From Cystobasidiopsis lactophilus (Eukaryota > Basidiomycota > Agaricostilbomycetes > Agaricostilbales > Chionosphaeraceae): a stretch of 64,000 bases of DNA. The notes under the pieces are model-generated. The model was given only the letters and a program-made list of their open reading frames with translations. It searched no databases and had not been told where the DNA came from. Shown one piece after another: positions 1-64,000 of this stretch. A program made the position numbers and the translations under genes. Within the stretch, counting starts at the first letter, position 1, and the number at the start of each line of letters is the position of its first letter. The stretch lies in contig BCIO01000005.1 of the NCBI GenBank assembly GCA_001599975.1, positions 2,404,508-2,468,507 on the forward strand, written 5' to 3'.

Positions 1-1057
1 CCTCCCAAATCACCGTCCGCGTCACATGCCGCACAGCTACACTGGCCATTACCCGGCCTGGAGCACTGAAAGAGCAAGTCAAGTATGCCAATTTGCACGA
101 AGCGCGTGTAGAGCAAATCGATTCGCAAGAGTGCAAGAGTCTCGCCAAGGCCAAAGTCAACGAGAGCCACATCCTCCTTTCATGGCCCATGGACCCCAAG
201 AGAGGTGCTATCCTCCTCTCATTTGAAGGCGACTCGGGCGGCAATCTTCGCAGCAAGTGGATGAACATTTTCCAGGACGCGGCTGTCCCCAAAACTCTTC
301 TGCCTCGCTTCCGTTCGGCAGCTCGCCGGGCCTTTGTGCCATTCAAGCACTTCCACCCTACTGGCTTGCTTCTTTCTGTTCTCTCTCACGCCATCATCAC
401 CTGCACATTTCAGTCCGCTGACCTCCGCAAAGCTGTCCTGGACGCGGCCAACGCTGGAGCAAAGGATTCCGGCATCAAGATCACCTACACCACCTTACGC
501 AAAGAGCTGTCTGCTCCTTTCATCTCAAACGTCATAGAGCTTCCTGCGCCAGGACCCGAGCAGTGGGAGGCCTTGATCGAGGTCACTTTACCAGGCAAGA
601 TTTAAGTTGGGGTGGAGGTGCAAGTGGACGTGAGAGATATCGTGCAGCTGGGAAAGGGCCTTTCGGTGGTGCTGTCGGCTACTAAGCTGGAGCTATACGC
701 GACGCTCAAGCACGGCATGCTTCTGATGAAGTAGGCTCATTTTTCACCTTTTGCGTTTGCTTGCCTGACCCTTTCTTTCAGGCTCAACAAGCTGCCAGAC
801 TTGCCGTTGTCTGTCATTCTCCTTCCGAACCTTCTGCCACGTCTGCAGCTGTCCATCGAGGACCTCGTCCGGGGCATGATTCACGAACAAGTGGGTTTGC
901 TACTTCGCTTGCATTCAGCCATGCAACGTGATCTGATGCATCCAAACAACAGCTTCAAAAGCAGATGGTCGACAAGTCCGTGTCCGTCGCCATCCCAGTT
1001 CCTGTGTCCTTCGTCCACGCCTTTTTCAACTATTGCCGAACCTTTTCCTTCTTCTGA
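1..1057 (+). CDS. Unrecognised protein, 3' part of gene (5' end outside window)
   Basis: The frame is open from base 3, so the start lies outside the window. Exon one runs to about 600. A second block (about 620-739, reading VEVQVDVRDIVQLGKGLS) ends at the donor GTAGGC at about 740. A third starts at GCTCAACAAG and reads KLNKLPDLPLSVILLPNLLP up to the donor after IHEQ at about 890. The last exon reads LQKQMVDKSVSVAIPVPVSF and stops at 1055-1057. The protein alternates hydrophobic beta-like and helical stretches, with no signal or catalytic motif that I recognise. A large scaffold such as Mediator tail subunit Med14 crossed my mind, but nothing diagnostic is visible. The junction near 600 is uncertain; a GC donor (GCAAGA) is one option. 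Confidence 0.5.
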
Positions 1058-2666
1058 ACATCTTGCAGCCTATCTTGTTGGCTTTCACTTCTCTTTACGT
1101 CTTTCTTTCCGTTTCATGGCGATATTCCCATAGAATAGGGCTTTCAAGGGCTTTCCTTCCAGACCCATTAGACTTACATCCCTTCTGGCTCTGAAATACT
1201 CGACAACTAGCACTGTTTTCCGCTCCCTACAAACTAGTTCTAAGCTGCATAGCAGTACTGGACGAGCTTTGAGCGCAGAAAACATGCATGAGCCAAGCAA
1301 GATTTCAGCGGGAAACTCGAACCACGCAGACCTTGTCCCTTCGGAAGCATTTGGCTACAAGGCGCATCACACAAGCACAAATAGCATCAACAAGTAATAC
1401 AGACAGCCAAGAAGCGCAACAAGCCACAAGTCCAAGTCAGCCACATCACGGTCGTCGGGGACAGAAAGTTGCTTGCTCCCACTCCGTCAACTGACTTTCC
1501 CTCTGTCGCGTCAATCAGAGGTTCAGCTTATTCTGATTCATCATCAACGTGTAATGCGGCGATAGAGCGCGATGGCTGCCCTCTTCCGCTCTCCTGCGTT
1601 GTGCCCTGCCTGCTTTGCACCCGCTTCTTGCTCGGTGTATCATCATTCCGTGGTTTCTGTCCTTGCCGTGTCTGTGCTTCTAGCAAAATAAAAGTGCCCG
1701 CACTCTCCTGCCCAGAATCGTGGCCCCAGATCTGTGCGCCAGTGTTCTTGGTCTCCCAGGCACAGTATGTTAGCCGCCCACACACCAAGCTAGCCTCCAT
1801 GCCCATGGTATACATAATGGATCGTTTCCACAAGACCCGCGAAAAGTGGACTGTCACCAACTACAGCCGGCACGGCAGCATCGCGGCAGTCGACCTTGAA
1901 CGCCCCATCTTCGTTTTCAGCGCCTGACCTTCAGCGTTGTTCGCGCTCCCCTGTCAAATATCCGTATGTATAATCAGTTACTCCACACACACGGCTGGCA
2001 TCGCTTTGCAGAAAGAAGCCATCTCTTCTGTCGTCAACATTGCTTTCAAGCGCCTTTTATAAGAAGCGCCCAGATTTTCTCTCTCTCTCTTTGGTCACAG
2101 GTGTGCCTTCATGTTTCTTAAGGTGCATGTTCACGTCTGGCTGCCAGAATAGCCGTCTGGTGTGCAGGCATCGACTCTGGGTCCTCAGGCAGGCCGCCCT
2201 TTCTTGTCCGCTGATCTTGGCTGATGATCTGACCCGCGCTTTGCATTCTTGCACAGGTTCTGAGCAGACTTGTCCTCTCACCTTTGACACCAACCTGTTT
2301 TCAAGAGTGTCAGAAGCCTTCGCCACCGATCGGCGTCAGATGCAATTGCCACCGCACGGCTCGCTGGTTCGGGCAGGCCGCTTGGGGCTTGTAAAAGTGG
2401 ATGGGAGTGTTCCTGTTGATGTCATTCAAAAGCTCGATCAACTTGTGTTTGACGGAACTGCGACCCGAAATCCGACTTCAAACCCACAGGCAGCCTTGAG
2501 CACCTTTTGCGAGCCCCTTCCAACCGGCTCTTTGCGCCCTTGCCTTCGCTCGGGTTCGTTCTACAGAGCTCTAGCAGCCTTGCAGGTGCTCGGAGACGAT
2601 CAGTAGAGGTACAAAAAGTCACCTGCAAGAGTCGCGTCGAGACGGCCAGTTCCGACATCTCCTAAT
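1058..2666. other. 1.6 kb without a firm gene; ambiguous ORFs
   Basis: The stretch lies between the first gene and the remodeler. The best plus-strand ORF, ending at 1927, closes with MPMVYIMDRFHKTREKWTV and has reasonable codon use. The minus strand is also open at 1528-1860, with a Trp/Cys-bearing reading (GRLTYCAWETKNTGAQIWG). A 188-codon plus-strand frame spans 2040-2606 and contains a short CT microsatellite at about 2079-2092. None shows a known domain, and both strands at 1.5-1.9 kb cannot be coding. It may hold a short lineage-specific gene plus the promoter and 5' leader of the remodeler. Confidence 0.4.
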
Positions 2667-5600
2667 ATGGACTCGGATGGGCGGCCTTCGTCAGGTCAGT
2701 GTCTTTGCCTTGCCGTTTGCCTCTCTGGGAAGCCTGCCGCCACCTGCAAGCGACTTGGCCGCCACTGGCCAACCCCCCAGACCCCAGCGCACCGAGGCTT
2801 CTCACCTTTTGGCGGTTCGCCCGTCCGCTTTTGACTCGCGTCGAGGCTGCGTGGTCGCGGAAAATCAACAAGCCCGTCGTCTCACTTGCCAGCACCTCCT
2901 TCAGCTCTCCTGCGCCGTCTCTGACTCCTTTTATGAGCTTTAGAAGCGGCCGCTGACTGCCCTTTTGCGCTTCGAGCAGCCCTTTCCCAGCTGATCAACC
3001 AGCAGTCCATGGCGATGCAGCCAGGCGGCCCTCCTACGCCCACCTTCACCAATGGCCACATGCCCAGCTCCGGCAGCATGTCGGCGGACCAGCTGGATCC
3101 CATCAGACGCCACAACCTCACCTTGCAAGCGAGCAGCAGCCAGGGCAGCGCGAATGGCTCCCGCGTCCTGGTGCCCAACTCGAGCCCGACATCGCCAGCC
3201 CACGCCACCTTGCCCCAACAGCAACCGGGAGGAGGCTTTTTTGGCTCGGTGCCCCAAGGCTTCAACCCTCCCACCTTCTTCGCGCCGCCGACGACGACCG
3301 CCGCTCCCCAGGCCGCGCCCGCCTGGCAGCAGCCGCAAATGGCCTACGCTGCCGCCGACCCCCGCAACAACTCGCTTGACCACTTCATGCAGTCGATGGA
3401 AGGGCGGGCCAACGGTGGAGACGGGCCGCCAAAGAAGCGTCTTCTGCGAGCCGGTGACATCGAGCGCTCGCAATCGCCTCTCGATATCCCAGTCCCGCCG
3501 CCAGTTGCTTCTGGCATCAGCAACAGCAACAGCGCGTTGCTGTCCGAGATTGAGCGCTTTCAGCTGCTGTCCCAGCCCAACTCGCGGAGCACCTCCACCC
3601 AGCCTGGCGAGCCTCTGGGCAGCCCCAACGCCCTTTTGAACAAGAGCATTCCCGAAACCGCCTCTGAATCGTCTTCTCCGGTCGTCGCACCTGGTCAAAG
3701 GCGAGGCGGCGCGCCGAGAATCGGCGAGGATGAGGACTCGCAATCTTCTCAGACCATTTTCCTCAAGGGGACGCCCGAGTACGAGAACGCGTACAGGGCT
3801 TGGCGGAGTCGGTTCCCTCAAACGGCGGAGAATATCGCACGCAACGCGTGGGACAACGCCAGCGGCGACCAGGCCCGGGCGTCGAACTCTCTGTATTCCG
3901 CCAATCCGCTCATGGCCATGTTCGGCCCCGCCGGCACGTCGAGCGCTGTGCCACCCGCCACGTCGAGCCCCAGCCCTGTGGTCGTTGCCCGCTCTCAGGC
4001 TGTTCCGCCTCAAATGTTCCAGCCACAAGGTTTCCCGCAGCAAGCAGCTTCGCAGAGCCCTAGACCAGCATATCCCTATCCTTATCAAAACAATCCCGCG
4101 GTCGCTGGAATGACCCCTCAGCAGATGCAACAATATCAACAGGCACAATTGCACCAGCAGCAACAGCAACAGCAGGCCCGCATGATGGCCGCCCAGCAGC
4201 AGCAGCACTCGCAAATGCGCCAAATGTCGCCCCAACAGCTCGCCCATTACCAGGCTCAGCAAATGGCTATACAGCAAGCCGCTGCAGCCGCCGGCCGCCC
4301 CGTCAACGTCATGCAGCCAGGCATCCCCGCTGCTCAACCACAGCAGCAAGGGCGCCCCCCTTTCCTCACGCAGTCTTGGATCAACACGACTGTCGCCAAC
4401 CTGCGGAGCCGTGGCATGACTGATCACCAGATCCAGACGATGATCACGCAGCAAGTAGCCCAGTGGAACGCCAACACGGGCAACCACGTCAACGTGCAGC
4501 AGCAGCAGCGGCCCATTATGCCCGTCCAAACCCGCGTTGTGCAGCCGTCCCAACCGAAGGTCACCCAGTCCAAGTACGTCGCGGCGCACAAGCCGCAGCC
4601 GGCGACTGTGTCGCACAAACGCAAGCGCCGAAACTACTCGGACTCGGAGGATGGCGGCGATTACTCGGGTGCCTCGAGTGGCGAATACGACGACCGACCC
4701 AACGAGCAGCGCGAAGCTGAGGCTCTGGACTTCTTCAACAACTGCTCCGTTCAAGATCTCCCAGATTACACCGGTGGGTATAGCTGCTTGCCTGCTTTCA
4801 CGCCACAGCCGTCTGACCTTCTGCGATGTTGTCAGCTTGCTCCCTTGAAGCGGCGCAAGCTGTCTTGGATTCTCGACCTTTCGATTCACCGGACGACGTT
4901 CGCAACAAGATCAAGCCCATCAAGGGGCTTAGCAACCGCCTTTTCGACAATCTCGTGGACATCCTAGAGGCCCGTCTCCTGTCTTGTGTCATGTTGCGAC
5001 CGAGTAAGCTGATATTCGTCACGCAGGCCTACGCCGAAGTCGATCGCGTCTTCGACCAATGCCAAGGCTACAGCCAGTCCTTGTCGGCCATCATGCGCAT
5101 TTGGGCTGGACAAACTAAGACTGGTAATGCTCTACTCACCGCGCCCTCTTCCGAGAACCCCTCTCGAGCTGGCTCGCCCGAAATCGACGCGGGGGTCCAT
5201 CTGGTCGAGCTGGATGAGGAGGCTTTGGAGTCAGCGTCCCAACCTTGGGCGTCAGAAGAGGTCAAGGATGCGTTCGCTGGCTACCTGAAGAGCGCACCAA
5301 AGGGCATCCCCGACGCCATCACCCTCAAAGGCTACCAAATGCTCGGCATCAACTGGCTCAACCTACTGTATCGCAAGAACCTGAGCTGCATTTTGGCCGA
5401 CGAAATGGGCCTCGGCAAGACGGCCCAAGTCATCGCTTTCCTTTCGCATCTCAAGGCCACCAACGTGCCCGGGCCGCACTTGGTCATCGTGCCTTCTTCG
5501 ACCTTGGACAACTGGCTCCGCGAGTTCGACACCTTTGCGCCCGACCATCTCAAAGTCTACTCGTACTACGGGACACAGTCCCAACGCTACGACCTTCGAC

Positions 5601-7475
5601 ACGACTTGAAGGCAGCTACGGACATCGACGTGATCGTGACAACATACAACATGGCCGCTGGGCAACCGGATGACCGCAAATTCTTGCGCAAGATGGAGTT
5701 CAAGGTGCGCCTTCTGTGTCCGTTCGAGGTTTCCTTGCTCATGCTTTTAGCGTGACAGACCTGCACGTACGACGAAGGCCATCAGCTTAAGAACAGCGAG
5801 TCGAAGAAGTACAAGGACCTAATGGAAATCAAAGTCCCATGGCGGTTGCTCCTCACTGGCACCCCTCTGCAAAACAACTTGACGGAACTGGTGGTACGTT
5901 TTGACCTGGCCTTAAGGTGCAGCTTTTGGTGCTAATGCGACTGTCGCAGTCGCTGCTCGCCTTCATTCTGCCCAACGTCTTCAGATCCGCCCAGGACAGC
6001 CTCAAAGCCATCTTCAAGGTCCCACCGGAAGCACAGGCCAATCTTCTCTCCCGCCGCCGCATTGCCAACGCCAAAAAGGTCATGACGCCCTTTGTCCTTC
6101 GCCGCAAGAAGCTGCAAGTCCTCCAAGAGCTCCCATCCAAGAAGGAGCGCATCGAGTTTTGCGAGATGACGCCCGACCAACGCGAGCTTTACTACGAGAC
6201 GCTTCAACAGTCCAAGAAGGCCTTGTTGGAGCTGCGGGCTGCCGAGGAGGTTCCGTTGCTGGACGAAGAGATTCTCAACGAGGAAGAGGAGAAGCCGAAG
6301 AAGAAGGGCAGGAAGCCAGCGAAGAAGCCTCCTCCGAAGCCGACCGAGAATACCAGCAACGTGCTCATGAGCCTCCGCAAAGCCGCTAACCACCCCATGC
6401 TCTTCCGGCGCCTCTTCACCGACGCCAAGATCAAAGCCATGTCGAAGGACTGTCTCAAGGAGTTCGAATTCTCCCAGAAGGACCCCAAGTACATCTTGGA
6501 AGACATGGACATTATGACCGACTTCGAGTTGAACCGTTTTGTGCAGCCCTACCCCGTGCGTCGCCTCTGTTTTTTGCTCGTTCAATGTGCTGAATATTTT
6601 CGCAGCACCTGCAAAAGTACTCTTTGACCAAGAACGAGTGGATGGAGTGCGCCAAGGTGCATTGGCTCGTGAAGCACCTGCCCGAGATGCGCGACAACGG
6701 CGACCGCATCTTGCTCTTCTCGCAGTTCACCATGGTCCTCGAGATCCTCGAGACGGTACTGGACACAATGGGGTTCCGCTACCTCAAGCTCACTGGGCAA
6801 ACTAACGTCGGCGAGCGGCAAGGCTTGGTGGACCAGTATTACGAGGACGAAGACATCACCGTCTTTCTGCTGTCTACTCGCGCTGGTGGCTTGGGGCTCA
6901 ATTTGGCGGTACGCTGTCCTCGTTTGTCTCTCGTGCCCTTCGTGTGTCTTATCGTTTTTGCCAAAGGCCGCCAACGTTGTCATCATCTACGACCAAGACT
7001 TTGTGCGTCACGCTCCTTGTCGAGGGCTTGGCCCAAAAGCTAACTTCCTCTTCAGAATCCACACAACGACAAGCAAGCCGAAGATCGAGCTTGGCGCATG
7101 GGCCAGACTCGCGATGTTTCCGTCATCCGCCTCATCGTTAAAGACACGATCGAAGAGGACATGCTAGCGCTTGCCACTACCAAGCTCACCCTAGACTCGG
7201 AGCTTTCCAAGTCTGACAAAGACCCTGCCGATTCCAAGTCTGGCACGGCGACGCCCAACTCGGAGATGGTCGAGGGCAACGAAGCCATCATCGAGAAGAA
7301 GGCGAAGCAGTCCATTCTCAAGAATCTGCGCGCCAAGCTCTCAGCCCAGCAGCAAGATGGGTTTGACCCGACTGCCTCGCAGTCTGCGCCGGTGGTCAAA
7401 GTCGAGGCGGTGGCCGAGGGGCCCCAAGTTGGAGCGGAGATTGTTGCAGCGGTTGGCGTGAAAGAAGAGGCATAG
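2667..7475 (+). CDS. Fun30/SMARCAD1-type SNF2 chromatin remodeling ATPase
   Basis: This is a nuclear DNA translocase that slides or edits nucleosomes; the Fun30/Fft/SMARCAD1 branch acts in heterochromatin maintenance and DNA-end resection. The N-terminal ~550 residues (from 3009) are disordered and Gln-rich, with CAG/CAA runs at about 4120-4340. A short helical module follows ([19 protein letters not shown]). The ATPase core has [10 protein letters not shown], Walker [10 protein letters not shown] (about 5400), DEGH in place of DEAH (about 5770), [11 protein letters not shown] and [13 protein letters not shown]. The C-terminal helicase lobe has [24 protein letters not shown] and [10 protein letters not shown] Lys/Glu-rich insert (about 6280-6345) separates the lobes. 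Introns interrupt at about 4775, 5705, 5893, 6556, 6909 and 7000. The start is uncertain: ATG 2667 (MDSDGRPSS, donor GTCAGT at 2695) joined by small introns to the frame at 3009 is my preferred model, and ATG 3009 is the minimal one. Confidence 0.92.
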
Positions 7476-7632
7476 AGACCTTGGCGAATTTATATAGAAA
7501 CCTCACGATGATGCACGACGTAGTGTCTCGTAATGTACTTCTCGGTAAACAAGTCCATGCATGAGTTGTCAGTGGCAGAGAACTGCGAGCCTTGCCAATC
7601 CATCGATGCCAGAGATACAAGCGATAGCCTGG

Positions 7633-9614
7633 TCAGTCGCCCTTGTACACCTTCAACCGTTCGTTCATATACCTGCAAAAGAGACTTCAAATGAGCATGC
7701 GTTGATAGATTAGCTGGGATGCGAAATTCACCGTTCTAGTTTCGTCGCGTTCTTGCTGTAGTTCGACCCCTCGGCATTGTAGGTGCGGCAATTGGTGAAA
7801 ATGAGGGTGCAGTCAGCAATGAAAGGCTCGAGCGTCTGGTAGTAATTGCTCTCCAGTCTGCTTTCGATCGTCTCCAAGTCCATGGGATTCTTGATCACGT
7901 CGAGATAGTCGGCCACCTGAGGTGTAGCAGGTCAGTTTGATAAGAGCGCGCAGTCAAGGTCCGAATGCTCGCCTCTGCTGTGTTGACGGGACGCAAGAAA
8001 GGCCATGCCGAGGCATGATTTTGAAGGTCGGTGAGCACGCGCTGCATGATCATAAAGAAGGGCCCTCGTTGCGGTTTTCGTGATCTACATCACAAAATGT
8101 CAGTTTGCGCTGAGGCGATCTCGAAGAAGCTAGCTTACAGATCGTCCATGGCTTGGGTCCAATTGAGATCGCCTGAAGCCAATGCGGTCGATCAGCGCCA
8201 ACTGCGTAAGGGACGAAGATGGGGACATACGCAAACCAGGTATAGTTGCAGGATCCAAAGGATGCTCCGGCTTGTTGCTGCCAACAGGGAAAATGGCTGA
8301 GCCAGAGTGCACCACATGCGATCTTGAGACTTGGCGAATCTTCGACAAGATGATCTACCCACTGCGCTTGAGAACAGCTTCCTGTGCAAGGTCTTGAACC
8401 AGAACGTACCTCCCGCTGTTTGGCCAGCATTTCGCGAAGGCTCAGATATCGAACTTTCGGCACCATGGAGCACTGTTGCACGGAGAAGCATTAGCTGCAG
8501 AGTCGGACCAGTTTTCGGAGCTCGGCTCACCTGCATCAAGGTGCCACCTTCGTAGTCCTTGATGTAGGCGGCCCACAAAGCCCGATCCATCTTGATCTCT
8601 TTTGTGAAGCCTTGCTTCTTGAAATATCCGACGGCGTAATTGTCCGCGTAGGTGAGGAAGTGCTCGACGCCAGGGTGTGCCTCCCGCACATAGTCTTTGA
8701 GATGGTTCATGAGATGAGAGCCGTAGCCCTGAGGTGGAAGTTCAGCTCTCACGCTCAATTGCTCGTTCAAGAGGAGGGCAACGTCACTCACTCTGACTTG
8801 CTCTGTACCTGTGATGGCACAGAAGACAATTTCGGCAAAGCCGCGCTGCTGGAAAGGTCGATACGTGATCCCGCCGACGACTTGGTGGCCACGCTTGACG
8901 ATCGCCATGCTCCAGTGGCAGCGATCGAACACCAGGCGGGCGATGTACTCTCTTGGCATCTTTGGGAGTTGTTTTTGAAAGATGTTCTTCAAGCCGGTTA
9001 GGATGACCAGCGTCGAAGGGTCGGGAAACTCGTTGGAAACAGTCACAAATCGGATCATGTTGGCCGCTTCTTCGGTGATGGCTGGCCGCTCTTTGGGAGC
9101 AGACGACTGGTAGTAAAGGCATCAACATTGAGCGTCTGCTGCGACGAAGGCTTGTGCAAGGAGTTTGACCCACCTGCATGGCGTCTTCGGCGTCAATGGG
9201 CATTCCTGCGGCCAAGTGCGCAACCCCTGCCGAGTCGAGCTCCTCCTGCTTGATGATCACGGGAGGCTGAGTGCCGACTTTCGTGGAACTAGGGGCGTGG
9301 GCGTTCGATGCTGCTGGCACCCTTGACATGCCGACGCCTTTTTGAGATGTTTTTGCTGCAGGTGTGCCGCCGCCCGAGTCTGGTTCCGGCGTGCTCTCCT
9401 GCGACGCCCCTCCTGTCTGCAGCATACGAGAGGGCACGGCGGACACCGTCTTGCCGCCCTGCTGCCCGAGGGGCACGTCCGGATCCTCGTCTGAATCTGG
9501 AAGCGGCGAGAGGCCAGAGGACGACGAGCGCGCATCCTCCACGCCGTCCAGCTTTTGCCGCTTTCTCTGGCTGCTGGTTCCTGCTGCAGATGCCTTGCGC
9601 TTGGAGTCACTCAT
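7633..9614 (-). CDS. GCN5: Histone acetyltransferase Gcn5 (SAGA/ADA), GNAT plus bromodomain
   Basis: This is the catalytic subunit of SAGA/ADA and acetylates histone H3 tails. ATG 9614 opens a disordered, basic N-terminus ([20 protein letters not shown]) of about 150 residues. The GNAT domain (about 9060-8540) has [10 protein letters not shown] with the catalytic Glu, the acetyl-CoA loop [16 protein letters not shown], and [18 protein letters not shown]. The bromodomain (about 8030-7735) contains [17 protein letters not shown] and [10 protein letters not shown] last small exon reads [12 protein letters not shown] and stops at 7633-7635; it follows an intron with donor GTGAAT after KLER. At least six introns are present. 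The gene is divergent from the F-box gene, with only 106 bp between start codons, so the two probably share a promoter. Family identity is clear from the GNAT-bromodomain order and motifs. Confidence 0.95.
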
Positions 9615-9720
9615 GGTCGGCCGTCGGTGGGCGACCTCACACGCCAGCTTTCCCTCTTGGAGGAGGTCGGCCAACGACTCGCGGCAATTTTCGAACTGAC
9701 CCAATCGCGTTTCTCACCTC

Positions 9721-11762
9721 ATGAGCGAATTCAGTGAACGCGGGTCCAATGAAGAAATGGATTCCCTGCGAAGGGTGTTCTCTGATGGATTGGCTCGCAC
9801 TGCGGCCGCATTGGTGCCCGACGAATACAAGATGACAGATTTCCGCGCGTTCGATTTGACAACTGTGCTTATACGACGTTTCGACGGGGATGACCGAGAT
9901 AGCTTCAACGATGAAGCCGAAGGAGAGCGAGGGCCAGTTGGGTTCGAGAAAGCTTGGCCCAGTTCACTTGCGCTTGACTCCAATATGCCCTTGTTCAAAA
10001 GCAAGCCTTCTTTTACCTAGAGATGCCATCGTATCTGAAGCACCCGGCGCCATCAGGACTACCTTTGGCAAGTTTCGACTCTTGAAGCCGACCCTGTTCA
10101 AACTAATCCTTTGGGAGCAGGAGCTGATCCCTCGAATCATGCAACACTTCTCCACCGCAGAGCTGAAGATGTTCGCTTATATCGACCGAGCCAGCCGCCA
10201 ACTTGCGCGGACATACTTGTTTGAAAATTTGATCTGCGATTACAGCCCTACCGCCATCCAGACCCTAGCACATCTGTTGCAGGAACGACTGCACCCCCTT
10301 TGCAGTGGACTCACCTTGGGAAGATGCATCAGGAATGTTTGGAACGCAGACGATCCTACGTCCGTCGAACTGCTCCACGGCGTCACATTTGATGGAGACA
10401 ACCCTAGGGGAGATCCTGGCTTCAAAGGCAAGTATGCGCAACTCGTTTGAGTTGTAATGCTCTAAAAATGTGCGCGAAGACAAGCTGGAAGCAGCTGCGA
10501 AATCGTACTTTGGCGCCTACAAAAGTATGATCCATGGGGCGCTCGCTATGGCGTTGCCCAATATCCGCTCCATCACGCTCTGCGCGCGTGTGGACATCTC
10601 CATGCTTAAGGCCATCTCTGGATCCGGCGTCCAACGGCTGGCCTTGAACCGGACAGTGGCCGGTGGCCGTCTTGATGACTGGCGCAGTCTTCCATTCGAC
10701 CTCAATATCACCGACCTCAACATGTTCATCATGCCTAACTTTGGTGGCGACGAGGCACAACAATCGCGCCAGGCCATTCCAGAGCTTGCCATCATCAAGG
10801 CGACAGCCGCGTCCTTGCGAGGTCTCCGCTTTTGCTCGTCAGTCAGTCAGATCGACCAGGACACGGCCAACATCTTGGACGGGGTGGACTTACCATCTTT
10901 GACCTACCTTGCCTGTTCCTGCACTTTTCCAAAAGGCTTAGTCCTCTTCCATATTCGCGCGGCGAGGCTAACGTATCTTGGGAGACTAGCAGGTCCGAGG
11001 CAGTCCAGCGCACCCTGTTCCATCAGAAGAACCCAATCCGAACACTCGACATGATGGTCATCGAGGATCTACTCATGGGGCAGCAAGCCACCACCCGACC
11101 TCACCTGACGACACTTTGTTTGTTGCAAACTACGCCCGGCCTTCCCGCCTTCCTTCGCGAGAACCAGCAGCTGGAACACGTGTTGATTTCATTTCAGTCC
11201 GCCAATGCCTCGTTCAGCGACGTGATAGATGCACTCCGCAGTCACAACCGCCTGACCAGCTTCGATTTTTGGTTCATTGACGCCCACACACTTCCCTCTG
11301 AGGTCTTCGACGGCCTTAAGAAGCTCAAATACCTGAAACGGCTGCGTCTCGCAGCTGGAGACGCGGGATGGCGCGCCCAGTGGGAAATCGACCACAGCGC
11401 TTTGCGGCAGAGCTGTGCTCATCTCCAATTGGAATACCTGTTCGTCAAGAATGACAACTATAGCCTCTCATCCGATTCCAGAGTGACCGAGCGCTATTAT
11501 ATCGATCTACGGGGTTCAGAAGCGAAGGAGCGGCGGCACTTGGAGGAATGCAAGCTAATGTGAGCCTTACCAACGTGTTCCCGAAACCCAATCTCATTCT
11601 TCCTTTAGCGCATGTGACTGGGGAGGCCAGTTCAAGTCGCTGCAGCAAATTTACCTGGGGCAGCTTCTCTTCAAAATCGAGCGTCAGGAGGGCGAGGCGG
11701 TGACGGCAACGTGCCTGACAAACGGACGCGACAGCTGCTCTACCCGTAGGTGGCTCCAGTAA
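9721..11762 (+). CDS. F-box/leucine-rich-repeat-like protein
   Basis: This is probably a substrate adaptor of the SCF ubiquitin ligase type, by architecture only. An F-box-like helix (about residues 80-120) reads IMQHFSTAELKMFAYIDRAS. Leucine-patterned repeats of about 25 residues follow (ITLCARVDISMLKAISGSG; LDGVDLPSLTYLACSCTF; RSHNRLTSFDFWFIDA). My model starts at ATG 9721 and uses an intron at about 9942-10020 (acceptor TTTTACCTAG), giving RGPVG joined to DAIVSEAPG. The alternative start is ATG 9890. A last intron (donor GTGAGC after 11558, acceptor CCTTTAG) joins ECKL to IACDWGGQFKSLQQIYLG, with the stop at 11760-11762. There is no close match I can name, and fungal F-box/LRR proteins diverge fast. 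Confidence 0.6.
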
Positions 11763-12096
11763 GATACGCAAGAGCTTATTCTCATGAGACGAGCCGCGCA
11801 GACATGCGATCCGTTTTTGGCTTGCGCTCAGGATTCTGACGAATCGGGTTGCAACGCCACCGTGTTTTCCTCGCGCTCTTGGCTTTGGCCTTCGTATTGG
11901 TTTTGTATCAGCGAATGTAGCAATATTCTTCACTCAAATCGCGTCAGAGAGCTCGCCGAGAAGAATTGGGCCCCGTGCGCGACACCTGTCAACCATGTTC
12001 TGGGGTTCTTGCTCCTCAACCACGAACCTGCCTCTCCTTACCTCTGCATCCTCGCCTTCTCGCAACACAGCAAACAAACCTCTCATCCCACTCACC

Positions 12097-13942
12097 ATGA
12101 CTGACCAAAGCGTGAGTCCTCTGAGAGAGCGCAGCGGGTCGAGAGCGTGTATTGACAGCTCGAATTGACTCTGCAGGACCAAGACTCCTTCTTCACCAGC
12201 ATCGATGCCCTCCAAGAGCATGGAATCGGCGTGTCCGACCTCAGTAAGCCCTCATTGGGACGTCGTCGCGCGCTTGACAGCTCCTCACAATGGTCGCTCA
12301 GACAAGCTCAAGTCGTCCGGGATTGCCACTGTGCTCGCAGTCCACCAAATGACCCGCAAGAACCTCACCAAGATCAAAGGCAGGTCTTTCAAACGGCGAA
12401 GCAGTCGGACACTGACCTCGTCCACCGCAGGCATGTCTGATGCCAAGGTGCGCGATTTTTGGCTGGGCAAGCGACAGCGACCTGGCTCATCCCTTCATAT
12501 CGCAAGGTCGACAAGATCAAGGAGGCTGCTTCCAAGATCTTGCCTTGTGGCTTCAAATCCGGTGGCGAAGTCGCCCTGAGCCGCGAGAAGGTGGGTCTTG
12601 CTTCAGTCGCGCGCTCTCTGCCCGATTCTGACTCTGTGGTGCAGATCATCAGCATCACAAGTGCGTTCCATATGGATTCAAGTCGCGCTGGCTGACGCCG
12701 AAAGCTACCCAGCTGGCTCCAAAGCCATGGACGCAATGCTTGGCGGCGGCCTTCAGACTCAGGCGACCACCGAGGTCTTTGGCGAATTCAGGACTGGCAA
12801 GACTCAGCTCAGCCACACTCTCTGCGTCACTGTGCGTAACACGCATGCCCCAGGCGTTCGCTTTGGACTTAGTCCTTTAACCACTGACAGGCTCAGCTGC
12901 CAATCGAGGACGGCGGCGGAGCCGGTCGCGTCGCTTTCATCGACACCGAAGGTACCTTCCGACCTGTAGGTTGCTCTTCGCCGGTCACGGAACGAGTAAG
13001 ATCTAACCGAGAAGGGTTAGGACCGCATTCGCGCCATCGCCGGTCGATTCGGCGTCGATGCCGACTCGTGCCTCGACAACATCATCACGGCTCGCGCCCT
13101 CAACAGCGAGCATCAGATGGACCTCTTGAACCTTGTCGCCGCCAAATTTGCTGAGGATGGATCGTACAGAGTGCTGATCATTGAGTAAGCCCCCTCGACC
13201 ACTGCAAAACTTCTCACCACTCACCTCAGCCAAACAGCTCGATTATCGCCCATTTTCGTGGTAAGTATCGCTTATCATTCTGTTTGTTTGTTTGAGGGTT
13301 GACTCTTCGGCGCAGTTGACTACAGTGGCCGCGGCGAGCTGTCGGAGCGCCAGCAAAAGCTGAATCAAGTGCCTTTCTGTCTATCTGCGCATGGCGTGCC
13401 ATAGTCTGACAGATTCACTCCGCAGATGATGGCCAAGATCTCGCGCATCAGCGAAGAGTTCAACGTGTGCTGCTTCATCACCAACCAAGTCCAGTCCGAC
13501 CCCGGCGCCTCCTCGCTCTTTGCTGGAGCCTCGGACAAAAAGGCAAGTCCTTGTTGTTGCTTATCTACCAACCAAACACCCATAACAACATTTACACCCT
13601 CGCCACAGGCTGTCGGCGGACATGTCTTGAGCCACGCCTCAACCTACAGGATCAGCTTGCGCAAGGGTCGCGGCGACGAGCGCATCGCCAAGCTTGCTGA
13701 CAGCCCGTGAGTGACTTTCCTGTTCCAGCTTGACCCCTTGCTCATGCTGTCTTTCGCCTTCAGCGAGTATGTGCCTTCAGTTCGGCTTAAGTTTATAATC
13801 TTGGCTGACTCGCTTCGCCCTGTCAGCCAACCTGAAGGTGTGTTGTACCGATGACTTTTCTGTCCATTGGCTGACAGCGAGCTCTCGTACAACAGGCGAG
13901 GCCACTTACCGCCTGGGCGCCGAAGGCGTGTGCGATCCTTGA
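12097..13942 (+). CDS. DMC1: Meiosis-specific recombinase Dmc1
   Basis: A RecA/Rad51-family ATPase that forms filaments on ssDNA and carries out interhomologue strand exchange in meiosis. ATG 12097 begins MTDQS. The N-terminal HhH domain contains [19 protein letters not shown] and [19 protein letters not shown]. The ATPase core has Walker [17 protein letters not shown] (about 12781-12828), DTEGTFRP, Walker B YRVLIIDS and loop 2 around [20 protein letters not shown]. This loop, [12 protein letters not shown], is the Dmc1 form; Rad51 has a different sequence here. The end reads [11 protein letters not shown] with the stop at 13940-13942. The length is near the usual ~340 residues. About ten short introns cut it, one of them just before GMSDAKV. 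A well-preserved DMC1 suggests a meiosis-competent fungus. Confidence 0.93.
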
Positions 13943-14236
13943 ACACGAGCGACAAGCTCGGAGCTCTCTTCCTTTCTGTGTGCGGTCCGCGGTCGTTGTT
14001 CTCTTTTGTGGAATCCAATGATGTCTGTCTTTCTCTGTCTCCTTCACGCTGCTCTTTCATTGCTTCGGGACCCATCCGATTGGGCGAATCAGCCTTTCTG
14101 CCTGGTCGAAACTCACGTCCATTTCACGCTCTCGTCCGATGGCGTGCTCAAAGCTGCTCGCTCGCCATTAGAGAGAGAGAGAGATTGCACGATCTATTAG
14201 GGTCTTGAGGCCCTTCTTCAGCTTCAGACGTCCAAC

Positions 14237-14972
14237 ATGACTGTGGCCGACGAATTCGCTGCGGCTAATCAAGGCTACGTGAAATCGGCGACGGCCGCTC
14301 AAGTCAATTTGCCTTTGCCTCCTTCGCGCAAGGCGTGTGTCATCACTTGTATGGACGCGCGCATCGAGTAGGTCACATAGCCGCTTCGACATTCACGGAA
14401 GCCACTGAGCTCTTCGTCCAGCCCAGCTTCCTCTTTGGGCATCAAGGAGGGCGAAGCGCATGTCATCCGCAACGCTGGTGGACGAGCGTACGCAGTGCTC
14501 GAACAAAGATGGCGTTGGAGTTGCTGACATCATCGATTTTCAGATCTGAGGCTCTTCGAAGCGTTATCATCTCTCAGACACTGCTCGGCACCAAAGAAGT
14601 TGTTGTGTTCCACCACGTCGGTCCTTCTTTCGCTATGTGGACGTCTGTTGACCTTCCAAGTATTCACAGACTGATTGCGGCATGCTGACGTTCTCCGATG
14701 ATGTTTTGCGCTCCAAGCTCAAGCAGAACCCGCCGAAGAAGGAGGCCAGCCCCAGCGCCATTGACAGCATCTCCTTCCTCCCATTTAGCGACCTCGAGCA
14801 AAGCGTTAAAGATGATGTGTCGTTCTTGAAGGATCATCCTTTGATCCCAGCCGATATCACGATCACTGGGTGGATCCACGATGTGAAGGTTGGTTTGATG
14901 CCTCTTGTGCCGTTCTTTGCCCTGACATTTTGTATCTCGCATTAGGACGGAAAGGTCACTCAAATTGTATAG
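14237..14972 (+). CDS. Beta-class carbonic anhydrase-like protein
   Basis: It hydrates CO2 to bicarbonate at a zinc site. ATG 14237 begins MTVADEFAAANQGYVKSA. Zinc ligands and catalytic dyad are visible: CMDARIE (Cys and the Asp-Arg pair, about 14350), then EGEAHVIRNAGGRA, then VVVFHH joined by an intron to TDCGMLTFSDD, giving the His-x2-Cys ligands. The C-terminus is ITGWIHDVK joined to DGKVTQIV, with the stop at 14970-14972 after the acceptor ATTAG. At about 170-180 residues it is the short, probably cytosolic form typical of CynT/Nce103-like enzymes, with no obvious targeting extension. It has five or so exons. It follows DMC1 by 295 bp on the same strand, and I see no functional link. Confidence 0.85.
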
Positions 14973-15169
14973 TTTTGTACATTGCGAGCACAAGTGTAAA
15001 GGAACAGAATGGGTGTAATGTGGCTTTGAAGCGAGATTTCCGAGTTTGAATGCAATGCGAGAGCACGCCGGCTCATATCTAGCAGTCTAGAGGGTCGCAG
15101 CCAGCAGCCAGCCACTGCATTGCCGCTGGAAAGAGACGTTGCGAGAAGAGAAGGTACAAAAAAACGACA

Positions 15170-17295
15170 TCAAGTCTTGCGGACGGGGTGGTAGTGGTAC
15201 ACGCCGTCAAAATAGATGAAGGACTGCGCAATGGGGCTGGGATTGTTGTCAACTTGGATCTCTCTGCCGAGAGCGTCAGGGGTCGGGCCTCTGAGAGAGC
15301 GCAAGTCGCTGATTCTCCGTACGTCAGACTGAGGTCGCCACCCAGGCGCAAAAGGACGAAGTGGAGAGCTCACACATTCAAGAGCTGTTCGTCGGAAATT
15401 CGAACGTCTGGGAGGGAGTCGGTAGAGGTATGAGAGCAAGATGAAGCCGTTTCGGATGCGCGGACCAAAGGAGGGGTGGGAGTGTCAATTTGGCGCAAGC
15501 CACGACTTGGAGAGGGCCTGATTGTTCCCGTGGTGGAACGGGCGTCGTCTGAATCTTGTGCGCTGGGCGGGAGTGGGAAGCAGGCATCTCTGAGCGCTGC
15601 ATGGAGGGACTCTGTCGACCTGCCGCTATCCAGAGAGTAGAGCGGCTTGAAGGTACCAGCGTCGCGGGATTTGCTGCGCACGCGGACCCCCAGATCCACC
15701 GACGGCTTTGGGGTGAGCGCGCTGACTGAAGCCAACGGCAGCTCAACCAGGTCCAGGTCTAAGGTGTGCGGCCGAGAAGCGGGCTGAACCTGGCCGGGAC
15801 GGAGCTCTCGTCGTTGTACGAGAGTGGGCAAAACGAGAGGCAGGGGTGGCACCGGTGGCACCTCGTCGTTGGCGGAGACCGTGGGGTCCACAGTGAGCGT
15901 GCGGCCCGAGAAGCGCTTGGACACCCGCGGCGACCCGCCTGTGGACGGGCTGTTGGGCAAAGAGCGGTAGGCGGGCGGGATCGTTGCATTGGAGCGGCGT
16001 GAGTTCCCGGAAACCGGAGTGAGAGGGCTGCCAAAAGGGTCGGGAAGTGGGAGTGGGCTGAAAGGGTCGCTCAAGCGGGAGCCCGGCTCGGTAGTGGGAA
16101 ACTTGATGAGATGCAGCGAAAGTCGGTCGCCGTCGCGGCGGCGCTCGAGCTCGAACCTCTTGGCGTTGAAGACGATGCGCGCGAGGAAGATTTGGGTGAT
16201 GACCAGAGAGGGCAGCAGATTGATCAAGCGATAGTTGAAGTGGTCACTTTGGATGACGAATAGTACATTCAGGAAGTTGGCGAGGCAAATGAGCTGCGAG
16301 CACCACCTCCGTCAGCTTCGCTCGTCTCGCGGACAGGGCAGTGAGTTGCAAGCTTGCCGTGACATATAAAACCTGATCTCTCTGGAGGATCTTCATGATA
16401 GATGAGTTGGTGCTGCGAATGTGGGCGATGCTCTTGTGCAAAGTGAGGCCGAGCAGGATGTGGCCGAGGATGGAAGGAGCGATGAGCGCTGTCGAATAGT
16501 ACATAGAGGTCGCTGTGCTTTCCATAAGCATCAAGCCAGCCGCTTTGAGGAAGGAGGCTCGGAGAAACGGTGGACGCACGGGACAGAAAACAAACAGACA
16601 TCGGCAATTGGTCTACAGCCATCAAGGCGGAGGTGGCAAGGATAGCTGTTGCCATTACCATCCGATGCAATCAGTCAGTTTAACGACCGATAAAGAGAAG
16701 TGGAAGATAACGAACGAGCCACGAAGAGGTCGGCGGTCAATTCGGCGGCGAGCGAAATGATGGATAAAACCAGCAAGCCCCGCAGGATCTGGGGTTTGCA
16801 GTTCCACATCCCCCAGGTCCTCAGAATCAAGCAGAGGTGGGCGCTGAAGAGAACGAGGGTGAAGCCAAAGGGGAAGGCGCGCTGCAGGCCGCACACCGTC
16901 ACAGAGTCGTAGTCTTCGCTCGTTTGAACGAGCCAGACGGCTGACACGAAGACGGCAAAGCCCAGCGCAAAGTACCTGCTTCAAGGTTTTACTACCAGCC
17001 CGGCAAAGAGCGCAGCGTGGCTGACCTGGAGATGAGGAAGGCGATCCCGAGCGGGCCTCTGTTGTGCCAGACCAGCTCTCGCTCGCGCCGGAAGTTGAGC
17101 AGCCAGTCATAGAAGAGCAGGACCGGGCAGAGTATGGCATTCGTCCAGATCCAGAGGCGGAGCAGGCTAAGGAACTTTTGGCGCGAGCTGTCAAAACAAG
17201 GTCGAAGGCCAAGGTGGCAAACTCACTTGGGACGGCTCGAGCCAGGCATCGCCGTCAGGCAAGGTCATGCTTACATCTGGGAGAACGTCCGACAT
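15170..17295 (-). CDS. DUF6533-type seven-helix membrane protein with long cytosolic tail
   Basis: ATG 17295 opens MSDVLPDVSMTLPDGDAWLE. A DUF6533 signature follows in the first helical pair: FYDWLLNFRREREMVWHNRG, the basidiomycete form of YDYLL-x-DRE-x-x-x-W. Further helices read FALGFAVFVSAVWLVQ, AFPFGFTLVLFSAHLCLIL, GLLVLSIISLAAELTA, MYYSTALIAPSILGHILLGL and LINLLPSLVITQIFLARIVF. A Ser/Pro-rich tail of about 250 residues follows. The final exon, joined after LLN by an intron (donor GTGTGA), reads RRISDLRSLRG and FIYFDGVYHYHPVRKT, stopping at 15170-15172. Function is unknown for the family; a receptor-like role is only a guess. It diverges from the P450 gene with 167 bp between start codons. 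Confidence 0.75.
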
Positions 17296-17462
17296 GGCGA
17301 GCGTTCTCCAAGACGAACTCAATCGTCGTTTGAAAGAAACCCGTTTGCTGTCAATGACGCCTTTGACTTGTCAAGGCGTCTCTTGAACCCGAGCAGCCAC
17401 GGGACCATCTGGCGCCCTTCTTGGCCCTGTATAGAGTGTTTTGATTTGTGCTGAGCCAAGCC

Positions 17463-19669
17463 ATGGCGAATGCTCTGCTGGTGGACTCGTCGCTCAAAGC
17501 GCGCTTTGCTGGCTGCCTTGGCCTCCTGTCACTGGCCAGCTTCTTGAACGTCGGCCCTCCTTCGACTTGGGTGTCGCTCCTGTTCTCTTCTCTGGTCTTG
17601 TCGTGGCTGGTCCCTCGGCTGGTCGAGATCGCTACGAACGACTACAGCGGGCGTGCACCAGGTCCGCGAACTGGCTTCATTCCAGGAGGTGGCTTTTCGA
17701 CGCTGCTGCCGCGCATCCGATTCCTCAACATCAACTTTCCCAATCGAGACATTTGGGGTTCTCGCGGCGTGAGTTGCCTTGTTGGCTTTGGCATCAGAGC
17801 GTCGCGCATGAGAGTGACGCTTTGCTTGCGGGATCCGATTTGGGCAGGCCTTGAACAAGAAGTGGGACTCGACTGTGATTTCTTTCTTACCTCACCTCGA
17901 ATGGCCGCACCGGCCCTTCTTCTTCGTGGCGGACGACGAGGCTGCGCAGCAGCTCATGTCGAATCGCAACCAGTTCTTCAAACCGCTCGAGATGTGTAAT
18001 GTTCCCCTTTTGAGCCCCGACGTGACCCTGAACCTCATGCATTGCGATCTACAGACAAGCTGTTCAGTTTCTTTGGCGCGAACGTGGTTATCGTTGAAGG
18101 CGATGAGCATCGGCGGCATCGGCGCATCACGGCGCCAGCCTTCAGCGAATCGAACACGGCGCTGGTCTGGGATGTCACTAAGGCCGTCTCTAAAGAGTGG
18201 TTCGAAGATCTCCGCCAGGCTCACAAGACGAGTGTTGACCAGCAAGGCGTCGAATTGGATGCTGTTGAAGGTGAGCTCAAGACCACATTTGAGCAACGAT
18301 CTAAGCAGTGGAATTCCCACAGCCACAATGAAAGCTGCTTTATTAGTTATCGCATCGGCTGCCTTTGGCAAGCAAATCGAATGGTCTGGTAGGGGCGAAG
18401 TGCCATCAGGCCACGCTCTGAGCTTCCGAGAAGCCCTGACAGACGTGTCCAAATACACTCTGGTCAAGGTGTTAGTTCCAGATGTGCGTCCTATTGCTAC
18501 CTTAGAAACCAAAGACCCAGTCTCAATGTTGCGGCGGAGACACTCAGTGGGTCTACCGGCTTCCCTTGCTCCCGGCCACCTGGCGCCAAGCGCTCTCCCA
18601 GACCAAGCTGGCTTATCAAGAATTCGAGCAGTATCTATCTGAGATGGTGGACGAACGGCAGCAGCTTGGGGAGACGCAAGAGCGGCCGGACCTGTTTAGC
18701 ATGCTATTGAAGCAAATGCAGCGCGGCTCGGAGGCCTTGGGCCCAGGCCAGCTGACCCAGGAAGAGGTGCAAGGCAACGTGTTCATGTTCATCCTTGCCG
18801 GCGTGAGTGCGTCGTCCTCAGCTCTGAATGTGGTTCTGACCACCATTCGCCGGACCACAGCACGAGACCACGGTATGCGACTCGCTACCCCTTTTCAATG
18901 GTAGCACATCTCTCTGAATTCTGGAATGCAGGCTCACACTTTGGCGTACGCATTGGCGCACTTGGCGCTCTACCCCGACGAGCAGGCCAAACTCTTCGAA
19001 GAAACGGCCACGCTTGCAGAAGACGCTGTGCGTTGTCTCTCACTTACATCAGCGCTTCGAGCTGAAAGATCGGGATCGAGGTGCTCAGGATCTCAGCGAG
19101 TATGGCAACTTGACCCGGACCCAGGCCGTCTTCAACGAGACCATGCGGCTCTTCCCGCCGGTGCCTCACATCCCCAAAGCGGCCAAGTCGACGTGCACAC
19201 TACCGTCCCGCAAGCTCTCTTCGCCCTCGGAGACGGTGCAGGTCGTGGTGCCCCAAGACTCGCGGCTGTTCGTGGACGTGATGGGCCTGCACATGAACGA
19301 ACTGCTCTGGCCCGAGCCGCTCGCGTTCAAGCCGGACCGGTTCATGGACGGCAAGTGGAACCGGAATGCCTTCGCGCCATTCTCGGGCGGAGGCAGGTCC
19401 TGCTTGGGCCAGAGGTTCGCTTTGGTGGAAGGGGCGTGCTTCTTGGCGTTGATCTCGAAGCACTTCCGGATCCAGCTAAGGGAAGAGGACACTAGAGATC
19501 TGAAGGCGGGCAAGGAGTCGTTCGAGCAGATGAAGACTCGACTGCTGGCTTCGGAGTGGAACAGTGAGTGGCGTTAACCCCTAGGTAGAGCGCGCGCTCT
19601 AATCGGCATTTGGCGTTCACAGTCACTTTGACGCCCAAAAAGCTCCGGCTTGTTTTTATACCACGATAG
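17463..19669 (+). CDS. Cytochrome P450 monooxygenase
   Basis: An ER-anchored heme monooxygenase; substrate unknown. ATG 17463 begins MANALLVDSSLKARFAG, and two hydrophobic helices anchor the N-terminus. Core motifs are the C-helix EGDEHRRHRRITAPAF, LLVIASAAFGKQIEWSG, the I-helix AGHETTAHTLAYALAHLALY, ExxR as FNETMRLFPPVP, FKPDRFMDG, and the heme loop FAPFSGGGRSCLGQRFA with its Cys ligand. The HETT of the I-helix sits on a 12-nt micro-exon at 18861-18872. A last intron (donor GTGAGT after SEWN) joins ITLTPKKLRLVFIPR, a normal P450 ending, with the stop at 19667-19669. At least nine exons. No secondary-metabolite cluster surrounds it. Confidence 0.92.
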
Positions 19670-19801
19670 ATCGGGTGTTAATTGTAGGTAGAGGGGAAAG
19701 GGGAGATTACTTTGAAAAAGCTACCACAACTAGTGGGCCAAATTTTGCGCGAGCCGGAGGAGGATGAGGCCAAAGGTCAAGTCGGCTCGTCCAAAATCCC
19801 A

Positions 19802-20598
19802 ATGGGTGAGCCCCTTTGAAGTGAACAGAGCGCAGCGTTTGACAGGCAGCAACCAGGTTCCAACAAGCCTCGCGGTATCCTCGCCGCCCGCAAGCTTCGC
19901 ACCTCGCGCAAAGAGAACAAATGGGCCGATCTTGGCTTCAAGAAGCGGGTGCGTTTGGCTCCTACCTTGCCCTGCCTGGCAATGGCTCAGAGTACATGCA
20001 CAGGCCTTGGGAACCGCCTACAGGTCCTCGCCCACCGGAGGCTCCTCGCACGCTAAGGGCATCGTCCTCGAAAAAGTCGGCGTCGAAGCCAAGCAGCCCA
20101 ACTCGGCCATTCGCAAGTGCGTCCGTGTCCAGCTCATCAAGAACGGCAAGAAGGTCACCGCCTTCGTGCCCAATGGTGCGTGGCTGGCCTAAACTTCAGC
20201 TCGTAGTAATTTGCGCTAATCTTGCGGTGGTACTCCACAGACGGTTCTCTCAACTTTGTGGATGAGAGTGAGCTACAATGGCACATGGTCAAGGTGCCAG
20301 CGGGAATGCTAAACGGGCGGCGGTTTGCACAGACGACGAAGTTTTGATTTCCGGCTTCGGTCGCAAGGGCAAGGCAAAGGGTGCGTTTTGAGGCTCTCCA
20401 TTCTATCTCGCTTGGGCCATCACTGACCACCAACACAGGTGATATCCCCGGTGTGCGATTCAAGGTGGTCAAGGTGTCGGGTGTCGGTCTGCTCGCTCTG
20501 TGGAAGGAGAAGAAGGTTCGTCCCTGCCCCCCACTCTCAAATGAACACCCTCTCATTTCAGGTGTCCTTGGAACCAACAGGAGAAGCCAAGATCATAA
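19802..20598 (+). CDS. RPS23: 40S ribosomal protein uS12 (Rps23)
   Basis: It sits at the decoding centre of the small subunit and controls tRNA selection accuracy. Exon one is only ATGGG (19802-19806?), followed by an intron to GTTCCAACAAG, giving [20 protein letters not shown]. The body reads [20 protein letters not shown], then [20 protein letters not shown], then the universally conserved loop [40 protein letters not shown], and ends KKEKPRS with the stop at 20596-20598. The family length (about 143-145 residues) is met. Five or six introns interrupt it, one of them within the PND loop. It is very strongly conserved, so the identity is safe. Confidence 0.95.
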
Positions 20599-20975
20599 AC
20601 GGTCTTTGCTTATCACCACCCACTTCTTTGACATCCCCTTCATAGGCCTTTCTTGAACCTTTTTTTTGGAATCCACGAGAGAAAGGCGGCTTTTTACCAA
20701 TCCAAACCGTGGCTGTTGGGTCTCTGGCAGTGTGTGGAGTGGGCAACTGCGGGTTTTGGGGGTCACAAAAGGGTGCTTTGCGGCGAGGCTGGATTGGGAG
20801 GAGGGAAGCCTGCGACTTCAAGAGCTTTGCGCGGTCTCGGTCGACATTCACGGCAAAAGCCTACACCTTTGTTGACCTGAGGAAAGCGACCACACGTCGA
20901 CAGTGAGAGCGAATTGAGCCGGCATCGACTCGCCACTGAGAGAGTTCGTCCGCGACCGACCATATCCACTTTTGC

Positions 20976-23900
20976 ATGCGCAGCCTCTCATTTCAAGGCC
21001 CCATCACTGCCTTGACCTGCCTTGATGATGACCTAGTGCTAGCTGGCTCCGGCACTTCGCTCCTAGTCCTCTCTATCTCCGACCCAGACCACACAACAAC
21101 TCATGCCCACATTTTGACGAAAGACCGCATTCATGTCCTCCTTGCCCGGCGCGAGCCAGACCAAAGCTGGCTGGTGCTCGTTGCAGGTGGCCATCAGCTG
21201 GTCAAAGCGACCTTGAGCCCATCTGGGCAGCAGCTCGCCGTGTCAAGGTCGACTTTCATTAATTCGGACCGCCGCATCCTCGCGCTCGCCTTCTTACAAA
21301 CCTGCCAGCTCTTGGTGTCCACCTCTTACAATTCATGCTTGCTTTTGGATCTGGGCAACTTGGAAGTCCAGCAGACGGTCCATTGCGAGCGCAGGACGTT
21401 GCTTTGGTCCGCTGCGTTTTCAGACCCTGCTTATTCGAGCTTGGACGAGGTGCAGCTGGCTGGAGGCGCCATCATGCAAGAAGCGCTGCTTTGGAGTCCG
21501 TTCAAGTCGTCGACGGTGGCGGAAAGATTGGTCGGGCATAATGTGGGCTGTCTTTTACTCGAGCCGGACAAGTCAGCTTACGTGTGATTCTGGTACCACA
21601 GGGCTCAATATATGATGTTGGATTCTCACCGGACAAGAAGTGGCTGGCCACCGTGTCGGACGACAGAACCGTGCGGATTTGGGATCTCGCCACCAAGTCC
21701 CAAGAGCCCAGAGTGCTGTGGGCGCACGAAGGGAGGGTGTGGCGCCTAAAATGGCTCGATTCTCGTCGAATCGCTACTGGTGGAGAGGTATGTGAAGTTA
21801 TGCTGCTGTTGTGAGTTTTGGTGGTGCTCACCCACCGGGAAAGGACGCTACCATCCAAATCTGGGACATTTCAGCGCCTTCGAACAAGCCAATCAAGTCC
21901 ATCCATGAAGTGCTTGATGGGAGAAGCGTCTGGGCTTTGGCAAGCTGGGGGGATCGGATCATCAGCGGCGGAGCTGATGGAGCCATCCGAGCTTGGGATG
22001 CGCGGCCGAAACAGTCTTTCACTTGTGAGCTCGTGGACGCCGTTATCCACTATATCAATGATGATTGAAAAGCCGCTCTTGCAGATCCGAGAGAACGGAG
22101 CTTGAAGATCAGGGGCTTTACGGTCTCGGAGCAAAGTCGACAAGTGTTCTTCCTCACAAGCGATAGGCAAGCACGCCCTCTCTACGATAGCTTCGAAGAT
22201 AGCTCAAGCGTTGGGTTTGCTGACAGGGCAATATGTTCGATTCCTTTCACCGGGCTCACCACCAACGATCACCATCAAGAGCTTTTCTCCATCCAGTCAA
22301 CGGATTCCAATCATCAGCTTGCGTATAACGAACGGAATCGGATCCTCTACTCGCTTCCTGGACGGGGCACAGTGACCTACTGTAGACTTCCTTCCGCTCA
22401 ACCGCAAATCGTCGAGCTCGGCCATGTCATCTCTCACGTACACCTTCAACTCCAGCCTGACGAGACTGCGCTTCTGTCGATATCAGATCGAAAATCGCAA
22501 AGCATATACGTGTACGACGTGTCGGAAGGAGGTCTCGTTTTGATCAAGCGATGCGCGGCGCCATCGGTCCAGCCAGTCAGCTTCTTCAAAGTTGACCCCT
22601 CTTCAAAAGTGCTTCTCGCTGGAAGTAACAGCGGTGACTTGGCGGCTTGGCGCCTGGACTCGGATGATGCTGCTCCAGAGCTCTTCCTAAGGTGCGGCGC
22701 AGCTCGCTCAGAAGCCGCTGCTGGTCCGCTGATTTCTCGCACAGCAAGTTCCACCAAGAGGCCGTCACAGATTTACACTTTGTCGACGACACTACGTTTG
22801 AAAGTGTGGGAAGGGACGCCCACTTGGCAAGGCACCGGCTTCAGCTGGCTCCCCTGCGCTGTTTCACCCTTGTCCGTGTAAAATTGTCACCCATGCGCCT
22901 AGAAAAGGTTGGTGCTTGACTCCTTTAGCACCACATTAATGCTCAGAGAAGATGTATCCCGACAGCTTTTGGCCCACCAAACCGAAAGTCGGTCGGTCGG
23001 TCGTGATTTAAACAACCTCTCTGTAATGGATCGTTTTGGCAACCATGTAGGTCGTCGGTTTCAATATAGGCACCTGGCAGCAAGCTGACAGCGTCCTGCT
23101 TAGCTGTTTGGGATTCCCGGCGCAGGCTCTGCCGCCTCCTGGCAAGCGACCACCAGCAACATGTTAGAAACCCTGCATCTTACACCCCAGAAGGTGAGCA
23201 CATTGAATCTACACGGGATCTACACCGGCAATGGTGACTTACGCTATCTTCCGGAGCGCAGTCTCTGTGCTATACCTTCATTCCCATTCCCGCTCGACCA
23301 GTACTCAGACCCGGCACACATGGCCGCGAGATTCTAGCGTGCCGGCCGTTCCCTGTTACTTCAAATTCTTTCACGGTGTTCGTCGTCTCATCGGCCGAAA
23401 ATGGTGCCGTGCATCTCTCAAAATGTGAGGCTGCCCCCGGTCTTCTTTTAAGTCAGTGGCTGCATACCGAATTCCACTCAGGGAACTCCCAGACCGGCTC
23501 TTCAGTGCTACTAGCAACTGATAGGACGCCACCAAACCCACTCAAGACCCTGCACATTCTCACGACTCCACAGGGGCGGACGCTCATGCTCGGCACGGGC
23601 GCTGAAAACTTGGTTATGCTCTACGAGCTCCAGCCTGAATCATCGGGTCTAAAGCTCATTTCAGCGCTGGACGACGACACGCTGATGGTCGAAAATCTGC
23701 GGATCGTCGATTCGATTGCCAGGCTCGTTGAAGCTCAAGTGGAGGTGGTCGCCGCCAACTCGGATGGGTCATTACGTGTGCGTTCAGACTGACCTTTACT
23801 TGACGGGTGAGCAGCTGTCTTATATACAGTCTTGTGACACACAGATACTTCGATGCGATTTGGCAACCGGCAAATGGACTGGCTCTCCCTCCACCGTGCC

Positions 23901-24679
23901 CGACTACCGCTGCGTTCTGGCAGTAAAAGACTTGAGATGGAGCAACGTGGGATTGGTGATAGCTGCCAACACAGCGGGCGAGTGAGTAATCCGCCCCCCG
24001 TGTCTTTTCTCAACCAAGCTAATGGCAGCTGGGCTTGCAAAGGCTCATGTTCTGGACAACGTGGGCATCTCTATTTACTTACAGTCAAATACTTTGCTTC
24101 TTGCTGACCGAGGGACCCACAGCGACCTGGCTACCAAACTCGGGAGTTTCGACTTCCACCAATCGGGCATCAATTGCTTCGATGTTCGACTGAAAGGTTC
24201 GACAGTGTTACATCTGATTCTAGTCGTGTGCTAAGACTATTATGTTGTTGTCGGAACAGATGACAAGCTGCTTGTGCTCAGTGGCGGCGATGACAACGCG
24301 CTGATCCTCAGCCAATTCTCCATCTCATCTTCCACCACCATATCACTCTTGTCACAAACCAAGGTTGAAGATGCTCATTCTTCAGCCATCAGAGGTGCGT
24401 CGCCTCATCTCAAAGCCGCGGCCAAGTCTAACATCAATGGCCACCCTAGACGTGCGGTTTCTTCCAGACGACACGGCCCTTTCGACCTCCTGGGATCAAA
24501 GGCTCACCCGATGGCGCGTCTCCGGCAGCGATCCAGGACTGCAGCTACTCAAGTTGGACGAGACGCTCTCCCAGGTGGCGGACGCCAATCTCATCGCCCT
24601 TCTCCCCTCTATTGCTCTTCCAGACATCTCAACTGTGCTGGTTGCTGGTATCGGTGTAGAATGTTTTGCAATGTCTTGA
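20976..24679 (+). CDS. WD-repeat protein, WDR6/Trm734 (Rtt10) family
   Basis: The family partners the 2'-O-methyltransferase Trm7/FTSJ1 to modify wobble position 34 of tRNAs, and has also been tied to endosomal recycling in yeast. ATG 20976 begins MRSLSFQGPITALTCLDDD. WD repeats include GSIYDVGFSPDKKWLATVSD with DDRTVRIWDLA, DATIQIWDIS, IISGGADGAIRAWDAR, HQEAVTDLHFVDDTTFESVG, and near the end LVLSGGDDNALILSQ and HSSAIRDVRFLPDDTALSTS with WDQRLTRWRV. It stops at 24677-24679. About a dozen exons encode roughly 1,000 residues, as usual for WDR6. Some middle introns (22900-23400) are placed only roughly. Confidence 0.83.
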
Positions 24680-24768
24680 AATTGTGCCACCACCCACTTG
24701 TGCAAACAAACCCCCGTCCAGTCGACGGCAACGGGTTCCGCGCCACTTAACAGCAAACGATATCGAGC

Positions 24769-25611
24769 ATGTCCGCCCCAGACGAAGCCAAGCTTAAAGT
24801 GAGCCTCTCAATACCCTCATCAATAAAGCAAGCCACTCACGAGGCAGCGCAGACCCTCAAAGTCGCCGAGCTCAAGGAGCTGCTGACCGCCGCCTCCCTG
24901 CCTACGACTGGCAAAAAGGAGGAACTCATCCAACGCCTGCTCGACGCCGCCCCTGCCACATCCACTGACGCAGCTGCGCCCACTGCCGAAGCCGCCACTG
25001 AAGCTCCAGCTGCCGCCGCTGATCCGGCCACGCCTGCGACCACCACGACCGCCGCGCCAGTCCCAGCAGCGGCGCCGGCCGCGGAGGAGAAGCCTAAGGG
25101 GGCGACGCAAGAGCAGATTGACGAGGAGCTCGAGAAACGGAAGAAGCGCCAGGCCAAGTTTGGCACTTCGACCGCAGCTGAGGATGGCGACAAGGTGTTG
25201 GAGCGGGCCAAGAAGTTTGGCACTGGCGCCGAGGCTGGCGCTTCTCAGGTGGGCTTCTCTCCCTCACATGTGCTATTTGATGGTACATGGAGCTGACCAC
25301 TGGTTCACAGGGCATTGACAAGCTGGACAAAGCCTTGGGGAGCGGCAAGCGTCAGCGGGGCGGAAAGGCCAACAAAGAGGCCAAGGAGCCAACAGAAGCT
25401 AAGCCGGCAGCAAAGACACCCGCCGCCGCCGCATCACCGTCTAAAGCACCAACTTCCAGCACCAAAGGCAAGACCACCGACCCGGCCGAACTGGAGAAGA
25501 AACGCGCAAGGGAAGAGCGCTTCCAAGAAGCTAACAAGGTCAGCTCTTTTGCTCTGCGCCGGTGAACACTTGCTGAGCCCTTGCTGCCGTACACAGAAAG
25601 CTAAGGTTTAG
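24769..25611 (+). CDS. SAP-domain RNA/DNA-binding protein, SARNP/Tho1 family
   Basis: Tho1/SARNP binds nucleic acid and helps couple transcription to mRNP assembly and export with THO/TREX. ATG 24769 begins MSAPDEAKLK, and a probable intron (donor GTGAGC) follows at once. The SAP domain reads LKVAELKELLTAASLPTTGK and KEELIQRLLDAA. A long Ala/Pro/Thr linker leads to the family's repeated Lys/Arg-x-x-KFG motifs: EKRKKRQAKFGT, ERAKKFGTGAEAG, and KKRAREERFQEANK. The final exon, after a GTCAGC donor, adds KAKV with the stop at 25609-25611. It starts 90 bp after the WDR6 stop on the same strand. The SAP plus RxxRF-repeat arrangement is characteristic. Confidence 0.85.
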
Positions 25612-25809
25612 TAGCCTGGACCGTTTCCCTTTTCCACTCTTTGGCGTTTCTGTGTGTCGTGCGCTTTAGTGCGCGCAAACCTTTCCAAAAGTAGCTGGGG
25701 CCTTCTTACAAGCGTTGCCGATGCAAAATCAAATGTAATCTCTTGGGACGGGAACGAGCGAAGGACACGGTCTCGACTATTGAGCGAGGATTGGCATTGG
25801 GCGTTCTAG

Positions 25810-27775
25810 CTACGAAAGTACATGCGGCTCCACTTTGGCCCCGTGGTGATGCGGCGTGTGAAACGCATCCAACGCCAACATGACGAAACCCGCCACTATG
25901 AGCCCACTGCCAGCCAGGGAAGCGAGAGTCATAGGTGCGCGGCCCACCAACATGTCCGCGATGGCCACCGAGACGACGGTAAAGAGCGCTCCGACAGCCT
26001 GTTCTCTGGTATTTGAGTGGAATAAACGAGCATCAAGGGGGAAAATGGAGCTCACAGCCAGGACAGAACCATAAAGTGCGATCAACATCATAAAGCCTGT
26101 TCGAGTGGATTCGGTTTGAGGTGCGTTCTCGCCTCGGGGAGAACAGACACGGACCGGCGTTGAAAAAGACTCCTCCTGCAACATAGCGAGGCGTGAGACA
26201 GATCATTTATCAGGAGGATGGTGGCTCACCTGCCACATTGCCGGCGATTGCGAGCACGCAGATGAAGTCGGGCGGTAATGAGAACGGCTCTAGTCCGGTC
26301 CAATGCAAGATGGGTATCGGGATCCAGAGTAAGCCAAAGGTGGCCAAGCCAACCGAAGCTGTTACTATTCAACGCCAAGTCTGCTGCATCAGATCCACAT
26401 CTCTAAGGAAGAGTGAAGACGGAGACGAACTGGAATTGGCATGCGCCAGGAAGGTCTGGTCGTCCAGCGTCCCGTCCTCATTGATGTAAGGCGGCAAAGT
26501 TGTGAACTCTGAGTCGGGCTTGGGCGTCAATGGCACGCCGACGATGCCTTGTTCGTCCTCCTCGTCATCTTCTGCTTCAAACACCACTTGATGCTCTGGA
26601 CTGCTTCCCGATAGACCAGCGAGGTTCTCTGTCGAAGCTGAAGCCGAGCCACCATAGTTGGACTCCGATTTGCGCGCGCTGGAGATGAGGAGCTTTCTAG
26701 ATCGCCGCCGGTAGTGGCCCGGTCTGGTGGCACGAGGTGATTCCAGATCTTCGGAAGAGGCGGGTCGATGCGGAGAGGTGAGAGCGGCGGCTTCCAAGGC
26801 GGCCTTGGCTTGATACCAGACTTCATAGAATCCGAAGGCCACCGAGCCGGCCAGAGCGAAGAGATTGCCCAGCAATCGAGAGCCGATACCAGGTGTTGGG
26901 GTGTCAGAGGAGGGTTCGCCACTGTCGCCATAGGCGATCACCACCACACCTAGGCAGGCGAGCAGGACTGCGATGGCCTTGCGAAGTTGCCAGGTCTCGG
27001 TCTTGGTGATGAAGATGGACAGGATGTAGGCCCAAAAGGCGTTAGCTGTTGGTAACGAACGGTTGTGAGTATCTGCGGCTGCAAATGAGAGCCGAAGTTA
27101 GACCAACAATTGTAGATGGCCGTGATGTCAGTCATGCTGGTCAATGGCACGGCCGTGTACCTGTGAATCAACGAGCGTATTGAGCGAAATTCGGAAGGAG
27201 CACGTGCATAAGCAGCTCACCAGCACAGTGCCGGAAGAGCGATCAATCTGCGTCGAGCAGGTCAGCATTCTGCAAGCTGCAGCCAGAAGAAAGACGGACA
27301 CGGTCAAGATGACGACCAGTCTACTGAATGGCCATACTGGTATACCCCACCACTCGTCTAATCGCTGCACAAAGTCCAGCCTGTTGATGCGGCCGTCCCG
27401 TTGAGTGGCAAACTGGTCGGTGAGCGCAGCTTGCAAGTTGGCCTTGATGGGTTCAACCTCGACCTTGAGTAGCTTGAGAGCTAGCAGATGTAGCGGAAAC
27501 ATGAAGAAGTAGCCCGAGTGGGTGAGCCATAGGAGGAAGTACGGGTGCGCGTACTGCTTGTCGGTCTGAATGTACTGGGCCAACTGGAGGTTCGTTCTGA
27601 GCTTGTTGATCAATCAACAAAGCAAACTTAGATGCCAACCTCTGTCTGGACGGTGTAGGCGATCAGAACCAAGGCGAAAATCACGACTGTACGTGAGGCA
27701 AGAATCTCAGTCTCGAAACGCAGGGCAGATCGAACAGGCCAAAGATGCACTTGAGCCAATCGTCTTGTGATCCAT
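25810..27775 (-). CDS. EamA/DMT-superfamily membrane transporter
   Basis: A ten-helix drug/metabolite-type carrier; substrate unknown. It resembles the fungal vacuolar/SLC35F-like group that includes Thi74-type proteins. ATG 27775 begins MDHKTIGS, and a 62-nt intron (GTGCAT...TACAG, branch CTGAG) leads to [20 protein letters not shown]. Then come [20 protein letters not shown], the EamA segment around MTDITAIYN, an inner helix ending [27 protein letters not shown], a hydrophilic loop of about 120 residues rich in Ser/Asp/Glu, and C-terminal helices [18 protein letters not shown] and [20 protein letters not shown]. It stops at 25810-25812. It diverges from bL36m, with 305 bp between start codons. 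Confidence 0.8.
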
Positions 27776-28080
27776 GTTGCCTGCCTTGTCGCTTCGTAGT
27801 CGAGGAACAAAGCAAGGAGGCAGGCTCTAGGCGCAATCTAGCACAGAAAGCCCAACAGAGTCTAGAGGTGTTTGATTGTTGCCAGGAGGCCTACACGGCG
27901 AGAGCGCGGGACAAAGGGTATAGCAGCGCGTTGCTGGGCAAGTTTCATGTCCGGGCTACCGACATCAACGACTCATTTGCTGGCGGGCGCTCGCCAAGGA
28001 GCGCGAGGCCTCTTTTCCACGTTCGGCCGCCTGCTCTCTCAACCCACGCCTTCCCTTGCCCCAGCACTCAGCAACAAGCA

Positions 28081-28396
28081 ATGTCCTTTGTCCGCCAATT
28101 CACCAGGGCCCTGGCTCGCCCGCTCTTGGCGTCGCTGTCTCAATCGAGGATTTTCAATGCATCCCTTGCCCGGCCACAGCTGCTCAGTTTGACACCGTTC
28201 GGCCAAGCGCGAGGGATGAAAGTGCGCTCGGCAGTCAAGAAGTACTGCGACGGGTGCTACACGGTCAGGAGGAAGGGCAGGGTCTACGTTCGGTGCAAGA
28301 AGAACCCTCGACACACTCAGGTGCGCCTGATCCCAAGTTTCGAGCCCCTGGATTCTGCTCAAGCCTTGATTTGGTCTGCCACAGAGGCAAGGGTAG
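28081..28396 (+). CDS. RTC6: Mitochondrial ribosomal protein bL36m (Rtc6)
   Basis: A small zinc-binding protein of the mitochondrial large subunit. ATG 28081 opens a basic, Arg-rich presequence ([20 protein letters not shown]) of about 50 residues. The conserved core follows: [20 protein letters not shown], then [15 protein letters not shown], with the Cys-x2-Cys and Cys...His ligands in place. One intron (donor GTGCGC after TQ, acceptor GCCACAG) joins the family-typical end RQG, stopping at 28394-28396. At about 85 residues it matches other fungal Rtc6 proteins. It shares an upstream region with the divergent transporter. Confidence 0.93.
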
Positions 28397-28832
28397 CTTG
28401 ACGATGCTTGTTGACATCAAGAGTCCAGCAAGATAGCTACAATAGACCGCCACACCGGAGCCTCGAAATCTCTGCGATCTTGCAGGTGTGTTCTGCTTCT
28501 TTTTTGACCTCAATATCGGCCCTGAGTCGTTTTTCCATTCAGTTAGGCTCGTCTGCGACACCGCTGCGAGTCCGGCCGGCCACATCGCTCCCATGCCGGC
28601 GCTACCAGACCAAGCGTCCGATAATTGCGAGCCTGCGCCCAAGCCGGCGCACTCCCGGCTGCCAGGTCAGCTAGAGAAGAGTGACTGGTATTCTGGGAGC
28701 GAACGGCAGTAGCAGGACGGGCGCCATCTTGGGCATGGGGACAATCAAAAGGGTTGATATTCCTCTAAGCAAAGCCACCTTGCATTCCCAGCTCCTATCA
28801 CGGAAGAATAGGGACAGTCCCACTAAGCATCT
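28397..28832. other. Convergent intergenic spacer
   Basis: This 436-bp spacer lies between the stops of bL36m (plus) and the kinase (minus). It should hold both 3' UTRs. I see no coding signal, repeat or RNA gene in it. Confidence 0.5.
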
Positions 28833-30885
28833 TTACAACTTCGCAATAGCGTCAAAGACTTTGAGGTCGTCCATCATGCTGCGAGCGAGATTGAGCACGA
28901 GCGCGGTGGCGACAGTGCGAAGCACTCACTAGCCCATACGCTTGATCATCTCATACGACGCGCTCTCGGGCTGCATGTTAGGCACTGGGGTAGACTCGAG
29001 TTAGAGCGTGACAACAAGTATGCCTAGTGAAGTGCGCCTTACTGGCGTCAGGATCCGCTGTTGTCGGTACATAGAGTCAGCTTTCACATTCGTCGACTAT
29101 AAGAAAGCCTTACGAGTCAGAGTGGATGTCCAGTATGCATATGCAGCTGTGCAAAGCAGAGCTCAGCACAGCTTCGGATTGAAAATAGGAGAGAACCTAC
29201 TGAACATTTGCACCTTGATCTCATACCACGCCTCGTCGACATCGATCTTAGGCCCGCCATACTTTTGCAGCTCGGCCAAGTAGAACTCGAGGGCTTCTTG
29301 CTGCCACTTTCGGCGGTTCTCGACGGTCAAGTCTGCACACTCAAATTGCTTAGCACAAACGTCCAAACCAACAGTCAAGGGAGAAGAGAAGCTCACGCGT
29401 TCCAATGGCGTACGCAATGTCGCGAGCCCAGAAGCCACGGCCACTGCATTGGTAATCTTGGGCTCCAATCTTGCCATCGATCACATACCTGTACAATACG
29501 TGCCGTTCAAGGGTAAGCACTCTGCGTTATGAACGAAGTAAGTGAAAGAACGCACCAATTGCCTCTGAAGCCATGGGTCAGTGTTATCAAAGCTGCCTTT
29601 CAGCCTGACCGTGGCAGACTTACGCTGTAGGAAACGGCTTTCAGGATCGAGTACACAGAACTAGAATAGCTTGAAACTCACGATGCACATCATTGTGGGT
29701 GTAGGTAACGGGACCTTGGCCGTAGCGGTGGAACCTGCGAAAACGATCAGTCCAATACTTGGACCGGGTCGCTTGGGAGGCTCACGCTTTCACAGTGGCA
29801 GGCCAGACTTCGGCGTCACGGGCCCAGAGAGCTTCAGGGACGACATGCTTCGATGTCTCGCGCCCGATGCGACACGCCTCAGCCAAGTTGCAGGCTGAAG
29901 ACGACGGGGGCAACTTGAGTGGCGCACAAATATTTTAGTGTCCTACGGCAACTTACTGTCAATGTAATCGCGAAATCCAGCAGCCCAGCTGTTGGCCCAG
30001 GACCTCAGCAAAGCTAGAACAGCAATGCCAGCAACAAACTTACTGAACAAAGCTCGCCACCACTGGATCATCTGTACCCCAGAATTGACCATGTAGCTTG
30101 GCCAAAGTTGTGAGGGCCTGCTTGAACAGGTCCAAATCGATCTGGGACTTGTAGTTGAGCCAATTCGCTTTGCCCGTCAAGTCTTGGAGGACGATGATCG
30201 AGTTGAAAGACTTGTCGTCGATGTTGGACCAGTCTGCGCCACAGCTTTCAGTAACTACCATCTTGAAGAGTACACGGAGGTCGCGCACAAGACACAGGGG
30301 CCTCAAAGTCAATCTTGAGGTTGCCACGCAATTTCCGGAACCAGTCCACTTCGGCGTGCGAACCACCGAACGAGAGCTGGATGCGGTTCAAATAGCCCAT
30401 CGTGCTCTTGCAAAAGCAAGACGTGGGGAGCTTGGCGTTCTCCTGGTCCCATTTAATCGAGTGAATGCGCATGCGGAAAGCAGTCCCGTTGTCCTCTTCG
30501 CCCAGCTGGAAGCTGGTCACTTTGGCGCCCGGCACCTCGCGTCCCAAGACAGCGGTGAGCCATTCGTTGGTAATCAGGTTGTAAGAGAACGGGATGTCCT
30601 CGAGCGTCTTGGCCGGCTTTTGTTCGGCCTCCTCGCGCTGGTATTCCTTCTTGATCTCTTCGAATTTCGCCAGCGATGTGCGCACGGGCTCGTTGGCAAC
30701 AGCGTCTTGGACCATGTTGACGATGTAGTTCGAGAACAAGAGGGAGACCTCTGTGAGTTTTTCCATGCGTGGGGTGGGCAACAAGCCGAGCACCTCTACC
30801 CCGCTCTGCTTGATGGCATTCCATTTGTGGCGCAGGCTCGTGATCTGCAGTAAGCAACTCAGGTTCAGCAGTCAACAATTCGCAT
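28833..30885 (-). CDS. CHK/aminoglycoside-phosphotransferase-like small-molecule kinase
   Basis: The fold suggests ATP-dependent phosphorylation of a small molecule; substrate unknown. The start is tentative: ATG 30885 (MRI) plus a very short 32-nt intron leads to ITSLRHKWNAIKQSGVEVLG; ATG 30766 (MEKLTEVSLLF) is the alternative. Kinase features are FCKSTMGYLN (candidate ATP lysine), HAEVDWFRKLRGN (candidate helix-C Glu), SIIVLQDLTGK in the hinge, the catalytic loop TYTHNDVH, and IGAQDYQCSGRGFWARDIAY, where Asp-Tyr replaces the usual DF/DW magnesium motif. The C-terminal exons read VENRRKWQQEALEFYLAEL and YEMIKRMGYMMDDLKVFDAI, stopping at 28833-28835. The motifs resemble DUF1679/ecdysteroid-kinase-like proteins. 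Confidence 0.72.
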
Positions 30886-31242
30886 CTCGCCGGGCAGCAG
30901 GTGGCAAAATTCAACAGAAACTTGGAGGAATGAAGTCAAGTTTGGAGCTCGCGTGAAATGGCTTCGCTTGCCAACTTTTTTTGGTAGCAACAGAACCTCT
31001 AAGATTTCAAGCTCGAAAGCACTGAATCAAGTGCGTATGTATCATATTCGTACAACCGAAGAAGGATTTTCGGTGTGTGTGTTGGGGCATGCTGGTAGGA
31101 TTTTGTCCGCTCGCTCCCCGAGGATGGAGATTCAGCGGGCGGGCTCGAAAAGGAGTGTCGGAAAAGGAGAAGGGAATGTCAGAGAGCTACCACGAAGCCT
31201 CTTGCAACCTGGTCGCTCAAGGTCAAACGGCGGACTTGCCAG

Positions 31243-31972
31243 TCAGAAGAGAAGCAAGACGAACCTCGCCATCATGTCGCTGTACACCTCGTGCGCGATG
31301 AGCTCCTCCTCGGCCTCCAACCGGCTCTTGCCCGTCATCTGTCCGATGCTCATCCGAAGCTCTTGGAACGGGTCGTCGCTGGTGTCGACCAACGCGGCGT
31401 CCGAGGTGTAGGTGCTTTTGGTGGCCGCGTTCGAGAAAGGCGTGGCGGGCGACAAGGGGATGCCGAGTGGGAAGTGCGCGCGCGGCTCGAGGGTGTGGAC
31501 AGAGTCGGAGAGCTCGACGCCGGGCGGGAAGAAGCCATCATCCGCGGGGTAATCGTCCTCCTCTTCTGACGGGGCCGAGTTGGCGTAGGACGGCACGAGC
31601 TCGGGCTCCTGGTCGCCTGCGACGCTCGAGGGGCCTTGCTCCATGAAGGAGGTGCGGCGACGAAGGCCAGGCGAGGGCAAGCCGGCGGCGGATAAAGTAA
31701 AAGGAGGTGGGGGTGAAACGTCTTCCGGGCTGCTGCTGGGGCTGGCAGCGGCGGCCTGCTCGATAGGGCTGTCGGGTGGCCAGATCAGCAGCTGCTACGG
31801 CAACCTGGGGCAGCAGGGGGACAACGCACAAGCCAACAGCGAGCCATTGGTTCGAAGCGGGCTGCTCATGCAGCAGGGGCGTCATGAACTGGGTGCGCAT
31901 CAAGATCTTGTGCTCCTTGTCGGTGTCCATCTGGTCGTTGTGGACGCCCTGGTCCCTGTATTCGACGGCCAT
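31243..31972 (-). CDS. Hypothetical acidic, disordered protein
   Basis: I do not recognise this gene. ATG 31972 begins MAVEYRDQGVHNDQMDTDKE and continues HKILMRTQFMTPLLHEQPAS. A probable 46-nt intron (GTTGGC...GTAGCAG) changes frame to LLIWPPDSPIEQAAAASPSS. A Ser/Pro-rich low-complexity part follows (SPEDVSPPPPFTLSAAGLPS, RRRTSFMEQGPSSVAGDQEP), then an acidic stretch (SEEEDDYPADDGFF). The C-terminal helix LRMSIGQMTGKSRLEAEEEL ends in VYSDMMARF and stops at 31243-31245. The last few residues depend on whether another intron follows. Codon use favours C/G at third positions, as in its neighbours. Confidence 0.45.
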
Positions 31973-32819
31973 CGCTTGACAGAGGGGCCGCGGGAGCGGA
32001 ATCGAGCGGCAGAGGGACAAAGAAGGACGGAAGGCTGGGACTGCTTGGAGATGGCGTTCTGGTTCCTTCAAGGGCCGGCACGCATCTCTTGGATCGCAGA
32101 GCTCAGAGGCGCGCAACGTGCAAGCCTTCGGAGAAGGGAGCAACCACACGACCGCGAGCAGCCGGTATGAGCGATTTGAGATGCCGTGGTCGAGGTCCAA
32201 AAGCAGCAAGCGCCGCCCAAAGATGAGGCATGCACTAGCGCGAGTTCCTTATCAGCAGTCATTCATGACAACAATGATGCATTGCCAGGCCAAGGACGCC
32301 GGCCCAAGGAGCTCGCTGCCGATTGCGAGCAGATAAACTTTTCGTCGCTCGCCGCCCCGTCGGTGATGACACCGGCTTCAGCCAGCTACTCAGTTGTCGA
32401 AGCGTCAACGCAATTTCTAGTGGCAAAAGGCGTTCCAAAAAAAGGTACCTCGACTCTATACAAGCGCTCGAAAGCGGGAAGCAGAGAAGAAGACCAAGAA
32501 AACGCGGAGGAAGCAAAATCTCGAGGCAACAGAAGAGATGTGATACGAAAACAAGTCCAGGAACTCTTGAGTCTAGTCCACAGTGGGGTGTTGTTTTTGG
32601 TGCTTTTGTAATAGGTAACGGACGGCGCGAGAGGGAAAGGCGATCCGTTGAACACGGTCTTTTTCGAAAAGATGGAAGAGAGTCGAAAGCGCGAAGGGGA
32701 AACGTCGAAATGAACAGACGAGACGAACTGTAGACATGGAGTGTAGAGAAGAAGGGAAACGAGAGGCGCGAGAATATTGTGTGCGGCCATAGATATCAGG
32801 CGTGGGGGTGCCTAGGCGT
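31973..32819. other. 847-bp spacer without a recognisable gene
   Basis: Upstream region of the acidic protein and 3' flank of the bZIP gene. Several short frames are open on both strands, but none has a domain, a convincing start or a splice pattern. No repeat is seen. Confidence 0.4.
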
Positions 32820-34266
32820 TTAGGCGGCGAGGGAAGCGCGGAGAACAGAGTTCTCCTCCTCTAGAGAGGCGGTGCGCAGCTTCTCCTGCGCGAGCTGCGC
32901 CTGGAGGTCGGCGATGGTGTCCTCGAGACCCTTGAGGTGCTCGGCCTTGCGCTGGCGGGAGCGGCGGGCGGCGACCGTGTTGGCCAGGCGCTTGGCCTCA
33001 ATCTCCGACATGAGCTCGGGCTTGACCTGCCCGGTGGACTCGTCGTAGATCTCGGCCTCATCCACTTTTTGCTTCTTGAGCTGGCGGGCAAAGAGCACGG
33101 GCACCTCCTTGCGCGAGGTCTTGCTGGCCGCCACGTACTTCCTGTGTGAGGCAACAGCATCGTCAGAAGGTGGTAAGGCAGGGTTAGAGCCATGAGAAGC
33201 GCACCGAGAAGCCACGGGGGCATCGACCTTCACCAAGGGGATCTCGGTGTTGCGGGTGCCGGTAAACTTTTTGCCGGTGTCCGCTCGCTTGCGCTTGGTG
33301 CCCACCTTGGGCGTCTCCGGCTCGGCGGGAGCGAGCAGCTCTTGCTCGGTGGCCGACTCGATGAGAGGCGAGCGAGTGAAGGGGAGCGGCTGCTCGAAGG
33401 AGAACGGGGGCGAGTTGGCCGAGAGCTCGACGGGGCTGCAGGTGGCCTGGTTGGCGGCGGCAGGGGCCCGAACGGCGTCAAGAGCGCTGGGGAAGGAGGT
33501 GAACTGGCGGAAGGCAAAGGCGGGGGACGAGCCGAGGCTGTCCGGGAAGAGGGCCTCGCCGGCAAAGGGCGGGGCGTCGTCAGAGATCAGGGCGGGCGTC
33601 TGGAGGGTGTCGACGTCGTCGCCGCCGACTAGGAACTGCTGCCAGTCGTCGCCGCCAGGCAGGTCGTCGGGGAGCTCGAAGGGGGTGGACGACGTGGAGG
33701 TCTGGCGGCGGCGGGGCAGAGGCGCGACCGGAGGTCGGGCAGCGGTCGACAGGAAGTCGAACAGGTCATCCGAGGAGGGCGCGTCGGCCGACTTGTCGAG
33801 CTGCTCGAAGGGGAAGAGGCCCGGGGCGAACGAGTCTGCAGCACATGGGCCGTTAGTCAGGCCGGATGAATTCGGTTGGATAAACCCACCGAAGACGTCG
33901 TCCGCCGAGGCGATGGCAGGCTCGAAGGCGTTCATTGGCGCGCGCTTGGGAGCTGCTGGGGCAGGGGTGGAAAACTGGGCGATGGCAGAGGCTGAAAAGT
34001 AGCGGGCCACAAGTCGCTCGGCTTCGGTAGGCTGGGAGGAAAATAAAGGCGGGAAGATTTCACCGGGAGTAGGAGTGCTGCTGCTATGGGGGNGGGCGCT
34101 ACGGGGGAGCGTAGACTTAGGGCCTGGGGATCCGCTGGCACTCTTGGCGACAAGAGTGCGGGCGGGGACAGCGAAGTTGTTGTGTCGACTCGGAACACTG
34201 GGCTCGGGGCGACTGGGGGGTGCAGGAGGGAGCCATGATGGCAGGAGCTGGGATGAAGGCAAACAT
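32820..34266 (-). CDS. Gcn4/Cpc1-like bZIP transcription factor
   Basis: The family activates amino-acid biosynthesis genes under starvation and binds TGA(C/G)TCA. The C-terminal bZIP has the basic region EAKRLANTVAARRSRQRKA followed by a leucine zipper (EHLKGLEDTIADLQAQLAQE, then RTASLEEENSVLRASLAA), stopping at 32820. The N-AA-RRSR-RK pattern is that of Gcn4. Acidic/hydrophobic clusters (SSDDLFDFLS, GGDDWQQFLVGGDD) are likely activation regions. Introns: one after DDVF (donor GTGGGT, acceptor GCTGCAG) and one before KYVAASKT (donor GTGCGC). The start is unsettled. ATG 34266 with an intron (GTGTTC...GTGCCAG) gives MFAFIPAPAIMAPSCTPQSP as N-terminus. Alternatively translation starts at ATG 33935 (MNAFEPAIASADDVF), and the 34266 ATG opens a separate 49-codon upstream ORF. 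An N at 34093 lies in this stretch. Confidence 0.85.
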
Positions 34267-34315
34267 TGGGGAGCGGGGCGACGGGTAGTCGTCTGGGGAC
34301 GCGAGGAAGCTGAGT

Positions 34316-34327
34316 TTATTGGCACAT
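34316..34327 (-). promoter_or_regulatory. Three-codon upstream ORF (Met-Cys-Gln) in the bZIP leader
   Basis: ATG TGC CAA TAA on the minus strand, 49 nt before the next ATG (34266). Its size matches the short regulatory uORFs of yeast GCN4. That it controls translation here is inference. Confidence 0.5.
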
Positions 34328-34445
34328 CTTGATCTCCGAGTGAGAAAAAGGGTGTTGCTAGGGCGTAAATTTGGTCGGGGGAAAGCGGGCGAGGGGTGCA
34401 AGCGACTTAGGGATGCGCTTGGGCGACTCCAGGGGACGGGGCCAC

Positions 34446-34452
34446 TGAGTCA
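34446..34452. promoter_or_regulatory. Perfect Gcn4/AP-1 site TGAGTCA
   Basis: TGAGTCA (TGACTCA on the minus strand) lies 119 bp before the bZIP uORF and 174 bp before the start of the divergent RBR ligase gene. A weaker TGACTCG sits at about 34508-34514. The site could mediate autoregulation of the bZIP gene or control its neighbour. Confidence 0.5.
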
Positions 34453-34625
34453 AGAAAAATTGTCTGGAGAGAGGGAGGTGGAAGCGGACCAAGAAGCGAG
34501 GCCGAAATGACTCGCTGCTCGCTCCGTTTTTCTTTTCCCGCCAACCGGAGCGCACTTCTGGGTTCTTGGACCTCATCGACCTTCTCCCAGAGCTGGCTTT
34601 CACCTGTTCCGACACTGTAAATGAC

Positions 34626-36374
34626 ATGGACCTAGCCGCAGCTGAAGAAGTCGAGGCGCTAGAGGCCATTTTCGGCCCGCAAGTTTCCACATCGAAGTCG
34701 CCACTCAGCGGCAACCTCCAAGTGCGAGTCTCGGTCGACGTCGAGCTCCCGACTGCGCCCTTCACTTGTCAAGTCCACCAAAATGATCGGGCTTCGGCGT
34801 TTGAGCTTTCGCATTTGCCGCCCGTGCTTTTGGAGTTCACTCTGCTCGCCGGCTACCCTCACACTTCGCCGCCGATGCTCTTTATCCAAAGCAAATGGAC
34901 CCTCTCGCCCGCTTGGCTAGATCAAGTCACTGACCAGCTCACTTCGCGTAAGCTCTTGTGTGTATACACTCATCAGTGTAGGCCCCCTAAAAGTGCATGT
35001 TCAGTCTGGGACCACGACTGCTCCATCTTCTACCAAGTCGACACCTTCCAACGGATCCTAGCCGATACTCAAGATCTTCACCTATATCCCACGCCACTGT
35101 ACAATTCGCCGACCACTCCATTCGCTTCCTTCCTCAAGAACCACAACGCCCTCACAGCCAGCGCCACCTTCTCTCTCCAGAATTTTGCCTGTGGCATCTG
35201 CCTCGAACCACAGAAAGGCCGGTCCTGCAGCCGGCTCCAGTGCTCCCACGTCTTCTGCTTGGCGTGTTTGCACGGCTACTTCTCCTTATCCATCCACGAA
35301 GGGCTCATCCGCAACGTAAACTGTCCCGATCAAGAGTGTGCACAGGCCAGAGCAAAAGCCTTGAAAGCCAACCCAGAGGCAGAAGAGGTCACGCTACCAG
35401 GCCACGTTGGGGAAGCTGACCTGCTTGCCATCGTGGGGGCCGACTTGCTGGCTCGCTACCATTGGCTTGTTGACAAACAGCGCTGGGAAAGGTAAGTCTG
35501 CCTTCTCCGATCCTGTCCGGGAGACTGGGGCTTGAGTGGGCATTGCAGTGACCCGACGGTGACGACTTGCCCTCGCGAATCGTGTCAGGCGTTTGTGCCC
35601 AAGGACCCTTCCGAGGTCTACGCCAAGCTCCGAGACTGCCCTAAGTGCAACTATTCTTTTTGTGTCTTCTGTCGGAAAACTTGTGAGGCTTTCGTTGTCT
35701 CTCATCGAAGTTGAGTGCTGAGAGACCCTGCCTCAGGGCACGGTGTCCACACGCCTTGCAAGATTACCCACGCCGAAACCATTGTTACAAGGTACATGGA
35801 GGCAACGGAAGAGGAGAAGGCCGTGATAGAGCAGCAGTATGGAGCTGCCACCGTGAAGCGCTTGGTGGCAACTTGGATCGAGGACAAGGCCAACGAGGAC
35901 TGGAAGAGCACAAATACAACGCCCTGTCCAGATGTGCGTGTCCTGATATTCAGCCTCTTGCTTCGAGGTTCGCGGCTGACCCCGCTGGCAGTGTCGCATT
36001 CCAGTTGAGAAATCGCACGGGTGTTCGCACAGTGAGCCTTGCCTGCCCTTGTCTGCATCGAGGAGATGCACTTGCTCATTCTAGTATCTCAGTGGTTTGC
36101 GGAAAATGTCACGTCCGTGAGTTATCTCTCATCGCGTAGCTTGGTGGCAAAATACTGAACTGGGCCCTCAGACTTCTGCTACCGGTGCGGACAGCGCCTC
36201 AAGAACAGCGACCCTTACCTTCACTTCTCCGACAAGAGCGGTGGCTGCTATCAAAAGCTATTTGATTGTGGGTTTGATTGTCCTCTGCGCAAGCTCCAAG
36301 CTGAACCATCCTCTCTAGATGACCCGGCTGCTGAAGAGAATGCCAACTGGCAGGCTATTATCGGGCTGCTATAA
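34626..36374 (+). CDS. RWD-RBR E3 ubiquitin ligase, RNF14/Itt1 type
   Basis: An RBR ligase passes ubiquitin through a RING2 cysteine. RNF14/Itt1 relatives act on stalled translation factors and in termination. ATG 34626 begins MDLAAAEEVEALEAIFGPQ, the start of an RWD domain (about residues 1-120). RING1 reads CGICLEPQKGRSCSRLQCSH and VFCLACLHGYFS. The IBR reads TTCPRESCQAFV and LRDCPKCNYSFCVFCRKT. RING2, assembled across four exons, reads TPCPDCRIPVEKSHGCSHMV, then CGKCHFCYRCGQRL; the catalytic cysteine is in HGCSHM. The intervening helix is IEQQYGAATVKRLVATWIED. It stops at 36372-36374. A 4-codon frame (ATG ACA TGG ACC TAG, 34621-34635) overlaps the start codon. It is divergent from the bZIP gene. 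Confidence 0.88.
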
Positions 36375-36506
36375 CACTTGCATGATGTTTTGATACACCA
36401 AGGCTTTGCGAACCGTCACTGCGAAAGGGAAGCGAGGAGGCTGTGAGAGGCCGTGCGCGCAGGCCAATGACGCTCGCCACTCTCGCTCTGCTTCAACCAT
36501 CTCAAC

Positions 36507-38255
36507 ATGACCCAGTCTCCCAGCAAAGGCGGTTTCTTTGACAAGCTCAAGGAGCAGAGCACGAAGGCTCTGGGACAGGCTCAGACTCTCGTCCACGAGT
36601 GAGTTCCTGACACCTCGCCAAGCTCGACGCACGCCCGCGTCCGGCCATTTCGGTGTTCAGCGCGGTCCTGTGTCGAGCCCAGCATTCAATCAAACTTGAC
36701 AGTCTCTGAGAATGCTTCTTGCAGCAAATACCAAAGCGCCGTGGGCCCGAATCCGTTCGGAGAGGAGAAGGGCTCCAGCTTCTCCACGAGCGAAGTCCGC
36801 CAGCTGGCCACCAAATACGTGCCGGGCACGTCGGAGCACACCTTGAAGCTGCAGCTCGCCATCAAGGGCGCTAAAGGCACCGTCACGGCTACCGAGAGCC
36901 TGGCCAAGGAGCACAAGATCTATGGCAAAACGCTCTTCAACTGGGCCGTCGAGCAAGGGCCTGGCCTGGAAGATGTGAAGGACGTGGGCGACCGACTGGC
37001 CTGGATCGAGTTTCGCCAAGGCGAGATCCTCGAGGCCTTTGCCAAATCCTTGGAACAATGTGAGTTGGCGAATGTCCTAAATGCTCTGCCGAGCTCCTTT
37101 GATCCTGTTGATTCACAGCCCGCAGCGCACTGAAGGACATTCGCAACTTTGAGAACAAGCTTGCGCCCAATGTGAGCTCCCTTCAAATTTGGATTTCACG
37201 ACTGAGCCTTCGTTGGCCACACAGCGCGACAAGCGCGCCGACTTGAGAAAGCGTCTGAATCTGCTGATGGAAAAGAAGGCGGAGGCCATCAAGATCGAGG
37301 CCGTCCAGCACGAGCTCGACACGGCGGAATCGAACGACGCGACGTACGAGGCCTCGATCCGGGCTTTGAAGCGGCAGAAGCTGCAAGAGTGCTTCCAGCT
37401 CGAGTACTCGGCGATGGAGGACATGGCGGAGAAGCTCTCGATCCTGTCGCAGTACGGCAAAGCGCTGGTCGAGGGCTTGGCCGAGTTCGAGGAGGGCAAG
37501 GCGTACGACGGCTACGAGCACTCGTCTTTAGTCAAGTCCGAGGCCGAGAAGGCTACCACTGGCCACGTCAAGAGCCCGCGCGTCATCCAGCTCCCTGCGT
37601 CGTCTTCCTCCTCCATGAAGCGCACTGGCACTATGTAAGACCCTCTGTCCCACTTTCTCATTTGGTGATTTCAACCTCAATGGGCTTTTACAGTGACTCA
37701 TTCGGCGAGACGCACAAGGACGCTTTGGCGAGCGTGCAGGCTTCGCCCGGTCTGGGTTCGGCCGCCTCGCCCTCCATGCCGCCCGCCGCGTCGCTCAGCC
37801 CCAACCTGAACCTGGCGCCTACCTCGTCCATCTCCAACCTAGCCAGTCCACCCGCATTGGCCACCAGCCTGCCCTCCGCCGAGGCCGTGCCGCCCTTCGC
37901 CACTGGCCCGGAACCCTCTGCGGCGCCCCAAGAGCCGACGGTGGCGGAGACTGGCGCTCCCATCATCGGCACCAACGGGCCAAGCGAAGGGCAACTCCAA
38001 CCCCGCCGCCCATCCACCACCACCGCCCACCCTGCTGGCCCTCCTCTGCCACCTCGGTCGAAGGAGGAAGAGTGGAAGGCCGAGGTGGACGCCAACTTCC
38101 AGCGGCTCTCCCAGCCTGAAGGCTCTGGTGCCGGTGGATTGCACCGAATGGACACGTCGGCTAGCAGGGTCGAGCCTGCGGGCGAGAACTTGCCAGTCTA
38201 CACCGAATCCGACTCCACCACCACGCCCGCCGCTCCTACTCAACCTCAAGTGTAG
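36507..38255 (+). CDS. PIL1: Eisosome BAR-domain protein Pil1/Lsp1
   Basis: A membrane-bending scaffold of eisosomes/MCC furrows at the plasma membrane. ATG 36507 begins MTQSPSKGGFFDKLKEQSTK. The Pil1 region reads KYQSAVGPNPFGEEKGSSFS, TKYVPGTSEHTLKLQLAIKG, AKEHKIYGKTLFNWAVEQGP and DRLAWIEFRQGEILEAFAKS. It continues RDKRADLRKRLNLLMEKKAE through a long helical stretch to ILSQYGKALVEGLAEFEEGK. The C-terminal ~190 residues are Pro/Ser/Ala-rich and disordered, longer than in yeast Pil1 (339 residues), and hold many possible kinase sites. Introns fall after LVHE, after LEQ, before RDKRAD and before DSFGETHKD. It stops at 38253-38255. Confidence 0.93.
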
Positions 38256-38408
38256 TTGTTCTCTAGGGACAGATGCGAAGTTGAAAGGGAGCGCATTCAG
38301 TAGTCTTTCATACCCACGCTTTTCCGTTTTATGCTTTTTCCTCCTCTCCCGTCCGCCGCTTTCGTGGTGTGTCCGCGCAAAATGATATATGCAAAAGTCT
38401 CCCAGGAA

Positions 38409-39068
38409 TCATGATGAGTTCCTCAGCACTGTGCAAAACACATCATTAAGCCAAAGTAACCAAGGCTTTAAGAAGGTAGCGAGCGAGCGCACCTAGGATG
38501 ACCGAGTCGCCTCTGACGAAGAGCTTGGAGATGAACCGGTCCTTGTTGACCGGCTTTTTCCCTTTGCCCTTCGGGATCTCCGTCCACATTTCCTTGGCGT
38601 TCTCCAGCACCTGCAAGGTTTCAACCACGCTATTAGACGAGGCCGTCTAGGGGAGAAGCGAAGAGGGACTTGCGAGGTTGCAATGCCTATCGAATGCCTT
38701 GACCCTGTGCAGTGCGAAAAGGCGAAGTCAACATAAAGAACAGTGGACTAGAAGGGAGGCAGGGCCGCACCTAGCCAGAATCTTGCGGTTGTTCCTCAAA
38801 GCGATGAGGATCTGCGTGTGGTTCTTGACGCTCTGCTGGAGCACGGAAAGCGGGCCTTGGGAGATCTCGTATTCTGTGCGTCATATATCAACCGGTTGAG
38901 CCACTGGTGGAGGCACCTGGGGCTAGAGCGAGAGGCACGGCGCACCTTCGAGCTCGCGAATTTTGTCTTCGCTCAGCTCCGACTTTGGGGTGTGCAGGTA
39001 TTGGCTGTCGGGCGTCTGGATCAGTACGGTAACACAGCAATGATAAGGAGAGCAGCAACCCACGCCAT
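38409..39068 (-). CDS. SMD2: Spliceosomal Sm protein SmD2
   Basis: A core Sm-ring subunit of U1, U2, U4 and U5 snRNPs. ATG 39068 gives MA, then an intron (donor GTGGGT, acceptor CGACAG) leads to [19 protein letters not shown]. The next exons read [20 protein letters not shown], then [20 protein letters not shown] with DRHCNL, then [39 protein letters not shown] and, after a last intron, VLRNSS with the stop at 38409-38411. It has Sm1 and Sm2 motifs and the D2-specific N-terminal helix. About 115 residues, as expected. Its start is only 85 bp from that of the divergent mitochondrial EF-Tu gene. Confidence 0.93.
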
Positions 39069-39153
39069 GGTCAGAAGTGCAACGCCGGCGATGGACGAAG
39101 CGGCGCAAGAGCTGGCTCGCTCACCTCTTGCCGCGAGACCGTGACAAACAGCG

Positions 39154-41195
39154 ATGCTTGTGGCTTCCACTTCGGCCCTTTGCAGGTCCTCGACCTTGCT
39201 CAAGGCCGCCACTGCAGCTTTGCCCTGCGCCGCTGCTGCTGCTAATGGTGAGCCAGCGCTCCCCTATTCTCGCCGCCCTCGACAACTTTTCAAACATTCC
39301 GTGTTGCGCAAAAGCTTCATTGCAACTGCCAGCTTTCGCCAGGCCTAGCAAGTCTTTGCCCAAGCGCAAATCCCAGCGTGAGTTCCCTTGAAACCTGTCC
39401 CCCCGGAAAGCGCAAAGGGCATTGAAACCTCAAAATTTTGTGTGCGGAGGGCAGTTCGTAGCTATGCGACGGAAGCGGGCGGCAAGTTCTCCAGGTCGAA
39501 ACCTCACATGAACATCGGTTCGTTTTCGCTCCCCTTGAAGTGCGACCGACACTTAATAGAGCCCTTCGTACGAACAGGTTCCATCGGACAGTGCGTTCTT
39601 GCTCCCCTCCCAGATGGCTTTCCTTCTTGAAAGCGAGCTCGAAATGTACAGCGTCGATCATGGCAAAACGACCTTGACGGCTGCCATCACCAAGGTGCTC
39701 GCCGAGGAAGGCGGGGGCAAGTTCATGGACTACAGCCAGATCGACAAGGCGCCCGAGGAGAAGGCCCGCGGCATCACCATCGCCACCGCTCATGTCGAGT
39801 ACGAGACCAAGTGAGTCGACTTCTCGCCTTGTCCAGATGGAATCGTTAGAAGTTCGGCTCAACAGGAATCGCCATTATGCCCATGTCGATTGCCCAGGGG
39901 TGGGTCTTTCTGTGCTCCTTGTTCTTTCAATTTACTGATGATGTTTGGTGGAATGTAGCACGCAGATTATGTTCGTTGATGCCCTCCTTTCAGATCTAGT
40001 CAAGATCTTATGAGTCTGCTGCGAACAGATCAAGAACATGATCACTGGCGCGGCGCAGATGGACGTGAGGATCTTTGCTCCCCCTATACAAACTGTATGA
40101 CAGCCAATTCCCTATCCTTGCAGGGCGCCATCATTGTCGTTTCGGCGTCGGACGGCCAGATGCCGCAGACGCGCGAGCACCTGCTTCTCGCCCGCCAGGT
40201 CGGCATCAAGAAGCTCGTCATCTACATTAACAAGGTCGATCAGGTGGACGACCCGGAGATGCTCGAGCTCGTCGAGATGGAGATGCGCGACCTGCTCTCG
40301 ACGTTCGTGCTCACCGCTTTTGCCCTAGCTCTTATTTTGAGCTAACCGTTGACGAACAGTTACGGGTTTGACGGCGACGAGTCCCCTATCATCAAAGGTT
40401 CGGCTCTGGCTGCGCTGGAGAGCCGGGACGACAAGATTGGCAAGGAGACCATCAAGGCGCTCATGGAGGCCGTCGACAGCTGGATCGACCAGCCGGCGCG
40501 GGACCTGGAAAAGCCGTTCCTGATGCCGGTCGAGGACGTCTTCTCCATCCCGGGGCGCGGCACCGTCGTCACTGGCCGAGTCGAGCGCGGAACGATCACC
40601 AAGGGCTCCGAGATTGAGATCCTCGGTCTGGGCCACACTATCAAGACGACGCTGACCGGCATCGAGATGTTCCACAAGGAGCTCGACCGCGGTGAGGCCG
40701 GCGACAACATGGGCGCCCTCCTGCGCGGCGTCAAGCGCGAGCAGATCAAGCGCGGCATGGTCATCGCCCAACCCGGCACCATCCAGCCCGTCAAGAAGTT
40801 CCTCGCCTCGCTCTACATCCTCACCAAGGAAGAGGGCGGCCGCTACACCCCCTTCATGAACAACTACCGGCCCCAGCTGTTCATCCGCACCGCCGATGTC
40901 ACCGTCGCGCTCCGCTTCCCCCCTGGCACCGAGGGCGCGGACGAGAAGCAGGTCTTCCCCGGCGAGAACATCGAGATGGAGGGCGAGCTCGTCCACGACA
41001 TTGCGCTCGAGCAAGGTGAGCTGAACTCTCCTCTTTCCAACATCGGATCTCCGTTGAGTTTCGCTTTCAGGTTCTCGCTTCACTCTTCGCGAGGGCGGCC
41101 GCACTGTCGGCACTGGCATTATCAGTGAGCCTTCGTCCTACCTGATCACAATGTGGTAGCTACTGAAATGGAAGCTTGCAGCGAGGGTCTTCTAA
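39154..41195 (+). CDS. TUF1: Mitochondrial translation elongation factor Tu
   Basis: A GTPase that delivers aminoacyl-tRNA to mitoribosomes. ATG 39154 opens a presequence ([20 protein letters not shown]), then an intron, with the mature part starting near [20 protein letters not shown]1 is [25 protein letters not shown] comes from a 13-nt micro-exon at 39578-39590. Switch I is [19 protein letters not shown]3 is [21 protein letters not shown]4 is INKVDQVDD, and G5 is [12 protein letters not shown]. Domain 2 has [20 protein letters not shown] and domain 3 has [20 protein letters not shown]. The C-terminus, across two introns, reads [20 protein letters not shown] then VF, stopping at 41193-41195. 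Confidence 0.95.
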
Positions 41196-41434
41196 GCTGC
41201 TTGGGAAGCTTCATTCACGAAGTTACCCCTCTCTCCTCATGGGCTCTCTCTATAACCTCATTGTGCATCTCCCCCAAAAGCCTCTCATCAGATTGTAATA
41301 TCTCAAAAGGGCTTTTGTTAAAAATCCCCTCTCTCAATCATTAACAATGAAACCTGGGAAAGCAGCAAAGTGGGATTCCAAAAAAGATGATGGATGGATG
41401 GAGCTAGAACTGAGGATGTGCGGTCCCCTAGCAT

Positions 41435-42069
41435 TTACTCGGCGTCGTCGACAATGGTCGTCGTCAGGCCCTGTGCGCGCGGAGACAGAAATGAGCCAAG
41501 GCCTGCTTCAAGATGGGGGAGAGGCAACGCACTCGGAAGTCAGCGGGGCGCTTGATGTCGGAGACAACAGTGGCCAGAGTGTAGAGCTTCTCCTTGGCCT
41601 CCTCGTCGTCGTTGCGCTTGCCTGTGAGGAAGAGCAGGACAGTTGACCGTGAGCCAAATTGCCCCTGGTCTCAAAGTGCGCTCGCAACTCACGCGAGAGT
41701 CTGACCCTGATCCTCCTCGGCACATCCTTGACGCCCCGTCCCCAAACAGCCTCGTTGAGGGCGGTATCTATCCTGACGTCCCGGGTGCCCATGGCCTTGT
41801 ACGCAAATTCCTTGATGGCCTTGATGCCCTTGGGTCTGTAAGGGTACGCCTGGTGAGCATCTGCGTGGCGCTATTTGCTCGTAATGTGGGCAGCCCTTAC
41901 GCTCGCTTCTTGAACTGGACGTTGTGGACCCGGCGGTGGAGGTGGATGGTGTACTCGCGGGTGATCACATCCGACAAGGCGGAGCGAGACTTGCGCTGTT
42001 GGCGTTCGTGTTAACTACCTAGCCACTCTGGCATTTGATCAAGACACCAACCTGTCCTTTGCCAGACAT
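41435..42069 (-). CDS. RPL31: 60S ribosomal protein eL31
   Basis: A large-subunit protein near the peptide exit tunnel. ATG 42069 begins MSGKGQ, then an intron (donor GTTGGT) leads to [20 protein letters not shown] and [12 protein letters not shown]. The next exon has the joined segment [40 protein letters not shown] and [20 protein letters not shown], with [14 protein letters not shown] before the last intron (donor GTGCGT). The final exon reads [11 protein letters not shown] with the stop at 41435-41437. Length is about 125 residues as usual. It is convergent with TUF1, with 239 bp between stops. Confidence 0.93.
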
Positions 42070-42306
42070 TTTGAAGGAGGGCTGGGGAAGAGGGAAAGGG
42101 CAAAGGAGTTGGGCAGAGCTTTGTGAGACGGCCCAACTTTTTCGGACCGAGCTTGTGGTAGCTCCGCGCACTTGTTCGCCCGTGCCCGTAGCCCTTCTAG
42201 CCAGTGATATTGAGCCGTGGAGCACTCTTAGGACTCAGAAAACTTATTTTGGAAGCGCCGCTTGGCCCAAAGTTCAACGAAACCAAGGTGGCAAATTTCA
42301 CAGGCA

Positions 42307-43177
42307 TTATGAGACGACGCATCCCCGAGGCTCTCCCGCATGGATTATAACGATCCCATGAGGAGCTGAAGCGCTCGTGCCACCGGGTGGGACGATGGGC
42401 GCAGGGGAAACGGGCAATGCGCCAGCCGCGGTCGGTGGTAGTGCGCCGGCAGCGGTCGGCCCAGGATGGCTGCCAGGGTGCCCAGGCTGACCGTTGGCAG
42501 GCTGAGCGGGCGGGTGTCCGTTTGCAGGCTGTGTAGGAGGGTGGCCAGCAGCAGGTTGAGCAGGGTGTCCAGTCGCAGGTTGAGCAGGATTGGAGGCCAG
42601 GTTGCCTGGACCTGGGCCGGTGCCAGGATTGGCTGGTGGCGGAGGCGGCGGCGGCGTCGGTGGATGGCTGGGCCCGCCACCGCGGCGATTGGCCAGGTGC
42701 GCGCTCAATCCATGCGGGCGGGGCATCAGCTTGCGCCGCTCCTCCTCGAGCTCGTGCCTGAACTTGTCCTCTTTGAGCGCCATCTCCGCCTGCTTGATCG
42801 TCCACGCGTGCCGGTTCTCGGCGCGGTAGACTTGCGATTCCAAGCGGCAGTGGTGGCACCGACCATTGGGGTTCAGGGCGAGGAAGCGCGGGTTCTTGAG
42901 CTTCGCCTCTTGCGACTTGGGCCCGAAGTGGATGTAGCAAACCAGAACGGTGATGAGCTGCGGCCCCACGTAACGATGAGCTGACTTTGAGCTGCAGCCA
43001 ACGAGGGCTTACAGGAGCTACCAAGGGTACAGAAATGAGGATGGCTGGCAAAGGATTCAAAGATCGCCGAGAAGGTGCAAGATCAAACCCACCATATTCT
43101 GTCTGGTGAGGGCGCTATGTTTAGCTTGCTGCAGAGCTTGAGGTCGAAAGACTGCTCACAGGCCTGTTCATATGCAT
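42307..43177 (-). CDS. Unrecognised single-pass membrane protein, tandem family member A
   Basis: First of three related genes. ATG 43177 gives MHMNRP, an intron (donor GTGAGC), TEY, an intron (donor GTGGGT), AILISVPLVAP, an intron (donor GTAAGC), then LITVLVCYIHFGPKSQ. Together these make one membrane helix of about 25 residues. After KNPRFLALNPNGRCHHCRLE comes a charged helix (RHAWTIKQAEMALKEDKFRH). The tail of about 150 residues is Pro/Gly-rich, with loosely repeated HPxxQPANG units (about 42480-42600) and a run of eight prolines. It stops at 42307-42309. Exon layout and sequence closely match member B. The Cys-x2-Cys next to the membrane could bind metal or be lipidated; both are guesses. 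No known domain. Confidence 0.6.
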
Positions 43178-43607
43178 GATGAAAGACAGGGGCAAGGTCA
43201 AAGGTGAGAAGGCAAGGTGAACGACGGCGAGGCTTCAAGAGAAGTAAACTCTTTCGGAGCACGGAACTTCGCTTGGTATAGAAGACGAATCAGCCGGAGT
43301 AAGGCCAGTCAAAGCGAGCTGGACAACGACGACAGAACCGCAGGCGTCAACCGAAAGGCAGGCTGGATCCAAGATAGTCAAAGCAAGAGGCAGCAGGTCA
43401 CTCTGATCCCCGTGAGATCATCTGTAATAGTGACACGACAGGAGGCATGGGCAACGAGCGAGAGCAAGGAATCGCTCTGGAACGGAGCTCGAACGGGCAC
43501 CGCCTCCGTCTCGACGTCCACGGGTCGGTCGACGGGCAGGACATTAGAACGCAAGGAGAAAGACGACCATCAAGCACTGTAGACACCACACTTCTACGAG
43601 CCGCAGC

Positions 43608-44361
43608 TCAGCGGTGATACCATGGGTAAGGAACATAACCCTTCCAGTGCATCTTCCAACCTTTGGGCGCTGGAGGTGGAGGGGCGGCCTCGGGAGTTTT
43701 CTTCGGCGAACCCGATTTGGACGGTGATTTGGGCTTAGGCGTGGCCACCTTGGGAGCAAGAGGATCGCCCAGACCTCCAGTCATGAGCGCCGCGGGCGCG
43801 GGCGCCGGCGCCGGCTCGGTGACCTCCTTGGTCTTTTTCGCCTTCCGCCGCGCTCCAGCTCCCGGTGAATCATAGCCGCTATCGTCGTCATCATCCGGAT
43901 GGCTGGGTCTGCGCATGAACTTCATCCGTTCTGCTTGGAGCTCATGGCGCCTCTTTTCTTCTTGCGCTTCTAGGTCCATCTGGCGCATAGTCCAGCCATG
44001 CCGCTCGTTGGCCTTGTAGACTACTGATTCCAGTCGACAGTGATGACAGCGGCCGTTTGGATTGAGAGCAAGGAAGCGTTGGTTCTTCAGTTTCTCCTCT
44101 GCACGCCACCCGCGGTTAGGCCCGAATTCAGGCGAGCATGAATGGGGCCGCACCTTGACTCTTGGGCTTGAAATGAATCACGCATACCAGCCAGGTAACG
44201 AGCTGTCTCCGTATGAGCGCAGGAGGCAAAGACAGCAAAGAACACTCACTGGTGCGGCAAGAGGAACGACAAAGAGAATAACTAAGCCGGCCAGAGTCAA
44301 CTTGAGCCTAGGCAGAGAGCAGAGTATACTCACCATATTCGGTTACCTTGTTCATGCCCAT
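43608..44361 (-). CDS. Unrecognised single-pass membrane protein, tandem family member B
   Basis: Second of the tandem family. ATG 44361 gives MGMNKVTEY, a 52-nt intron (donor GTGAGT, branch TTGAC, acceptor GGCTTAG), VILFVVPLAAP, an intron (donor GTGAGT), then LVTWLVCVIHFKPKSQ. The juxtamembrane part NQRFLALNPNGRCHHCRLES is almost identical to member A, followed by RHGWTMRQMDLEAQEEKRRH. The tail differs: an acidic patch (HPDDDDDSGYDSPG), a basic KAKKTKE, Ala/Pro repeats, Ser/Lys-rich SPSKSGSPKKTPE, and an aromatic end (KGYVPYPWYHR) stopping at 43608-43610. The conserved exon phases show duplication. Function unknown. Confidence 0.62.
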
Positions 44362-44619
44362 GATGGGCGCAACTACTCCGTCGACTGACGCCGAAGATTC
44401 TGAGCGGCGAGCAGGATGAGTGAGCAGGACGGAACGCAGACCCGCAAGATTGCGCGATCTGCGCTACAGCGAGGATGGAGATACAGCTAAGATGATTTCA
44501 AGCAGATAGGTCCAAAAAAACCGGGGCAAGGAAGGGTTGGACGGCGTTGGACGGAGCTCGGAGGCCAGAGCAGAACAAAGGGAAGACATCCATCGAGCGA
44601 CATATGGAAATCGCCACTT

Positions 44620-45096
44620 CTATTCAGCTCCAGGTCTATGGACGGGAGGAACGAGGAAGTTGGGAGAGCTGTTGGTGCTCTGCGTGGTATGGTGGCTCGA
44701 CGTAGACCGACCAGGACCATCTTCGTGGCCTCGATCTCGACCCCTTGTGTGATATTGCGGCGGCTGGCCCAAGGGATCTCTTTCGAAGTATCTCGGTAGA
44801 TCCTCTTGCACTCTTCGGTGCCAAAGGTCGTACGCCTCCGTGGTGATGTTCCGCTTCAACTTGCAATGAGAACAACCGCGGCCAGGGTCGCGGCTCATCT
44901 TGACTTGATAGAGCTCAGGCCGGTGCTTAATCCAACCATATATGAATCCAAGTAAAGGGAAGGCTGGCAAGGACATCAGCGAAGGCAAACGTCGACTGAG
45001 CAGCGCGGAAGATCTACCCAGTGGCAAACTCCAAATCAGAAAATGGGCAACGGGAACAGTAACTCCAAGCTCTGTGTAATGGGTAGAGCTAGCCAT
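44620..45096 (-). CDS. Unrecognised single-pass membrane protein, tandem family member C (divergent)
   Basis: Third and most divergent member. ATG 45096 begins MASSTHYTELGVTVPVAHFL. An intron (donor GTAGAT, acceptor TTGCCAG) joins IWSLPL to AFPLLGFIYGWIKHRPELYQ, completing the membrane helix. The motif is RDPGRGCSHCKLKRNI, aligned with GRCHHCRLES of the other two, and a Trp-bearing charged helix follows (AYDLWHRRVQEDLPRYF). The tail is Arg/His/Ser-rich and short, stopping at 44620-44622. The N-terminal Tyr/Thr-Glu-Leu, the single helix, the Cys-x-His-Cys-Lys-Leu motif and the Trp match members A and B in order. Function unknown. Confidence 0.55.
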   Translation of the reverse strand: MASSTHYTELGVTVPVAHFLIWSLPLGRSSALLSRRLPSLMSLPAFPLLGFIYGWIKHRPELYQVKMSRDPGRGCSHCKLKRNITTEAYDLWHRRVQEDLPRYFERDPLGQPPQYHTRGRDRGHEDGPGRSTSSHHTTQSTNSSPNFLVPPVHRPGAE

Positions 45097-45507
45097 GACT
45101 GTTCGAGATGGTGGTTGCTTTAAAGAGAGGGATGGAGGCCGAGACTGGGAACTCGGGCATAACGAATTCGGAAAATGACGCCCTTCCTGCCCGACAAGAC
45201 GACAGCAATGGCATCAGACCTCGATCAGATCCACAAGCCATAACTATGCGACATGACAGACACTCCTCCGCGCAAGCTTCAAGTCGGCCGCCCAGCAGGC
45301 TGAGGTTTAAAGGCCACAGACGAGGCATCCTCGATTCGGGCAAGCCAAATCCAAGCCCTCGAGCAGTCAGACATTTCCTCGGCTAACTGGGCAGCATTTG
45401 GAGGCACATTGAACTGGCGGGGNGGGGNCAAAAGGCGAATCGCACTCGACGCTCGCTTTTTGGAGCGGGTTCACCATCATCACGAGCTCGGGTTTAGCTT
45501 CTAAACA
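45097..45507. other. Spacer with two ambiguous bases
   Basis: This 411-bp divergent spacer lies between membrane gene C and the Fmc1-like gene and contains Ns at 45423 and 45428 within a G-rich run. No coding signal is apparent. It presumably holds both promoters. Confidence 0.4.
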
Positions 45508-46081
45508 ATGAGTAAAATCGCTCGAGTGCTTCAGGCGATCGATACCAGCGTGCGTCAGCGCAACAGCCGCTTCTCCCTGCCCGAAGGCTGATTTGGCGTC
45601 GTTGGCAGTATGTCATCCCGGCCGCCCAGCGGAGCGGGCAGCTGCAGCAAAACTTCCGAGCGATGGCCGAAAGCCTGTCTGAGAGGGACGCGGACGATGT
45701 GGCCACATATTTGACCTCCTCGCGGCTGCACAAGGTGAATTTTCCATTCTGCCTGGGCGCTTTCGTCCTTCCGTTCCCTTTGGTCTCCACCTCTCTTGCT
45801 TTTGGCTGGATGCTTTGCTTTGTTTGTTCGTGGTCGGCGAGTCCAAGAAGCAACCTGGCGAATTTCCATGCGCGAGCGCACCTTCGATTTGCCAGCCGCT
45901 CTTCTTTCTCCGTTGCCCTCTTGTTTCACAAAGACCCAAGCTCATCTTTTCTTCTTGTTTACAATGACAGGACCTAATCGAGCGCTACAACCCGACGTCA
46001 GATATGACCCAAGATGAGCGGACCAAAGCGACTGCTCGACGAGTTGGCCTGGACGTCCCGATCGAACACAAGCCGGAGTGA
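45508..46081 (+). CDS. Fmc1-like mitochondrial ATP synthase assembly factor
   Basis: Fmc1 (LYR-motif family) supports F1-ATPase assembly with Atp12 in mitochondria. The diagnostic C-terminus is ERYNPTSDMTQDERTKATAR then RVGLDVPIEHKPE, stopping at 46079-46081. The part before it reads RWQYVIPAAQRSGQLQQNFR and AESLSERDADDVATYLTSSR, joined by a long 238-nt intron (about 45733-45970). The N-terminus is not resolved: ATG 45508 (MSKIARVLQAIDTSVRQRN) is in another frame from the body. A connection would need an intron of about 22 nt, too short to be credible, or a missing or extra base in the sequence. The two Ns just upstream show the local sequence is imperfect. Confidence 0.7.
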
Positions 46082-46524
46082 AACGCTCTCTCGCAGCTCG
46101 TTGATGGGTCTGCACTGCTTGGCGCTCGACGGACTCTAGTAAGTCAGGAGCTCTAGGCGGCCGCCACCTCGGGCAGAGGCTGATTTCTGGCGAATAGGCG
46201 CCAAATCCCGTCCACCAAGTCCTTCCAAGGTGCCAATAAGTCGACATGCTCTATCAGCTCGACATGGACACCCTCACGCGGTGTTCGAAGAGTCGGTCTG
46301 GGCAGTGGTCAAAGGCTCGAGCGCGTCGCTGGAGGCCATCTTGTCCTCAAGAGAGGGCTCTGGATCGAAAGCTCAAGGACAGAATGCAAAGATATACAGA
46401 GCCAAAGGCTTAAAGTTTCCGAAAAGCTTGCGCAGCTTGCAATCCGGAAACCGTTGGCAGCGCCTCATCGCGCAGACAGGACACGTCAAGTTTGGCTCTT
46501 GCCCAAGCTCCTCCACTTCCCGCC
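46082..46524. other. Spacer without a recognisable gene
   Basis: This 443-bp spacer lies between the Fmc1-like and PRA1 genes, both on the plus strand. It holds the 3' UTR of one and the promoter of the other. No motif stands out. Confidence 0.4.
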
Positions 46525-47469
46525 ATGGCTCAAAATCAACTTCAGGCATTAACAAACAACCTGCCAGGCTACCTCACGACGTTTAGGGTGAGCCCCAAGC
46601 GCGCGGCCCTGCCCCGAGCCAGCGAATGCTCAACGCCAAACAAAATCGCGGATTCCAGGAGCAGCACCTGTCCAACCTGAGGCCCCTGCCCGAGTTCTTC
46701 GACGCGCACCGTGTCTCCAGACCCAACGACCTGAACGAAGCGACGGCCAGGATCTCGCACAATGTCAGCTTCCCAACGCGCGCACCGGGCTCGCTTCTTA
46801 ATTTGACGCTTTTGGATGTCAGACGCGGCACTTCTCGGGCAACTACTCCATCGTCATTGCTGGCTTGGTCGTCTACAGCTTGATCGCGAACCCATTGCTG
46901 CTCATTGGTGCGTGTTGCGCCGCTCTTGTTTTGGCGAGCGATTGGCGATCCTGAACTTGGATTCCAGCTCTCTTCTTCCTCATCGGTCCGTCGTTTGTTG
47001 GCTCTACCAAGGTCACAAGAGCTGAACGTAACGCACAGGCGGCTTCGTTGCCATCAACCGCTTCGCCCCAGAGCCAACCCAAGTCGGCGAACACGTTGTC
47101 ACCCAAAAGGGTCTCTACACCGGTCTCGTGCGTCTGGCTGCCTTGGCTTTGCTGGCCCTCCACAATCAGGTTGAATTGAACGGCCTGCCCACAGTTTGTC
47201 ATTGGCATCCCGTTGCTCTGGTTTGCAGCTCCGTGAGTGCCGAGTCCCACCACCTCACCCAGTCCGCATTCTGACATCTCGAGTACAGGCTTTCCACCAT
47301 CTTTTGGGTGAGCCAACACTCCCTTCACTGCAAACAACGAGACGGGCAGAAGCTAAAGGCGAGCACGCAGATCATCGGCTCCAGCGCCGTTCTCATCCTC
47401 GGCCACGCCTCGCTCCTCGAACCCGGCGTCGAGTCGGAGTACGCCCAGGGCTCCATCTCCCAGGTCTAG
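46525..47469 (+). CDS. PRA1/Yip3 family prenylated Rab acceptor
   Basis: A small Golgi/ER membrane protein that binds prenylated Rab GTPases and helps recycle them. ATG 46525 begins MAQNQLQALTNNLPGYLTTF. An intron (donor GTGAGC) leads to the conserved PRA1 segment EQHLSNLRPLPEFFDAHRVS, RPNDLNEATARISHNV, then RHFSGNYSIVIAGLVVYSLI with ANPLLLI. A second hydrophobic pair follows (ALFFLIGGFVAINRFAPEPT; FVIGIPLLWFAAPLSTIFW), then IGSSAVLILGHASLLEPGVE with the end SEYAQGSISQV and the stop at 47467-47469. The length of about 175 residues and the four-segment pattern fit the family. Six or so exons. Confidence 0.88.
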
Positions 47470-48348
47470 ACCTATACACTTCGCTTTTCGGTCTTCTTTG
47501 CCACCATATCCTCAGGCTTTTGCTTGTCTTAGAAGGGCCTTGCCGCTAAACTCGGGAAAGCGTCAAGAAAAGGCGCCGGGTAGCTGTAGATGCAATTAGG
47601 GCGCCCTCGTCTACGTCTTGAGGAGTTGGCCAATCCTAAGTCCTTGAATGTAACCGCGCCAGGATCCGGCGCTTGAAGGTGGCGAACTGCCTCAAAAATC
47701 GGAAGTTCTGAAACCCGATCCTACTCCTCCTCATCCTGGTCCTATCTCCAGACGTAACCTGGCCGTGGAACGAGTTTGAAGCTTTGCTTGCCATCAACGC
47801 AGCCCGGTTCAAGGCCTGCATCCTAAACAAGCCCGGAATCGCCATTTTTCGCCGAAGAATGGGAGAGGGTCGGAAGGGGTCGGGAAAGTGGGCTTTGTGC
47901 CGTGGGAGTATTTTGATTGTTCACAGGAGATGGGAGAGGAAGCGAAAGAACCAGTAAAACTGAAAGCCAGAGAATGCGAAGTTGAAGTCTTTGTAGATTC
48001 GACGTCATCTTGAAGCCTGCTTTCGAGTAGCTTGTCAGAGCAATGAACCAGAGCCTGGAGGTAAATGGTGCCCACGACGCACGAAGGAGAGCCGAAATTT
48101 CGACGTGGATGGATTGGCCAAATGAAAGTAGGAAGAAAATGTGGCGGCCAACGTAGCTTAAATGATGTCTAGATGTAGGATATGAAAGCCTTTAACCAGG
48201 GGAGCAACGAAATATGCCCAGCGAAGAGGGAATGCTGATGGTGATGTGGGGGTATGAAGGGCTAGCTAAACCGCCGCAAAAATGAAAAGGCGCATCGTCC
48301 TGCTGGTTGCAGAACAGAAATTTATTGGTGTGAATGTGAGTGCTGGAC
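47470..48348. other. 879-bp convergent spacer
   Basis: The spacer lies between the stops of PRA1 and the minus-strand zinc-cluster gene. A minus-strand frame of about 70 codons (47636-47845) is rich in Arg and Ser and has no known domain or splice partner. I see no repeat or RNA gene. The 3' UTRs alone would not fill it. Confidence 0.4.
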
Positions 48349-50256
48349 CTAGGGGAAGAACGTCCGAGTCGGGAGGCCCATGTTGAACGAGTTGGTACGC
48401 GAGCGAGGTCCGCTGGGTCCAGCCGCATTGAAGCCGGCGAAAGACGAAGGGCGCGAAGCACCAAATGGATTAACGCCAGGGACTGCCGAGAAGCTAGGCG
48501 TTGTGCTTCTGCTGAAGTTGGACGGACCACCACTGAAGGAGAAGGTGCGATTCATGCCAATGGGAGCGGAGCGTCCGGGTGAGGGCGATCGCATTGGAGA
48601 AACAGACCTAGATGGGGTGGAGCTGCAAAAAGTTGGAACTTCGAACGGCGACGACCCGGTGGGGACGGGTGGGAGCAAGGGCGAGAAATCTGAATCTGCC
48701 CACAAAAGGGGTAAGGTCACCAAAATGAAGCTGCACGTGAAGTGCTTACCGTCGTCATCTATAACGATGACCAGGTATCTGAAAGACCGTTTGGTCAGTC
48801 GCGAGCTCAGGTCTGGCCAACGAACAAATTCCGAATCTCACCCTTTCGACATGAAGCCACGAGGATCGCTGAGACTGGCTTCTCGGCCTGCCAGATAGAC
48901 TTTGATCTGCGAGAGACCATTGGACCCAGTGACTTGGGAGGCCAGCGCAAGGAGCTCACAGATTTAGCGAGCATCTGTCGCTTTTTGGTCTTGACGCGGA
49001 AGCTGCCTTTGAAGCCCATGGTTCTGACGCAACGTATTAAACGGTGTATCCTTGTGGAGTCGACAAAGAGCTCACCCTTCGGCGGGTCTCAGCAAGTCTG
49101 CAGGTGCCTGAGTCCGCAGATGCGAGACGGGGACACGGAGAGCACCGACGATGCCTTTCGTCTGCCTGACTGTGGCCATGCAACTAGCTCGAAAAATCAG
49201 GATAACCACAATTTGGTTGCCAAGCGGTGGCTGCTTACAGGTCTGTGAAGCGCTGGCGGTCAGAGCGGTGGACAATGCTGCGGGACCACCGTCAGCGAAA
49301 GTGCACCTTTCGACAGGATGTTATAAGGCTCACTCAGAGGCCATCCTTCCGTCCAACTCGGCGAGTGGATAGCCCATCAGTGGCTCGATGCCGTTGCCAA
49401 AGAAGCGCATCATCAGATTCAGACCGCAGACGATGAACTGCGCTTTCAAATTCAGTTCGGTTCAAAACAGGTCAGACAACGACAAGAGCACACAGGGCAG
49501 TCGTGGAGGGCGGGATTAGCCGGGCTGTATTGATTGTCAGGCATGCACGGCAGGCCAAAGCGAGACATGGGGTTGTCCAAAGGCTGCATGCTGTACCCAG
49601 TCCAAGTAAAAGTCTGTGGCGCGGCGGGGTCGTACTTGGGCTTCGGAGCTGGTGGGAATTCCCATGTCAGCTTGCTCTGGAGAACTCGAGGAGGTGGTGG
49701 GACCGGCACTTACGAGATGGGTCGGCGTCGCGCTGGCACGGGGATCAGCTTCGGAAGTAGTGGTGAAACAAGACAAAAAAAAAAGACGCACGCATTCTAT
49801 TCCAGCACTGACGCAGTTTCCGCATGGGCGGTTCTGGTTGCACCTGGAGGTGGTGAGATCTTGTCAGATCTGGCTCATGTAGCGCGCCCGAAACAGCTCT
49901 GGGCAGCTGGACTCACGCTATGTGGCGCCTTTTGCACTGTTGAGGTTGTGGACATTGAGTTATATGTGGGCGGCGGAGAAGAGAAAGCGGGGGCGAACCT
50001 CGGCGCAAGCTCCAGTGGCTCGCCTCGAGAATGTGAAGCTATTAATTTTAGAGAAAGATGGTGTAGTTGAGGTTGGAAAAGGGAAAGAGGGCGTGGTCGC
50101 ATTGGCGCTTCTGACAGGCGGAGGCAGAAGGAAACGCTGCTGGGTCGCAGGGTTGCTTCTGGCAAAGTCACTGAATGAGCCAAAAGACGATGTCACGGAT
50201 GGGAGGTGCAGGGGAGCAGTTGTAGCAGGGCGTTTTGGTTGACCCGGCCAGTCCAT
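48349..50256 (-). CDS. Zn2Cys6 transcription factor with PAS-like region (paralogue 1)
   Basis: A fungal binuclear-cluster regulator. ATG 50256 begins MDWPGQPKRPATTAPLHLPS, a Ser/Pro-rich leader. The zinc cluster, built from three exons, reads ACAECKRRHIACNQNRPCGN then CVSAGIECVR (C-x2-C-x6-C-x5-C-x2-C-x6-C). Its first half lies on a 20-nt micro-exon (49917-49936). Then come YDPAAPQTFTWTGYSMQPLD and SRFGLPCMPDNQYSPANPAL, the PAS-like NLMMRFFGNGIEPLMGYPLA then IVHRSDRQRFTDL, GALRVPVSHLRTQAPADLLR, and GFKGSFRVKTKKRQMLAKSV. The tail is Ser/Pro-rich and ends SRTNSFNMGLPTRTFFP, stopping at 48349-48351. Zn2Cys6 plus PAS recalls the Ert1/AcuK/Rds2 regulators of gluconeogenesis, and RPC-x2-C fits, but the assignment is tentative. 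It is paralogous to 58746-60642. Confidence 0.8.
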
Positions 50257-50268
50257 GAAGGCGTCTGT

Positions 50269-51018
50269 TTAGTTGGCGAGGATTCGGGCGATGATGCGGT
50301 TGACGGTCAGAAGGAGGCCACCTGCACCGCTTCCTAGCGCGACTTCCTCGAATGTAATCTCCAGGTCGATGCCGCAAAGGCGTAGGAGGGTGAAAACGAA
50401 GGCAAGGAAAGCCAATGCAAAGTAGAACCACAATGGCATGAATTGGCTGGCGGAGAATGAAGAGTCCAGGTGCCCACAGTGCGATGAGCAAAGAACTGGC
50501 GAAGAGGCGTGGCCGAGAGGCTGTATTCCAGGGCTCCAAGGTTCAGATATCGGGTGGACAGGCGCAGAAAAGGGAGCGCACCCGCGAGCTTTGACGAGCC
50601 AGGAGAAAATGATGCTCTCTGGACTGGAAAAGTGCCAGAGTGTTGAAGGGGATCTCGATCCGCAACAAGTCAACAGGTCATTCGGCGACGCGAAAGAGAG
50701 AGCCCGCGAAATGTGCCTGAGCCAGGAAAGGCAGGAGTGTGGTCGTTGTGCAGCAAAATTTTGTGGCTTTGGGCCGAAAGCACAGATCCGCCGGAGGCGT
50801 TGGGCCCGTGTGCACGCAGTGCACCAAAGGATGAACGCCCTGTTTGGGAGCGAGGAGCCAGGTGAAAGGTTCGTGCTATGGGCGGACTTGATGGACATCT
50901 CCTCCTCGAGCAGCAAGCAAGGAGCCTGGAAATGGTGCGTCTTGAAGAGGGGAGTCGACGCCGACTCGACCAAAACCGGCAACATCCTTTGTGCCACCAA
51001 GCGAAATCGATGAATCGA
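50269..51018 (-). CDS. Possible small membrane protein
   Basis: I do not recognise it. The C-terminal part has good codon use and reads QFMPLWFYFALAFLAFVFTL, then LRLCGIDLEITFEEVALGSG with AGGLLLTVNRIIARILAN, stopping at 50269-50271. One strong hydrophobic helix, and perhaps a second (LFASSLLIALWAPGLFIL) in an overlapping frame, suggest that an intron lies near 50460. The upstream part is a continuous but unconvincing frame rich in Cys and Ser, so the start is not known; the coordinate given is the outer limit. Its stop lies only 12 bp before the ATG of the zinc-cluster gene on the same strand, which is unusual. It may be a real gene or part of that gene's leader. Confidence 0.3.
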   Translation of the reverse strand, partial: SIHRFRLVAQRMLPVLVESASTPLFKTHHFQAPCLLLEEEMSIKSAHSTNLSPGSSLPNRAFILWCTACTRAQRLRRICAFGPKPQNFAAQRPHSCLSWLRHISRALSFASPNDLLTCCGSRSPSTLWHFSSPESIIFSWLVKARGCAPFSAPVHPISEPWSPGIQPLGHASSPVLCSSHCGHLDSSFSASQFMPLWFYFALAFLAFVFTLLRLCGIDLEITFEEVALGSGAGGLLLTVNRIIARILAN

Positions 51019-51231
51019 TACACGCCACAGATTAATTAACGGGCTTTCCTCGCGCCACAACGTCGGCTAGCAAGCATGCACGGTGATTGAGCAGGTCGCC
51101 AAACCGGGAAAAGAAGAGCACGCTTCGAAAGCCAGGCAGGAGTTCAGCGAGAATATGGCGGTCGGAGTCTGACCTGTACATTTACCACCCAGCGACTCGG
51201 TGCTGTGCTGCAAATTGAACAACGTGGCAAT

Positions 51232-54200
51232 TCAAGATCGATTGAAGAAGCGGCCCAGCCGTTTCCCTTTGCCACCTTCGTCCGCAGAGCCAACCGACGG
51301 CGCCTGGTGCATCTCCGAAGACGACGCCATCGACGAGGAAGACGACACGGAGCGATGTGACCGCATTGGGGACGACAAGCTCTTGATCGTGGCGCTGACG
51401 AACCCTCCTTTCCACTCTGAGCTTGCTTCGTCCAACAACCGCATCGCTTGCAACTCGTGCTCTGGCAACGACCCTGCTGGAAAGGGTATTCCACTTGGCA
51501 CCTCGGTCGAAGGCGATCGCCGCAGACGGGGACTGCTGCCCGCGCCGGACGAAACAGTCTGAGCGCGGTGGCGGCGGCCAGGACTTCCAAGCCCTTTCAT
51601 CGAATAGCGCCCAGGAGACGAAGGCGTCTGCTCGTCGCTGGTCTCTCTGGAGTGCGAAAAATGGCGTGCAGTAGGCGTTGCACCCTGCAAGATCTCGGGC
51701 GAAGAAGCCAGCATGTCGTTAGCGAGGCGAGCTTGGGCCTGAGCGCATAGCCGGTGGCACTGCTCTTTGAAGGTCGAAAAGAGCGCAGGCTGTGCTTTGG
51801 TGATGTGCAAAGGCGAAGAGCGGACGACGTGGCTGATGAGCAAGGCCAGCTCCTTGCCGGGGTCCAACAGAAAGGGCAGCTCCGGGATGGCCTCTCGAAG
51901 CAGTGCGTTATCGACGCTGTCCCTCTTCCGCATCGGCAGCTCATAAGCGTCGAAGGAAGGCGAAGTCCACTGGTGCGACGAGCCGCTGATGGGAGCGGAC
52001 ACAAAGGTCATGTAGTCGATGAAGGCCTCTTGGTTGTCGCCAAGGAAGCCGTTCATGATGCCCATGTACGACTCCTTGCTGCCGAACTTGCTCATGTTGG
52101 CCAAGCCTTGCAGTGTTTTGGCGATCAAGGTGAGCGTGCGTTGGCAACGCGGCTCGGGATGGGAAGAGGTCAGGCCGAACATCTTTGGGTTGAGCAAGGC
52201 TGGAACGAAGAAGCGGAGAAAGAGGAAGGCCGACACAGCAGTGAACCGCATTGCTGAAGCCGCCTTTTCGTACTTCTGGTCCACAACCTTTTGAATGTGG
52301 CTGAAGATGTGGCGTAGTTCGCTGTAGCTCGCATAAGATGTCATGCCAACGGAAATGACGGAGGACAACAGCTTACTTGGGACAATGCTGCCGTGACTGG
52401 TAAAGCGTGTTCCAGACGTAAGCCATCCACCGCTCCAAATCGAGGACGTTGTCGCTCAAATTCCGATCCTTGCTTCCGCCCTTCAATCGGTCTGGATCGA
52501 TCTCGATTTCCACCTTTTGCGAGCAGAGCATGTTGACAGCGTCACCTATCGAGAGCATCAAGAAGTCACTGCCCGTCATGCGAAGGTAGATCTCGAGCAT
52601 CTTGGTGAGGAGCGTGTTGCCTCGGAACAAGATGCTGGCCGAGGCCTCGTTGCCATCTATTTCGACTTCAATCAGAGCTGCCAAAATGGACTGGATCGTG
52701 CCACGAGAAACAGCGATCCGGACGAGCGACTCTGCGATCGACTCGAGATCTTGCGGTGCTAGGGACGAGAACTCGCTCAGTAGCGTCACATCCACGTCGT
52801 TTCCGAAGATAGCAGAGTTTTTCTGGCTCTTGATTTTAGCGGGGTAGGTTTGAGCCGAGGGCAAAACGCACCGAGAGGAAACCGCTGTACTCTGCTGAAG
52901 GCAGGATGGGCAGCTCTATGACCCGGAGCTGGATGCTGAGTTCACCGATGGGACCAGGCTGACCGTTTGGCGGAAAGATAGGAAGCCATTGCTCAAGGTG
53001 CTGGCCTCGAGGGAAATTGATCGTGGGGACGTCCACTGTCCCAACCAGCGCGACATTGGTGACGCCCTTGCGTTGCTGAGTCTGATATAAACGAATGCTG
53101 AGGGACTCTGATAAATCAGGCAAATCGCTGCACATCGCAAGTCAGTGGCATCCTTTGAAAGCAAGGACAGCAAGCCGCACGATAACGAGAATGCGTCGCG
53201 CCAGAACGGATTGCTGGAGCCCTTCTTCGATGCGGAGCGGGCGACAACGACATCGTTCCAGGCCACCTCGCAGAACAACTTGCTAGAAGACGACCAATTA
53301 GCCGGCGTCGAAGAGGCATCTTGCTGTGGGCGAGAGCCAAAGCTTGAAGCGGTGGAAGTCGACAGATTAAAAGAGTGCGAGCCAGACATGCCTGTTGGCG
53401 GCTCTTCGGAGGACGTCCGTAGACTTGTCTTGTCGAGCGCTGACGGATTGGGGCGCAGGGCAATAGCTTCGCCGATGCTCCGGCCTTCGACGAGTACGAG
53501 GTCGATGCCTCGCCAAAGCCTTGCCATCGGATAGGGCGAAGCAGACTCTTCCAAGGAAGGGGAATGGCTGGACGAAGGCTCCAGATGAGAAGCTGGGTCG
53601 GGCTTTGCGTGGGTCTTGAGCAAGACGTAAAGCGAATGCAAGATGGACGTGGAAGGCAAGCAGATGTGGCAGAAGTCGTCTGTTTCGACAGAGCTGGTCA
53701 GATTGGCGGTCGACGACGAGTCAGAAGAGGACTTGGAGCCAAAGGGCAGGAACGAGGTGGCGGTGGAGGGGCGGAAGGACGGCGAGCGAACCATTTCGCT
53801 GACAGAACGAGCGCCTGCTGGCCGAGTTGTGCTGACATTAATGCTGATGCAATGCGATCGTAAGAGGAGTGACGGGTCTTGCAGGTTGATGTGCGATCGT
53901 CGTAAGAGTGAGATGGGAATCGAATGAATGGGTACTTTATCCTGCTCTCCCGCGGCCTCAGTAACTCCAAGTGATGTGACCAACAACAGTGCTTACATCT
54001 GTGGTGGTAACAATTAACAGGCCGGTGCTGTTCAAGGTGCATTCGGCTGGCCGCCAATCCCAAGTGGTCGAATTAGGGCCGCTGGGACCATGCGTGAAAG
54101 ACGAATGCAGGCTCGAGCCGTCTGAAAGGCCTCGTTAGATCAAGAAACAGATATCGATAGGCAGGCGACTGACCCCGCGGAGGCAGCTGGAGGCCTTTTA

Positions 54201-55299
54201 GTTTCCCCGAGGCCGAGTTGCTCGAGGTGGCCAAGACTTGGGCGCTCTCTCGGCGAGCGATCTTCTTCTTGCCTGCCGGAGGATCCTTCATTAGAGGCGT
54301 CTTGATGATTAATGGGGGCCCGTTGCTGGAGGATGTCGAGGACTGCAAGTCGCCCGATGAGCGGACTTTCGCCCAGACAAGGATGTCCGCCGTCCAGAGC
54401 TCCGCTTTGCTCTTGCTTCTTAGACGCTGACTTTTGATGTTAGATGTAGACGGCGACGGAGGGGACACTATGGGCTGGATTGTGGCCGCCGTTGACCGCC
54501 GGCGAATGGCAGCAGAGACGGCGGGATCCGCATCGTCCGTAAAGAAGTGAGCCGAGTTGCGCTTGGACTTTTGAGAAGAGACAGAACGGGAAGCAGTAGC
54601 GAAAGAGAAGTCGTCATCGTCGTCTGAATCGATCGTAGCTTGCCGTGAAGACGGTCGCGGCGCACGGTCAATCCGGGCCTGCAGCCTGGGCTTGCCTCCG
54701 GGGCGGACTGAGGATGCTGGAGATAATGGTGTCATTATCGGCTCCGCTGGAAGGGGATCTGAAGACGGAGTGGTGTGGATGGACGATGGGTGGGTCGAAG
54801 CCGAGTCGACGCTGCGAATGCTGCCCACGCCCGCTCTCGAGCTCTCCGCGGCCGAATAATGCAGCGGTGACGAAGCGTTCCTCCCAACGCTGTCCGTAAA
54901 GCTCCGCTCGTCCCCATCGCTGCGCCCCGAGTCCGAATCCGAATCGTCCAAAGACCGTAGCACCTTTTGGGCGGCCAGTCTTGGGCTGCGCGGCACATAA
55001 ACCCGCCTGGGCCTAATGGCTGCCTCTTCTGCGCCAGACGTGCTGCTGCTGGTGGAAGCCGTGCCGAAATTGGAGTCGGTCATGCTGAAATTTGGGCGGG
55101 GAGGCAGGGCCTTGCCCGTTGAGTCGGTGTGCGCAGAATTGGCTGTGGCCGGTGGCTTGTAGAGAAAGCCAGGGTCTAGTGCATAGCTGAAGGAGTCTCT
55201 TGGGAGAGCTGGGGCTGAGGAGCGCCGCCTGAGGTTGACTTTGGACCGATCTAGGGGAGCGCTGGCCGCACGCTGCTGCGTCAACGGAATTGAAGGCAT
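51232..55299 (-). CDS. C2-domain Ras GTPase-activating protein
   Basis: It switches off Ras-type GTPases at the membrane. The start is probably ATG 55299 (MPSIPLTQQRAASAPLDRSK), though an upstream exon is possible. The first ~400 residues are Ser/Pro-rich and disordered. A region around SKAELWTADILVWAKVRSSG may begin a PH-like fold. A C2 domain follows (LFCEVAWNDVVVARSASKKG, NPFWRDAFSLSDLPDLSESL, SIRLYQTQQRKGVTNVALVG). The RasGAP domain has NTLLTKMLEIYLRMTGSDFL, SIQKVVDQKYEKAASAMRF-like helices, and the signature SAFLFLRFFVPALLNPKMFG, with the FLRF...PAL-NP core. The tail is Ser-rich and ends GKRLGRFFNRS, stopping at 51232-51234. C2-RasGAP order fits the Bud2/RASAL/SynGAP-like group rather than the very large Ira/NF1 proteins. 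About 1,250 residues. Confidence 0.82.
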
Positions 55300-55988
55300 C
55301 AGCCAGGGGTCTATACAAGTTTGATGGTAGAACAGGAGCAAAACAAGGACCAGCTTTAGCTCCAAAAGCGACAACGTGAAACTGCGCGAGGAGCGTTTTG
55401 TGAGGCAAGGCGTTGAGGTCTTGCATAAAGAGCCGAAGCAGGGACGCCAGGGATAGGGGGGCAGACCGGGAGCTTGTGGACTCACGTCGTTTGTACTTCC
55501 AGACTGGTGGCGCAGCAGGAAGGGAAGGCCAGCGGACCGGGAGCGAGGCGAGTTCAAGAGAAAAGGAAGCTTTGGGCACGGCCCTTCGAGATCTCAAAGC
55601 CGGCGGCCCTGGTTCGCGCTCCGTGGTCTCTGGCCAAAGATGTACAGGGGCAACTACAATGCAAGAACGCGTCCCGTCCCTCAGCTTGAAGGTGCTGGCG
55701 TTCGGCAGCTGAAGACTTTGTCACCGCGTCCTGAAACGCCTTTGTGAGGTCTAGCGCCAGACAAACTGCCTCGCCTGGCAGCGTAACTTCGTCTGTTAAC
55801 ACAAAGAGTCAATCTTTTGAATGAGGTGAAATGCGCACGGGATTAGATCTCGATGGCCGAAGTCCAAGCAAAGTTGGCCTTTATTATTCACGGTGGCAGC
55901 CAACTCTTCTGGGCTTCCTATGGCGAGCAATTTGCTCAGATGTGATTCGATGGAAGCAGGCATCTCAGCTTACCAACGAGGCTTCCTC
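55300..55988. other. 689-bp spacer
   Basis: Upstream region of the RasGAP gene and 3' flank of the amidase gene, both on minus. The frame upstream of 55299 stays open to about 55557 without an ATG, so a 5' exon of the RasGAP gene may reach into this stretch. Nothing else is seen. Confidence 0.4.
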
Positions 55989-58162
55989 TCAGCTTGGTCG
56001 GGAAGGCGGGCGCTTGATGAATTCGCCAGGCCCAAATCGTCTTGGACCCAGCGCATTGTCTACAACTTCCATCATCGCCAGCACCTTCAAGATACCGAAT
56101 GAGAGAATTGCTAGGAGATGCTGTAGGGAACCCACTGCACCTTCTCTTCCGACCACAACGGCCCGACGATCTGGACCGCCACCGGCAGGCCTTCCATTTC
56201 TGCGGGCGAGTAGACGCCGCCGCTGAGCTTGTTTCTGCCATAAAGGAGGGATTCCATTGTCGAGCTGCCATGAGGACCAGCAGCCAGCCATTCGGGAGTT
56301 AGGGCATCCTTGGATGCGTCGACTCGAGTGACTGGGACGACTCCGACCGTCGACTCGACGATGTTGTACAAAATGGTCTGTGCCGCCAAAAACGCCAGGT
56401 TCCAAGCCTGGCCGTGCTTGAGAGCCGGAACGCCTTCATCAATTGTGAGAATTCGGAATTCTTTGGGACAGCCGACAAGAGTGCTTACCTTGAACGGGGC
56501 AGATTACACCATCCAGCCCCTTCTCTTCGCTCCACAAGTATTCGCGAGTCTTTCGAACAAAGTCGTCCCGTTGAGCTTGCCATTTGTACAGGTCGACGAC
56601 GTCCTTCTTGCCCGCTGCCCCCGTAATGGAGAAGAAGACGGGGTCGGCCCGGGACGACAGAGAAGAAAGAAAACCAAGTATTCGAGGACCCAGTTTCCTT
56701 TGGAGGTTGATCAGGAACAGAGAAGGCTCGCTGGGGTCACCGTCGAGTCCGGACAGCAAAGACTCGTAGCCATCCGCAGAAGTCATGGCCACAAACAAGC
56801 GCAAAGCTTCAGCCGAGTCACCTGCTTCGAGCTCTACACATTCGTGCCCCGCTTGGCGAAGAGCGTCGACCGTCATCTGGACGGCCCTTTGGCAGGCGGG
56901 GCTACTTTGGTAAAGGTTCTCCGATTTGTAGTAGCCGAAACGCAGCTTTTCAGGGAGATCAATTTTGCGAAAAGGGAACGGGAGGAAGAGCTTGGGCAAA
57001 GTCGCAGACTTGGCGGCCGTCGCATCCATCACAACTTTGGTCAGCCGCTTGAGGTCTTCGACGCATCTTCCCCTGCGTAGAATTCTTGGCTTCATTTTAG
57101 TTTGATTAAGTAAGGCGTTCTCACATTGGGCCCAAAGATGTCGCCACTGATTCGGCGCCTCGGACGGATGACTGCACGCCATTCGATGCAAAGCGACCGA
57201 GGGAGGGCTTTAGAGCGAAGCAGCCGCTACAGTCCGGTATAAGCCTTTTCGAATCAGGTTTACGCGCAATCTCACCTATAATGAGCTGGAATGCGCAGGG
57301 AGCCGCCAATGTCCGAGCTGGCCTGGCGTATAAGATGCGCCGCAAGAGATAGAGGAGGCGGAGCTTTACCCAATTCCCAATGGAGAGCAGTCGCTGGCTA
57401 AAAGTGCTGCTTCACCGCCGCTGCTGCCTCCAGGCCCCCGTTCGCCATCGTGAGGGTTGAAGGTCTTGCCGTGGGTTGGATTTGCGCATTCAAATGACAG
57501 CAGGGTTTGCGGCACGTTGGTCTTGGCAAACGGAACAGCGCCCGCTGCTTTGAGGATTGTGATCAATAGCTAGACCCTTCATGAGCGCGCGGTTGTTGGC
57601 GAGTGGCAAAAGGCTTACCGCATCGGCAGTCGCCGGATTGTGCGCCTTTCTGTGATACTGTCAGCGCCAAAATCATTTTTGAAGCGAAACCTACGTACGC
57701 AGAGAAGCCCAGAGTCGTGTCGAGGTTGGCGATATCCAGCTGGTCTTTGACAGAGACCGGGACCCCGTGCAAAGGGCCACGGATGGCGCCAGTCTTCTCG
57801 AACTCGAGGTCCAACTCTTTGGCCTGTATAAGCGCTTGCTCAAAGTTGGGCTCGGTCTGATCGCAAAGTCAGCTTTCAACAAGGAGACGTGGAGTCGGAC
57901 GGACAATGGCATTCAGGGCATCGTGGGATCGTATGCAGGCTCGAATATAAGCAGCGAGGACTCTTGAACTGGTCCATCCAGGCTCCAATTGATCAATGTT
58001 CTCGACAATCTTGGCCACGGAGGCGCTCAAGAAGGGCAGGTCCTCCTCCGGGTCGACGTCGCCTATCTGCTCGAGAACGGCAGCGAAATGGGCCTCTTTG
58101 GCTTGCTGTTTCGCTTTGAACACCGTCTGTGCTCGAGTTGGAGCAGGCCACAGAAGATTCAT
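55989..58162 (-). CDS. Amidase signature family hydrolase (fatty-acid-amide-hydrolase-like)
   Basis: It hydrolyses amide bonds through a Ser-cisSer-Lys triad; substrate unknown. ATG 58162 begins MNLLWPAPTRAQTVFKAKQQ. The Lys is in LHGVPVSVKDQLDIANLDTT. Next comes GAVPFAKTNVPQTLLSFEC, then the Gly/Ser-rich signature GERGPGGSSGGEAALLASDC, with the cis-Ser in GGSSGG, and the nucleophile region SDIGGSLRIPAHYCGCFALK, with GRFASNGV after it. The C-terminal half includes EKLRFGYYKSENLYQSSPAC and AEMEGLPVAVQIVGPLWSEE. An intron after SEEK leads to VLAMMEVVDNALGPRRFGPG, stopping at 55989-55991. About 560-590 residues in about nine exons, typical of fungal amidases such as AmdS. No leader peptide is evident. 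Confidence 0.9.
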
Positions 58163-58278
58163 TCCGCAGGTTTGCTGGCTCTCGCCTCTTCGCTGGGCGG
58201 GTTCAAGAGAGGTGCTCTCTTCCTGGGCCCACCAAAGTCGCCTGGGAACTTTCTCATTTCGCGCTTAAGGTAGTAGCG

Positions 58279-58665
58279 ATGATAAGCTATGATGACGCCC
58301 CGACGTGTCCAGATTGGACAGATATTGGGGACCCCGACACTTCATCAGCCGAGGCTGGCTCCGACGTCGAAGTCACTGTTTCCTCCAGCGGCCTCGCACG
58401 CACGGACTTTGTGCGCGAAATACAAGCATGCGGCTGCTTTGGAGTGATCCGCTCCGTGCTTTTGGGTCCTGAGAACTGTCCTGAGATTAATATCTGCGGC
58501 GGATCTGCTTTGACACCAACTTGCTCTGCTCCGAATCGCACTCGCAGTGACTCCTTGCTTGCTGAGATGCGAGCATTGTTTGCTAAGGACTGTGCTCCAT
58601 CATCAATCGATTTGGGCCTCATGGCCCCCCTTCACTTGTTGGGATGCCCTTCTGTCCAGATTTGA
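58279..58665 (+). CDS. Small hypothetical protein
   Basis: An uninterrupted 128-codon frame starting at ATG 58279 reads MISYDDAPTCPDWTDIGDPD with an acidic N-terminus. A Cys-containing middle (REIQACGCFGVIRSVLLGPE) leads to CAPNRTRSDSLLAEMRALFA-like sequence and the end APLHLLGCPSVQI. There is no signal peptide and no known domain. It sits between the amidase start (58162, divergent) and paralogue 2 of the zinc-cluster factor (58746, same strand), 80 bp upstream of the latter. It could be a real small gene or lie within the long leader of that gene. Confidence 0.35.
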   Translation: MISYDDAPTCPDWTDIGDPDTSSAEAGSDVEVTVSSSGLARTDFVREIQACGCFGVIRSVLLGPENCPEINICGGSALTPTCSAPNRTRSDSLLAEMRALFAKDCAPSSIDLGLMAPLHLLGCPSVQI

Positions 58666-58745
58666 TCGGACAGTTTGTTTCCCGTTCAAGGAGGCACCCA
58701 TTTTCGCCATGTCACACAACAAAAAAGTTTTCTTGACCCTCGCCG

Positions 58746-60642
58746 ATGGCTTGGACGCCGCAGCGACCAAGCACCACGGCCCCAATGCGTCTGCCGTCCT
58801 TGGAATCATCTTTCGGATCGTTCCACGACTTCGCTCAAGGCCTTCCAGCGGGCCAGAGCTCTTTTCTCGTGCCTACGCCTGTCAGAAATGGCAGAGCCTC
58901 GATGTCTTCCTTTTCCTTCACAGCTTCGGCAGCGCCAAGTACCTCCAAACCCGGGCGCGTCTCTCTCCCTGGATTCTCTACTCTCACGAGACGGCCTGGA
59001 GCTTGTTACGAGGTATGTTGTTTTTTGTGATGGCACGATACGACGATCTGCTCACAGGCGATTCCAGTGCAAGAAACGCCACATAGCGTGAGCTCGCTTC
59101 CTTGAGATGGCCTGCTAGAACCAGATCTGACCAGATCTCGCCATTGCCAGATGTAACGAAAATCGTCCTTGCGCCAACTGCACGGGAGCCGGACTGTTCT
59201 GTGTGCGTCCTTAATGCTGCGTGGCAATGCTCCATTCTCTGATCCTTGCCTTGACATTACAGCGTGACGCTGATCCGACTCGTACGCACTAGTCCCACCA
59301 TTTCTGAAAGTTATATGACGCTGATCAAGCGCGGTCGATGAACAGCACCCAAACCCAAATACGACCCCAACGAGCCTGAGACGTTCATCTGGACCGGCCA
59401 CAGTTTCGAGCCCTTGGGCAATTCGATGTCGCGGTTTGGCCTCCCCTGCAAACCGGACAACCGCTTTAGCTCCACCAACCCCACTCTGCGCGACTGCCCT
59501 GTGGGTCCTGTCTTCCAATTAACCCACTGTGGATCTTCAGATTGAACAGAGGTTGCCATCGGCGCAGTTCATAATTTGCGGCCTGAACTTGATGATGCGC
59601 TTCTTCGCCGACGCCATAGAGTCCCTGATGGGTTACAGATTGATCGAGCTGAACAACCGAATGGCTCCTGAGTGAGTTAGTTGGCCTTTGAGCTTGGAAT
59701 CTGCCTGACGACGCGCCGTCAGCATTGTCCATCGCTCTGACCGCCAGCGCTTCACTGACCTGTGAGTGGAAGACTTGGCCCCTTCAAATTCCGATTTTCT
59801 GACTCCAGGGTTCAAGGTGTATGGCCACAGTCAGGCAGACGAAGGGCGTCGTGGGAGCCCTCCGCGTGCCTGTCTCTCACCTACAGACACAGGAGCCAGC
59901 CGACTTGCTTCGCCCCGCCGAAGGGTGTGTGCGCTACTTCTGGCTCCAAACTCGGTCTAACCCATAGTCTACAGAACCAAGGCTTTCAAAGGCAGCTTTC
60001 GCGTCAAAACCAAAAAGCGACAGATGCTCGCTAAATCTGTGAGCGTCCGTCATCCGCCGTCGAGCAGATGTGATCTGAATCTCTTATCAAAAAGATAAAA
60101 TTCTACCTGGCTGGTCGCGGTACCAGCCTCAGCGACCCTCACGGCTTTCTTTCGAAAGGGTAAGGGCTCCCGTTCGCGGAACGGACTCGTGGCTGACTTG
60201 CCTCTAGATACCTTGTCATAGTGATTGATGACGAAGGCAAGTCCAAGTTTCCCGCTGCTGATTGATGCGAGGCTTAAGTGCTTTCGTCCGGACAGACTTC
60301 TCGCCAACATACGCTCCAGTCTTCCCGGGTCCGTCACCGTTTGCGCCTCCCGTGACTGGCCCAGCGCCCTTCAACGGATTTCAATACCCAACCAAGTCGT
60401 TGATGCGACCAGCCTCCCCGGGTGCTTTTGGCTCTCCCAGCTTTGGCGTCCTCCCCTTCAGTGGCGGCGCCTCTCCCACCGGCAGCTCCTTGTCTTCCAG
60501 CTTCTCGTCCGCGCCTTCTCCCAGCGACTTCAGTGTGTCGCGCCCTTCGTCCTTTTCGAGCTTCAGCCCACCTAGCTCGAGCGGTTCTCGATCTCGCTCC
60601 AACTCGTTCACGATGGGCCTCCCCACCCGCACCTTCTTCTAA
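58746..60642 (+). CDS. Zn2Cys6 transcription factor with PAS-like region (paralogue 2)
   Basis: ATG 58746 begins MAWTPQRPSTTAPMRLPSLE, aligned with the start of paralogue 1. The zinc cluster reads ACYECKKRHIACNENRPCAN then CTGAGLFCVRP, with six Cys in canonical spacing; a 20-nt exon (59068-59087) supplies CKKRHIA. Then come YDPNEPETFIWTGHSFEPLG, SRFGLPCKPDNRFSSTNPTL, the PAS-like NLMMRFFADAIESLMGYRLI and IVHRSDRQRFTDL, GALRVPVSHLQTQEPADLLR, and AFKGSFRVKTKKRQMLAKSV. RYLVIVIDDE precedes a GC-AG intron (donor GCAAGT at 60237). The Ser/Pro-rich tail ends SRSNSFTMGLPTRTFF, stopping at 60640-60642. Many residues are shared with paralogue 1 in every block except the linkers. The target pathway is unknown; an Ert1/AcuK-like role is possible. 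Confidence 0.8.
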
Positions 60643-61074
60643 TCAGCTGGCCTCAATAGCTGGCTTTCCCACTCTACTTGGCATACTCGCCTTCCTAATA
60701 CACCTGCCAAGATTCCTGTCCTATAGCCGGTCAAGTTGTCACAGCGTTGGGAACTATTTGGAAGCGGCGTACTCGCTCTTTTCACTTGCAGGCGCTCTGG
60801 CATCGCTCTGTCGAAGCCTTATGGTACACAGGAGGGTGCCAAGGGAGACTGCTGCAATCAAAGACGCCCTGAGAAATTTGCCACTGGCGCGTGATTCGAC
60901 GACAGGGAGCGGTTCGAGCTCCGCGAAGGTTGTCCTTCTCCTAGAGCCTCTGACATCTAGAAGACTCCCTTTTGGCCAAGTTTCCTCAGCCAATAACCCC
61001 CTCACCGCCCGTTCCCACTCTCGCGCTCCCCAACGACTTGTCGACACCTCCCAGGACAGCGTTCAGACCACAAA
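60643..61074. other. Spacer without a recognisable gene
   Basis: This 432-bp spacer lies between the zinc-cluster gene and the RRM gene, both on plus. Nothing beyond a 3' UTR and a promoter is indicated. Confidence 0.4.
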
Positions 61075-62763
61075 ATGGCCGAAGCTGCAGTGAGCCCGCC
61101 TTTGCCCCTGCCTTTGCTCCGTCCCTCCGAACAGCACGCTCAAATCAAGCTATATGCAGATCACTCAAGCCACCACGGCTTCGCCCAACGACGAGGGCCG
61201 CAAGGTCAGTCTTTTGAATTCATGCGGAGGCGGGCCCTCTTGCGTTCTTTTGCACATTTCTCAGGCTTTTCCCTCTGGCGCTGCGCAGGTGCGATGCCCT
61301 GACTGGCTGTTAATTGGTTGATATTGATGTTTGGAGCAGGTCTTTGTCGGCAATTTGGACTTCAAGGCCACAGACGACACCCTGCGTGAAATCTTCGCCG
61401 GCCAAGGCACCGTGTTAGTCCTCCTTTCTCACTCTGTCGCCCTTGGTTATAGGCTCATTTGAATCTGTAATGACTACAGCACGGATGTCCAGATCATCAA
61501 GTGCGCTTTGACCTTGACTTTTGTCCTGGAGAAGCCCGAAACCTGATGCGGGCGTCACTTTAGAAAATACGCTCGTAGCTCCCGCTCCCTGGGCTACGCC
61601 TTTGTCGTCCTCTCGACCACCGAGGAGGCCACCGCTGCCATCTCTGCGTAAGCACTCTGACGCGCGGGGACTTTGTTCCCTCGAGCGAGCCGGTTGATGC
61701 TGAAACGGGTCCGTGGGAATTATCAGTTTGGACAAGAAGGAGTTTGGCGGCCGCACCATCAACGTCGAGATGGCCAAGCCACCTTCCAACACCCCGCGTG
61801 CGTTTTTGCTAGATCTTGCTTTTGCGATGTGGGCAGACGATTGACGGGCAATGGGTGAAACAGGTGGCGCCATTGCGAAGGAAGCCGCCGAGGCTGCTGG
61901 CGGTGAAGCTTCGACCGAAGGCCACGAGACGACCGGTCGACGTGGTACTGGCCGACGAGGCCGTGGCGCACGCGTGAGGAATTCTCTTCGTTGATTGCCA
62001 CAACTTCGAAGTTGACGAGGTTTGGATCAAAAGCGCGGCCGCGGTGGACGCCGAGTCCCAGCTGACGGCGAGACCGAAGGCGGCGCTGCGGCCACCTCTA
62101 CTGAGGCTCAGGCTGAGACCACTTTGGCTAATGGCGACGCCGAAGCGTGAGGGCGATCGACCATTCAAGCAGCTATTCGATGCTCAGGATTGGGTTCTTT
62201 CACAGTGCTCCGCGTCGCGGACGTGGCCGAGGACGTGGTCGCACCACTGGACCTCGCGGCCCTCCTCAAGGTGGCGAGCCCTCCAAGACGTTGCTCTTTG
62301 TGGCCAACCTGCCTTTCTCCTTGGACAAGTGCGTCCTTTCCTCTTGCGCCTTTGTCCAAGAACCCTTGTGGACATTTCATGTGTCACAGTGACGGCCTGA
62401 AGGGCGTTTTTGAAGGCTTCAACGTCGTCAATGCCCACATTGTCGTCAGGAAGCACGGGCCCGTCACCGGCCGCTCTAAGGGCTTCGGCTTTGTCGAGGT
62501 AATGCCTGCTCTGCCCATTATGCTGAGCTAAAATTTAAGTTCGCGTTTCCGTTGCAGCTCTCGGATGAAGCCGAACAGCAAAAGGCGCTCGAAGCCACCA
62601 ACGGCAAGGAGATTGATGGCCGGGTGAGCACCTTTCTTCTGGCCGCTCGTTCTATTTGCTCACAGGAACCGGCAGGCAATCATCGTCAAAATCGCCGTCG
62701 ACCCTCCCGCCGCCACTGAAGAGGCCACCGAGGCCAAGACCGAGGAGGCGCCCGCTTCGTAAA
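61075..62763 (+). CDS. Two-RRM, RGG-containing RNA-binding protein (Sbp1-like)
   Basis: Yeast Sbp1 has RRM1-RGG-RRM2 and represses translation through eIF4G; this protein has the same order. ATG 61075 gives MAEAA, and after an intron (donor GTGAGC) the protein continues TLKSSYMQITQATTASPNDE. RRM1 has RNP2 VFVGNLDFKATDDTLREIF and RNP1 SRSLGYAFVVLSTTEEATAA. The linker is Arg/Gly-rich (TTGRRGTGRRGRGAR, APRRGRGRGRGRTTGPRGPP). RRM2 has RNP2 TLLFVANLPFSL and RNP1 RSKGFGFVELSDEAEQQKAL. The acidic end reads DPPAATEEATEAKTEEAPAS, with the stop at 62761-62763. About ten introns. An Nsr1-like nucleolar role is less likely because the RGG block lies between the RRMs. Confidence 0.82.
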
Positions 62764-64000
62764 CGCCTCTCCCCCACCATCCCCTTGGCCTTCACCCTCC
62801 TAGATACGGCCACGATCCCCCACAATCTCATGCGCTTCAACACCGCGCTTGCTTTATGACAATCTCATTTTCCCCCTGGTCCTCTTCGAGCGACCAAAGC
62901 GAAGGGGCCGATCTGAAAACCCAATTCTGAAAGGGGCTTACCTTGAAATGAAACTCAACGCTCGAGATATGACCTTAAGTCAGCCCGCAAGTGGCAGCTA
63001 GGCGCTCTCGACGCGGACAACTTGCACTGGTCGGGCTCGGAGAGCGACATCCACTTGCTTTGCTCTGAAACTGCTTTGGTGTGTTATCGAGCGTTCAGTG
63101 TGCCTCTAAGAGTTGCTGCGGCTGCCCTAATAAGGAGCCGTGCCTAGAGAACTGCCTACAAATGCTTGCGTTGGCTTTGCCGCGCTGCGAGCATTTAGTC
63201 CTTAGCACTGCTGGGTGCCTTCAGCTTCTATGCTAACTCAGATCTTGTTTTGTGAGCGATCTTTGCTTGAAATCGCTGGCTCTCCTTTGCCCGTTGAGGC
63301 CACCTCCCACAACGCCACCGTTCGCCTTCAGCGCGCCCTCTGTTCTGGCTGTTCTCGGATTTCGGTGCTTGATCGTCCAAAGCTCTTGGGTAATGCACAA
63401 GGAGAAGGTGTTCGTGTATCACAGAGCGAAGGCCTTTTTGCCCACGGTCACGGTCGAGAAACCTGCAAACCTAAATCTACCGAGTTCCGATGTGCGTCCC
63501 AATTCTTTTCTCTTCTGCCCAAACTTTGCAACCTTGTGTAGAGCACACACACACTTCCACAGCATTCATTGGTTGCGCTTGCTGCCAACCATTTCACGCG
63601 CAGGTGATTTCTTGGGCATTTGCCACCATCGTCTCCTTTCGATGGCTCGGCCCCGCGCCCTTTTCTGCTTTCAAACTCCCTCTCATACGCTGAGCTTAAA
63701 CTCAAACGCTGATATGGTCAAGTGGCTTCTCCTCTGCACATGCCATGTTGCTCAGCTCTCCCAGCCGCCGCCACCATCAAAACTTTGTCCGCTGCTCCTG
63801 AAACGCCCGACCATCCAGCTTCGACATCTCCGCTCCTTTATTCAGTAAGGTACAAGGCGCACACAGAGGCGCAAGTTTACTGGCTGCGCTGGCTGAAACG
63901 AGGAGGATTGGGAAGCAAACAGAGTTCGGAGCGTTTGAGCGCTTCAAAATTTGCAATCCTATATAACCGCCGTTGCCCCCGTTTCCCTTTGAGAGCTCAA
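62764..64000. other. Distal 1.2 kb; no firm gene
   Basis: The stretch after the RRM gene has weak plus-strand possibilities only. One model starts at ATG 63393 (MHKEKVFVYHRAKAFLPTVT), has an intron with donor GTGCGT after PSSD, and continues VISWAFATIVSFRWLGPAPF to a stop at 63693. It has no known domain. A short CA repeat lies at about 63545-63553. The last 100 bases are AT-richer and contain TATATAA (63961-63967), possibly a promoter of a gene beyond the window. Confidence 0.3.

Follow-up and report, generated by a model that had tools for sequence, protein, structure and literature searches.

AcuK and AcuM (Ert1/Rds2; Pas2/Rds2 of Cryptococcus) are a pair of paralogous regulators that combine a Zn2Cys6 cluster with one PAS domain. 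Sections of a review (PMC12719309) and of a second paper (PMC8092316) describe a suspected heterodimer for pairs of this type, formed via PAS. We compared with these a pair of genes, copies A and B, from the basidiomycete Cystobasidiopsis lactophilus, which lie in a window of 64,000 nucleotides, the whole stretch of DNA that was analysed. Copies A and B have the same make-up, the PAS domain being probable, and are likewise paralogous. Gal4/Put3-type regulators resemble them in cluster spacing and sequence, and among solved structures PUT3 matches best (E 5.6e-4). Proteins of the WC-2/Bwc2 type have a classical PAS core, GY...EL.G....(I/V)H..D, beside a DNA-binding domain, an arrangement also predicted for A and B.

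Results

Gene models and the enclosed block

The two genes and their zinc clusters were modelled as follows.

48349..50256, minus strand: copy A gene, 12 exons, 419 aa; Zn2Cys6 cluster, PAS-like region and Ser-rich ends; GT-AG introns
58746..60642, plus strand: copy B gene, 12 exons, 431 aa; architecture as in copy A; last intron GC-AG
49792..50007, minus strand: copy A zinc cluster CAECKRRHIACNQNRPCGNCVSAGIEC, exons 1-3, span with introns 1 and 2
59004..59202, plus strand: copy B zinc cluster CYECKKRHIACNENRPCANCTGAGLFC, exons 1-3, span with introns 1 and 2

These models bear out the coordinates and the mirror-image, diverging strands given in the initial annotation: A is on the minus strand and B on the plus strand, and they are transcribed divergently with 8.5 kb between them. 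All 11 introns are equivalent in position and phase in the gene models. Copy B, modelled at 431 aa, would have 422 aa if intron 5 takes the acceptor used by copy A. Every sequence block that had been read as common to the two (TTAPxxLPS, the equally spaced zinc cluster, SRFGLPCxPDN, NLMMRFF, HRSDRQRFTDL, FKGSFRVKTKKRQMLAKS and MGLPTRTFF) is present in both spliced models, and copy A has one extra residue, P, beyond the terminal MGLPTRTFF. The zinc cluster expected in both genes (CX2CX6CX5CX2CX6C) passes the Pfam Zn_clus (PF00172) cut-off of 21 bits in A (E 1.6e-8, 35 bits) and in B (E 1.7e-7, 31.7 bits). The two clusters are near-identical (CxECK[RK]RHIAC). In neither copy did Pfam report a Fungal_trans domain at E up to 1.

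Two of the four genes proposed to lie between the copies are supported by Pfam.

51232..55557, minus strand: RasGAP gene, Pfam RasGAP in 51232-52368 and 52373-52864; exons inferred from ORFs, borders approximate
56111..57814, minus strand: amidase gene, extent that of the ORFs with Pfam Amidase matches, borders approximate

The RasGAP matches have E-values of 1.3e-16 and 8.1e-10 in two ORFs, and those for the amidase are 6.9e-13 and, in a second search, 9e-9 and a sub-threshold 5.1e-4. ORFs 52916-53986 and 54073-55557, which have no Pfam match at E up to 0.01, were attached to the RasGAP gene by inference. The other two proposed genes, a membrane ORF (50269-51060) and a small ORF (58287-58622), drew no Pfam hit with E up to 0.01. 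The membrane ORF may be merely the leader of copy A, since it ends 12 bases upstream of the copy A ATG and shares its frame.

Similarity and constraint

The proteins of A and B are identical at 271 of 411 aligned residues, and a query with the A protein found B exons with E-values down to 4.1e-20. Given these values and the 11 agreeing introns, the resemblance, as judged from alignment, is far beyond chance. The same query gave 18 matches in the 22.1-Mb genome, 15 of them in A or B and the remaining three to the zinc cluster only; no third copy was found by this search. Of the 25 inverted repeats listed (49 in all), the nine longest, at 41-161 bases, join A and B.

A larger duplicated block was considered and rejected, as the similarity between A and B ends at the gene borders. 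The best match between the upstream 1 kb of each is 14 bases (E 0.010), and comparison of the downstream 1.5 kb gave E 0.97. DNA of the left flank compared with that of the right gave E 0.043, and the many queries with translated flanks a best per-query E of 0.005 (31 residues at 35% identity). The enclosed block matched nothing in the remainder of the window at E up to 1e-3.

Between the copies, dN is 0.245 and Ks 1.56 (dN/dS ~0.16). Such a value, near 0.16 for the pair, would be difficult to attain had either copy evolved without constraint for the greater part of its history. With this ratio both copies look constrained and functional, and the models show two intact 12-exon genes, each encoding a Gal4-type Zn2Cys6 cluster and constrained as far as its sequence tells. 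Regionally, dN is 0.093 in the PAS-like region versus 0.41-0.43 in the ends. Common introns, the third copy not being found and low dN/dS together support the inverted local duplication, with both copies retained, that the initial annotation had proposed.

In a zinc-cluster tree of 15 sequences, A and B form a pair with support of 0.96 (FastTree) and 93 (iqtree2). The tree holds A, B and 13 of 26 genome Zn_clus matches, 12 others having misfitted the cysteine pattern and one being a repeat (C3 and C8). The genome search misses intron-split clusters, so that A, B and the genome's AcuK-like gene are absent among the 26; the AcuK-like gene was left out of the tree. Relatives of A and B were also sought in prokaryotic contigs (287 pattern matches, none confirmed) and viral contigs (22 pattern matches, none confirmed), collections that are uninformative on fungi. 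We recognised no paper describing the A/B family in a literature search, and do not claim that it is unpublished.

The PAS-like region

48750..49437, minus strand: copy A PAS-like region, exons 6-11, residues ~169-304; PAS_3 E 0.013 (isolated region), sub-cut-off
59541..60236, plus strand: copy B PAS-like region, exons 6-11; PAS_3 E 0.052 (isolated region), sub-cut-off

When the region was searched in isolation, Pfam reported PAS_3 and no other family for either copy, at 16.2 (A) and 14.3 (B) bits, short of the cut-off of 25.6. With whole proteins, Pfam reported PAS_3 for A alone (E 0.092), B giving no PAS_3 match at E up to 1. NCBIfam sensory_box gave 0.1 for one of the two members. A profile search of the PDB at E up to 10 returned six sequences, all of HIF-2alpha (EPAS1), with PAS domains aligned and GY on GY; taken over the whole sequence the best E-value is 0.24, while the single stretches displayed have E 62-190. 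As forms of one protein, these six count as a single piece of evidence.

We also aligned the region by hhalign to a profile of five PAS segments from the same genome, which gave a score of 28.3 (probability 48%); the best of 40 column shuffles reached 16.7. The profile was drawn from six genome PAS_3 matches, with the partial C3:235752 omitted and the sub-cut-off C3:619938 included. Taken singly, the five segments score 10.5-19.0, the best (19.0) being the PAS at C6:258905, which we take to be WC-2-like. A genome search with PF00989 (PAS) gave five matches, none in A or B. One of these, C4:78325, is not among the genome PAS_3 matches.

PAS matches span the first ~40-65 of 138 residues, with nothing past ~residue 60. 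Because the matches, though weak, agree on one stretch, a single PAS-type domain starting ~60 residues past the zinc cluster is likely, and PAS is probable for the N-terminal half of the region. The PAS-like segment that had been noted next to the cluster holds as a probable feature of that half, never above a curated cut-off. The MGY motif of A and B fits the G-Y core of Cryptococcus Pas3, in which a change impaired the protein (PMC6234864). According to PMC8092316, changing the core G of Pas2 to A is without effect, and the motif is therefore weak support for PAS.

The second intron

49844..49916, minus strand: intron 2 of copy A, within the zinc cluster; contains CCAGATCTGACAAGATCTC
59088..59150, plus strand: intron 2 of copy B, within the zinc cluster; contains CCAGATCTGACCAGATCTC

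The zinc cluster is interrupted by intron 2. This is the only intron with strong conservation between the copies (z 7.2), and it retains CCAGATCTGACNAGATCTC in both. The exact 16-base core of this element occurs nowhere else in the genome. With one mismatch it is found at five sites beyond the two exact ones (reversed control, two). The one of these five that we inspected, C2:1248059, reads as an open frame and is not evidently an intron.

In both copies the minimum-energy fold of intron 2 has a 6-bp hairpin, AGATCT-GAC[A/C]-AGATCT. The stem is invariant between A and B, so covariation is uninformative for it. Against shuffled sequences the whole intron shows no extra stability (z -0.30 and 1.04), nor does it when exons 2 and 3 are included (-0.69 and 0.69), and Rfam has no family at gathering score within 48000-61000. 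Retention of intron 2 leads to an immediate stop in both copies (CKRRHIA* and CKKRHIA*). Such a stop is unremarkable, being a frequent outcome of a phase-2 GTGA donor; copy A introns 6, 8 and 10 likewise begin GTGA at phase 2.

The element could belong to a switch at the level of splicing that has persisted since the duplication, in which CTGAC would be a likely branch point in the hairpin loop and splicing of intron 2 would decide DNA binding by either protein. We consider such a switch quite improbable.

Discussion

Looking across the analysis, we favour, with moderate confidence, the interpretation that a single, old local duplication gave rise to A and B and that these paralogues are constrained Zn2Cys6 regulators with a PAS-type domain that dimerise or sense and act in the manner of AcuK/AcuM. 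One gene duplication, inverted or duplicated and then inverted, would have produced the pair, whose proteins are presumably nuclear regulators. Their near-identical clusters are predicted to bind the same kind of CGG-type half-site. The PAS region may mediate self- or A-B dimerisation and may make the proteins responsive to an internal signal, whether metabolic, redox or of another kind. Divergence is greatest in the Ser-rich ends, which could give A and B differing outputs or regulation.

A rival reading concerns the age of the pair. Recent duplication, or ongoing homogenisation by gene conversion, would be suggested by exon 7 (95% DNA identity, synonymous divergence 0.28) and exon 9 (92%, 0.24).

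48960..49023, minus strand: copy A exon 9; 18 positions have the same residue in both copies, and 16 of these use the same codon (saturation would give 7.1)
59975..60038, plus strand: copy B exon 9, counterpart of copy A exon 9

In one run of 20 same-residue codons 18 are identical, a value reached by 0.9% of 5000 shuffles, and over the whole gene 129 of 259 are identical against ~94 summed from the per-exon saturation expectations. Counter to this, codon identity in exons 1, 3, 4, 5, 6 and 11 is close to the saturation expectation. The introns flanking exon 9 are without similarity (z 0.2 and -0.5) and those flanking exon 7 have little (z -0.3 and 2.2), which argues against conversion, as a conversion tract would normally span them. 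We consider recency or conversion very unlikely. Given Ks of ~1.6 and the near-saturated synonymous sites of those six exons, the duplication is, on this sequence evidence, old; physical linkage of A and B is by itself no sign of recency.

The nature of the middle region also allows for another reading, namely that it is an unrelated conserved domain without a PAS fold. That no PAS match passes its cut-off or extends beyond the first part of the region would fit this, as would a long basic insert (KTKKRQMLAKS) and a C-terminal half that match nothing. Nevertheless, Pfam, NCBIfam sensory_box, the PDB profile search and the shuffle-controlled hhalign comparison all point to PAS, three of the four converging on the same stretch, and we regard a non-PAS domain as unlikely. 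On a further reading, A and B would be the Ert1/AcuK-type and Rds2/AcuM-type regulators of C. lactophilus themselves, as the initial annotation had suggested in calling them possibly Ert1/AcuK-related. In favour of this are the shared kinds of domain in a paralogous pair and the HIAC of the A/B cluster, which recalls HLTC in the genome's AcuK-like gene; PAS_13 (PF24990) is also imperfectly specific, as a control search with it matched the archaeon Haloferax volcanii too. Against it, PAS_13 (PF24990), which we take to be the ERT1/acuK PAS model, was unreported for A and B with the whole protein at E up to 1 and the isolated region at E up to 10, the latter limited by HMMER filters that discard most matches above ~0.1. 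PAS_13 does match elsewhere in the genome, over the cut-off at C5:2035234 and below it at C3:1616763. Zinc-cluster halves, ACFHCQKAHLTC and one of 26 residues, lie ~1.1 kb upstream of C5:2035234 on the same strand. The last two cysteines are separated by six residues in A and B and by eight in the AcuK-like gene, a spacing that presumably holds across the Ert1/AcuK family and was read here from that gene only. On PAS_13 and cluster spacing, membership of A and B in this family was rejected; identity with these regulators is extremely improbable, and the suggestion was not sustained. A and B do not appear to be those regulators, whose likely counterparts are at other loci of the same genome.

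The old Zn2Cys6 pair favoured here would be a second probable regulator pair of the Zn2Cys6/PAS type, alongside the AcuK/AcuM-like loci of the genome. It is also a case of two old paralogous regulators that have remained, as mirror images, inside 12.3 kb. Should the PAS region be real, A and B are a probable sensor/dimerisation pair uncalled by the profile libraries used. RNA-level control is hinted at, in a testable way, by the intron 2 element and by the two exons whose synonymous sites are nearly frozen. On present evidence, A and B form an ordinary pair of paralogues that shows a single odd detail.

Compared with known systems, A and B differ from Gal4/Put3-type regulators in that the PAS-like region occupies the place of Fungal_trans. 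WC-2 has a GATA finger where A and B have a Zn2Cys6 cluster. From the AcuK/AcuM type they are set apart by the features weighed above (no reported PAS_13, six rather than eight residues before the last cysteine, loci other than the PAS_13 loci of the genome) and by PAS position, ~60 residues past the cluster in A and B versus a core at residues 518-535 in Pas2. We suggest that A and B would act like AcuK/AcuM, as a heterodimer of Zn2Cys6-PAS paralogues, from outside that family.

Copies A and B form a well-preserved paralogous pair

Copies A and B, the divergent zinc-cluster genes that enclose a RasGAP and amidase block, are a real and well-preserved paralogue pair, as the initial annotation described well: the proteins agree at 271 of 411 aligned positions, and all 11 introns lie at equivalent positions in equal phases. 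Gene models were built manually from conserved frames and splice sites. The window spans C5:2404508-2468507; the zinc-cluster genes and closely packed short introns indicate a fungus, and intron density suggests a basidiomycete.

50256 to 48349, minus strand: copy A, 12 exons
49917-49936, minus strand: exon 2 of copy A, 20 bases
49714-49732, minus strand: exon 4 of copy A, 19 bases
58746 to 60642, plus strand: copy B, 12 exons
59068-59087, plus strand: exon 2 of copy B, 20 bases
59263-59281, plus strand: exon 4 of copy B, 19 bases
60237-60295, plus strand: last intron of copy B, with a GC donor (GCAAGT) where copy A has GT

Introns measure 52-73 bases in A and 40-64 bases in B; all are GT-AG in A, and 10 are GT-AG and one GC-AG in B. 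Intron 5 of B may end at a later acceptor, as in A, making B shorter by 9 residues. Because exons 2 and 4 are micro-exons, automatic gene calls for the pair would be unreliable.

The nine longest inverted repeats, among the 25 of 49 repeat pairs listed, all pair A with B. Outside the genes, comparison of the 1 kb upstream, the 1.5 kb downstream and the outer flanks yielded short weak matches only, at best a DNA E of 0.010 over 14 bases and, across many translated queries, a per-query E of 0.005. At E up to 1e-3, the enclosed block matched nothing in the remainder of the window. Of the 18 matches to protein A in the whole genome (22.1 Mb, 8 contigs; only the best candidates were scored), 15 fell within the pair (8 in A and 7 in B), and the other 3, outside it, were confined to the zinc cluster. 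A and B pair with support of 0.96 (FastTree) and 93 (iqtree2) in a 15-sequence zinc-cluster tree, which is short (about 35 residues), includes 13 of the genome's 26 Zn_clus matches and has no intron-split clusters other than A and B.

Age and constraint

Overall Ks between the copies is 1.56, and is saturated and not computable in the cluster and linker. When the expected number of identical codons is calculated by drawing codons independently from local usage, as given by five ORFs in the window, observed counts are near expectation in exons 1 (16 versus 14.6), 3 (5 versus 5.2), 4 (1 versus 1.9), 5 (14 versus 12.7), 6 (9 versus 8.5) and 11 (4 versus 3.4). They are somewhat higher in exons 2 (4 versus 2.6), 8 (16 versus 10.7), 10 (9 versus 6.1) and 12 (25 versus 16.8). 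The near-random level in six exons indicates that the duplication is old, though saturation does not extend throughout. The pairwise dN/dS of about 0.16 indicates that both copies have been constrained; the regional dN values are 0.41 (N-terminal part), 0.22 (zinc cluster), 0.17 (linker), 0.09 (PAS-like region) and 0.43 (tail).

Codon identity is far above expectation in exons 7 (10 of 13 same-residue codons, 4.9 expected) and 9 (16 of 18, 7.1 expected), which were picked after the fact; a shuffle test on 20-codon runs gave 0.9%. Near splice junctions (up to 12 bases away), 43 of 69 codons are identical, versus 86 of 190 farther off (p 0.017), a pattern that leans towards splicing constraint but cannot be counted separately from exons 7 and 9. 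A and B also share, base for base, a 32-base piece whose end lies 5 bases inside intron 9; it was not found elsewhere with up to 3 mismatches.

A conserved element in intron 2

Aligned between the copies, intron 2, which splits the zinc cluster, scores z 7.2 and the other ten introns z -1.1 to 2.2. In both copies it contains CCAGATCTGAC[A/C]AGATCTC, an element whose 16-base core has exact genomic matches at the A and B sites only. It can fold as a 6-bp hairpin in both, with the probable branch-point sequence in the loop, and read-through would meet an immediate stop in each (GCG TGA after exon 2). Two observations speak against a splicing switch: the introns as a whole are of ordinary stability, and other phase-2 introns of the pair that start with GTGA lead to the same kind of stop. 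The element could equally act at the DNA level.

Neighbouring ORFs and other zinc-cluster loci

50269-51060, minus strand: 263-codon ORF, ending 12 bases before the copy A start codon in the same frame
62190-62531, plus strand: RRM-type RNA-binding ORF close to the right end of copy B (RRM_1 at 20.9 bits; cut-off 20.7)
55936-56271, minus strand: ORF overlapping the amidase gene end (DUF4005, sub-threshold, E 0.0088)
C3:3800848-3800961 and C8:214902-215015: zinc-cluster stretches near the ends of two other contigs

The ORF beside copy A may represent a leader uORF or have arisen by chance; a Pfam search at E up to 0.01 listed nothing for it, and DNA upstream of A and B showed no match beyond short stretches. 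The terminal stretch of this ORF, about 56 residues starting at a later ATG, resembles a small membrane segment. The DUF4005 match is probably chance. The C3 and C8 zinc-cluster stretches are the same and translate identically, which suggests a contig-end region that is shared or duplicated.

Zinc cluster, PAS-like region and comparison with known regulators

Pfam Zn_clus exceeds its cut-off of 21 bits in both copies (35 and 31.7), bearing out the zinc cluster that had been proposed. A PAS-like segment next to the cluster had also been proposed; the PAS-like region considered here comprises 138 residues encoded by exons 6-11. Searched with whole proteins, PAS_3 matched A only (E 0.092); with the isolated region it gave E 0.013 and 0.052, and no other family was listed for A or B. 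The NCBIfam sensory_box model matched one of the two members, at 0.1. A PDB profile search up to E 10 gave 6 sequences, all from one protein, HIF-2alpha, with whole-sequence E-values of 0.24-0.99, single stretches shown at 62-190, and the best stretch in its second PAS domain. Against a profile of five PAS segments from the same genome, hhalign scored 28.3 (probability 48%); the best of 40 shuffles reached 16.7, and the segments taken singly gave 10.5-19.0. These weak but concordant signals make a PAS domain probable in A and B. They span about the first 40-65 of the 138 residues; the remainder of the region drew no PAS support in the profile comparisons.

The initial annotation also considered the pair possibly Ert1/AcuK-related. 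PAS_13 (PF24990), which we take to be the ERT1/acuK PAS model, was found by genome profile search elsewhere.

C5:2035234-2035516: two exon matches over the cut-off
C3:1616763-1617378: two matches below the cut-off

A zinc cluster in two halves, one of them ACFHCQKAHLTC, lies about 1.1 kb upstream of the C5 match; scanning the C3 locus with cysteine patterns revealed none. The model is not perfectly specific, because a control search also matched Haloferax volcanii. Pfam searches of A and B, as whole proteins and isolated regions, did not report PAS_13. With PAS_13 at these other loci and unreported for either copy, an Ert1/AcuK link fails the tests made.

We infer the function of A and B from their domains alone. 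A review of AcuK and AcuM describes them as Zn2Cys6 proteins that also carry PAS domains and work as a heterodimer (PMC12719309), and in Cryptococcus both the zinc finger and the PAS domain of Pas2 are required (PMC8092316). How A and B would work is modelled on these proteins, without a claim of family membership.
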